In this document: positions 1 through 43,620 of the stretch, piece by piece
How positions within the stretch are numbered: the first letter of the stretch is position 1
How the letters are laid out: the number at the start of each line of letters is the position of its first letter
Assembly (NCBI GenBank): GCA_004297555.1
Contig: SCSV01000188.1
Span: forward strand, 1-43,620
DNA from: Salinibacterium sp.
GTDB taxonomy: Bacteria; Actinomycetota; Actinomycetes; Actinomycetales; Microbacteriaceae
Direction of reading: 5' to 3'
Length of the DNA: 43,620 nucleotides
Made by a program: the position numbers and the translations under genes
The notes under the pieces: model-generated
What the model saw: only the letters and a program-made list of their open reading frames with translations
Database searches by the model: none
Told to the model about the DNA's origin: nothing

Positions 1-236
1 CGTAGGCGGCGGCGTCGGCGGCGTCGGCGGCGTAGGCGTAGGCGGTGGTGGCGGCGTCGGCGGCGTCGGCGTCGGCGGTGGCGTCGGCGTAGGCGGTGGC
101 GGCGGCGTAGGCGGTGGCGGCGGCGTAGGCGGTGGCGTCGGCGGTGGCGGCGTAGGCGGCGTCGGCGGCGTAGGCGGCGTAGGCGGCGTAGGCGGTGGCG
201 GCGGCGTCGGCGGTGGCGTCGGCGTAGGCGGTCTTA
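1..236. repeat. Degenerate hexamer tandem repeat (GGCGTA/GGCGTC/GGCGGC/GGCGGT), partly repeated at 43576-43620
   Basis: Directly visible; reverse strand encodes alternating Ala-(Tyr/Asp/Ala/Thr). Confidence 0.95.
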
Positions 237-595
237 CGCGCCTTGTTGAGATCGGCCGTATCGTCGCCGGCACACCAACGCTCGATGATCGCGATGGCGT
301 CGAACACACGCTTGTCTTTGGTGTGTTTTGACGCGCGCTTGACTGCCGGCAACACCGCGCCCGCGATCACCGCGCGACGGACGGCGATGTCTGACCAATC
401 TAGGCAACGGATGCACCACATCGCGTCGGCCGCATCGTTGCTCTTGGCGATGTCGCCGAGCGACACGACGCGCTTGGGGTCGTAATCAGCGCCGGCACAC
501 CCAAGCGATGTCAGCAGCATCTTCCAGCCGCTCGCGCAGGGTGACTGGACGCGAATGTCCTTGAGAGTGAAGGTGAGGTTGGGTTGGTCTGACAT
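1..595 (-). CDS. N-terminal part of an Ala-X repeat protein (MSDQPNLTFTLKDIRVQSPCASGWKMLL...), running off the window start; continues at 43620..43492
   Basis: Open reverse-strand frame from ATG at 595, with TGGAG upstream, to position 1 without a stop. Absent from the ORF track, apparently because it is truncated. N-terminus resembles the phage 'putative immunity protein' (Imm5-like) family from memory. Confidence 0.85.
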   Translation of the reverse strand, partial: MSDQPNLTFTLKDIRVQSPCASGWKMLLTSLGCAGADYDPKRVVSLGDIAKSNDAADAMWCIRCLDWSDIAVRRAVIAGAVLPAVKRASKHTKDKRVFDAIAIIERWCAGDDTADLNKARKTAYADATADAAATAYAAYAAYAADAAYAATADATAYAAATAYAAATAYADATADADAADAATTAYAYAADAADAAAY

Positions 596-637
596 GGCGA
601 TGCGCTCCAGTGGTGATCCTGAGGCGCATCATGAATG

Positions 638-677
638 CGGTAAGTCTACCGGTCAACTAAAATCGGTAGGGCTACCG
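638..677. promoter_or_regulatory. Left operators O1 (638-651 CGGTAAGTCTACCG) and O2 (664-677 CGGTAGGGCTACCG), with leftward promoter PL (-35 TTGACC 656-651, 17-nt spacer, -10 CATGAT 633-628)
   Basis: Exact motif match and promoter-like spacing. Confidence 0.75.
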
Positions 678-989
678 AATTTTCTTTTGGCGCGGCGCAA
701 CATGCTCGGCCAAGCGCCGATCGACGATCGCGGCGACGGTTTCCTCAAGCGTTTCATCGCCGGGGAAGGCACCAGGCGGCCGCAAGAGCTCCCAGCTCGA
801 GGTATCGAGCGCCCGCGCCACATCGTCGAGGACGTCGATTGTCCAGCAGCCCTTGATCTGGCCCTTCGCATATCGGCGCAAATTGCGGATCGCATCCGGC
901 CGGCCGGCGAGATTTGACGCGCCGTTGTCGCTGAGGCGCTTTGCTTTCAGCAGTCGGTCAATGTTGGTCAGAAGGGATGCCACATCCAT
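672..989 (-). CDS. Short CI-like HTH repressor (105 aa), no peptidase domain
   Basis: MDVASLLTNIDRLLKAKRLSDNGASNLAGRPDAIRNLRRYAKGQ... resembles an XRE/lambda-type HTH; flanked by operators; divergent from the gene at 1075. Confidence 0.75.
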   Translation of the reverse strand: MDVASLLTNIDRLLKAKRLSDNGASNLAGRPDAIRNLRRYAKGQIKGCWTIDVLDDVARALDTSSWELLRPPGAFPGDETLEETVAAIVDRRLAEHVAPRQKKIR

Positions 990-991
990 GC

Positions 992-1063
992 CGGTAGAAT
1001 GACCGGAGCTTTTCGGGTGTGCATCCGGTGAGTTTACCGTTGACAGGAGCGGTAAACCTACCG
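992..1063. promoter_or_regulatory. Operators O3 (992-1005 CGGTAGAATGACCG), O4 (1026-1039 CGGTGAGTTTACCG) and O5 (1050-1063 CGGTAAACCTACCG), with rightward promoter PR (-35 TTGACA 1040-1045, 17-nt spacer, -10 GATATT 1063-1068)
   Basis: Motif repetition; TTGACA-N17-GATATT lies between and within O4/O5. Confidence 0.8.
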
Positions 1064-1074
1064 ATATTGCCGGC

Positions 1075-1314
1075 ATGACAGGCATCGAACAACTGCTATG
1101 CGTCGCTCGTCGATATGCTGAGATCGAGGGCGTTTCGCTGACCACGGTCAGCTCACGCGCGCTCAACGACGGCAAGAAGCTGTCGGCGCTCGCGGACGGC
1201 GCCGACATCAACGTCGGCCGTCTTGAGCGGACCTTGCGTTGGTTCTCCGAGAATTGGCCGGATGGCGATTGGCCCTGCGATGTGCCGCGCCCAGCCGTCG
1301 AGGCGCGCGCTTGA
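1075..1314 (+). CDS. Small Cro-position regulator-like protein (79 aa), possibly leaderless
   Basis: First rightward gene after PR; family common in phages from memory (MTGIEQLLCVARRYAEIEGVSLTTVSSRALNDGKKL...). Confidence 0.65.
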   Translation: MTGIEQLLCVARRYAEIEGVSLTTVSSRALNDGKKLSALADGADINVGRLERTLRWFSENWPDGDWPCDVPRPAVEARA

Positions 1315-1492
1315 GCGCGCTCGGCCAAATAGATGACCGTGTTCATGGATGTCTCCGTGAATGGGATGTGCGCTGGAACACCGATCATCCCACAATCGAC
1401 ACGGATACGTCACAACTTTTTCGTGAATTCTATGCTGCGGCGCACTCAAGGTTGAGTGACGCTCGGGTTGAGTATGTGAGTAGGGGTTTGTC

Positions 1493-1852
1493 ATGCGTTC
1501 AGTATCTCCGCACCATCAATCGGCATCCACCGAAAGCGCCCGACCACATGGTCGAGACGACGACCAGATGGTCGGCTCGGTGCTCTCGGAGGTCGCTACG
1601 ACGCTCTGGCCGAGCAATACCGCGGCCCACATCGCGGCGCTCTGCAAATGCTCTGTACGGGCTGCTGAGCGCTATCTGGGCGGACAGCGCGAATGGTCGG
1701 GGGATGCCATCGCGGTCATCGTCGCCGAGATCCTGCGGCGCCACTCCATGCGCAACGTGCGGGTGGTGAGCCGATGCGCTGGACCGAGAAGCAGCTCGCC
1801 GAGCACCTCGAACGCACTGGAGCCGCCGGCGCGAAAAATCGCGTCGATGTGA
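1493..1852 (+). CDS. Hypothetical phage protein (VLSEVATTLWPSNTAAHIAALCKCSVRAAERYLGG...), HTH-like
   Basis: ORF with a plausible HTH segment; C-terminus overlaps the next gene. Confidence 0.5.
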   Translation: MRSVSPHHQSASTESARPHGRDDDQMVGSVLSEVATTLWPSNTAAHIAALCKCSVRAAERYLGGQREWSGDAIAVIVAEILRRHSMRNVRVVSRCAGPRSSSPSTSNALEPPARKIASM

Positions 1853-2229
1853 GCAATCCGCCATTCCGCCCAGTCGACATGCTGCTCGACCTGCCGGCGC
1901 CGATCTCGGTCAACCGCATGCGCCGCGTCGACTGGAAGGCCCGCAAGAACGCCCTCTCGTGGCGAGAGATGGCCGACAAATTCCTTGAGGCGGCCATGAC
2001 GCGGGGCGAGGTCCAACGCGCCAGGCTGGCCCGCTACGAGCTGCAGATCACCCTTTCCGAGCAGCATTGCCGCATCGACGCCGACAACGGCCTCAAGCTG
2101 CTGATCGACTATCTCCGCTACGCCGAGATCGTCCTCGACGACAGCAAGAAGAATTTGCGCCGCATCGTCGTCGAATGGGGCCACGCGCCGGCCGGATGCC
2201 GCGTTCTGATCAAGCCAATGGAGGGATAG
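1774..2229 (+). CDS. RusA-like Holliday junction resolvase / RusA-fold protein
   Basis: RIDADNGLKLLIDYLRYAEIVLDDSKKNLRRIVVEW resembles the RusA Asp motif region. Confidence 0.6.
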   Translation: MRWTEKQLAEHLERTGAAGAKNRVDVSNPPFRPVDMLLDLPAPISVNRMRRVDWKARKNALSWREMADKFLEAAMTRGEVQRARLARYELQITLSEQHCRIDADNGLKLLIDYLRYAEIVLDDSKKNLRRIVVEWGHAPAGCRVLIKPMEG

Positions 2230-2487
2230 ATGTCGGTCAACAACGCGCAGTTGAAATCCATCGTCGAACGCATCGAGCGCCTGGAGGAGGAGAAGAAGGC
2301 GATCGGTCAGGACATCAAGGACATCTACGCCGAGGCCAAGGGCAACGGATTCGACGTCGCTGCGCTCCGCGAGATCGTCCGGCTGCGCAAGCAGGACCCG
2401 AACGAGCGGCAAGAGCAGGAGACCATCCTTGAGACCTACATGCAGGCGCTCGGGATGTTGCCGCTGTTCGCCGCGGCCGCGGAGTGA
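2230..2487 (+). CDS. GapR-family (DUF2312) DNA-binding protein
   Basis: [52 protein letters not shown] is characteristic of DUF2312/GapR. Confidence 0.9.
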
Positions 2488-2762
2488 CCGCCATGGCCAG
2501 CTACAAGGCCGAGGTCTGCGCGTGCCTCAGCGAGGTCCGCTGGACGCCATACCGCGAGATCGCCATCCACTTCCACAGCCACAGCGCGCTCGCCGCCATG
2601 CTTGGCCAGATGGTCAAGCAGCGCGAGATCTGGTGCAGCTATTTCGTCAGCCTCGACGGCAACGGCCTGCACATGGTCGCCCACTACTGCCTGGCGCACG
2701 AGGTCGGCGACCCTCCGATCGGGCGGCGCGTGCGGCCGGTCATGATGGGGATGCACGCATGA
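2484..2762 (+). CDS. Hypothetical protein (start GTG 2484 or ATG 2493)
   Basis: Tightly packed ORF with 4-nt overlaps on both sides. Confidence 0.6.
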
Positions 2763-2944
2763 GCGACTGTAAGGGCACCCTCAAGATCGTCCGCGAAAAG
2801 CAGAATCGCGCGCTCGAACTTTACGAGAGCGGTCTGAAGCGCGCCGCCATCGCTGAGCGGCTTGGTGTCCCTGCTGTCAATGTTTCCGGCATGATCCAGC
2901 GGGCTCGGCAGCGGCGGGAGAAGCAGCAGGAGGCGGTGAATTGA
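2759..2944 (+). CDS. Small HTH protein
   Basis: ALELYESGLKRAAIAERLGVPAVNVSGMIQRARQ reads as a helix-turn-helix. Confidence 0.6.
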   Translation: MSDCKGTLKIVREKQNRALELYESGLKRAAIAERLGVPAVNVSGMIQRARQRREKQQEAVN

Positions 2945-3252
2945 GCGACGGAGCGATCAGGGGGCGCTATCCAACGCGGGCTTACGGCTACGACGGGAAA
3001 ATTCATCTCGATAGGCCGTCCCCACACGAATGGCGTGCATTTAGGATGGCTGAAGCTCGCAAGCTTGGCACGCACACCCAAGCGGAGTGGACGGAGCTTC
3101 GCGATCGGATCGGGATGTGTGTCGAGTGCGGCCGCGACGACGTGCATCTCGACAAAGACCATATCATTTCAGTGGCAGCCGGCGGATGTGATTGCATTCA
3201 CAATCTGCAGCCGTTGTGTGGTCCCTGCAATTCCCGAAAGGGCGCCACATGA
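2941..3252 (+). CDS. HNH endonuclease
   Basis: CVECGRDDVHLDKDHIISVAAGGCDCIHNLQPLCGPCNSRKG: HNH motif with CxxC pairs; TTG start. Confidence 0.85.
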   Translation: MSDGAIRGRYPTRAYGYDGKIHLDRPSPHEWRAFRMAEARKLGTHTQAEWTELRDRIGMCVECGRDDVHLDKDHIISVAAGGCDCIHNLQPLCGPCNSRKGAT

Positions 3253-4010
3253 GCCGCTGGTTTCGCCTCGACGACGACGTGATTAATGATCCAAAGATCC
3301 TGCTTTTGCCGGAAGCGATGCGCTGGATTTGGATCGCGTTTCTTTGCGTCGCGTCAAAGAACGAAGGCCGGCTGCCGCAGATCGAAATCATCGCATTGAG
3401 CTTGCGCGTCAAACAATCCAAGGCATCTGAGTATCTGGCAGCGCTCGTGAAAGCCGGTCTGATCGACCAAGATGAAACTGGATTTGCTCCGCACAACTGG
3501 GCGCGTAGACAGTTCAAATCCGACGTTTCAACAGAGCGAGTGAAACGTTTCAGGAAACAGGAACGAAACGTTTCTGAAACTCCCCCACATACACAGACAG
3601 AAACACAGACAGATAAGACCGAAGCTAACGCTTCGGGCGCTGACGCGCCGAACGATCCTCGAACTCGGCTGTTTCGCGATGGGCTGACGAAGCTGGCAGC
3701 TATGACTGGCAAGGGGGCCGACAGCTGCCGAGCGTTTGTCGGCAAGTGCCTGAAGGAGGCCGGCGACGATGCCATCGTCGTCCTTGCGGCGATCGAAGAT
3801 GCCGAGCGCAACCGCGTTGTCGATCCCTCCGCCTACATCGCCCGAACCCTGAAAGGTCGCTCCAATGGCCAATCATCCGGATCCAAAATCATTCAAGCAG
3901 CTGACGATCTCCGTCGAAAAATTGCCAGCTTCGATGGCCCAGCAAGAGCGCCTGACGAGCTACGCAGCGGACCGGGCGAGGTTGCTCCTCGGCTGCTACC
4001 GCACCGGTGA
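3249..4010 (+). CDS. Replication initiator/replisome-organiser-like protein
   Basis: N-terminal winged-helix-like MSRWFRLDDDVINDPKILLLPEAMRWIWIAFL..., position in the early operon, internal iterons. Confidence 0.6.
   Translation: MSRWFRLDDDVINDPKILLLPEAMRWIWIAFLCVASKNEGRLPQIEIIALSLRVKQSKASEYLAALVKAGLIDQDETGFAPHNWARRQFKSDVSTERVKRFRKQERNVSETPPHTQTETQTDKTEANASGADAPNDPRTRLFRDGLTKLAAMTGKGADSCRAFVGKCLKEAGDDAIVVLAAIEDAERNRVVDPSAYIARTLKGRSNGQSSGSKIIQAADDLRRKIASFDGPARAPDELRSGPGEVAPRLLPHR
3515..3640. other. Candidate replication origin: iterons, short tandem repeat and hairpin inside the initiator-like gene
   Basis: ACGTTTC at 3523, 3545 and 3568 (22-23 nt spacing), the last two inside palindromes GAAACGTTTC at 3542-3551 and 3565-3574; ACACAGACAGA at 3591-3601 and 3603-3613; hairpin CGAAGC-TAAC-GCTTCG at 3620-3635. 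Confidence 0.5.
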
Positions 4011-4428
4011 CGCCAACGATCCGGATACCTACGTCGCTGCGATCAGCGCAATTCTGTCTCGGTATCCGGAGGAGATCATCACCGAGGTGACGCACCCGGC
4101 GACGGGCCTGCCATCGCGTTCCAACTGGCTGCCGACGGTGAAGGAGGTTGCCGACGCGTGCGAAGCTGCGATCTCCTGGCGGCGCGAGCGCGAGGCCCGT
4201 GAGGAGCGCATCCGCAAGCAGCTGCAGGAGCGCGAGGAGTTCGAGCGCGCGCGAGATGCGCGGCCGACGCTCGAGCAGCTGAAGGCCAAGTATGGGCCGG
4301 ATTGGGGCATCACCGAGCACCTGATGGCAAAGGCACCACCTGTGCCGGCGCCGACGCTCGATCAGCTGCGGCATCACTACCAGCACTACGACTTGGCCAT
4401 GAAGCCCAAGCAGGAGGACGCCGCATGA
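3865..4428 (+). CDS. Hypothetical early protein overlapping the initiator gene out of frame (possible second replication protein)
   Basis: 187-aa ORF ending in KPKQEDAA, coupled to the next gene. Confidence 0.7.
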   Translation: MANHPDPKSFKQLTISVEKLPASMAQQERLTSYAADRARLLLGCYRTGDANDPDTYVAAISAILSRYPEEIITEVTHPATGLPSRSNWLPTVKEVADACEAAISWRREREAREERIRKQLQEREEFERARDARPTLEQLKAKYGPDWGITEHLMAKAPPVPAPTLDQLRHHYQHYDLAMKPKQEDAA

Positions 4429-4757
4429 GAACACGCGATAAACTGGCGATTGAATTGCGCAAGATCGCGGTGCAGGCATCTGCCGCCAATGCTGCCAAAT
4501 ATGAGGCATTCGCGGCTCGCGCAGAGACTGGCGAATTTGACGACTATGCTGACACCTATGTCTGCCCGATCACGCAGCTCTATTCTGAGCTGATGGCCAC
4601 TGGCTTCACCAAGTTTGCGGCCCGCGTAGCCAATGGCGAATTCGACGCGACCAAAGAAGAAAGTGACGAATGGGCACGCAGCCCGTCTGGCCAAGAAGCC
4701 GCCAAGAACCTGTCGCCCGAAATGCGCAAGGTGCTTGGTCTTGATCTCATGAACTAG
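4425..4757 (+). CDS. Hypothetical protein
   Basis: ATGA overlap with the preceding stop. Confidence 0.65.
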   Translation: MRTRDKLAIELRKIAVQASAANAAKYEAFAARAETGEFDDYADTYVCPITQLYSELMATGFTKFAARVANGEFDATKEESDEWARSPSGQEAAKNLSPEMRKVLGLDLMN

Positions 4758-4766
4758 GAGAAGACA

Positions 4767-5003
4767 ATGAAGGAAGAAATGGACGTTCGAGAAGCGCTTG
4801 AGATGATGAACCGCTGCAAGCATGAAATCCAGAACTTGCGCGCCACGATCGCCGCTCTTGAGCCCAAGGCAGACGCCTACGACAAGCTCGCAATCGTGCT
4901 TGGACTTTTGCCAAGACCGAGCGTCGGCATGGGGGAAGACCTCGTGTGGATCCTGGACAAGCGGATGCGCGAACTTCAGCCCAAGCAGGAGGACGCCGCA
5001 TGA
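4767..5003 (+). CDS. Coiled-coil hypothetical protein
   Basis: RBS-like GGAG upstream; coiled-coil sequence; ends in PKQEDAA. Confidence 0.6.
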   Translation: MKEEMDVREALEMMNRCKHEIQNLRATIAALEPKADAYDKLAIVLGLLPRPSVGMGEDLVWILDKRMRELQPKQEDAA

Positions 5004-5374
5004 CGCGGATCGAGGCCGTCGAGAAGGAAAACGAGATGCTTCGAGTTCGGATCGAGGAACTCGAGGACGCCCTTGGCATGCGAGCACCTGCTCCGCTTTG
5101 CTTCGATCTCAGCGCGTATGAGGCCAGGGTGTTCGGCATGCTCATGAGGCGCGAAATGGTGGCAAAGGAAACGGTGATGCTGGGCTTGTACGGCGGCCGG
5201 CCTGATGAAGGCCCGGAGATCGAGATTGTTGCTGTTTTCATCTGCCACCTGCGGAAAAAGATCGAGAAGTTCGGCGTCAGAATCGACACCGTGCGGGGGC
5301 AGGGATATCGGCTTTCGCCCGACATGAAGGCGGCTGTGCGCACCATCATGCAAGGCGAAGGGATGGCCGCATGA
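5000..5374 (+). CDS. CtrA-like OmpR/PhoB-type winged-helix DNA-binding protein with N-terminal coiled coil and no receiver domain
   Basis: FDLSAYEARVFGMLMRREMVAKETVMLGLYGGRPDEGPEIEIVAVFICHLRKKIEKFGVRIDTVRGQGYRL closely parallels the CtrA C-terminal domain (LYGG...DEPE..I.DVFICKLRKK...I.TVWGRGY.L). Confidence 0.85.
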   Translation: MTRIEAVEKENEMLRVRIEELEDALGMRAPAPLCFDLSAYEARVFGMLMRREMVAKETVMLGLYGGRPDEGPEIEIVAVFICHLRKKIEKFGVRIDTVRGQGYRLSPDMKAAVRTIMQGEGMAA

Positions 5375-5502
5375 CCGCGCTCGTACTCACGCTCGCCGAC
5401 GTCAACGACGCGCTCGGCTGGCTGCAGCAGCACTGGTGGGCGCCGGTGCTCGGGCTCGCCGTCGTGGTCGGCATCTGGTTCGCGGGGAGGGATTCGAGAT
5501 GA
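5371..5502 (+). CDS. 43-aa single-TM protein MTALVLTLADVNDALGWLQQHWWAPVLGLAVVVGIWFAGRDSR
   Basis: Fills the gap between neighbours with ATGA overlaps on both sides; below the ORF-track length cutoff. Confidence 0.65.
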   Translation: MTALVLTLADVNDALGWLQQHWWAPVLGLAVVVGIWFAGRDSR

Positions 5503-5774
5503 GCATGTTTTACGTTGGGCAGAAGGTCGTGTGTGTGGATGCCGAAGGGGCGCCGATGTTGCGCTTGCGCGAAATCTACACTGTCAGCGGGGTCGACAAT
5601 TACCCCGACTATTGGAGAGGCAAATGGATCGAATTCGGGATTTGGCTTGTCGAAGCGCAGCCAGTTTCAGAGTTCAGGTCATTTGCATACAAGCGCTTCC
5701 GCCCACTCGTCGAGCGCAAGACCGACATCTCGATGTTCACCGCAATACTCGACAAGGCGAAGGTGCCGGCATGA
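5499..5774 (+). CDS. Hypothetical phage protein (MSMFYVGQKVVCVDAEG...IYTVSGV)
   Basis: Packed ORF; family familiar in phages. Confidence 0.65.
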   Translation: MSMFYVGQKVVCVDAEGAPMLRLREIYTVSGVDNYPDYWRGKWIEFGIWLVEAQPVSEFRSFAYKRFRPLVERKTDISMFTAILDKAKVPA

Positions 5775-5965
5775 GCGATCTATGGCAGCCCATCGACCAC
5801 CGCCCGCCGCTGCCGCGCATCGAGACCAGCCCGAGCTACACGCCGGCTCCGCAGCTTCTTCCGGAGCACATCGAGCAGCAGTTCAAGATCGCCGAGGACA
5901 TCCGTCGCAAGCGCGAGGGCGACCGGCTGTGGGGACACATCGTCGACGTGGTGAAGGGAACATGA
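5771..5965 (+). CDS. Hypothetical protein
   Basis: Packed ORF with 4-nt overlaps. Confidence 0.55.
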   Translation: MSDLWQPIDHRPPLPRIETSPSYTPAPQLLPEHIEQQFKIAEDIRRKREGDRLWGHIVDVVKGT

Positions 5966-6153
5966 GCGTCGGCACGCTCCCGATCCCGTGGTGGATGTCC
6001 GACCCGGATTACTACCCGCGCAACGACCCGAGGCGGGCCGCGCACCTCGCCAGGATCGCCACACAGCGACGGCTAAACGTGCGCATCGACGCAGCAGCCG
6101 GCGATCAGTCCTACGCGGTGCTCGTGCGCAGAGCTGACATGGAGGGGGAATGA
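5962..6153 (+). CDS. Hypothetical protein
   Basis: Packed ORF with 4-nt overlaps. Confidence 0.5.
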   Translation: MSVGTLPIPWWMSDPDYYPRNDPRRAAHLARIATQRRLNVRIDAAAGDQSYAVLVRRADMEGE

Positions 6154-6331
6154 GACCGATCGTTCCGAGAGGCTGGCAGGAGACGTCAGCTGTGAACCGC
6201 GCGAAGGCCAAGCCGTCGAGCTCGAAGAAGCCGCTGGGCAGCGACCGGCCGATGCTCCACGCGGTGCACGCTTCGAAAGCGCGGCGGTCCAAGCGGCCGA
6301 TCACGCTGCCGGCTATGCCATGGAGTGAGCG

Positions 6332-6526
6332 ATGAGCAACCACCGATGGTCCGAGCCAAACCGGATCGATGCGAACAATACGCTGCGGACCTGCCAGAAC
6401 TGCGGTGTCATCCGCCGCACACGCCACGAGCCGGACAACGACCCGCCGCACTGGACCGAATACGAGAACGCCATGGGCAAGCGCATTGGCCAGATCGGAA
6501 AGGCGCCTCCATGCACGAGCCGATGA
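6332..6526 (+). CDS. Small hypothetical protein with CQNC motif
   Basis: MSNHRWSEPNRIDANNTLRTCQNCGVIRRTRHE... Confidence 0.5.
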   Translation: MSNHRWSEPNRIDANNTLRTCQNCGVIRRTRHEPDNDPPHWTEYENAMGKRIGQIGKAPPCTSR

Positions 6527-7056
6527 TCGGAACGCAGGTTACCTGTTACAGCGAACTGATCGGCGCGATCCGCGACCAGGTCGGCCGGCTCGAGGTCCGC
6601 TACGAGGATTTCGACACGCTCGCAGGCTTTGCATCCGGGCTCACCGGCAAGGCGTTCGGGCTGGCGCAAGTCAAGCGGCTCGGCCCGGAGAAGCTGTTTG
6701 ACGCGCTCCGGGCGGCAGGGCTACGGTTGCGGGTCGAGGAGGACCCGGAGCAGGTCGAGAAGATGCGCCGCCGGATCGCCGAGAATTTCATCCCGAGGCA
6801 GGCAAATCAGGCGCGCATGGGGAATTGTTCCAGCCCTGCTGGGACGCATATGTACAGCCGTGTTTTCAAGCACTTCGCGAAGAAGGGCGGCAAAGCGCGC
6901 ATCGCCAGCATGAGCCCTACCGAGCTGCGAGAACACCAACGCGCCGCCAGTAATGCTCGGTGGATAGCGTTTCGAAAACAGAAACAGGCCAGAGAACGGG
7001 CGGCAAAAGCCAGAAAGCGGCGTCTCCTTATGAGCGAGGGAGTGGCTGCCCCATGA
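6511..7056 (+). CDS. Hypothetical protein with basic C-terminus
   Basis: ORF overlapping neighbours; KKGGKARIASMSPTELREHQRAASNARW motif. Confidence 0.65.
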   Translation: MHEPMIGTQVTCYSELIGAIRDQVGRLEVRYEDFDTLAGFASGLTGKAFGLAQVKRLGPEKLFDALRAAGLRLRVEEDPEQVEKMRRRIAENFIPRQANQARMGNCSSPAGTHMYSRVFKHFAKKGGKARIASMSPTELREHQRAASNARWIAFRKQKQARERAAKARKRRLLMSEGVAAP

Positions 7057-7406
7057 AGGAATACCACAGAATCTGGCTCAGAGCTCACCCTGAGCGATCC
7101 CGTGATTGGTTGAAAAAGATGATCGCCGACGGGTTCGATATCCATCATGTGGACGGCAACCATGCCAACAATCATCCGGCCAACCTCATTTTAATGGACG
7201 GTATCGACCATATGCGGCTGCACGGGCTATTCAAAATGGCCCGGCCCGATAGGCGCGAGGCGGTGGCGAAGGCATCGCGAGAGCGCTGGGCCAAGACTCC
7301 TCAGAAGGATCGCGTCGCTCATGCCAAGAGGATCGCAAATATTCGCTGGAAGAGGATCCGGGCAGACCGGAAGCGGGCAGAGCAGCAGATGGAGGCGGGG
7401 ATATGA
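7053..7406 (+). CDS. HNH endonuclease
   Basis: IHHVDGNHANNHPANLILMDGIDHMRLH: HNH motif. Confidence 0.8.
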   Translation: MKEYHRIWLRAHPERSRDWLKKMIADGFDIHHVDGNHANNHPANLILMDGIDHMRLHGLFKMARPDRREAVAKASRERWAKTPQKDRVAHAKRIANIRWKRIRADRKRAEQQMEAGI

Positions 7407-7609
7407 GCGGCTGGCAGGATCTCGACGATGATGAGAGGTATGCGGAGATGTATCTGCGTAGGGTCATCAATCTCCCGGCGGCGGTGAGTGAGCGCACCAA
7501 AGCCGAGCTCGATATGGGCGCCTTTGGCATCGGCGCGGTGTTCGTGAGCAATGACGGCACGGTCAGTCATGTTCCGATCGGCGAGATGCGCGAGGAGGTG
7601 CCGAAATGA
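7403..7609 (+). CDS. Hypothetical protein
   Basis: Packed ORF with ATGA-type overlaps. Confidence 0.55.
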   Translation: MSGWQDLDDDERYAEMYLRRVINLPAAVSERTKAELDMGAFGIGAVFVSNDGTVSHVPIGEMREEVPK

Positions 7610-7860
7610 GCGAAATGATCGAGCATGTCGCGCAGGCGCTGGAGGCTCGCTGTGCCGCAGATTTGGCCGTGGAGGCGGAATCGATCGATTGGAGGGAGAT
7701 GGCGCGCGCCGCGATCGAGGCCATGCGCGAGCCGACCGATGCGATGCTGCTGCAAATCAGGGGCGTGTTACTCACCTGGGACAGCCGCGATAGGCCGCAA
7801 ATCGAGGAGTCGGATGCGCGGGAAGCGTGGCAGGACGCGATCGACGAGGCGCTGAAATGA
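7606..7860 (+). CDS. Hypothetical protein
   Basis: Packed ORF with ATGA-type overlaps. Confidence 0.6.
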   Translation: MSEMIEHVAQALEARCAADLAVEAESIDWREMARAAIEAMREPTDAMLLQIRGVLLTWDSRDRPQIEESDAREAWQDAIDEALK

Positions 7861-8255
7861 GCCTGCGACCTCAAACCCGCCTGGAATGGCTGCAACTCGC
7901 CTGGATGGGCTTCTGCTGCGCACTGCTATTGGCGTGCGCTGCTCTTGCGATCGTGGCCTGGCCCTACGGGCAACGCCATTATGAGCCACACCGCTACGTG
8001 TTCACCATGCCGCTGACCCAGCTCGCGTGCCTGCGCTATGCGCCAGAGGATGGAGAGACGATCCCAGATTGGGACTTCCAGCAGCCGGTCGTGATCGACG
8101 TGGAAGCCTCGCGCGCGGTCTACGTGTACGGCGGTAGGTATATCGCCTGCCCGTTCTCAGTGATCTTCCAGCTCCATGGGCTGTCCCAGCCTGATCCGGA
8201 GCGATGGGATAAGACTTTGGAGCATTTGGACAAAATCATGGACCCTTCGAAATGA
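7857..8255 (+). CDS. Hypothetical membrane protein
   Basis: N-terminal TM segment WMGFCCALLLACAALAIVAW. Confidence 0.65.
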   Translation: MSLRPQTRLEWLQLAWMGFCCALLLACAALAIVAWPYGQRHYEPHRYVFTMPLTQLACLRYAPEDGETIPDWDFQQPVVIDVEASRAVYVYGGRYIACPFSVIFQLHGLSQPDPERWDKTLEHLDKIMDPSK

Positions 8256-8521
8256 CTACCCGCCGCAGCTTCATCACCGGGCTCGTCTCGTTCGCCGCAG
8301 CGCCCGCCATCGTGCGGGTCGGCAGCATCATGCCGGTGAAGGTCATGGAGCCGGCATGGCTGAGCTTCAAAGAGGTCGTTGATCTGTACGTAGATCCGCC
8401 TGGGTTTGCGCCTGACGAACGCTTGAGGCGCTTGTGCGCCCATTATTATCCGTTCAGGACCGTGTGGGACAGCGTCGCTGGCGAGATGCTGCACGAGCAG
8501 GTGGACCCGTGGCTGACGTGA
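8252..8521 (+). CDS. Phage protein with Tat-like signal peptide
   Basis: MTTRRSFITGLVSFAAAPAIVRVGSIMPVKV: twin-arginine, hydrophobic core, polar region. Confidence 0.7.
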   Translation: MTTRRSFITGLVSFAAAPAIVRVGSIMPVKVMEPAWLSFKEVVDLYVDPPGFAPDERLRRLCAHYYPFRTVWDSVAGEMLHEQVDPWLT

Positions 8522-8724
8522 TTCTGTTCCCGCCGCCCGAAGAGAGCACCGAAGACATCCTGGTCGACGCGCATATCGCGCTGATGGATGCGATCCAGCA
8601 TCACCAGGACGAGAACATGCAGGTGACGGTCGTGCTCGACCTGGAAGAGGCGCTGCAGCTCGTCGAGCTCATAGAACAGTCGGTCGATCCGGACCGCTTC
8701 GACAGCGACCTGCCGGAGGGCTAG
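8509..8724 (+). CDS. Hypothetical protein (GTG start)
   Basis: ADVILFPPPEESTEDILVDAHIALMDAIQHHQDENMQVTVVLDLEEALQLVELIEQ. Confidence 0.55.
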   Translation: MADVILFPPPEESTEDILVDAHIALMDAIQHHQDENMQVTVVLDLEEALQLVELIEQSVDPDRFDSDLPEG

Positions 8725-8921
8725 CGAGGCTCGTTGAGCACCTTGCGCCACTGCTTCGCCAATAGCCCATCCCGAGCCTTCGCCGGCACGATCCGGGCCC
8801 GCCGGCACCAATAGCGCACCAGCTGCCGCTGCACCCCGGCCAACCGCGCCGCCTCAGGCACTGTGACCAGCCCGCGCTGTATCATGGTAAGCACAGCGCG
8901 CTTCGTTTCGAGATCAATCAT
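8721..8921 (-). CDS. HTH DNA-binding protein, antisense between early and late modules
   Basis: TVPEAARLAGVQRQLVRYWCRRARI helix-turn-helix; ATG at 8921 overlapping a palindrome. Confidence 0.7.
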   Translation of the reverse strand: MIDLETKRAVLTMIQRGLVTVPEAARLAGVQRQLVRYWCRRARIVPAKARDGLLAKQWRKVLNEPR

Positions 8922-8937
8922 TATCCATTTGAATAAT
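8920..8937. promoter_or_regulatory. Imperfect AT-rich palindrome ATTATCCATTTGAATAAT over the HTH gene start
   Basis: 7 of 9 symmetric positions pair; AT-rich in a GC-rich genome. Confidence 0.4.
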
Positions 8938-9026
8938 CGCATTTTCGACCGACGCAACGCCCCAGCGCGCGCTCGTCACCACCAGCCAAATGCGAAAAAC
9001 CCTATAGAAATAGGCATATCCCAACG

Positions 9027-9036
9027 GTGCGTTGCG
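9027..9036 (+). promoter_or_regulatory. GTGCGTTGCG motif, 121 nt before the terS start
   Basis: One of seven exact copies. Confidence 0.5.
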
Positions 9037-9156
9037 ATCAGCACCCACATCCGGCACCACTCTCCGCGCGTCCCGCATCGCGCCCGCGTTCCTTCTGTAG
9101 CGAGCCTGCGAGCGGAAGCACAGGACGAAGGCCAAAGGCCGAGGACGACCCTCCAC

Positions 9157-9663
9157 ATGTCTGGTCTCGCGAACACTCCCATCAATCCCACCGCGATCCA
9201 GCCGCAAACACAGCAAAAACCGGTCAAATCTCGCCTGCCAACCAAGCGCATCCGCCAACTCGTTGGATTGCTGGTATCAGGGGAGTGCAAAACCCAGACC
9301 GCAGCCTGCGAGCGCTTGAAACTCGATCGTTCCTACGCATGCAAGCAACTCCGGCAACCCCACGTTCTCGCCTACATAGAGCAGCAGACACGTGTCGCGC
9401 TCACGCAATCGCAGGCCCCAGCAGCGGCGACGATGCTCCGATTGCTCGACCAAGCGCAGTCCGAGCACGTGCAGAAGGACGTCGCAATCCATCTGCTGTC
9501 GATCGCGGGGCACAAGCCAGCTGCCAACACGCAAGTGTCTGTATCTGTTGATGTTCGCGCCGGCTACGTGCTCGACCTGCGAGAGCCTGGCGAGCGGGGA
9601 TCTGGCGCACAACTGACACACGCACAGACGGTCATCGTGGATAATGGTGAGAAATCAACATGA
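9157..9663 (+). CDS. terS: Terminase small subunit
   Basis: HTH-like 'RIRQLVGLLVSGECKTQTAACERLKLDRSYACKQLRQPHVLAYIEQQT'; upstream of the large subunit. Confidence 0.7.
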   Translation: MSGLANTPINPTAIQPQTQQKPVKSRLPTKRIRQLVGLLVSGECKTQTAACERLKLDRSYACKQLRQPHVLAYIEQQTRVALTQSQAPAAATMLRLLDQAQSEHVQKDVAIHLLSIAGHKPAANTQVSVSVDVRAGYVLDLREPGERGSGAQLTHAQTVIVDNGEKST

Positions 9664-9728
9664 TGGCACGGTGTGACGCTCCCCTGATGAGGGAGACAGC
9701 GTTGATGTGGCAAGAGCGCGTAATCGAC

Positions 9729-9781
9729 GGGTGGGGGTGGGGGTCGCGCATTCACGCGGGCGTCCCGGGCGGGGGCGGGGG
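9729..9781 (+). other. G-tract cluster with G-quadruplex potential
   Basis: GGGTGGGGGTGGGGG (9729-9743), GGG (9758-9760) and GGGCGGGGGCGGGGG (9767-9781). Confidence 0.6.
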
Positions 9782-9893
9782 CAAAGTTTCGAGCTCGGCG
9801 AGAACGCTGGGATCACGCCCTCTCGATAGACCTTCAGGGGTGTGACGGTATTTTTTGTTTTTCTGAAACCTCAACGAGGAAAGGTTGGGACCA

Positions 9894-10249
9894 TGAGCGA
9901 ACCTTGGACATGCAGTTGCGGCGAGCGTCTTTTTCGGCTGACTCGTGAAGGTGCCGTGTGCAGCAAATGTCGGCTTACTGCGGACTGGGCGCCGAAATCG
10001 ATGCCGCGATATCGGTCGCACAAGTCAGTGCGAGCGCTGGAGCTGAAGGACACGCCGATTCGCGACATGACGACGGGCGAGTGGGTGCTGCAATTTGAGG
10101 AAGGCTTTGCGTCGTCTGCTGCACCTGACGAGATGTTCAGCCGTTACAAGCCGGTGGCCGGCGACTTCTACGTGGTCTATGCGGACGGCTATCAGTCGTT
10201 CTCGCCGCGCAAGGCGTTCCTTGAGGGCTACACGCGGGAGGATTTGTAA
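9894..10249 (+). CDS. Hypothetical phage protein with N-terminal zinc ribbon
   Basis: WTCSCGERLFRLTREGAVCSKC; C-terminal GDFYVVYADGYQSFSPRKAFLEGYT. Confidence 0.65.
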
Positions 10250-10476
10250 TGACCGAGGACGTCGGGTTTGAAGACGTGACCGCTGAGATCGCGCGGCTTC
10301 CGGCTGGTCGGCTGGCGGACACGGCGGTCGTCTACCACGGGGACGACGGCACGATCTGTGTTCTGGTGTCGTGTGGCTGCTGCAGCGAGCCGGTGGCGAT
10401 CTTGAGCATGATGCCGGGCCCGATGCGGGAGCTTGCGGCTGATATCATCGAGCACTGCAACGAGAGGGCGTCGTGA
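10249..10476 (+). CDS. Hypothetical protein
   Basis: Packed ORF. Confidence 0.55.
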   Translation: MTEDVGFEDVTAEIARLPAGRLADTAVVYHGDDGTICVLVSCGCCSEPVAILSMMPGPMRELAADIIEHCNERAS

Positions 10477-10685
10477 TGCTGAAGGTCTTCACCTGCAACG
10501 ATCACGAAGGATTTTGGCCGGTCGGCGTGGCGTCGGTGATCGTTGCGGCTGACGAAACGGAGGCGCGCGACCTGCTGAAGGTGGAGTTGCGCAGCCACGG
10601 GCTGAAAAGCGAGCAGCCGTTCACGCTCAGGGAAATTCGGACGGATCGTCCGCGGGCATTTGTGCTGATGGATGGGAACTACTGA
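10473..10685 (+). CDS. Hypothetical protein
   Basis: Packed ORF. Confidence 0.6.
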   Translation: MMLKVFTCNDHEGFWPVGVASVIVAADETEARDLLKVELRSHGLKSEQPFTLREIRTDRPRAFVLMDGNY

Positions 10686-11047
10686 TGCTGACGGCTTTTG
10701 AGCGGATCCCGGATTTTTTCGTCGAGCGCTACGACGATGAGATGCAGGCGTGGGGGCGGAATTTCGGCAAGGTCGGGCCGGTCAAGTCGATCGTGCTGAA
10801 GGAGGGGCCGTTTGCGGATTTGTCGCCGAACCCGGAACAGGGGGCGGTGCTGATCCAGGTCAAGCTGATCGCGAAGATGGAGCGGCTGCGGGACCGGGTG
10901 ACGGTGTCGCCGGCGAGCGAGCGCGACGAGGAGCTGATCCGCAAGCACTGCGAGAAGATGCAGCGACTGAACATCCACCCGCGGAAGTTCTGGAAAGAGC
11001 CGGAGCGGCCGTGGCTGCCGTTCATGCCGACGGTGGGGCAGGCATGA
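10685..11047 (+). CDS. Hypothetical protein
   Basis: Packed ORF upstream of the terminase. Confidence 0.6.
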   Translation: MLTAFERIPDFFVERYDDEMQAWGRNFGKVGPVKSIVLKEGPFADLSPNPEQGAVLIQVKLIAKMERLRDRVTVSPASERDEELIRKHCEKMQRLNIHPRKFWKEPERPWLPFMPTVGQA

Positions 11048-11298
11048 TGAGCGAAAACGTCGTCGCGCTGCCAGGCTATTCGGTGCCGACGACTGAGGCA
11101 ATCCCGGAAGTCGTCGCGATCCTGGAGGAGTATCTGGCTAAGGCGCGCGAGGGCAAGGTTGTCGGCGTGGCGGTGGTCACGGCCGAGCGCGATCCTGCCG
11201 CGTTCGACTCGGCCTACCATGCGTCGGATCACAAGCACACGCTGGCGGCCGGCATCATGGCGTTGCACTGGAAGATCGCCTCGCGGATGGCCGAATGA
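11044..11298 (+). CDS. Hypothetical protein
   Basis: ATGATGAGC start overlapping the previous stop. Confidence 0.6.
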   Translation: MMSENVVALPGYSVPTTEAIPEVVAILEEYLAKAREGKVVGVAVVTAERDPAAFDSAYHASDHKHTLAAGIMALHWKIASRMAE

Positions 11299-12863
11299 TC
11301 GAGCGCGACCCGGCCAGCGGCTTCCCGATCTTCCGGCCGGACGGCGCGCAGCTCCGGACGTTCATGCGCGACCGCACGTCGCGGGTGAAGATCATCCAGG
11401 GGCCGCAGGGGTCAGGCACGTCGTCGGCGTGCTGCATGCACGTGTTCCAGCAAGCGCTCGAACAGCCCCGGCAGCAGGATGGCCGGCAGCGGTTTCGGGC
11501 GCACATCCTGCGCGAGACCTATTCGAAGCTTGAGGAAACCACGATCCCGACCTGGAAGGACTGGTTTCCGCCCGGCACCAAGCCGAACGAGTTCGGGGTG
11601 TTCTACGAGACCCGGCCGTACCGGCATGAGATCCGGGTCGGCGCGCTGGAGCTCGACGTGACCTTCGTGGCGATGGAGGACATCCGAGACGCGAAGTCGT
11701 TCTTCATGTCGCTGGAAACGTCGCTGATCTGGTTCAACGAGGTGCAGTTCGCGCAATACGAGGTGTTCTCGGAGGCGGTCGGCCGCGTGTCGCCGCCGCG
11801 CTATCCGGCGGTGAAGGATGGCGGCTGCGCCTGGGGCGGGCTGATCGCGGACACGAACGCGCCGCCGGCGGATCACTGGCTGCCGATCATGCGCGGCGAC
11901 GTGCCGCCGCCGGACTGGATGACGGAGGAGAAGCGCAACGCGCTGAAGCGGCCGGCGAATTGGGGCTTCTACATGCAGCCGCCCGGGCTGATCGAGGAGT
12001 TCGAGGAGTATGTCGATGGCGAGGGCCACACGTCGCGGCGGCTGACTGGCTACCGGCCGAACCCGGCCGCCGAGAACCTGAACAACCTGCCGCCGAAGTT
12101 CTACGAGGAGAAGATCGCCGGCAAGACCAAGTCGTGGATCGACTCGAATATCATGAACCGGTCGAGCGTGGTCACCGACGGCAAGCCGGTCTATCCGCAG
12201 TTTCGGCGCGAGGTAAACGTCGCGACCAAGCCGCTGGAGATCATCCCGGCCGTTCCGGTAACGGTGGGGCTGGACTTTGGCCGGCAGCCGGCGGCTGCGA
12301 TCGGGCAGATGCTGCGCAACGACTGGTTCATCCAGCGCGAGTATGTCGGCCGCGACATGAGCGCCGCCGAATTCGCGCCGCTGCTGAAGACGTACCTCGC
12401 GCAGCAATATCCGGGGTTCAGCTTCATCTTTTGGGGCGATCCGGCCGGCCAGCACCGCGGCGAGGCGACGGACCGCACGCCGTTCGAGGTGTTCGCCGAG
12501 AACGGGATGAAAGTTCTGCCGGCGCCGAATCCGCAGAACATGCGCTCGATCCGCTGGGAGGCGGTGAACGGCGTGCTGCTGCGGCGCTCGCAGTCAGGTC
12601 GGCCGTCGTCGCTGATGATCGACCCGGGCTGCGTCACACTGATCACGGGCCTGGCCGGCGGCTACTTCATGCGGCGGCTGAAGATCACGGGCGAGCGCTA
12701 CAGCGAGGAGCCGGAGAAAAACCAGTATTCTCACGTGTGCGAGGCGTTCGAAAACGCTTTGCTGGGCGGCGGCGAGGGCCGGGCGGTGACGATGGGTCGC
12801 ACGGATGGCCAGCAGCCGGTCCGCGTGCGCGAGCGAAAGACGATGCGGAGGGTGACGGCATAG
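11295..12863 (+). CDS. terL: Terminase large subunit
   Basis: Walker A-like 'IIQGPQGSGTSSACCMHVF', 'SLIWFNEVQFAQYEVFSEAVGRV', nuclease-domain 'VTVGLDFGRQPAAAIGQ'. Confidence 0.9.
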   Translation: MIERDPASGFPIFRPDGAQLRTFMRDRTSRVKIIQGPQGSGTSSACCMHVFQQALEQPRQQDGRQRFRAHILRETYSKLEETTIPTWKDWFPPGTKPNEFGVFYETRPYRHEIRVGALELDVTFVAMEDIRDAKSFFMSLETSLIWFNEVQFAQYEVFSEAVGRVSPPRYPAVKDGGCAWGGLIADTNAPPADHWLPIMRGDVPPPDWMTEEKRNALKRPANWGFYMQPPGLIEEFEEYVDGEGHTSRRLTGYRPNPAAENLNNLPPKFYEEKIAGKTKSWIDSNIMNRSSVVTDGKPVYPQFRREVNVATKPLEIIPAVPVTVGLDFGRQPAAAIGQMLRNDWFIQREYVGRDMSAAEFAPLLKTYLAQQYPGFSFIFWGDPAGQHRGEATDRTPFEVFAENGMKVLPAPNPQNMRSIRWEAVNGVLLRRSQSGRPSSLMIDPGCVTLITGLAGGYFMRRLKITGERYSEEPEKNQYSHVCEAFENALLGGGEGRAVTMGRTDGQQPVRVRERKTMRRVTA

Positions 12864-12872
12864 GAGAGTAGG

Positions 12873-13004
12873 ATGGGAGTGGCACCGAAATACAACAAAG
12901 ACGGCACGGTAGATTTTGATGCTGACCTTGGGCCGAGCCTATTGCTCGGCATCGCGGTTGTGTCGCTGATTGCGGTCCTGGGCACCGTTTGGTTCCTTTG
13001 GTGA
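12873..13004 (+). CDS. 43-aa single-TM protein MGVAPKYNKDGTVDFDADLGPSLLLGIAVVSLIAVLGTVWFLW
   Basis: Short ORF between terL and the next gene with ATGA-like overlap; below the track cutoff. Confidence 0.55.
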   Translation: MGVAPKYNKDGTVDFDADLGPSLLLGIAVVSLIAVLGTVWFLW

Positions 13005-13441
13005 CCGACTACGAGCCCACAAGCTGGTGCGTCGTCTTCAACGTCGAAGGCGCGAGCGGCTGGGCGCGATGGGTGCCGGGCCGCTTCAAGCATGTCCGGG
13101 CTTTTGCCTTCGTACCCGCCGCGCAGGTCTGGCTCTTCTATGACGTGTCGTTTGCCGGCACCGAGATCCAGGCGATCCCGGAAGGGCCCGACGCCCGTGC
13201 CGCGATCTGGTCGTTCATCGGTCCGGAAGGCAAGTCGTTCATCGTGAGCGTGCCAAAGCTGCCGCATCGCCGGCGGCTGTTTCCCTGGTCGATGTGGTGC
13301 ACCGTGGCACTGCGGCATCTGCTGCAGCTGCCCGGCAGTGCGTTGCGGCCGGACCGGTTCTATCGCGACTGTCTCGCCAACGGCGGCAAGCCGTTCGAGG
13401 CAGATGATGGACGCGCCGAAATACGAAGCCCCGCCCCCTGA
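13001..13441 (+). CDS. Hypothetical protein (GTG start)
   Basis: Between terL and portal. Confidence 0.6.
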   Translation: MTDYEPTSWCVVFNVEGASGWARWVPGRFKHVRAFAFVPAAQVWLFYDVSFAGTEIQAIPEGPDARAAIWSFIGPEGKSFIVSVPKLPHRRRLFPWSMWCTVALRHLLQLPGSALRPDRFYRDCLANGGKPFEADDGRAEIRSPAP

Positions 13442-13625
13442 TCCCGCGGTCACAGCGCTGAACGATCGCGCCAAGGCCGATCAGCTGTCCGCGCTCCAGA
13501 ACAGCGCCCGCATGGATACGGCGACGCTGATGGCGCGCTACGGGACCACGTTGGCCCTGGGTGGCACCGGTATCGCGCCTGTGTCTTCCTCCCCTCTGAT
13601 CGGGGGCCCGCTCCTTGGCCGATGA
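13404..13625 (+). CDS. Small virion-module protein
   Basis: MMDAPKYEAPPPDPAVTALNDRAKADQLSALQNSARMDTATLMARYGTTLALGG immediately before the portal. Confidence 0.65.
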   Translation: MMDAPKYEAPPPDPAVTALNDRAKADQLSALQNSARMDTATLMARYGTTLALGGTGIAPVSSSPLIGGPLLGR

Positions 13626-15207
13626 AAAAACAGCGCTGGAAAAGGAAGGGCTCGACCGGCTGGCCGCGGCCCGCCGCTGGAAATCGCTGTGGGATCTCGA
13701 CCTGCGCGAGGCCTATTTCTTCGCCACGCCGCAGCGCCAGCGCACTATCCTATCGACCTCGCAGCCGCCGACCCAGCGCCTGCTGGACGCCGCAGAGCTC
13801 AATACCGACATCGCGTTCGAGCTCTGCGGCGATTTCGCCACCGAGGTGATCAACACCTACATGCCGGAAGCCACACCATGGTGCGAGCGCGGCAAGGGCA
13901 TGTTCATCTCTGATGAGCAGTTCGCCGAGATCGCCCAGCAGGTGCGCGCCGACGACAAGAACATCTTTTCCGCAATGAAAGCGTCGAACCTGTATCCGGA
14001 GCTGTCGAAAGCGCTCGATCCGGACCTTGCTGTCGGCACGGTCGGCCTCTGGATCCAGCCATCACGGCCCGGCGGTCCGATCGAGGTGCTCGCGGTCCCG
14101 ATCCGGGAGATGGAGATCAATCTCGGCCCCAACGGCGAGATCGATGACCGCTTCGTCATCCGCTACACCCGCAACAGCTACGTCCAGAACCTGCTCGGCG
14201 ACGAGATTTGGGCCAAGGTCCCGCAAAAGATCAAGGACACGCTGAAGGAAAAGCCGACCGAGCGCACCGAACTGCGCTGGGGCTATTGGCGGCTCTGGGA
14301 CGATCATAGCGACGAATGCTGGCAGCATGTCGTCTACGTCGCCAAGGACCTCGTACACGATGTCGAGATCAAGGGTGAGGGCTGCTGTCCGTTCATTCCT
14401 TTCCGCTGGAATCCGAACCCCGACTGGCCGTGGGGCCATGGGCCGCTGCTGCAATACATGCCGACGCTGCGCCAGGTCGACGAACTTGAGCTGATGCGGA
14501 TGGAGCACGGCGAGATGGCGATCAAGCCGCCGATCGGCTATCCCGATGACAGCTTCGCCGCGATCGAGCAGGGCCTCGAGCCCGGCATGGCCTATCCGAT
14601 GCGGCAGGGCAGCGGCAAAGATGTGGTGCCGATCTACCAGCCGCCGCCGAGCAATCCGGCCGACTATCAGTATGAGGAGAAGGAGAAGCGGCTGCGCCGC
14701 GGCTTCTTCGTCGATTTCCCGCAGCAGACTGGTGACACGCCGCCGACGCTCGGCCAATGGCTGGACGAGATGGCGCGCGCGCAGCGTCGCATTGGTCGCC
14801 CCGGCCTCGCGTTCTGGCGCGAGGGTCCGGCCAAGATTTTCATCCGCTTTAAGTATCTGCTGGAGCGGTCCGGCGCGATCCACCAGATCACGGTCGACGG
14901 CAAGGCGGTTGCGCTGATGCCGATGAACCCGACCCAGCGCGCCGCCGAGCAGCAGGAGATCGCAATGGCGGTCCATGGCCTGCAGATCGCAGCGCAGATG
15001 TGGCCGGAGGAATACAAGCTGATCGTCGACGGCAAGGCCACGATGAAATCGCTGTTCGACAAGATGCGGATCGAGCTGATCAAGTTCCGCGACCAGAAAC
15101 AGGTCGAAGGCGTGCTGAAGCAGATGACGCAACTGATCGGCTCGACTCCGCCCGGCGCGCAGCGCGGTGGTCAGCTTGCGGCCGAGCAGGGGATGACAAA
15201 CGCATGA
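13615..15207 (+). CDS. Portal (podovirus head-to-tail connector) protein
   Basis: 530 aa; LEKEGLDRLAAARRWKSLWDLDLREAYFFATPQRQRT... typical of podoviral head-tail connector; TTG start. Confidence 0.9.
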   Translation: MADEKTALEKEGLDRLAAARRWKSLWDLDLREAYFFATPQRQRTILSTSQPPTQRLLDAAELNTDIAFELCGDFATEVINTYMPEATPWCERGKGMFISDEQFAEIAQQVRADDKNIFSAMKASNLYPELSKALDPDLAVGTVGLWIQPSRPGGPIEVLAVPIREMEINLGPNGEIDDRFVIRYTRNSYVQNLLGDEIWAKVPQKIKDTLKEKPTERTELRWGYWRLWDDHSDECWQHVVYVAKDLVHDVEIKGEGCCPFIPFRWNPNPDWPWGHGPLLQYMPTLRQVDELELMRMEHGEMAIKPPIGYPDDSFAAIEQGLEPGMAYPMRQGSGKDVVPIYQPPPSNPADYQYEEKEKRLRRGFFVDFPQQTGDTPPTLGQWLDEMARAQRRIGRPGLAFWREGPAKIFIRFKYLLERSGAIHQITVDGKAVALMPMNPTQRAAEQQEIAMAVHGLQIAAQMWPEEYKLIVDGKATMKSLFDKMRIELIKFRDQKQVEGVLKQMTQLIGSTPPGAQRGGQLAAEQGMTNA

Positions 15208-15584
15208 CCGTCGAGCCGATGACCCCGCACGAGGAGGAGGCCGACGCGATCAAGCGCATTGCGCAAGGCCGCGATGGCCTGCTGCTGCACCGCTATCTCA
15301 GGCGCATTTTGGAGGCCGTTGTCGACCTGGATTCTGAGAGTGCGTTGCGAAGCCACAACGGTCGCCGCAGCTTGGCGCGAGACTTGATGCGGCTCATGGC
15401 CGAGGGAATTGATGAGCACAGACCCGACAGTAGTGCCGACGACCCCATCCTCGCCCGCACCCGCGGCCCCGTCGCCGTCTCCGGCACCGGCCGCAGCCGC
15501 CGCGACGCCCGCTTCCTCCCCCGCGTCGACAGCTACGCCGGCGAGCTCAACGCCGACGGCACCCTCCCCGCCGAGCCGACCTGA
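15204..15584 (+). CDS. Hypothetical protein overlapping the scaffold gene out of frame
   Basis: TPHEEEADAIKRIAQGRDGLLLHRYLRRILEAVVDLDSESALRSHNGRRSLARDLMRLMAEGIDE; ATGA overlap with the portal stop. Confidence 0.65.
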   Translation: MTVEPMTPHEEEADAIKRIAQGRDGLLLHRYLRRILEAVVDLDSESALRSHNGRRSLARDLMRLMAEGIDEHRPDSSADDPILARTRGPVAVSGTGRSRRDARFLPRVDSYAGELNADGTLPAEPT

Positions 15585-16221
15585 CTGGCTGCCGGAGAAC
15601 TTCTTCGACGCCGCGGCCGGCCCGAAGTGGGACGACTTCGGAAAGCACTTCGCCGAGATTGCCACCCGCGATGCGGCCGAGCAGGTGCGCCGCGCCGCGC
15701 TCGCGCAGAAGCCGGAAGACGTCAAGATCGAGCTGCCCAAGGACTTCCAGGTCCCGCAGGGCGTCGAGTTCAAGATCGATCCGGCCAAGCCTGAATTCGC
15801 CAAGCTGCAGGCCGCCGCGGTCAAGCACGGCCTTTCCAGCGAAGCCGTGTCCGACCTGGTCGGCGTCTATGCCGAGACGGTGGTCGGCTCCGAGGCGACG
15901 ATCGCCGCTGCAAAGGCGGCCGAGGTTGCCAAGCTCGGCGCCAACGGCCCGGCCCGCGTCACCGCGCTCGGCACGTTCTTCGACGCGATGGGCGCGCCCG
16001 AGATGAAGCAGATGCTGGTCACGGCCGGCATCGTGCAGGCGGCCGAGAAGATCGTCGCCAAATTCCAGAGCCAGGGCTCCGCGACGTTCTCGCAGTCGGG
16101 CCGCGTTCCGGATGCCGGCGGCAAGGTGAGTGAGGAAGCCTACGCCAAGATGTCGCCCGCTCAGCGGCTCGACTACGCGCGCCAGTTCGATCAGGCGCAG
16201 TTCCAGAAGAAATCGGCTTGA
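15412..16221 (+). CDS. Capsid scaffold-like protein
   Basis: Pro/Ala/Ser-rich N-terminus, WLPENFFD, located between portal and capsid. Confidence 0.7.
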   Translation: MSTDPTVVPTTPSSPAPAAPSPSPAPAAAAATPASSPASTATPASSTPTAPSPPSRPDWLPENFFDAAAGPKWDDFGKHFAEIATRDAAEQVRRAALAQKPEDVKIELPKDFQVPQGVEFKIDPAKPEFAKLQAAAVKHGLSSEAVSDLVGVYAETVVGSEATIAAAKAAEVAKLGANGPARVTALGTFFDAMGAPEMKQMLVTAGIVQAAEKIVAKFQSQGSATFSQSGRVPDAGGKVSEEAYAKMSPAQRLDYARQFDQAQFQKKSA

Positions 16222-16238
16222 GAGAAGGACCCTGAACC

Positions 16239-17192
16239 ATGGCCGTGAACAACCTCATCACCCTTCCTGAATACGCGAAGGGTTTCGCGATGGAGGATAT
16301 TCGCCGCACCGTGATCGAGATGTTCACGCAGTACAGCGATGTCTTCGAGGTCATGCCATTCGAGGCGCTGCGCGGCTCCAAGTACCAGGGTTACCGCGAG
16401 GCGGCGCTGCCGACCCCGGTGTTCCGCGCCATCAACGAGGCATCGTCCAGCGGCCACGGTACGATCTCGCCGTTCGACGAGGCCACCTACATCATCGACC
16501 ACGACATCGACGTCGACCGCGCGATCCAGGACCGTCACGGCCCGGAGCGCCGCAACTACGAGGAGCGGATGGGCATCACCGCTTTTGCCCGTCTTTGGGT
16601 CGACACCTTTATCAAGGGCGACCAGTCGACGAATCCGCGGGTGTTCAACGGCCTCAACGTCCGCGCCCGCAAGTTCGGCCGGCTCTACCACAACTCGGCC
16701 GCTTCTGGCGGCGCCGCGCTGTCGCTGGCGAATCTCGACCAGTTCCTCAACAACATCTCGCGCAAGTCCGGTACCACCTACATGCTGGTGCCGTTCATCT
16801 CGCTGCCGCTGTGGATCGCGGCGGCCCGCAGCACCACCCTGACTGGCTTCGTGATGCAGACCTGGAACGAGATCGGCATGCCCAAGCTCAGCTATGCCAA
16901 CATTCGCATCCTCTCGGGCTACCCGAAGGACGACCAGGTTCCGGTGCTGCAGTTCAACGAGGTCGCCTCGGGCGGCGGCTCGGCAGTGACCGGCTCGCTG
17001 TATGGCATGACCCTCGGCGAGGGCATGCTGCGCGGCATCACCGTTCGGCCGCTGACCCCGGAAGACGTCGGCCTGCTGCAGGATCGCAAGACCTACCGCA
17101 CGCACATCGGCTGGGACGTCGGCGTCGTCGACGAGCACAAGTACTGCCTGGGTCGCCTCGACTCGTGGACCAACGCGCCAATCGTGGCCTGA
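16239..17192 (+). CDS. Major capsid protein
   Basis: Position and size; RTVIEMFTQYSDVFEVMPFEALRGSKYQGYREAALPTPVFRAINE... Confidence 0.85.
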   Translation: MAVNNLITLPEYAKGFAMEDIRRTVIEMFTQYSDVFEVMPFEALRGSKYQGYREAALPTPVFRAINEASSSGHGTISPFDEATYIIDHDIDVDRAIQDRHGPERRNYEERMGITAFARLWVDTFIKGDQSTNPRVFNGLNVRARKFGRLYHNSAASGGAALSLANLDQFLNNISRKSGTTYMLVPFISLPLWIAAARSTTLTGFVMQTWNEIGMPKLSYANIRILSGYPKDDQVPVLQFNEVASGGGSAVTGSLYGMTLGEGMLRGITVRPLTPEDVGLLQDRKTYRTHIGWDVGVVDEHKYCLGRLDSWTNAPIVA

Positions 17193-17208
17193 TCAAAGGG
17201 AGGCCCTG

Positions 17209-17730
17209 ATGGGCGACCGTTCCTATTCCTTCGACGCCAACATGATCCTTTCGGACGGTGTCGCGGCGATCGCGGCATCAGGCTACGCGCAGTATGCCGG
17301 CGCCGACGCGATCATCGACCTTGGCGGCAACCAGAACATCACGGTCACGCTGCCGTCGATCGCCGACGTCTCGAGCATCACGCCGCAGCAGGCCCGCATT
17401 GACGCCTATCTGGTGATCGACGTGACCGCGGTCACCACCTCCGGCACGGCTTCGGAGAAGCTGATCCTGGTGGGCTCGAACGATCCGAGCTTCGCGGCCG
17501 GCAAGACGATCCAGCTCGGCATGATGGAGTTCGGCGCCATCGTCTCGCAGGAACAGCCCAACGGCTTCGTCACCGCCGCGCCCAACGCGGTCGGCGGCTC
17601 GCGCTACGAGATGGGCTTCACGAACGAGCAGAACAACGTGAAGTACGAGTATCTGAAGCTCTATGTCGTGATCGCCAACTCGGGCTCGATCACCTTCAAG
17701 GCGTTCGTCGCCGTCACGCCGGAGCCGTAG
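17209..17730 (+). CDS. Bbp16-like capsid cement/decoration protein
   Basis: MGDRSYSFDANMILSDGVAAIAASGYAQYAGADAIIDLGG... follows the capsid gene; resembles Bordetella phage BPP-1 Bbp16. Confidence 0.65.
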   Translation: MGDRSYSFDANMILSDGVAAIAASGYAQYAGADAIIDLGGNQNITVTLPSIADVSSITPQQARIDAYLVIDVTAVTTSGTASEKLILVGSNDPSFAAGKTIQLGMMEFGAIVSQEQPNGFVTAAPNAVGGSRYEMGFTNEQNNVKYEYLKLYVVIANSGSITFKAFVAVTPEP

Positions 17731-17731
17731 G

Positions 17732-17962
17732 ATGCACATTCCTCCGGAGAAGCTGCTGCCGCAGGACCTGGTCGACGTGTTCGACCATGGTCATGCCGAT
17801 GAGCCGAACGACCCGGCGGTGCGGATCCGGATGCACGTGGTTGATGCCAAGCACGCCATGGAGGTCGAGCCGAGCCGCTACCGCCTCGACCTCGCCAAGC
17901 CAGTGAAGGCCGAGCCTGAGGTCGAGCCCGACCACGAAGACGAGGACGAGACGGATGTTTGA
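17732..17962 (+). CDS. Hypothetical protein
   Basis: Packed ORF. Confidence 0.55.
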   Translation: MHIPPEKLLPQDLVDVFDHGHADEPNDPAVRIRMHVVDAKHAMEVEPSRYRLDLAKPVKAEPEVEPDHEDEDETDV

Positions 17963-18542
17963 CGGCGAATTCACCCGGGTCACGAACTCGCTTGGCCCCG
18001 AACTGGCGAAGACCTTCGTCGTGCTTTGGGACATCGGGCCGCACAAGCCGAGCCCGCCGAAGCGCCCGGACACGCCGAAGGGCAAGCCCGGCCAGCCCGA
18101 ATTTGATCTCGCGATGATCGAGTTCAGGGAACAGCTCGATGCTTACGAGGACGCGCTCAAGGCCTATGGCCGCGCCAAGACCGAATATGCCGAGTGGCAG
18201 AAGCGTGAGGGCGGCGCGATCGAGCGCACGATGTATTCGTGCGATGCCCATGACGCGCTGGCCCGGGACGCCGCGAATGCGCCGATGCTCGACGTGCTCG
18301 ACCAGGAGGGCAACACGGTGTTGGACGAGCAGACCGGAGAGCCGAAGCAGGCCGCGCGGCTGCGCTATTTCATTTCGGCGTCGACCCGCGGCCATGAGCG
18401 GCTGAAGAACCATGGCCTGCCCGAAGGCGTGAAGCCCGGCAGGGGACAGGCCGAGAATATCCGGCGGCAGCGCGAAGGCGAGGACGAATTCCTGCGCGCG
18501 CGGGCCGCCGATCCCGTGTTCGGACAGGAGATGACCCGATGA
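17955..18542 (+). CDS. Hypothetical virion-module protein
   Basis: Packed ORF with charged, Pro-rich centre. Confidence 0.6.
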   Translation: MFDGEFTRVTNSLGPELAKTFVVLWDIGPHKPSPPKRPDTPKGKPGQPEFDLAMIEFREQLDAYEDALKAYGRAKTEYAEWQKREGGAIERTMYSCDAHDALARDAANAPMLDVLDQEGNTVLDEQTGEPKQAARLRYFISASTRGHERLKNHGLPEGVKPGRGQAENIRRQREGEDEFLRARAADPVFGQEMTR

Positions 18543-19126
18543 AGATGTTCCGCCTGCTTACTGCCGCGCTCGCGGCTGCGTTCATTGTCGCCGCGGCGCC
18601 GGTCCAGGCGGCGCAGGTCTACATGTGCTCCCCCGACGTCGCCGGCGGCGTGCAGGGTCCGCGTACCTGGGGCGGCACGCTGAGCCCGGTCCCGTCCGGC
18701 ACGATCTACGTCCTGAACGGACAGGGCTGCGGCCTGATCGCGCAAGGCGACGTCGGCTACTTCGCCTCGCAGGGCTTCACCCAGGCATCGTCGCAGCAGT
18801 CGTTTCTGTTCACGACCGGCGTGGCCACCGGCACCACCGACTTCGTGATCGGTTCTGTCCCAGCCGGCGCCTACATCCAGCAGATCATCTATTCGAACGC
18901 GGTTGCGGCGGCGGTCACCGGCGGCATTTCGATCGGCACCACGGCGAACGGCACCGACGTGGTTGCGGCGCAAGCCGTCGGCTCCTCGGCGTTGACCTTC
19001 ACCACCGACGCGCTGCTGCTCAAGCGGGTGTTCTCGACTACCGCGGCCACCCCGCTGCACGCCGCCGCGGTGACCGCATGGAATTCGACGAACGTCACCA
19101 TCACGGTCGTCTACGGCTACTTCTGA
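18539..19126 (+). CDS. Signal-peptide-bearing virion-module protein
   Basis: MKMFRLLTAALAAAFIVAAAPVQAAQVYMC...: Sec-type signal peptide with AQA-like cleavage site. Confidence 0.7.
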   Translation: MKMFRLLTAALAAAFIVAAAPVQAAQVYMCSPDVAGGVQGPRTWGGTLSPVPSGTIYVLNGQGCGLIAQGDVGYFASQGFTQASSQQSFLFTTGVATGTTDFVIGSVPAGAYIQQIIYSNAVAAAVTGGISIGTTANGTDVVAAQAVGSSALTFTTDALLLKRVFSTTAATPLHAAAVTAWNSTNVTITVVYGYF

Positions 19127-19155
19127 GCTCCTCGCGGAGAACTTGGACAGGCCTG

Positions 19156-19183
19156 ACCCTCCCTTCGGGGAGGGTCTTTTTTT
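19156..19183 (+). terminator. Intrinsic terminator
   Basis: ACCCTCCC-TTCG-GGGAGGGT followed by CTTTTTTT. Confidence 0.95.
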
Positions 19184-19186
19184 GGG

Positions 19187-19196
19187 GTGCGTTGCG
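19187..19196 (+). promoter_or_regulatory. GTGCGTTGCG motif, 30 nt before the GIY-YIG gene
   Basis: One of seven exact copies. Confidence 0.5.
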
Positions 19197-19225
19197 GCGG
19201 ATCGCCGCGCTGCCATCGTGTCGCC

Positions 19226-19807
19226 ATGACGTCTATCGTTTACATGGCAACGAACACGGTGAACGGGAAGCGCTATATCGGCGCGACCAGCAAGGGTTTG
19301 CGCGTGCGCCGAAAACAGCATGAGCAGGCGCCCAACGCCAAACGGATTACTTGCCGGTATTTTCACGCAGCGATCAAAAAACACGGTGCTGGCGCATTCG
19401 AATGGACGGTTCTGGTCCGCTGCGAGTCGTTTGCCGACGCGCTTAAGGCCGAAGTGCATCTGATCGCCCAGATGAAGCCCGAGTACAACTTGACCTTGGG
19501 CGGCCAAGGAACAGCCGGTCGGACGGTGTCGAAAGAGGCGCGGCTTGCAGCATCGCTCAGCCGCCGTGGTCGGCCACAGACGCCCGAGGAAAAACAGAGA
19601 CAGATCGAGGCTCAGACCGGCCGGAAATATAGCGAAAGCCATCGGGCTGCGATCAGCGCTGGAAAGCGCGGCAAGGCATTCTCCGACGAACACAAAGCGC
19701 GGCTGCGGGTAGCTCGTGCGCGCCAGGTCGTCACTGAGCAAATGCGCGAAAAGTACCGGCAAAATAGTGCGCGTCGGCCGCGTGACGCGATGGGGAGGAT
19801 GATTTGA
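19226..19807 (+). CDS. GIY-YIG homing-type endonuclease with NUMOD3-like repeats
   Basis: IVYMATNTVNGKRYIGATSKGLRVRRKQHEQ; C-terminal SxSRRGRPQTPEEK / YSESHRAAISAGKRGKAFSDEHKARL repeats. Confidence 0.9.
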   Translation: MTSIVYMATNTVNGKRYIGATSKGLRVRRKQHEQAPNAKRITCRYFHAAIKKHGAGAFEWTVLVRCESFADALKAEVHLIAQMKPEYNLTLGGQGTAGRTVSKEARLAASLSRRGRPQTPEEKQRQIEAQTGRKYSESHRAAISAGKRGKAFSDEHKARLRVARARQVVTEQMREKYRQNSARRPRDAMGRMI

Positions 19808-20538
19808 GCTTTCAGTGGCCGTCCTCGAAGATCGACGTCATCAATTCAGCCCTCACCTCGACGGGTGACAACATCGTCACGGCCGCGGACAACGGCTCGG
19901 ACGAATGGAACATCTGTTCGAACACCTACGAGACGTCGCTCGCCTACATCATGGAGAGCCACGGCTGGGGCTATGCGACGCAGGTTGCGGTGTTGCAGCC
20001 GAGCCCGACGCCTCCGCAGGACAGCAACTGGGACACGGCGTATCCGCTGCCGAACGACTGCATTCACATCATCTGGGCCAAGATCAATCAGGATGTGGCC
20101 TCGGCGCTGGGCTCCTCGCAGCCGGTCCTGACCCTCTACAAGATCATGGGCACGCCGACCGGCCCGGTGCTGGTCATCAACGCGCAGGGCGGCCCGCCGC
20201 CGCCGAACCCGCCGCAGACGCCGGCGCAGGTGACGATCAAGTATATCTCAAACTCCGGCGCGCTGTGCGACTCGACCAATGGCACGCCCACCATGATCGT
20301 GGCGCTGCAGACTTACGTGATGTCCGGCATCTACCGGGCACTACACGAGGACGTCACCGAGGCCGATCGAGTTTACCAGGGCGCGGAGAGACTGCTACAG
20401 CAAGCGCGCACCCGCTATGACCAGCAGCTGCCGAAGCGTCAGTTTTTCAATTCCCGCATCACGGCGTCGCGCCGTATCCGTCGGCCCTGGCCCCAAATGG
20501 GCAACAACAGCTGGGGCGGTTCGAACACTCCCGGCTGA
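19804..20538 (+). CDS. Tail adaptor / tail tubular protein A-like
   Basis: Position; SKIDVINSALTSTGDNIV... NICSNTYETSLAYIMESHGWGYATQ; TTG start. Confidence 0.7.
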   Translation: MSFQWPSSKIDVINSALTSTGDNIVTAADNGSDEWNICSNTYETSLAYIMESHGWGYATQVAVLQPSPTPPQDSNWDTAYPLPNDCIHIIWAKINQDVASALGSSQPVLTLYKIMGTPTGPVLVINAQGGPPPPNPPQTPAQVTIKYISNSGALCDSTNGTPTMIVALQTYVMSGIYRALHEDVTEADRVYQGAERLLQQARTRYDQQLPKRQFFNSRITASRRIRRPWPQMGNNSWGGSNTPG

Positions 20539-20546
20539 GGGCCTGA

Positions 20547-22886
20547 ATGGCGATCCCCAAGATCATCGGCGCGCAAACTGACTTCTCGGCTGGCGAACTC
20601 GACGTCACGATGAAGCGTGCCGATGACAACCCGACCAAGAAGGTCGGCGCGCGGCAGATGCTGAACTGGCGCATCCTGAATTCCAAGGCGGCGACAAACC
20701 GCCCGGGCCGGTCGGCGCTGTTCTTCGAGACCGGCCGGGTCGAAGAAGTGCTGATGTCGTCGGGGAATTTCTTCTATCTGGTGTTCGGCGACCGCTATCT
20801 GCGCGTCTACAACGCGAGCGGAACGCAGGTGTTCACGTCGCTGGTGAAGGGTGATGGGTCGACACCGATCCCGTGGACGATCGCGAGCGGCCTTGGCGCC
20901 ATCTGCTGGACGGTTATCGGCCTGTCGATCTACATCACTTACACGGCCGGCTATCCCGCCAACGTGCCGCAGGTGCTGACCTGGGATGGCACGACGGTCG
21001 GCGGTGGATGGACACTGTCGACCTATGCGGAGTCAGTGTCGGCCGGAGGCCAGAAGCGCACGCCGTTCTATCGCATCTCCCCGACCGGCATCACGCTGCT
21101 GCCGAGCAACACCAGCGGAACGATCAACATCATCTTTTCGGCCGCGGTGCTGCAAACCGGAATGGTCGGGACGCGGCTGAGCTATTGCGGCCGCCAGTTG
21201 ACGATCGCCAGCATCGCCGATTCCATGCATGGCACTGCCACCGTCAACGAGCAGCTGCCCGGCTCGGAATCCCTGCCGTTTGCGACGGCGCCGGCCGGCA
21301 TCTTCAACGTCGGCGACGTCGTGACGGGCTCGGTGTCCGGCGCAAAGGGTGTCGTGCTCTCGGTCGCCGCCCTCGCGATCTCGGTGCAACTGATCCCGCC
21401 TATCACGACGTTTGTTGCGACTGATGTCGTTGCCGGCCCGGGCGGGACGCTGGCGATGAACGCCGGCGCGACCGGCGGCGCCCCGGGCGCAGTGGCCGTG
21501 TGGAATGACGAAGTCATGAACGCGTTCCGCGGCTATCCGCAGTCGGTGTTCAACGATCAGGGGCGCCTCGGGTTCACGAACGTGCCGAGCGTTCCCTCAG
21601 GCATCATCTGGTCGACGATCGGCGTCAACAACGATCTATGGGTTGATCCGTTGGTCGCGACGGTGTCGACCGCGAATGCGATCTTCGATCTCGCGCCCGG
21701 CAAGACGCAGGTGCTCTATGTCATCCCCGGCATGGAGTCGAGCGAGTTCGTATTCTGCGACAACGCGATCTATTATATCCCGATCACGGTGCAGAACCCG
21801 CTCGTCCCCGGCAGCGTGCAATTCATCGGCGTGTCCGCCTACGGCAGCCTCGTCAACGTCCAGCCGCGCCGCGCCGAGCAGACCATCATCTACGTCAAGG
21901 CCGGCGGCCTCCAGGTCGGTGCGATCCAGGCACCCGGCGCCTACAATCGCCCTTATATCATCGACAACATCTCAGATCTGCACGCGCATCTATTCGCCGG
22001 CCACACGCCGCAGGCCATCGCGATCCCGACGGCCTCGACCGCGTTCGAGGAGCTGTACATCTACATCTCGTTCACCGGCGGCAGCCTCGTGGTCGGGAAG
22101 TATGCGATGAAAAGCGGCCTGATCGAGGCGGGTGAGGATGGACGGCCCGCGATCGGATGGGCGCCCTGGACGAGCGCCGGCAGTATCCTTTGGCTATCCG
22201 CGTACAGCTCGACCGTGCTGCTGACCAGTTTCTACGCCATCTCCGGCGCTACGCCATACAGCCTGATCGAGCAGTTCGATACCAACTCCTATGTCGACAG
22301 CGCGCTGCTGGTGAACAGTCTGCCGGCGGCAATTGCCGCGCAGAAACCGATCGGCAAAGGGCCGCTCTGGTTCATCGCGGGCGGCACCGTCACGCTGCTG
22401 GACGGGACGCCGCAATATCGGATGATGGGGACCTATCAGGTCGATGCAAACGGCTTCATCATTCCGCAGGGTAATGCGGGCGAGAACCTGTCATCTGGCG
22501 CGCTGGTCGCCGGGCAGCCATGGACGTCGATTCTTGAGCCGTTCGTGCCAGACGCCCCGGCGCAGGGCCGCAGCGTGTCGCAGCGCATGTTCAAGCGACG
22601 CGTGTCACGCATGGCGGTCTATGTGTCGCAGTCGACCGGCTTCCTGCTGGCGCGGCTGTTTGCCGGCCCGATCACGCGCACCTCGCCGCCGCTGGGCACC
22701 ATCATGAACACCTATCGCGTCACCGCATGGAATCAGGACGACGACCCGACGCAGCTGCCGCCACTGCGCGAGGAGGTGCAGCGCTGGCGCCCGATCGGCC
22801 GCGCCTATGACCCGCGTGTCGCTGTCATCAAGGACACCCCGGGACCATTGATTGTTCACGAGATCGGCATCGAGGCTTCGATTTAG
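20547..22886 (+). CDS. Tail tubular protein B-like / tail nozzle protein
   Basis: 779 aa; DFSAGELDVTMKRADDNPTKKVGARQMLNWRILNSKAATNRPGRSALF typical of podoviral nozzle-type proteins. Confidence 0.75.
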   Translation: MAIPKIIGAQTDFSAGELDVTMKRADDNPTKKVGARQMLNWRILNSKAATNRPGRSALFFETGRVEEVLMSSGNFFYLVFGDRYLRVYNASGTQVFTSLVKGDGSTPIPWTIASGLGAICWTVIGLSIYITYTAGYPANVPQVLTWDGTTVGGGWTLSTYAESVSAGGQKRTPFYRISPTGITLLPSNTSGTINIIFSAAVLQTGMVGTRLSYCGRQLTIASIADSMHGTATVNEQLPGSESLPFATAPAGIFNVGDVVTGSVSGAKGVVLSVAALAISVQLIPPITTFVATDVVAGPGGTLAMNAGATGGAPGAVAVWNDEVMNAFRGYPQSVFNDQGRLGFTNVPSVPSGIIWSTIGVNNDLWVDPLVATVSTANAIFDLAPGKTQVLYVIPGMESSEFVFCDNAIYYIPITVQNPLVPGSVQFIGVSAYGSLVNVQPRRAEQTIIYVKAGGLQVGAIQAPGAYNRPYIIDNISDLHAHLFAGHTPQAIAIPTASTAFEELYIYISFTGGSLVVGKYAMKSGLIEAGEDGRPAIGWAPWTSAGSILWLSAYSSTVLLTSFYAISGATPYSLIEQFDTNSYVDSALLVNSLPAAIAAQKPIGKGPLWFIAGGTVTLLDGTPQYRMMGTYQVDANGFIIPQGNAGENLSSGALVAGQPWTSILEPFVPDAPAQGRSVSQRMFKRRVSRMAVYVSQSTGFLLARLFAGPITRTSPPLGTIMNTYRVTAWNQDDDPTQLPPLREEVQRWRPIGRAYDPRVAVIKDTPGPLIVHEIGIEASI

Positions 22887-23342
22887 ATGGGCGCAGCAGC
22901 AGCATCGGCGGCGTCGGTCGCCTCTCTCGGAATGACGGTTGCCGGCGACATCATGGGCGGCAGCGCGAAGCAGGCTGCCAATGACTACCAGGCCGCGCGG
23001 CTGGAGCAGGCGGCGCAGTTCGGTAAGACACAGGCGGCGCTGACCGACGCCACGATGCGCGAGAACCTGAACAACACGATCGGCACGATCGACGCGGTGC
23101 GCGCCGCTGCCGGAGTTGATCCGAGCTCGCCGACCACCTCGGCCATGGTCGAAATGAACACCGAGCGATCCAACCGGCAGCGCCTGGCCGCGGTCGGCAC
23201 GATCAATTCGCAGGTCGCCGAGCAGGAGGCCAGCGCGAAATACCTGCGCGAGGCCGGCGATTTTGCGGTGACGCAGAGCTACGTGAAGGCCGGGACGGAC
23301 GTGTTCAGCGCAGTGGCGAAATCACCTTTTGGGTTTGGATAG
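22887..23342 (+). CDS. Internal virion protein-like
   Basis: Ala-rich 151 aa with TM-like N-terminus and coiled region, T7-like gene order. Confidence 0.65.
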   Translation: MGAAAASAASVASLGMTVAGDIMGGSAKQAANDYQAARLEQAAQFGKTQAALTDATMRENLNNTIGTIDAVRAAAGVDPSSPTTSAMVEMNTERSNRQRLAAVGTINSQVAEQEASAKYLREAGDFAVTQSYVKAGTDVFSAVAKSPFGFG

Positions 23343-23345
23343 AGC

Positions 23346-26300
23346 ATGGTCGACCTTCCCTCGATCCCGAATGCCATCCCGAACCTGCAGGCGCCGCGGT
23401 CCAGCCTGTCGCCCGGCCAGATCGCCGCGCCCTATCAGGAGCTCGCCGACAATCTGACCAAGGCCGGCGAGGTGATGCAGGAGGACGTCGCCAAGCCGCT
23501 TGCCAAGAAGGCTGGCGAGGCCGCGGTGTCGGAGGATGGCAAGACCATCACGCAGCCGTCTTTCCCGATCCTGGGGCCGGCCTCGGCCGAGTTCGCCCGC
23601 GCCGCCCGGTTCACTGCGCTCGCCCGGATGACGCCGGAGATCGAGAACGGGATTGCCAAGATCCGGATCGAGCATGCCAATGATCCGGAGGGCTATCAGA
23701 AGGCGGTCAAGTCCTACAAGGATAGCTATCTCGCCGGCGATCAGGAGAAGGGCATCTCGCCGATCAGCGATCCCACGCTGAAGGGCCCGGTCGAAAAGAC
23801 CATCCTGGAGCACGCCGGCGCCGGCTATCGCTCGGTGCTGGAGCAGACAAATCAGACCAACGTCACCAACGCCAAGACCGCGATCACCTCGCAGATCACG
23901 GACCTGTCGAACAAGATGGCGCAGTCGGCCTATTCCGGCGGGGTCGATACGCCCGAATACCAGCGGATGCAGGGTGATCTCGGCGCGCTCTACCGCCAGA
24001 TGGGCGCCGATCCGCGCATGGGCTACCCGAAGGAGCGGATCGACTCCGAACTGTCACAGATGATCAGTCAGCAGCGCACCATGGCGCTGGCCGGTCAGGC
24101 TGTCCGGATGATGGACGCGGACAGCCCGACCGCGCGCGCCGACGCGAAGAAGTGGCTGATCGACAAGGTCTACAACGACCCGACGCTGAACCTGACGCTG
24201 GCGCAGCGTCACCAGGCGGTCACCACCGCCATGGGGCTGATGGAGGCGCGCTCGGCCGACAACAAGGCGCTGATCGACGCCAACAAGGCGACGGCCACCA
24301 GCCTGCTGACCCAGCTGCACACCAACGCGCCGTACAACCCGATCACGGTCAACGACGCGATCGACAACGCGCGCAAGCTCGGCGACGTCGAGAGCTATTA
24401 CAAGCTGACCTTCGCCAAGGGCATGCACGACTGGGATTCGGCGATCCGCGCCGCGCCGCTGCCGCAGCAGCTGGCCGGGTTGCGCTCGCTCGACAGCACG
24501 CAGGCCAGCAACCAGGCGATGCAGTTCTTCACCGGCCGGGGCTACAGCCGGGAGGCCGCGGCGGGCATCGTCGGCAATCTGATCCAGGAAAGCGGGCTCA
24601 ACCCGAGCATGGTGCACGACCAGGGCACCGGGCTCGGCATCGCCGGCCACCGGCTGGAGCGGCTGGACGCGATGAAGGCTTATGCGGCGTCGGTCGGCAA
24701 GCCGGTGACCGACTTCCAGACCCAGCTCGAGTTCATCGACAAGGAGCTGCAGACCACGGAGGCTGGCGTCGGCGCGCGGCTGAAGGCTGCCAAGACGCCG
24801 CAGGAAGCCGCCGCCGCCTTCATCGACTACGAGCGGCCGCAGGGCTGGACCGCCGCCAATCCGTCGGCCGGCCATGGTTTCGCGAACCGGGTCAACAACG
24901 CGGCCGCGGTCTATGGCGGCGCTCCGGCGGGCCCACAGACCGGCGCCGGTGCGGCATGGTTCAACGAGGCCCGGGTCGAGCAGGTCGCGCGCACCCGCGA
25001 ATACCTCAAAGGGCAGGCGCCCGATATCGTCGAGACCACGATCAGCCGGCTGAACAAGACCGGCGATGTTCCGGATTCCGACCTGAAGAACGTCTCGGAG
25101 CTGCTCCGCGAGACCGGCCGTGACGACCTCCGCGAGAAGCTCGATGTCGCGTTGCGAGGGCACTATGCCGTAGACGAGTTGAACAAACTGCCGCAGTCGG
25201 TCCGCGAGGCGTGGCTTACGCAGACCACGCCGGAGGCCGCGCAGAGCAATTTCGCGTTCAAGGTGCAGGAGGCCATAAAGACCGGCATTCAGGCAACTGA
25301 GAATGCCATGAAGGAAACCCCTTATTCGACCTATGCGACGCGGACCAAAGCGCTGCCGCCGGCCGCCTACGACTTCTCCAAGCCGGACACGATCGGTGCT
25401 ACCGCGACGCTGCGCGCTGGCCAGCAGCGGGCGATCCGCGCCAATGACGAATCCGGCCCGATCTCGGTGTTCGAGGGCAAGGAGGGGGAGGCGTTCGGCA
25501 ACCTGCTGACCAACGGCGACCCCAAGGCGGCCGCGCAGGCGCTGTCCGGGCTCGCCGGTCTGCCGGACGACGTTTATCAGGCCACGCTGGCCCAGAAACC
25601 GGTCGCTGATGCGGTGGCCGGCATGATGGGCTCCAAGGACCCGGCGCGGATGTCGGCCGCCATGCAGGCCGCTGACAAGCTCTGGAGGGCATCCCCGGCC
25701 GATGCCGAGGCGGCGCTGGGCAAGTCGGCGATGACCAAGATGCAGGCATGGCAGGGGCTGCAGGGCGCGTTCAGCGCGCCGGAGATCGCCGAGCGGCTGA
25801 ACGCGGGCGACGAGCCCTCGACGCTCAAGGCGCGGCAGGCCGCCAAGGACGAGGCCGAGAAGGAGACCAGCAGCCTGTCGCCGTCCGACATGGCCTACAA
25901 GCTCGGCTCGGGCTGGTGGGGCATCGGCCGGCTGACCGGCTCGACCCCGTCGGCGCCGTTCGACAGCATCAAGGGCGGCGAACTTGTCAACGATTACCGC
26001 ACGACCTACACCGCGTTGCGGGCCTATGGCGTGGACGCCAGCCGTGCGTCGGACTTGGCCGTCCAGCGGCTGCAGGCGACATGGGGCGTCTCGGGCGCGG
26101 CCGGCAACCAGATCATGAAGAACCCGCCGGAGAAGTTCTATCCCACGGTTGATGGGTCGCACGATTGGATCAAAGCGGACCTCCGGGATTGGGTCGCATC
26201 GAAGCGTGGCGCGCAATTCGCGGGTGAGGGCGCCGTTCTGGAGCCGGGTGTTGCCGATGCCTTGCCATCCAGGAACTGGACGATCGAGGGCCTTGTTGCC

Positions 26301-26516
26301 GACCGGCAGACCCAAGCCGAGATTGCGGCGGGCAGGCCACCGACCTATCAGGTCGCGATCCGGAAGCCCGACGGCAATCTCGACCTGATCGAAAGTCGAG
26401 TGGTCTTCGACGCGAAGAATCATATCGCGGAAGCGGGAGCCAAGGCCGAGCAGCGCCGGCAGACCGTCGACTTCATGCGCTCCAACCAGTTCCAGGCCGG
26501 AGCGCCGCAGCCATGA
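23346..26516 (+). CDS. Internal virion/ejection protein with tail-lysozyme domain
   Basis: 1056 aa; FTGRGYSREAAAGIVGNLIQESGLNPSMVHDQGTGLGIAGHRLERLDAMKAYA resembles the phage tail lysozyme domain. Confidence 0.8.
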   Translation: MVDLPSIPNAIPNLQAPRSSLSPGQIAAPYQELADNLTKAGEVMQEDVAKPLAKKAGEAAVSEDGKTITQPSFPILGPASAEFARAARFTALARMTPEIENGIAKIRIEHANDPEGYQKAVKSYKDSYLAGDQEKGISPISDPTLKGPVEKTILEHAGAGYRSVLEQTNQTNVTNAKTAITSQITDLSNKMAQSAYSGGVDTPEYQRMQGDLGALYRQMGADPRMGYPKERIDSELSQMISQQRTMALAGQAVRMMDADSPTARADAKKWLIDKVYNDPTLNLTLAQRHQAVTTAMGLMEARSADNKALIDANKATATSLLTQLHTNAPYNPITVNDAIDNARKLGDVESYYKLTFAKGMHDWDSAIRAAPLPQQLAGLRSLDSTQASNQAMQFFTGRGYSREAAAGIVGNLIQESGLNPSMVHDQGTGLGIAGHRLERLDAMKAYAASVGKPVTDFQTQLEFIDKELQTTEAGVGARLKAAKTPQEAAAAFIDYERPQGWTAANPSAGHGFANRVNNAAAVYGGAPAGPQTGAGAAWFNEARVEQVARTREYLKGQAPDIVETTISRLNKTGDVPDSDLKNVSELLRETGRDDLREKLDVALRGHYAVDELNKLPQSVREAWLTQTTPEAAQSNFAFKVQEAIKTGIQATENAMKETPYSTYATRTKALPPAAYDFSKPDTIGATATLRAGQQRAIRANDESGPISVFEGKEGEAFGNLLTNGDPKAAAQALSGLAGLPDDVYQATLAQKPVADAVAGMMGSKDPARMSAAMQAADKLWRASPADAEAALGKSAMTKMQAWQGLQGAFSAPEIAERLNAGDEPSTLKARQAAKDEAEKETSSLSPSDMAYKLGSGWWGIGRLTGSTPSAPFDSIKGGELVNDYRTTYTALRAYGVDASRASDLAVQRLQATWGVSGAAGNQIMKNPPEKFYPTVDGSHDWIKADLRDWVASKRGAQFAGEGAVLEPGVADALPSRNWTIEGLVADRQTQAEIAAGRPPTYQVAIRKPDGNLDLIESRVVFDAKNHIAEAGAKAEQRRQTVDFMRSNQFQAGAPQP

Positions 26517-29500
26517 CCGCAATGGATGCGCCGTCAGATCCCGCATTCGGCCTGCGCACCGAGCAGGGCGGCCCGCCCGCGGCGCAGGAATCTCCATCGT
26601 TTGGGGACGTGATCATTCCGGCTTTCCGGCAGACGAACACCGTCGTGTCGGCGATCCAGTACTTGCGCAATTCCGGCGAATACGAGCCAGTGCCCAGTTA
26701 CAATCCGATCGACGACATCAAGGGCTGGAGGGATCAGAAATACCTCGCCGACCATGCAATGAAGTTCGTCGGCTCGCAATCCCCGGCCGATACCTATGCC
26801 ATCAAGGACCAGATCGACACCGAGGAGGAAGACCGGCGCCTGCTGGCGTCGAGCGGGAAAATCGGCTTCGTGGCCACGGCGGTAGCTGGCGCGCTCGATC
26901 CGACCATGCTGCTGCCCGGCGGCGTCGGCATCGACGCGGCGAAAGGCGGCCTGACCTTCACCAAGGCGGCAGTTGCAACCGGCAAGGCCGGGCTGCTGGC
27001 GACCACCGCGCAGGAGGTGCTGCTGCACGGCACCCAGCAGACCCGCACGTTCGAGGAATCGGCGCTCAACGTCGCCAGCGGGACGCTGCTGTCGGCGCTG
27101 ATCGGCGGCGGCGCGACGGCGTTCCTGTCGCCGACGGAGCGGGCCGCCGTGGAGGCCAAGCTGTCGGCCGACCGCGCGGACATGAACGCGCACGCGGGCA
27201 ATCCGCCGACGGGAGAGATGCCCGTGGCGCCGCCGTCTTCCGGCGTGGCCTATCCCGTGGCCGCCGGCGCTGCCGCGTCCGACACCCGAAAGCTCGAGCT
27301 GGTCGATTTCGGCCTGAACCAGATCCCCGGCGTCTCGCGGCTGGTCGAGAAGACCTCGCCGATGCAGCGGGTGTTCGGCGCCGACAGCCCAACGGCGCGG
27401 CGCACAGGCGCGGACCTTGCCGAGACCTCGCTCCTGTTCAAGGAGAATCTGGAAGGCGGCGTCACCACGGCGGGGCCCGCGCTCGACCGTGAGGCCCGGC
27501 TGCTGATCCACCAGGGCCAAGTCGCGACCGGCGACGAGTTGTCCCGGCTATTCTCGGAATACCGCTATGGCGAGCATGTCCGGGCGCCGCGCGCGCGCGA
27601 CACGCTGCAGGGCATCACCGGCCAACGCCCCGAAGGCAAGATGTCGTTCTCCGAATTCAAGGAGGCGGTCAGCGACGCGCTCCGGAACGGCGACCAGCAC
27701 GAAATCCCACAGGTTCAGCAGGCCGCGCAGACCATCCGCAACAAGGTGTTCGAACCGTGGAAGAAACGGGCGATCGACGCCGGACTGCTGCCGGAGAACG
27801 TCGGGGTCAAGACGGCCGACAGCTACCTGTCCCGGCTCTACAACAAGCAGGCCATCACGGCGCGGCGGCCGGAGTTCGTCGACCGGGTGACCGACTGGCT
27901 GTGGGGTGACCAGCAGGCCAAGGCCGAGGCGCAGACCAAGATCGGCGCCTATCACGGCGCGCTGCAGTCGCACGAAGCCACGATCGGCAAGATCCAGGAC
28001 CGGATCACCAAGTTGGAGGTCGATGCCGACGTGATCGCGGCGCGGCAGGAGGAGACCACCCGCCTCAACAAGGCGGCCAATCAGCGCGCGCGAAAGCTCC
28101 GCGAGGGTGCCGATCAGGACACGCTGCCGCTACAGAACGCGCAGGGCGGGGCGGCGTTCGAGACCCTGGCGCGCAACCGCGGCAATCTGCTGGCCGATCG
28201 TGCATCCGCCAAGCTGGCCGAAATCGAGACGCTCGAGCAGAAGCTGGCCACCGAGACCGCCAGCCGGGATTCGATGCGTGCCAAGATCGAGGATGAGATC
28301 GGCCGCTGGGAGGGCAAATCGACCAAGGAGGCCAAGGCGGCGCTGAAGGCCCGTGGCGAGGCCGAGCAGGCGCGCACGGCTGCGATCGAGGCCGGCACGT
28401 CCAAGAGCAAGGGCGAGCGGCTGGGCAGCGCGGACAAGGCCGTGGACCGGGCCGTGGCGCGCATCATGGAATCGGACCGCAGCCTAACCCGCGACGAGCT
28501 CCGATCGCGCGCGCAAGAGATCACCGACCGCATCATCGGCTCGCCCGATGGCCGGCTGCCCTATGATCTCGGCATGGAGCACGGCACGGCGTTCGGCGGC
28601 TCCGGCGAGGCCCCGCGCGGTGCGCTCGCCGCCCGCGAGTTCAACATCCCGGACGCCACGATCAAGGACTTCCTGGAAAACGACATCGAGCACATCATCG
28701 CCACCCACCTGAAGACCATGGTCCCGGACGTACTGCTGACCGAGAAGTTCGGCGACACCCGGATGACCGAGGCGTTCCGCAAGATCAACGACGAGTACGC
28801 CGCGATGGTCGATGCGGCCAAATCCGAGAAGGAGCGCGGCCGGCTGGAGAAGGAGCGGCAGGGCGTGATCGACGATCTCGCCGCGATCCGCGACCGCATC
28901 CGGGGCACCTACGCGATCTCGTCCGAGCTCCCGATGCGCAACGCCGCGCGCGCCGCCAACGTGCTGAAGAACTACAACGTGCTGACCTCGATGGGCTCGG
29001 CCGCACTGTCCAGCCTGCCCGACATGGCGGGCTCGGTGATGCGCCACGGCCTGACCTCGACCTTCCGAGACGCTTGGGTGCCGTTCTTCCAGTTCCTGAC
29101 CCAGCAGTCCGACGCCTGGCAGGAGGCGGGCCGACAGTATCGCGCCATGGGCATCGCGGTGGAATCCGTGCTCGCCAGCCGTCACCACGCGTTGACCGAC
29201 ACGCTGGACACCTACCATCCGCAGTCCCGCGTCGAGCGGACCATGCAGTGGGCGACCGGCAAGTTCCAATTCGTCAACATGCTGGCGCCGTGGACCGACT
29301 TCGCCAAGATCAACGCCTCGATGGTGGCCGGCTCCGAGCTGCTGCGCGCGGTCAAAGCGGCCTCGGAGGGCACTGCCTCGGCGCGGATGCTGCGGACCCT
29401 GGGTGAGTCCGGGGTCGAACCGCACATGGCCGATCGAATCGCCAAGGCGTTCGAGACCGGCGGCGAGATCCGCGATGGCGTGCACCTGCCGAATACGGCC

Positions 29501-30175
29501 GAATGGACCGACGCCGAGGCCCGCCGGGTATTCGAGGGTGCGGTCGCGCGCGATGCCGATATCGCCGTGGTCACGCCAGGACAAGAGAAGCCCTTGATCA
29601 TGAGTCACCCGCTGCTCAGTATCCTATTCCAATTCAAATCCTTTACTGCCGCAGCAACAGAACGAGTTCTCATCTCGAATTTGCAACGACGTGATGCCCA
29701 AGTTCTGCAAGGCATGATTTTTTCGATGGGCTTGGGAATGCTGTCGTACAAGCTCAACTCGCTGACAGGTGGATCGCCGACGAGCGATAAGCCTCAGGAT
29801 TGGGTGAAAGAAGCCATCTCGCGAGGCAACCTACTTGGCTGGTTTGAAGAAGGGAACGCCCTGGCCTCCAAGGCCACGCGCGGCGGCGTCGACATCTATC
29901 GCATGATCGGCGCCGACAAGCCGCTATCGCGCTACGCGAGCCGCTCGGCGATGGACCAGCTCCTCGGCCCGACCGCCGGCAAGATCGGCGGCATCATCCA
30001 GGGCGTGCAAGCCGTATCTCGACCGAGCGAATGGAATGAGGCCGATAGCAAGGCAATCCGCCGGCTCGTTGCCGGGCAGAACGTGTTCTATCTCCGCCGC
30101 CTGTTCGATCAGGTCGAGGCCAGCGGCAATAATGCGTTCGGCATCCCGATGAAGGCCAAGCCAGAGAACCGCTGA
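26513..30175 (+). CDS. Large internal virion/ejection protein (1220 aa)
   Basis: Size and position as in the T7-like ejection protein gene order. Confidence 0.75.
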   Translation: MTAMDAPSDPAFGLRTEQGGPPAAQESPSFGDVIIPAFRQTNTVVSAIQYLRNSGEYEPVPSYNPIDDIKGWRDQKYLADHAMKFVGSQSPADTYAIKDQIDTEEEDRRLLASSGKIGFVATAVAGALDPTMLLPGGVGIDAAKGGLTFTKAAVATGKAGLLATTAQEVLLHGTQQTRTFEESALNVASGTLLSALIGGGATAFLSPTERAAVEAKLSADRADMNAHAGNPPTGEMPVAPPSSGVAYPVAAGAAASDTRKLELVDFGLNQIPGVSRLVEKTSPMQRVFGADSPTARRTGADLAETSLLFKENLEGGVTTAGPALDREARLLIHQGQVATGDELSRLFSEYRYGEHVRAPRARDTLQGITGQRPEGKMSFSEFKEAVSDALRNGDQHEIPQVQQAAQTIRNKVFEPWKKRAIDAGLLPENVGVKTADSYLSRLYNKQAITARRPEFVDRVTDWLWGDQQAKAEAQTKIGAYHGALQSHEATIGKIQDRITKLEVDADVIAARQEETTRLNKAANQRARKLREGADQDTLPLQNAQGGAAFETLARNRGNLLADRASAKLAEIETLEQKLATETASRDSMRAKIEDEIGRWEGKSTKEAKAALKARGEAEQARTAAIEAGTSKSKGERLGSADKAVDRAVARIMESDRSLTRDELRSRAQEITDRIIGSPDGRLPYDLGMEHGTAFGGSGEAPRGALAAREFNIPDATIKDFLENDIEHIIATHLKTMVPDVLLTEKFGDTRMTEAFRKINDEYAAMVDAAKSEKERGRLEKERQGVIDDLAAIRDRIRGTYAISSELPMRNAARAANVLKNYNVLTSMGSAALSSLPDMAGSVMRHGLTSTFRDAWVPFFQFLTQQSDAWQEAGRQYRAMGIAVESVLASRHHALTDTLDTYHPQSRVERTMQWATGKFQFVNMLAPWTDFAKINASMVAGSELLRAVKAASEGTASARMLRTLGESGVEPHMADRIAKAFETGGEIRDGVHLPNTAEWTDAEARRVFEGAVARDADIAVVTPGQEKPLIMSHPLLSILFQFKSFTAAATERVLISNLQRRDAQVLQGMIFSMGLGMLSYKLNSLTGGSPTSDKPQDWVKEAISRGNLLGWFEEGNALASKATRGGVDIYRMIGADKPLSRYASRSAMDQLLGPTAGKIGGIIQGVQAVSRPSEWNEADSKAIRRLVAGQNVFYLRRLFDQVEASGNNAFGIPMKAKPENR

Positions 30176-30185
30176 GTGCGTTGCG
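30176..30185 (+). promoter_or_regulatory. GTGCGTTGCG motif, directly after the ejection-protein stop
   Basis: One of seven exact copies. Confidence 0.5.
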
Positions 30186-30236
30186 GCGGTATCGCCCGGA
30201 AGCAATCCTCCGGGCGGATCACAGGACCGCCCCGCC

Positions 30237-30599
30237 ATGAAACGTCTCGCCGCCGCTCTGCTCGCGCTGTGTCTGGCCGGGCCGGCTTTTGCCCAAGCGA
30301 TCAATTCGACCACCACCAACGGCGCTGTGGTCATCACGGCCGGCAACACGTTCCAGACCGTGCTGGCCGCGCTCGGCGCTCCGCCGGCGCAGCGGCGTTC
30401 CCTGACGATCGCCAACAACAACTCAACGGATAGCTGCTGGATCGTGGTCGGTGGCGTGCTCGGCAGCGCCACCAAGGGCATTTCAATCCTGCTGCTGCCG
30501 GGCGGCTCCTACACCCGGTACTACCCCTATGTGCCGGCGGATGCGATCCACGCGACCTGCACCACCACGAACGACACGCTTTACATCGACACGCAATAG
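30237..30599 (+). CDS. Signal-peptide-bearing small protein of the tail-fibre region
   Basis: MKRLAAALLALCLAGPAFAQ|AINSTTT...; RRSLTIANNNSTDSCWIVVGG...YTRYYPYVPADAIHATCTT. Confidence 0.75.
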   Translation: MKRLAAALLALCLAGPAFAQAINSTTTNGAVVITAGNTFQTVLAALGAPPAQRRSLTIANNNSTDSCWIVVGGVLGSATKGISILLLPGGSYTRYYPYVPADAIHATCTTTNDTLYIDTQ

Positions 30600-30609
30600 G
30601 ATCCGGCGC

Positions 30610-31425
30610 ATGAAGCGAATTCTTGGAGCCCTCCTCTCGCTCGCGCTACTCGCGGTCCCGCTCCATGCCGACGGCATTCAGAACCCGGGCGCGACGCTCA
30701 CGGCCGGCCAGCTGCCGGGCACTACGACCAACGACAATGCTTGCGCGGGGTGCGTAGGGCAGATCCTGACGTCGGACTGCCCCGGTATCACGACGACCGC
30801 CACCGTCACGATCACCATCGCAACCCCGGCCATAGTCACCTGGACCAGCCCGCCATTCCACAACACGGCGATCAACCAGGACAACTGCCCGATCGTCTTC
30901 ACGACGACCGGCGCGCTGCCGACCGGTATCACCTCGGGAACTACCTATTGGGTGATCGCATCGTCTATCTCTGGCAACACCTTCCAGATCGCGACCAGCG
31001 TCCCCAATGCGCTCGCCGGCACGGCGGTGGCGACCAGCGGCACACAGTCCGGTGTCCAGACCGCGACGGCGTCGGCAACGACGGCATCAGCAACAGCCAA
31101 GAGCATCGGCGGTTTGACAATCCCGGCAGGGGATTGGGAAATCTCGGCGTTATGCATGCAATATCCGAATGCCTCGACCACCTCATCGCAATTTGTCTGC
31201 AACCTCTCGCAGACCGATAACACACTAAACGTGACTCCCAGCGACAACATGGCTATCGCGATCATCGGAGCAGCAATGTCGGCAGGATCACAGAACTTTC
31301 TCCCAACCAATACTGGCAGATTTTCTTTCGCGACGCCGACCAATGTCTTCGCTGTCGTGCAGAGCACGTTCGCGGTCAACACGATGAACGCGGCCGCCAT
31401 GATCCACGCCAGGCGAGCCCGCTGA
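30610..31425 (+). CDS. Signal-peptide-bearing tail-region protein
   Basis: MKRILGALLSLALLAVPLHADGIQNPGATLTAGQLPG... Confidence 0.7.
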   Translation: MKRILGALLSLALLAVPLHADGIQNPGATLTAGQLPGTTTNDNACAGCVGQILTSDCPGITTTATVTITIATPAIVTWTSPPFHNTAINQDNCPIVFTTTGALPTGITSGTTYWVIASSISGNTFQIATSVPNALAGTAVATSGTQSGVQTATASATTASATAKSIGGLTIPAGDWEISALCMQYPNASTTSSQFVCNLSQTDNTLNVTPSDNMAIAIIGAAMSAGSQNFLPTNTGRFSFATPTNVFAVVQSTFAVNTMNAAAMIHARRAR

Positions 31426-31431
31426 TCCCGG

Positions 31432-31441
31432 GTGCGTTGCG
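31432..31441 (+). promoter_or_regulatory. GTGCGTTGCG motif, 31 nt before the tail-fibre gene
   Basis: One of seven exact copies; extended similarity to the 19187 copy. Confidence 0.5.
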
Positions 31442-31471
31442 GCGGGGCGGCGCGCGGCCATTGTGGCGGCC

Positions 31472-33241
31472 ATGAGCATCATTCGCCGCGCCCTTCTCGC
31501 CCTTGTCATGGCCGCCGGGATCAGCCCGGCCTTTGCGCAATCCGCGCCTCCGCCGGTGCCGGCGCTGCCCGATGCCGAGCGCCGCACCACATACACGATT
31601 TCCGGCTCGACCTGCGCCTGCGCAGTCAACTTCGCGCTCTACGGCGACAGCACGGATTATGGCAGCTGGATCGAGGTCTGGCTCAACGGAGCGCTGATCC
31701 CGTCGTCAAGTTACACCATCACCAGCCCGACCGGTACGCTCGGCCTGATCCCGCGGCCGATCACCGACGCGATCCTGACGTTCAACAGCGCGCAGACCGG
31801 AACGGTGCAGATCGTCGGCGCGCGCCGGCCGCGGCGGGTGTCGCAGTTTGCCGAGAACCGCGGCGTTGCGGCGCGCGATCTCAACCAGGCGATCACCGAC
31901 ATCGTCGCGATGCTCCGCGAAACCTGGGACAAGACCAATGACATCACCGGCCGCGTTGTGCTGGCGCCGCCGGGCGAGACGCTCGCCATGCTGCCGAGTG
32001 CCGCGAACCGCGCCAATTTCGGCGCCTGCTTCGATAGCAGCGGCAACCTGACGACCTGCGTCTCGGTGCCGTCGACCACATTCTCGGCCGGCACCGGCAT
32101 CACCTTCACGGGCACGAACCCGACGGTGATCAGCGCCTCGATCATCGCCGCCAACTCGCAGACGGGCGATTACACGATCCAGCCCTCGGATTGCAGCAAG
32201 ACGGTCGTGATCACCGGCGGGCTCAAGACCGCCACCTTGCCCGCGGCCGGCAGCGTCACGTCGGGCTGCGAGGTGATCGTCAAGAACGGCGACACCACCC
32301 GCGGCAAGAAGACCTCGAACTTCCCATCCGACGTCAGCTCGATCCTGTGGCCGTTGCAGTCGGTCAAGGTAAAGGCCGTCGCCGGGGCCTGGGTCACCAC
32401 GTACAAGCCGGGCCGCTGGATTCTTCCGACGACCACCGAAGTATGCGTGCGCCAGGATGGCAGTTCGAGCTCGGACGGGCTCGGCAATGGCACGGTCGCG
32501 GCCGATTGTCTGCCGACCGGGCAGTCCGCCGTCATTCTGATCGGTCAGCAATGGGACGGCTCAGGCTATAGCGCCTGCAACATTGGTTACTACGCTGGCG
32601 GCACCAGCACGTTCAACGAAAGCGTGTCGATGACCGGTCAGTCGATCGGCTGCTACCTGACCTTCAACTGGCGCGGCGCGACCATCCACACCTCGAACGG
32701 TCCGTGCTTCACCGGCGGCGACAACGGCATCGCCATCTTCAACATGAACCTCGGCTTCGTGCCGATCCTGCAATGTAATATCTCGAACACAGTCGGCACC
32801 GGCGCATTCTACTGCCACCAGACCTGCATCTATGACGTGTTCGGGCTGTTCGAGTGGATCCCGAGCGGCGGCAACGACCATTTGTTCTTTGCCGATGCGC
32901 AGGGCCGATCGGTGTGGTCGATCACGGGCGGCAGCCTCGTTGTCGGCGACGGCGCGGTCAGGGCCTTCGATTCGATGTTCGTCTGTGATGCCCATTGCGC
33001 AGGTTTCCAAATCAGCGGGACCATTGCATTTTCCGCCAACGTGACCTGCAACCGGGTATTCGACGATTTCGGCGGCAGCTGGATGAATACGACCGCGACC
33101 TTCTCCGGGACCTGCACCGGCATCACCACGTCGCGCATTTCCGGCAACTCGACGCTGATCACGAACGGCACGACGATCCTGGGCGGCACGACCACGGCCG
33201 GCACCGGCGGCGCGGGTCTGGTCTGCACAAGCAAATGCTGA
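31472..33241 (+). CDS. Tail fibre/spike with T7-fibre-like N-terminal domain and N-terminal signal peptide
   Basis: MSIIRRALLALVMAAGISPAFAQ then YTISGSTCACAVNFALYGDSTDYGSWIEVWLNGALIPSSSYTITSPTGTLGLIPRPITDAILTF...; repetitive receptor-binding C-terminal region. Confidence 0.75.
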   Translation: MSIIRRALLALVMAAGISPAFAQSAPPPVPALPDAERRTTYTISGSTCACAVNFALYGDSTDYGSWIEVWLNGALIPSSSYTITSPTGTLGLIPRPITDAILTFNSAQTGTVQIVGARRPRRVSQFAENRGVAARDLNQAITDIVAMLRETWDKTNDITGRVVLAPPGETLAMLPSAANRANFGACFDSSGNLTTCVSVPSTTFSAGTGITFTGTNPTVISASIIAANSQTGDYTIQPSDCSKTVVITGGLKTATLPAAGSVTSGCEVIVKNGDTTRGKKTSNFPSDVSSILWPLQSVKVKAVAGAWVTTYKPGRWILPTTTEVCVRQDGSSSSDGLGNGTVAADCLPTGQSAVILIGQQWDGSGYSACNIGYYAGGTSTFNESVSMTGQSIGCYLTFNWRGATIHTSNGPCFTGGDNGIAIFNMNLGFVPILQCNISNTVGTGAFYCHQTCIYDVFGLFEWIPSGGNDHLFFADAQGRSVWSITGGSLVVGDGAVRAFDSMFVCDAHCAGFQISGTIAFSANVTCNRVFDDFGGSWMNTTATFSGTCTGITTSRISGNSTLITNGTTILGGTTTAGTGGAGLVCTSKC

Positions 33242-33251
33242 GGTAACCCCA

Positions 33252-33449
33252 ATGACAGTTCTCGTCTTCGTGCTCTACTTCGCTTGGCTGAAAGAGGGAT
33301 CAGGCAAGGTCGAGGAGACCTACAGCTACCCGACCATGCAGCAATGCGAGGCGGCGAAGGATCAGATGATCAAGGACAAGATCTATCCGAACGTGCCGGG
33401 CGGGCTCGTTTTCTCGCACGCGCTCCACGCCGAGTGTCGAGAGCGCTAA
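33252..33449 (+). CDS. Small protein with N-terminal hydrophobic segment
   Basis: MTVLVFVLYFAWLKEGSGKVEETYSYPTMQQCEAAKDQM... Confidence 0.55.
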   Translation: MTVLVFVLYFAWLKEGSGKVEETYSYPTMQQCEAAKDQMIKDKIYPNVPGGLVFSHALHAECRER

Positions 33450-33727
33450 CGCGGCGGGACGTAGCTGGAGCGCTTGGCCGGGTAATGGTCGTAGAACACC
33501 AACTGCCCGGTACGCTCGTGCTCTTTGCTGTCGGCGCACGGTTTCCCGTTGAGCCCATCCGGGTAATAGTCACAGGCCGGATAGAGCTTCGCCGGTTCTT
33601 CGTCCGGGGCCTTGACGCCATTCAGGTAGGGCATCGGCACTACGGTCAGGCGGGCCAGATACGGCGCGGTGGCGATAAACAGCAGCCCGATCGCGAACGG
33701 GATCAATTTTCTCAATCTCAAAGCCAC
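33446..33727 (-). CDS. Opposite-strand membrane protein (GTG start)
   Basis: RLRKLIPFAIGLLFIATAPYLARL TM segment; AGGAG before GTG. Confidence 0.6.
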   Translation of the reverse strand: MALRLRKLIPFAIGLLFIATAPYLARLTVVPMPYLNGVKAPDEEPAKLYPACDYYPDGLNGKPCADSKEHERTGQLVFYDHYPAKRSSYVPPR

Positions 33728-33785
33728 CTCCTAAAAATGAGCGGAACTTACGCTGCAACCGCCGATCGAGCAAGCGGGCTTCGTG

Positions 33786-33795
33786 GTGCGTTGCG
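33786..33795 (+). promoter_or_regulatory. GTGCGTTGCG motif, 50 nt before the endolysin
   Basis: One of seven exact copies. Confidence 0.5.
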
Positions 33796-33844
33796 ATCGT
33801 GCCACACATAAGGCGAGGTCATCCCTGAAGCCGAGGGATAGACC

Positions 33845-34420
33845 GTGGATATCGCCAAGCTCAAACAGGCAAATCTGACCCGCTGGAACGCCGCATCGAT
33901 CAAGCCGGAGCTGGTTGAGACGTTCGATCAGGTTGCTCGGCGCCTCATAGCCGCGAAGAAGCGCTATCAGGTCGTCGAGGATAGGACGCATGTTCCGTGG
34001 CCCGTCATCGCCGTCATCCATGAGCGGGAGAGCTCGCAGAGCTGGATGGCCTCGCTGGCGCAGGGTGATCCCTGGAATCAGGTCTCGATCCACGTTCCGC
34101 GCGGCCGTGGGCCCTTCTCGTCATGGGAGGCCGCCGCGATCGACGCGCTGGCCGTCTGCCCGCCGCACGCCGCCGCATGGGATGACTGGTCGATCGGCGG
34201 GGCGCTGACCCTGCTCGAGCAATACAACGGCCTCGGCTACGCCCGCATGGGCCTTCCGTCGCCCTACATCTGGGCCGGCACCGACCAGTACCACGCCGGC
34301 AAATACATCGCTGATGGCCACTTCGATCCGCACGCGATTGACCACCAGCTCGGCTGCGCGGGCCTCCTCGGCCGCATGACGCTCCTCGACCCCTCAATCC
34401 AGCAGGAATGGCACCCGTAA
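33845..34420 (+). CDS. Endolysin (lysozyme-family protein, COG5526-like)
   Basis: WPVIAVIHERESSQSWMASLAQGDPWNQVSIHVPRGRGPFSSWEAAAIDAL; GTG start. Confidence 0.8.
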   Translation: MDIAKLKQANLTRWNAASIKPELVETFDQVARRLIAAKKRYQVVEDRTHVPWPVIAVIHERESSQSWMASLAQGDPWNQVSIHVPRGRGPFSSWEAAAIDALAVCPPHAAAWDDWSIGGALTLLEQYNGLGYARMGLPSPYIWAGTDQYHAGKYIADGHFDPHAIDHQLGCAGLLGRMTLLDPSIQQEWHP

Positions 34421-34430
34421 GGAGACTTCG

Positions 34431-34718
34431 ATGGACGACACGATGAAGACGATCCTGGCCGGCGTTGTGCGCCACGGCCTGACCACGCTGGGCGGCGCGC
34501 TCGTCACTGGCGGCTACATGGATTCGAGCAGCGCCACGGCCTTTGTCGGCGGCGGCATGGTGCTCGCAGGCGTGGCGTGGTCATGGTGGCAGAAAGAGGG
34601 CCAGGCGCGTGCGCTGGCGATCCTGGCGCGGATGCATCCGGTGGTCTCGGCGAACGCCTCCCACGAGGCGGCGGTCGCTGCCGCCCACGCCGCGGTCAAG
34701 GCCGAGGAGGCGAAGTGA
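34431..34718 (+). CDS. Holin-like (Pam3 gp28-type)
   Basis: ILAGVVRHGLTTLGGALVTGGYMDSSSATAFVGGGMVLAGVAWSWWQKEG. Confidence 0.75.
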   Translation: MDDTMKTILAGVVRHGLTTLGGALVTGGYMDSSSATAFVGGGMVLAGVAWSWWQKEGQARALAILARMHPVVSANASHEAAVAAAHAAVKAEEAK

Positions 34719-35242
34719 TGCGCACGCTCGCCCGAATCCTCCTCGTTGCCTTTCTGCCTGTCGCTGCTCTGGCAGGCGCTCCGGCGCAGGCTCAGACGAA
34801 ACTGACCGGCAACATCGTCCGCGACATCGCCGCGGCCAAGCCCAGCGCAAGCACCGACGGAGAGACCACGGTCGACAAGGCCATGGGCTCGTTCGGCCAG
34901 GAGGTCCGCAAGATCACCAAGCAGCTCGTCGACAAGGCCATCGTCGACGTGCAGGCCGCGCTCGACGACGCCACCAAGCACAACGACGCGATCTCAATTC
35001 CCTGCTGGCAGGCAAATCTCGAGCTGCTCAAGGGGCTGCCGAGCCAGTGGGAGACCCCGCCAGCCGATATCGGCCTTGCGCTCGGCATCCAGATCCAGCG
35101 CGACCTGCTGAACTCGATCACGGGCACCGACGCGAAGTCGCTGAAGGTCGCCTGCGCCGCACTGTGGGGTGACCAGCTGAAGATCGTGGCCAATGTCGGC
35201 GCGCTGCTCGGCGTGCGCATCGCCACCGGCGGCCTGTTCTGA
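34718..35242 (+). CDS. Signal-peptide-bearing protein in the lysis cassette
   Basis: MRTLARILLVAFLPVAALAGAPAQAQTKLTGNIV... Confidence 0.65.
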   Translation: MRTLARILLVAFLPVAALAGAPAQAQTKLTGNIVRDIAAAKPSASTDGETTVDKAMGSFGQEVRKITKQLVDKAIVDVQAALDDATKHNDAISIPCWQANLELLKGLPSQWETPPADIGLALGIQIQRDLLNSITGTDAKSLKVACAALWGDQLKIVANVGALLGVRIATGGLF

Positions 35243-35250
35243 ATGCAAGC

Positions 35251-35285
35251 GAGCCGAGCTGTCGCCGTGAACGGCAGCCCGGCTC
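35251..35285 (+). other. Long RNA hairpin after the lysis gene
   Basis: GAGCCG/CGGCTC + GCTG/CAGC + CCG-TGAA-CGG stem, one mismatch and one bulge; no U-run. Confidence 0.5.
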
Positions 35286-35396
35286 TAACCACCACGAAGA
35301 GAGGGCTTCATGATGGCTGCCGGCGATCTCAACACAACTTTGGGGCGAGTTCTAACCGCTTCTGTGCGCACCCGTGAAAATATCTGAGGTGCGATA

Positions 35397-35789
35397 ATGC
35401 AGCCGCAAGAGACCGGCTTCGACTGGTGGCACGCGTTGTCGGGGATGGTCGGCGCGGCGGTCGGAGCAGGGTCAACGTTACTGACCTGGATCATCCGAGC
35501 CGCGCGCATGGAACCGACTATCCGAGCAGAGATCGTAGCCGCCGAGCAACGCGTCGAGCAGAAGATCGACGACAAAATCGATCAGGAGATCGGTCATTTC
35601 CGGGAGACGCTCTCCGGCATGCGCGAGAAGATCAACGATGTCGAGCGCGAATCCGTCTCACGCGAAGAGTTCAAGGAATTCCTTCGGCAGCACCGCGAGG
35701 ACTTCCAGAAGGCACGGCAGGAGAACCGCGAGGACTTCGCCGAGCTGAAGCGGAACGTCGCGGAGATCGTCGGCGCTCGGAAGCATTAA
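35397..35789 (+). CDS. TM plus coiled-coil protein (possible lysis accessory)
   Basis: WWHALSGMVGAAVGAGSTLLTWII then long charged coiled coil. Confidence 0.65.
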   Translation: MQPQETGFDWWHALSGMVGAAVGAGSTLLTWIIRAARMEPTIRAEIVAAEQRVEQKIDDKIDQEIGHFRETLSGMREKINDVERESVSREEFKEFLRQHREDFQKARQENREDFAELKRNVAEIVGARKH

Positions 35790-35797
35790 CGCGGCGC

Positions 35798-35893
35798 TCA
35801 TTCGCGGTTAATTAAATAGACCGTAATGATCCATCCAGCGATGCCTGCAATCAGGCAGGCCAGCCAGTAATATTCGGGTAAAGGCGGTCTCAT
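35798..35893 (-). CDS. 31-aa TM protein MRPPLPEYYWLACLIAGIAGWIITVYLINRE
   Basis: Short ORF below the track cutoff with a TM segment. Confidence 0.4.
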   Translation of the reverse strand: MRPPLPEYYWLACLIAGIAGWIITVYLINRE

Positions 35894-35904
35894 CTTCTCC
35901 TCGC

Positions 35905-36129
35905 TCATTCGCGCGGAGCGTCGGGGAACGGTTTTCCCGTCAGCCTGATTCCGGGCCAGAAGCTGCTAGTGGCCATCAGCCATCGTACATAGCCGCCATC
36001 GACTAAACACTCAGCCGCCGCGTACAAGGCATCTTTTTCCGGATCATCTCCTGATCTGAATCGACGAGGTAGGAGAAAGCGGTCATCGTGCCGCCGAGCT
36101 TCCTCATACATGCTTTCTGGCGTCATCAT
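35905..36129 (-). CDS. Hypothetical protein
   Basis: 74-aa ORF in the leftward block. Confidence 0.55.
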   Translation of the reverse strand: MMTPESMYEEARRHDDRFLLPRRFRSGDDPEKDALYAAAECLVDGGYVRWLMATSSFWPGIRLTGKPFPDAPRE

Positions 36130-36141
36130 CCTTGCTCTCGC

Positions 36142-36612
36142 TCATTGGCCAGCAGCGTCTCTGGCGGCTGTCGAGCGAAGCGCCATTAGCGTCTCTTGCT
36201 CGCTGCCGTCGTAGACGTAGGCGCTCCGGTAGTTGCACAGGGGCTCAAAGCCCCATCGCTCATAGTAGCCCTTCAGGCTCGTCGACAGGAGGATCAGCGT
36301 CGCTTGTGGGCGCAGCTCGGCCAATGTCGCGTCAATGAGATCCTTCCCAATACCGCGCCCTTGGTGGCATTTCTCGACTTGAACCCAGCAGATATTGAAT
36401 ACACCCCAGCTCGACCAATCTACCGACCAGCATGAGCAGCCGACCGGCTCATCATCTACCGTCGCAACTAAGAAGCGCGGTCGCCAAGGCCCGTCAGAAA
36501 GCGCGCAACGCGCATCGGGATAGAACATCTGAGCGCAATGCGCGTCGTAATTCTCAGCGACGATCGCCGCAAGCTTCGGAATATCGTCTTCCGTGAGGGA
36601 CCGAATGCGCAT
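36142..36612 (-). CDS. GNAT-family N-acetyltransferase
   Basis: WVQVEKCHQGRGIGKDLIDATLAEL (acetyl-CoA binding motif), YYERWGFEPL. Confidence 0.9.
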   Translation of the reverse strand: MRIRSLTEDDIPKLAAIVAENYDAHCAQMFYPDARCALSDGPWRPRFLVATVDDEPVGCSCWSVDWSSWGVFNICWVQVEKCHQGRGIGKDLIDATLAELRPQATLILLSTSLKGYYERWGFEPLCNYRSAYVYDGSEQETLMALRSTAARDAAGQ

Positions 36613-36639
36613 AGGCTATCTCTTCGCGCTCATCGCTTA

Positions 36640-36900
36640 TCAACGGCGCGGCTTTAGAACTGCGCCGGTCCAAATTGTATCCCCGACAACTTCTTTGCGA
36701 TAGATAAGACGCTTGCAGCTCTCGCAAGTGACGTCAATTATTGCTGTTGTCTCGCATCCTTCAGGATCGCCGTAGTAGCCGGTCGAGATCTCGGATTCTG
36801 CAAACACCGAAATCATATCATCAGTCCACGGCGCGCTGCAGAAAACACAAAGCGGGCGTGCGCCGGGGGCAAATCCATTGATGTCATCTTTCTTCGTCAT
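36640..36900 (-). CDS. Hypothetical protein with two CxxC motifs
   Basis: PLCVFCSAPW...DVTCESCKRLIYRKE. Confidence 0.6.
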   Translation of the reverse strand: MTKKDDINGFAPGARPLCVFCSAPWTDDMISVFAESEISTGYYGDPEGCETTAIIDVTCESCKRLIYRKEVVGDTIWTGAVLKPRR

Positions 36901-36912
36901 GACGCTTCCTGC

Positions 36913-37083
36913 TCAAGATCGTTCATAGGATTCGGCGGCTATCAGATGTCCCCGCGCACGTTCCAGCAACTGCTCGATAAGCGCATATTGCCGCGTGCGG
37001 CCCGGATCAAGATCGCGCACGATCTCGGCCAGCTCAGTGACCACTGCGATAAGGTCTCGGGTTGCCTGTTGGCTGCTCTTCAT
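36913..37083 (-). CDS. Hypothetical protein
   Basis: MKSSQQATRDLIAVVTELAEIVRDLDPGR... Confidence 0.5.
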   Translation of the reverse strand: MKSSQQATRDLIAVVTELAEIVRDLDPGRTRQYALIEQLLERARGHLIAAESYERS

Positions 37084-37227
37084 GTCATCCTCGCTGTCGG
37101 TCAGCAGTGCCACTTGCGGCGTTTACCAGGACGAAGCAGCGGATGCACGGCGAGGGGCCGTATCCTCCTATACTTCCCTTTTCTTGGAGGTGTCGGTCGG
37201 GGCCACCAATAGCTCTGATTCCGCGTT

Positions 37228-37428
37228 CTAGCCGGCATCATCGCGCTCACCATTCGTAAGCGGCGGAATCCACGCTTCGGCGGCCGCCTTGGCATCCTTA
37301 AGAGACGCCCAGGGGCCGACCGAATCAACAGAAGGATCAAGTGGCCAAAAGAACCACTTCCCGCGTTCCTGAACGATCCCGCCAAGTTTTGAAGTATGCC
37401 AACCTGGCTCTTGTTGTTGCCAATCCAT
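37228..37428 (-). CDS. Hypothetical protein
   Basis: MDWQQQEPGWHTSKLGGIVQERGKWFFWPLD... Confidence 0.5.
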   Translation of the reverse strand: MDWQQQEPGWHTSKLGGIVQERGKWFFWPLDPSVDSVGPWASLKDAKAAAEAWIPPLTNGERDDAG

Positions 37429-37439
37429 ATTCGCAATCC

Positions 37440-37730
37440 CTACTGAACAGCGCACGCGTGGTGGAAATTGCAGCCTTCTTCGTCGGCGACGCGCAACGCA
37501 TCATCCTTGATCGGCTCGCCGCAAACCTCGCAGAGGGGCCATAGGTCGCCGGAATCGTCGTCGCGCAGTGCGGCTTCCCATGGGTTGAGAGCCCAAACGC
37601 GCAGCCGGCTCGCAAGCTCCTCGTCACCTCGCTGTTCAGCGGCGGCAACGCTGGCGCGCATGCTCTCGACGAACGCCTCCGCATTATCGCGCATGTGCTG
37701 GTACTTCTCTTCGATCGTTGGCATGGTCAT
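37440..37730 (-). CDS. Hypothetical protein with CxxC/HxxC C-terminus
   Basis: CEVCGEPIKDDALRVADEEGCNFHHAC. Confidence 0.6.
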   Translation of the reverse strand: MTMPTIEEKYQHMRDNAEAFVESMRASVAAAEQRGDEELASRLRVWALNPWEAALRDDDSGDLWPLCEVCGEPIKDDALRVADEEGCNFHHACAVQ

Positions 37731-37736
37731 CGCTCC

Positions 37737-38156
37737 TTATTGAGCAGCGTTAGCTAGTTCTAGCAGCACATCGGCATGACATGCGTGTCCAGCCGGACAC
37801 CAACAGGCTAGATTCTTCCCTTTGAGGGAAGATAGCGCGTCTACGATACGCAGCATGTCTTTTACATCAGACCATTGCGTTGGATCTGATGGCTCCATTC
37901 TGATCGTTCGTCCAGCGTAGAGCGGAACGACCTGGCCGACGCGCGATTCCTCGACCCAGCCTATGAACTTTCCCGTCCGCCGATAATGCAAGCAGCAATC
38001 AAGCCACCATCGATATCGCTTTGCGGCAAGATCTCGTTCTGCGGCATTTCCATCAGCCTTATAAGGGTTTCCCCACATAGTTGGGCGCCCGACATAGACC
38101 GTGTTCTCGGGCATTCGCCAACCCTTGGTTCGCTTGCGTTGAATCCTCTTAGGCAT
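37737..38156 (-). CDS. DUF4326-family protein
   Basis: VYVGRPTMWGNPYK ... LKGKNLACWCPAGHACHADVLLELAN. Confidence 0.9.
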   Translation of the reverse strand: MPKRIQRKRTKGWRMPENTVYVGRPTMWGNPYKADGNAAERDLAAKRYRWWLDCCLHYRRTGKFIGWVEESRVGQVVPLYAGRTIRMEPSDPTQWSDVKDMLRIVDALSSLKGKNLACWCPAGHACHADVLLELANAAQ

Positions 38157-38183
38157 CGCCGCGCTCATCTGCATTCAGCGGCT

Positions 38184-38372
38184 TCAAGAACGAATTGCCG
38201 CACGATGGGCCGAAATTGCTTTAGTGCCCCAACTCGGATCGGCAGCGAGAGGGCACCAATCCTTGGTGGTCTCGCAGAAATACCCGACGAAAACTTCAAG
38301 CGCGCTCTGCTCGTAAAGCAAGATGGAAGACCCATCAGCCGGCGCGGTCTCGATCGGTTGCCACTCGCTCAT
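38184..38372 (-). CDS. DUF551-like small protein
   Basis: MSEWQPIETAPADGSSILLYEQ. Confidence 0.6.
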   Translation of the reverse strand: MSEWQPIETAPADGSSILLYEQSALEVFVGYFCETTKDWCPLAADPSWGTKAISAHRAAIRS

Positions 38373-38374
38373 AT

Positions 38375-39028
38375 CTACTCTCCGCTCAAGGATTGTGGTC
38401 TCGGCTTCGCGCCGGCATCAAGTAGCATTTTGCGCGCTTGTCGAGACACGCGGAGTTCATCGGGCGTCGTGACATCGCCATCGATGCGGTGGAAGGTCAG
38501 GCAGCCGTTCTCGGGGGCGATCTCGCCACTGACCAGGAGACCTGACCCTTCATCAAGGAAGCGCTGCACAAGCTCAGGCTTCGCCGCCAGGCACGACACG
38601 ATCATGCCTGCAGTTTCCGATGCACCGACCCCGGCCTGCCAGCCTACCGCTCTGGCGACCTTCGCGATATGCTCGATCACTTGTTCTGGCGTCACGCTCG
38701 ATCTCCGCTCGATTGCCGCAACGTCTCGATCGTCCGAATCGTCCGCTCCTTCGACGAATCTCCGCGCGTCATGCAGCCGACCAGCGGCGATCGTGAGGTG
38801 CACACTGTCGAGCCCATCCTTGTCCTTGGCGTCAAGCCCCGCCAAAAACGCAAATGGCTGCAGCAGTCGCTTCGCCTCGGCTAGCTGATCGCTGTCGGCA
38901 GAGCAGCGCAACGCGGAGACGATCATGTCTCTCTCCGCAAGGCTCAGGTCAATGACCTTGCCGTCGTCGCATTGAATAACGCTGGCTCGCATCATCTCGT
39001 CCGCCAGCTCCAGCATCTGCTTGCTCAT
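38375..39028 (-). CDS. Hypothetical protein
   Basis: [41 protein letters not shown]... Confidence 0.65.
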   Translation of the reverse strand: MSKQMLELADEMMRASVIQCDDGKVIDLSLAERDMIVSALRCSADSDQLAEAKRLLQPFAFLAGLDAKDKDGLDSVHLTIAAGRLHDARRFVEGADDSDDRDVAAIERRSSVTPEQVIEHIAKVARAVGWQAGVGASETAGMIVSCLAAKPELVQRFLDEGSGLLVSGEIAPENGCLTFHRIDGDVTTPDELRVSRQARKMLLDAGAKPRPQSLSGE

Positions 39029-39387
39029 GGCTGCCTCGCCTTCTGGAGGACGGCGCGGGCGGCGGCCTTCGCGTTGACGGCCGCCCAAAATGCCGATCGC
39101 TGCGGCTCCTGAAGATCGTTGATCAGCAACAACCTGATTGCCTCAAAGCGCTGCTCTGCCGCTTCCAGCGCCGCCAGCGCCTCGGGGAGCAGGTTGACGG
39201 AGCGGACGATCAGCGCGGCGTTGGCTTCGGCTGTAGTCCGGTCAATGCCCGGGTGCTTCGGGCATAAGGCAACCCGAAACTCAAATCCATCACCTCTGCT
39301 TGATTGGACTTTTACGCCGTGAGGCGATCCATGCGATGGGTGTTTGTAGCCTTCCACGTACCATGGCAGCGGCGAGTGTTCGATCAT
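39025..39387 (-). CDS. Hypothetical phage protein
   Basis: [15 protein letters not shown]...[26 protein letters not shown]. Confidence 0.65.
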
Positions 39388-39935
39388 GGCTTCTCTCCGG
39401 ATTGGCGATGGTGTTCATTTTGAACGCGATCGGAGAAGGTTTTCCCGTGTCGGACACGGTAGACCGCGTTTTCGGAGCACTCCGCGACCTTGGCGATTTT
39501 GCTGGTTGTCATTGTCGATGGCATCGATCTGATCAGAGCAACCTGATCAGGCCTGAGAACGCCGCGGCGATTGCGCGCTTGTTCAACCTTCGTCGCCCAA
39601 CGGCAATTGTCCGGCTCGTAGTCGCCGTTGTTATCGATACGCTCGATCGAGTATTCAGGTCCGGGCCGGCGTCCCATGTCCGCAAAGAAGTTTTCGAAGC
39701 TATTCCACCGCTCGCAGACCTTGATGCCTCGGGCTCCGTACCGCGGATAATCCGGAGCAGTAGGGCTGTTGCAGCGCGAGCGCATCGCGCGCCAAGTCGC
39801 GCTCTCCCTGGTCCGGCTAAGGCCATGTTTGATCGGCTTGGGCGGATGCATTTTGATGGCGCAGGGACGACCACAATATTTGCGTGAACGCTGCCCGTTG
39901 AACTCAACCCCGCATGCCGCGCATACCTTTTTCAT
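39384..39935 (-). CDS. HNH/AP2-type endonuclease-like protein
   Basis: CxxC...; [69 protein letters not shown]. Confidence 0.8.
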
Positions 39936-40990
39936 GCGTCGGTCCTCATGCTCTCAACAGCCTTCCGCACACGCGCCTGTAGGGGCCGCCAGTCGTGTTC
40001 CTCGGTCCACGCGATCAACTTGCGGAGCTCGATCTGGTCGCTCCACGTCTTCGCCAGCAGGTCGGCATTGGTCGCGCCGAGAATGATCGTGTTCCAGCTC
40101 GTTACGTATTCGGCCGCGCTGGGGATCTCATCTGCCGCCCCGGTCTCCGGATCATGGTCCAGAGCCGGGGCGGCGGCGTCCACCGCGGGGGCTGTGCGCG
40201 GCGAAATCAGCTCCTGCGCGGAGCGCTGTTCGTGACGGATCACCGGACCGTCGGCGATCTCGCCCTCGATCTGCAATCCTCGATTTGGCTCGATCCATGC
40301 GGTCTTGCCGCGCTCCTCTACGGCTTCCTCCATCGCGGCGGCGAGGTGGAAGCGCGGATCGGCATTGAGCGGCATCGCACGGGATAGCCGACGCTTGGCC
40401 GACTTCGATGCCATCGCTGGAAAGCCAATGTGCGGATCGTTCCACGGGCTGTCGTCGCGCCGCGCTCCGGGCGACTTCGCCTTGATCGCCATGATGTCGT
40501 CGATGCCGATCACCGAAATGATCGACGGCCGGCTATTCGATGATGCGGTCGCCCATGCCCCGATGATGGGCGCGCGGTTGCCCAGCTTCGGCTTGTGTCG
40601 CACAAAGCCCTTGTCGCCGAGCTCGTAGTCGAAGGTGTCACCCTCGCGCACGACTTCGCCCTGGATTGTGAAGCCGGACCGCGCACCGAGCGTGTTCATG
40701 CCCTTGTAGCCGATGATGAGCTGCGCCTGCCCCTTGAACGGGACGAAGAACGCCTGCCCGGTGATGCCGTCGACTTCCAGCGCGAGGCACGCTGCCGACA
40801 TTGAGGCGTTGAGCAGACTCTGCCGATTGGCCTCCAAGAGCTTCGGATTGCGCTCGACCGAAATCATGATCGACCGCATCAGCCGCTCGACCGGAACCGC
40901 GCCGGCCAGCGCCTGCTCGAACCGTGGCGCCAGCGGCATCAGCGTATTCTCGAAAATCGTGATTTCAGATGCCACCGAAAGCCCCATCAA
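39932..40990 (-). CDS. recT: RecT-family single-strand annealing protein
   Basis: [50 protein letters not shown]. Confidence 0.9.
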
Positions 40991-41900
40991 TCTGTTGCGG
41001 AATGTGTGTCTTGACCGTCACCACAGTGGTCGGCTTGACGCTGTAGCCGGCACGCGCCGAGCGGCTGATCTTGACCCGGATGCCCTGTGGCAGTTCCAGT
41101 TCGTCAGCGTCCTTGATCAGCCCGAGCAGCTTGGCCTGGGTGTCCTTCTCGATCTTCTCGGCCGCCAGCCTGCAGGCGCGCTGATAATCGGTATCGACGA
41201 CGAGCTGCGCCAGCTTAGTAGCCTCAGCCTCGCCAAGAAGCTCAACGCCGTTAAGAACTTCGCCGGTCGGCTTGGCAAAGATGATCTTGAGCAACGGAAT
41301 CTCGATCGGAGATCCGAATGGCTCGGGCTCGGTACCGGCGATGACGTCATCGAAGAACTGCCGAGCCTCTGCCTCAAAAGTCTTCCACAGATCCGGCATC
41401 GGCTTGCGATGGAAATAGGTCATGTCGCCGCCGCACCAGAGCGCGATCGTGCCCCACTCATAAGGCATCACACCGTCACCGACGTACATCTGCTGCTGAA
41501 GCTGGATTTCATGCTGGCGCGGTGGCGTCTTTCCGCCGTCCCATTCCTGCATGAGCATCTTGTAGTCGAAGCAGCACTTGGTTTCGAGCGCGCCCGGCCC
41601 GCGCTGCGGATCGTAGATGTCTGCGTCGCGTGAGCAGCCGAGCAGCCCGCGCCGCATGTAGACCTGCGATCCATCGGCCTGTCGGTTGGTCTTGACCTCA
41701 AGGCGAAGGTCGGTCGCCGCTTGTTCTAACAGCAGCGGCTCCATCTTCGTACCCCAATCGAGCCGGTTGTGATCCGGGCCAGGTGCCTCGATGCCCTTGG
41801 CAAAGCGTTGGTAGAGCATCCAGCGTGTAACGTAGGGCGAGACGCCGAGCAGTCCGGACATCTCGGTCGCGCTGATGGTCTGTCGTTTCGGATCTGGCAT
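40965..41900 (-). CDS. YqaJ-family viral exonuclease
   Basis: TDLRLEVKTNRQADGSQVYMRRGLLGCSRDADIYDPQRGPGALETKCC. Confidence 0.9.
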   Translation of the reverse strand: MPDPKRQTISATEMSGLLGVSPYVTRWMLYQRFAKGIEAPGPDHNRLDWGTKMEPLLLEQAATDLRLEVKTNRQADGSQVYMRRGLLGCSRDADIYDPQRGPGALETKCCFDYKMLMQEWDGGKTPPRQHEIQLQQQMYVGDGVMPYEWGTIALWCGGDMTYFHRKPMPDLWKTFEAEARQFFDDVIAGTEPEPFGSPIEIPLLKIIFAKPTGEVLNGVELLGEAEATKLAQLVVDTDYQRACRLAAEKIEKDTQAKLLGLIKDADELELPQGIRVKISRSARAGYSVKPTTVVTVKTHIPQQIDGAFGGI

Positions 41901-41994
41901 ATGGTTTCCTTGAATGGCTGAGATATGTGCGAGGTCAACACAATCCCTCGATGCGCTGACCTCGCAACTGACGCGGTTACTTCATGGGCGCCTC

Positions 41995-42090
41995 CTAGTG
42001 CGGATAGAGAGCGGTGATCGCGTGGCCGGCGAGCACGGCGCCGATCCAGACCCACGCGATGATCATGATGCGGTTGTGCGGCGCGATCAT
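41995..42090 (-). CDS. 31-aa TM protein MIAPHNRIMIIAWVWIGAVLAGHAITALYPH
   Basis: TGATG overlap with the preceding small ORF. Confidence 0.45.
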   Translation of the reverse strand: MIAPHNRIMIIAWVWIGAVLAGHAITALYPH

Positions 42091-42218
42091 CAGATGTCCC
42101 CCACGAGCATGCCGGCGACGAACAGCAGCATCGACAGGAACGCGGCGAGGGCGAACAGCTCGGCAATCACGATCGGCCCGCCGACATCGCGCACGAATTC
42201 GCGGATTTCCTCAGACAT
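42090..42218 (-). CDS. 42-aa TM protein MSEEIREFVRDVGGPIVIAELFALAAFLSMLLFVAGMLVGDI
   Basis: Tightly packed between neighbours; TM segment. Confidence 0.55.
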   Translation of the reverse strand: MSEEIREFVRDVGGPIVIAELFALAAFLSMLLFVAGMLVGDI

Positions 42219-42438
42219 CGACGTTCTCCAGATTTTGAAGCTCGCGGTGCTCGCGCACGGTGCGATTGATCGCCTCGACCAGCTTGGTGGTCAGCGCGTC
42301 GTCATCCAGAAACAGCGCGATGTCGTGGCTGGTGATCGCGTCATCGCCGCTGAATTCGAGATGCAATGGCGCATTGGGATAATCGTTGCGATTTGCGACG
42401 ACGCGATTGATTCTGTGGGCTGAAATCGAAATCGTCAT
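42211..42438 (-). CDS. Hypothetical protein
   Basis: 75-aa packed ORF. Confidence 0.55.
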   Translation of the reverse strand: MTISISAHRINRVVANRNDYPNAPLHLEFSGDDAITSHDIALFLDDDALTTKLVEAINRTVREHRELQNLENVDV

Positions 42439-42441
42439 AGC

Positions 42442-42831
42442 TCAATCTCCGCTGTCGATCGTCATGTCGAGGCCGCACTTGCTGCAATGGCCAGGGTTCC
42501 ACCCGCGCGATGGGTTTGCCCCGGCGCCCATCTGCTTCTGGTGTTTGCAAATCGAGAAGCGCCCGACCTTCGGGCCGGCCCCTCCGTAGATGCACACGTA
42601 GCCGGAGCCGTCCGGTCCCGATCCCATGTTGGAAAAGTTGGCGAGGAAGTATTGCGCCCATGCTTTGTGGCCGTGCTCGCTCTTGGCCCATCCCCACCGA
42701 GGGGTCATCGAGTGGCCGCCGGCTGCGATTGCGTTGCAGAACTGATCGGCCGTCATCGGCTCGAAGTTCGGGATCGGCGCGTCGCCGGCAATGATGGTCG
42801 CGTAGTCGGCTTCAGTGTATGACTTGCTCAT
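42442..42831 (-). CDS. Hypothetical protein
   Basis: 129-aa ORF with CSKCG. Confidence 0.6.
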   Translation of the reverse strand: MSKSYTEADYATIIAGDAPIPNFEPMTADQFCNAIAAGGHSMTPRWGWAKSEHGHKAWAQYFLANFSNMGSGPDGSGYVCIYGGAGPKVGRFSICKHQKQMGAGANPSRGWNPGHCSKCGLDMTIDSGD

Positions 42832-43181
42832 CGCGCCGCCTCCCGCATGCGAGCCTTGGGCGTCTGTTCACTCCAAAATGCTTGATCGAAGGCAGTCATT
42901 GCCTCGGCCGGCGTCTTGCCAAACCCGGCAACGCCTTCCTGCAGATTTTCGCCGAGCAGTGCGCACCACATGTCGCCATCAGCACCTAGCGTCGTCTTGT
43001 AGAGCACTGACGGGCGGGCCATTTCTTGCGCGGTCGCAGTGAACTGTTCTTCCAGCCGCGTTACACTCCAACTGATGTCGAACGCGTTGCGGCAGGCATC
43101 GGCGACGATCTCGCCAACATTCCCACCGGAAATACGGCTGCGAACTGCATCGTATATTGCTTGGTAGCTATCGCTCATCAC
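42828..43181 (-). CDS. Hypothetical protein
   Basis: ATGA overlap; C-terminal GFGKTPAEAMTAFDQAFW. Confidence 0.6.
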   Translation of the reverse strand: MMSDSYQAIYDAVRSRISGGNVGEIVADACRNAFDISWSVTRLEEQFTATAQEMARPSVLYKTTLGADGDMWCALLGENLQEGVAGFGKTPAEAMTAFDQAFWSEQTPKARMREAAR

Positions 43182-43495
43182 ACCGCCTCCTTCATGCGAG
43201 CCTTGACCTGCCCCTGCAGCGCGCTGATGTGGCTGATGAGGATCACGAAGTCGGCCGCGGCCATCTCGCCGTACTCGGGATGCGGGCCCCCGAAGGGCTG
43301 GGCGCCGGTGCGGCAGAAGGTGCGGTAGCGCTCAGCCCAGCTGCCGCCCTGGAGCGCCAGGAACGTCAGCCGCGCCGCGTGGCTCGACATCGCGTTGACC
43401 TTGCGGTCGAGCTCGCGGGTGAGGAATTCGGAGATCGAGGGCTTGGCGAACTCGCGGCTGACCGCGGCGAGCTGCTGGTCGAGGAGAGAGGTCAT
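43178..43495 (-). CDS. Hypothetical protein
   Basis: ATGA overlaps on both sides. Confidence 0.65.
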   Translation of the reverse strand: MTSLLDQQLAAVSREFAKPSISEFLTRELDRKVNAMSSHAARLTFLALQGGSWAERYRTFCRTGAQPFGGPHPEYGEMAAADFVILISHISALQGQVKARMKEAV

Positions 43496-43620
43496 GCCGC
43501 GACCTCCGCAGTCAGAGCCACGGGCGGGAAAGCCGCGATGATGTCCGCGCGCTGGTGTTCGCGTTCGGCTTTGCGGGCGGCGTCGGCGGCGTAGGCGTAG
43601 GCGGTGGTGGCGGCGTCGGC
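43492..43620 (-). CDS. C-terminal part of the same Ala-X repeat protein (ADAATTAYAYAADAARKAEREHQRADIIAAFPPVALTAEVAA*)
   Basis: Reverse-strand translation is in frame with 1..595 when the 45-nt identical segments 17-61 and 43576-43620 are superimposed; its TGA overlaps the ATG of the next gene at 43495. Confidence 0.8.
   Translation of the reverse strand, partial: ADAATTAYAYAADAARKAEREHQRADIIAAFPPVALTAEVAA

Follow-up and report, generated by a model that had tools for sequence, protein, structure and literature searches.

The locus raises the question of whether a cluster of near-identical palindromes around a gene for a 105-residue repressor forms a phage immunity region of the lambda type, and how such a switch could be run by so short a protein. 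The window, meaning the whole stretch of 43,620 nucleotides analyzed here, is one contig of a 425-contig bin, and was examined together with related phage and prophage loci.

Operators and promoters around the repressor gene

The original prediction described five copies of a 14-bp operator, CGGTA-N4-TACCG, and all five are present with the sequences and positions that it gave. O1 (OL1, CGGTAAGTCTACCG, 638–651), O2 (OL2, CGGTAGGGCTACCG, 664–677) and O5 (OR1, CGGTAAACCTACCG, 1050–1063) are exact copies, and O3 (OR3, CGGTAGAATGACCG, 992–1005) and O4 (OR2, CGGTGAGTTTACCG, 1026–1039) have one mismatch each. Allowing one mismatch, the window contains six matches, against 0.36 expected from shuffled sequences; the sixth (8132–8145) lies within an ORF. 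Across the entire bin (2,248,014 bases) O1, O2 and O5 are the only three exact matches, and 52 sites are found with at most one mismatch. At this density 0.01 sites are expected in 430 bp, and the Poisson probability of at least five is ∼8e-13. The motif is thus not equally common elsewhere in the genome, its exact copies being confined to a 430-bp stretch of 2.25 Mb. Among open-access papers, none describing this operator was found.

I scanned positions 550–1400 for promoters, which returned exactly two promoter-like sites, against 0.4 expected. PR (TTGACA-N17-GATATT, 1040–1068, forward strand) holds O5 in its spacer, with O4 adjoining its -35 element, and its -10 element ends 6 nt before the ATG of the gene in the Cro position. 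PL (TTGACC-N17-CATGAT, 628–656, reverse strand) holds O1 in its spacer, and O2 is located 7 nt upstream of its -35. The proposal that two of the sites bracket the divergent promoter was therefore loosely worded, as O4 does abut PR, but O5 lies inside it. O2 overlaps the stop codon of the repressor gene (674–672) and O3 ends 3 nt before its start codon, both as predicted.

Conservation of the layout in related phages

Relatives were reached via the Cro-position protein, and via a DNA pattern that combined PR and O5 with the final three bases of O4. The pattern leaves out O3, every OL site and the other 11 bases of O4, so that their conservation is independent evidence. The protein search recovered 20 viral contigs. 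Six of these (L005–L010, found by the Cro-like protein alone) encode short repressors of 103–126 amino acids, and most of the others examined encode a full-length S24-type CI. The DNA pattern refound these contigs plus more loci, including some from Phenylobacterium, Methylobacterium and Microvirga. Pattern matches L034/L040 and L049–L052 were discarded as chance, the rest of the architecture being absent. A scan with a CAGTA-specific pattern gave no new true locus, and with a looser pattern (102 matches) no further operator class appeared at this promoter geometry.

OR sites are found at offsets 0/-24/-58 in 19 loci, namely the window and 18 other phage or prophage loci. OL pairs, 26–28 bp apart at a PL with TTGAC and an operator in its spacer, are present in 14 of the 19; in the remaining five, the sequence is too short to judge, or a single site or none was seen. 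The predicted OL-cI-OR layout is therefore well supported, with the OR offsets repeated in every one of the 18 further loci, and the OL pair and PL in most of those whose sequence reaches there. The claim of a distinct operator sequence also stands, with the addition that the CGGTA class is not confined to the window phage, since other alphaproteobacterial loci use it with a full-length S24 CI.

The position of O2 allows another reading, in which it is primarily an intrinsic terminator of cI and not an operator: on the cI strand, 663–678 forms a 6-bp hairpin followed by TTTT, and the short loci retain a GATTT tail behind O2. However, conservation at the constant distance of 26 bp from O1 extends to the operator consensus, beyond a mere hairpin, and the OL pair stays at PL in loci where cI differs in length or is followed by an extra gene. 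I consider a primary terminator role extremely unlikely. Operator and terminator roles can coexist, and O2, which I continue to treat as OL2, may double as a weak cI terminator.

Two further features of this side of the locus were observed. Directly after the PL -10 is an inverted repeat (602–627, reverse strand). PL leaders were folded for 14 loci, drawn from L030–L045 and others, and 13 of them (the window and 12 of the other 13) have such a repeat, running from the -10 almost to the first leftward ATG. Its sequence varies between phages with the arms still complementary, and its 3' arm contains a GGAG motif in several loci; the 5' arm spans the expected discriminator, and the element may act as RNA or DNA. 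L009 and L010 possess an extra gene for a small membrane-protein-like product (90 and 83 amino acids) between cI and OL, the place of rexAB in lambda.

O3 had been interpreted as an operator on the ribosome-binding site of the repressor gene. It is better read as OR3 covering the -10 element of PRM, the promoter from which a cI mRNA, probably leaderless, would be made. Read along the cI strand, O3 is CGGT-YANNNT-ACCG, with A at position 6 and a pyrimidine (C/T) at position 5 in all 19 loci, and the YA-N3-T lies 6–8 nt from the cI ATG, again in 19 of 19. In O5, by contrast, position 6 is variable across loci and position 5 is A, a base preset by the search pattern. O3 presumably deviates from the operator consensus at exactly that base because the -10-like YANNNT is kept there. 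This element looks like a -10 box with a transcription start at or beside the cI AUG; in the window the putative PRM -10 is CATTCT (996–1001, reverse strand), 6 nt before the ATG. PRM thus probably lies within O3, and the cI mRNA probably has no leader, as in lambda. The end of the PR -10 is located 6–7 nt from the cro ATG in 17 of the 19 loci, which suggests that cro is also probably leaderless. At the level of sequence, the operators overlap core elements of all three promoters, through the spacers of PR and PL (O5, O1) and the -10-like element in O3, and autoregulation of the repressor is likely. Relative to the presumed cI start, O4 is centered ∼43.5 bp upstream, close to the position of OR2 in lambda (-42).

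The short repressor and its predicted recognition helix

The repressor gene (672–989, reverse strand) encodes a 105-residue protein, for which hhalign, Pfam, AF2 and Foldseek indicate an N-terminal HTH domain followed by a short C-terminal helix. The short repressors align with residues 1–74 of the S24 CIs (hhalign probability 98.8, E-value 1.4e-16). A Pfam Peptidase_S24 match is found in all five long homologues scanned, two of them below the Pfam cut-off, and in none of the short repressors, including that of the window, whose ORF ends at residue 105. The AF2 model has a pLDDT of 77, rising to ∼90 in the HTH. Foldseek matched this model to the DNA-binding domains of SinR, DdrO, P22 C2 and 434 Cro, and to 5d4z, a short repressor from a temperate phage of Salmonella, all with a probability of 1.0 and E-values of 0.006–0.05, none below 0.001. 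The CI-like identity proposed originally is therefore correct for the N-terminal, lambda-repressor-like HTH, which matches that of S24 CIs with the same operator, but this is not a full CI, as the C-terminal S24 peptidase and oligomerization domain of cleavable CIs is missing.

Judging from its sequence, the 105-residue protein should not be cleavable in a RecA-dependent manner: because the S24 domain is absent, RecA-stimulated self-cleavage is not expected, nor are lambda-style cooperativity and RecA-driven induction. A protein search found no close relatives of the repressor in phages and viral contigs, and a seven-member repressor alignment, searched in 394 genomes of the class, gave weak matches in two genomes besides its own.

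The divergent gene in the Cro position (1075–1314, forward strand) encodes a 79-residue protein (phrog_7669, E-value 9e-23), predicted to adopt an all-helical small DNA-binding fold, which is matched weakly. It is conceivable that the operators are mainly targets of this Cro-like protein, with the 105-residue protein a minor player or a non-functional remnant: the Cro-like protein is expected to bind the same sites, and it is the better conserved of the two (41–82% identity to the window protein, versus 22–58% for the repressors). Yet the short repressors retain the HTH motif, the start codon position and an open frame in 12 of 12 short loci, and a change in the operator tracks the repressor helix. 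Specifically, the predicted recognition helix contains [I/V]RN in loci with CGGTA operators and IQN in L009 and L010, with CAGTA-N4-TACTG-type sites, so that the change from CGGTA to CAGTA accompanies Arg35 to Gln, in a single clade. The Cro-like segment of L031 (SWRALGDTKKL), on the other hand, resembles that of the CGGTA loci L035 and L038. I therefore regard this reading as very unlikely, and retain the 105-residue protein as the candidate repressor.

In loci further removed, where the Cro family is the same and 14-mer sites recur at similar spacing, half-sites and helix residues are different, with CGGAA in L012 and L017, CGGCA in L024 and CGTGT in L016. One of these, L017, has no Arg at the corresponding helix position, and does not follow the Arg rule. 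Overall, the covariation of helix and half-site fits an operator specificity determined by the repressor. As a separate observation, L012, L016, L017, L021, L023 and L024 have two to three tandem operators of 14–16 bp before cro, with half-sites CGGAA, CGTGT, CGGCA, TTGGG and others, and are apparently heteroimmune groups built on one architecture. The CGGTA and CAGTA groups, with the distant CGGAA, CGGCA and CGTGT half-sites, form a naturally occurring series for study of the code by which repressors recognize operators, useful also for predicting immunity groups from sequence.

Trees were built for the N-terminal domain and for the Cro-position protein; in each, a single change splits short from S24 members, with weak support, a result compatible with one loss of the S24 half. 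I tentatively suggest, at slightly less than even chance, that in one lineage of alphaproteobacterial phages the lambda-type switch lost this half of CI, probably once, and kept the whole operator array, leaving a near-minimal switch run by a DNA-binding domain of ∼105 residues, which would cooperate across tandem sites by other means and respond to another induction signal.

The phage, the proposed switch and known systems

The last 45 bases of the window (43576–43620) are identical to bases 17–61, within a GGCGTC/GGCGTA repeat of low complexity. The PL operon begins with a gene (2–595, reverse strand; phrog_18326, with low-complexity Ala/Tyr/Asp repeats) that crosses this join and stays in frame over it, giving 220 amino acids with the ends joined. 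The contig is therefore probably circular, and probably a complete phage genome of ∼43.56 kb. Its module order is that of lambda. Leftward are a RecE-like exonuclease (40965–41900, reverse strand; phrog_434, E-value 9e-25) and a RecT-like annealing protein (39932–40990, reverse strand; phrog_148, E-value 3e-43), and rightward of cro are RusA-like, replication initiation (3192–4010, forward strand; phrog_3926, E-value 2e-16) and HNH genes, then terminase, head-tail adaptor, capsid and tail genes. The early right operon also includes a gene for a GapR-like DNA-binding protein (2230–2487; PF10073, E-value 1.7e-35), and other alphaproteobacterial phages match the window DNA best in the region around it, annotated there as DUF2312/UPF0335.

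The description of the immunity region as complete was an overstatement. PHROGs recognized no equivalent of N/nut or cII in the ORFs scanned, and the contig gave no match to PF00589 (integrase) or PF00239 (recombinase). The phage is possibly a plasmid-like prophage, or may have an integrase of an unrecognized type. A decayed or strictly lytic phage, whose switch has no lysogenic role, would account for the missing tyrosine integrase and resolvase families, and a circular contig points to DNA of a free replicon or a virion. However, the five operators, PR, PL and both regulatory genes are all intact. Integrase or resolvase matches, some weak, occur in eight of 13 related viral contigs, and a plasmid-like prophage would lack an integrase too. 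I thus find a lytic or decayed phage unlikely, and a temperate one the better reading.

It is very probable that this is a lambda-type temperate phage immunity region (OL-cI-OR-cro), in which a relative of CI without the S24 domain is proposed to bind the five operators. Divergent cI and cro genes have three related operators between them, and a second operator cluster (O1, O2) is located at the leftward promoter beyond cI, in the window as in its relatives. I infer that the repressor would bind the 14-bp operators as a dimer. Occupation of O5 and O4 would shut PR, and with it the cro-position and replication genes, and occupation of O1 and O2 would shut PL and the leftward operon with RecE/RecT. 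O3 lies over the putative -10 of the repressor's own promoter, so that high levels of repressor, or the Cro-like protein, could turn PRM off, and O4 is placed such that bound repressor could activate PRM. Induction, without S24 self-cleavage, would presumably depend on an antirepressor or another protease. In the window, GTTC-N7-GTTC, the alphaproteobacterial type of LexA box, is not above chance with one mismatch allowed, and no antirepressor gene is recognizable, a class of genes that cannot be recognized from sequence alone. One exact GTTC-N7-GTTC occurs at 3650–3664, within the replication gene.

Several known systems resemble this one. The repressors GfoR, GtgR and GfhR of Gifsy-1, -2 and -3 are likewise small (136 amino acids in LT2) and without a self-cleavage motif, in temperate phages with a conventional immunity region, and are inactivated by LexA-controlled antirepressors (PMC3121763). 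These are encoded outside the immunity region, whereas neither such a gene nor LexA-box enrichment was found in the window, and the likeness to this 105-residue, S24-less repressor is one by description. Among named isolates, Rhizobium phage RHph_N3_2 (MN988526) carries a homologue of the Cro-position gene (54% identity) and, divergent from it, a 141-residue ORF whose helix reads IRN. CGGTA-type sites occur at -83/-48/-24 relative to cro, and a further pair at -1416/-1387; the repressor sequence of this phage is unlike that of the window, and its proteins are annotated only as hypothetical.

Phage lambda itself shares the order of parts, operators in the PL and PR spacers, three OR sites with 24 bp between the centers of OR1 and OR2, OR3 over PRM, a probably leaderless cI, and leftward recombination and rightward replication modules. 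The window differs in its 14-bp operator sequence, in the 34 bp between OR2 and OR3, in the repressor without the S24 C-terminal domain, in the unrelated Cro-position protein, in a probably leaderless cro, and in the lack of recognizable N and cII.

Closest are the S24 CI loci L035, L037–L039, L046 (Phenylobacterium), L047 (Methylobacterium) and L048 (Microvirga), where the operator, OR spacing and PR are the same as in the window, and the N-terminal domain and Cro-position gene are homologous to it, but where the repressor retains the S24 peptidase domain. Together with the short loci these form natural pairs of switches, with the same operators and promoter spacing, with and without the oligomerization and cleavage domain of CI, and so offer a direct test of what this domain contributes to cooperativity, looping and SOS induction.
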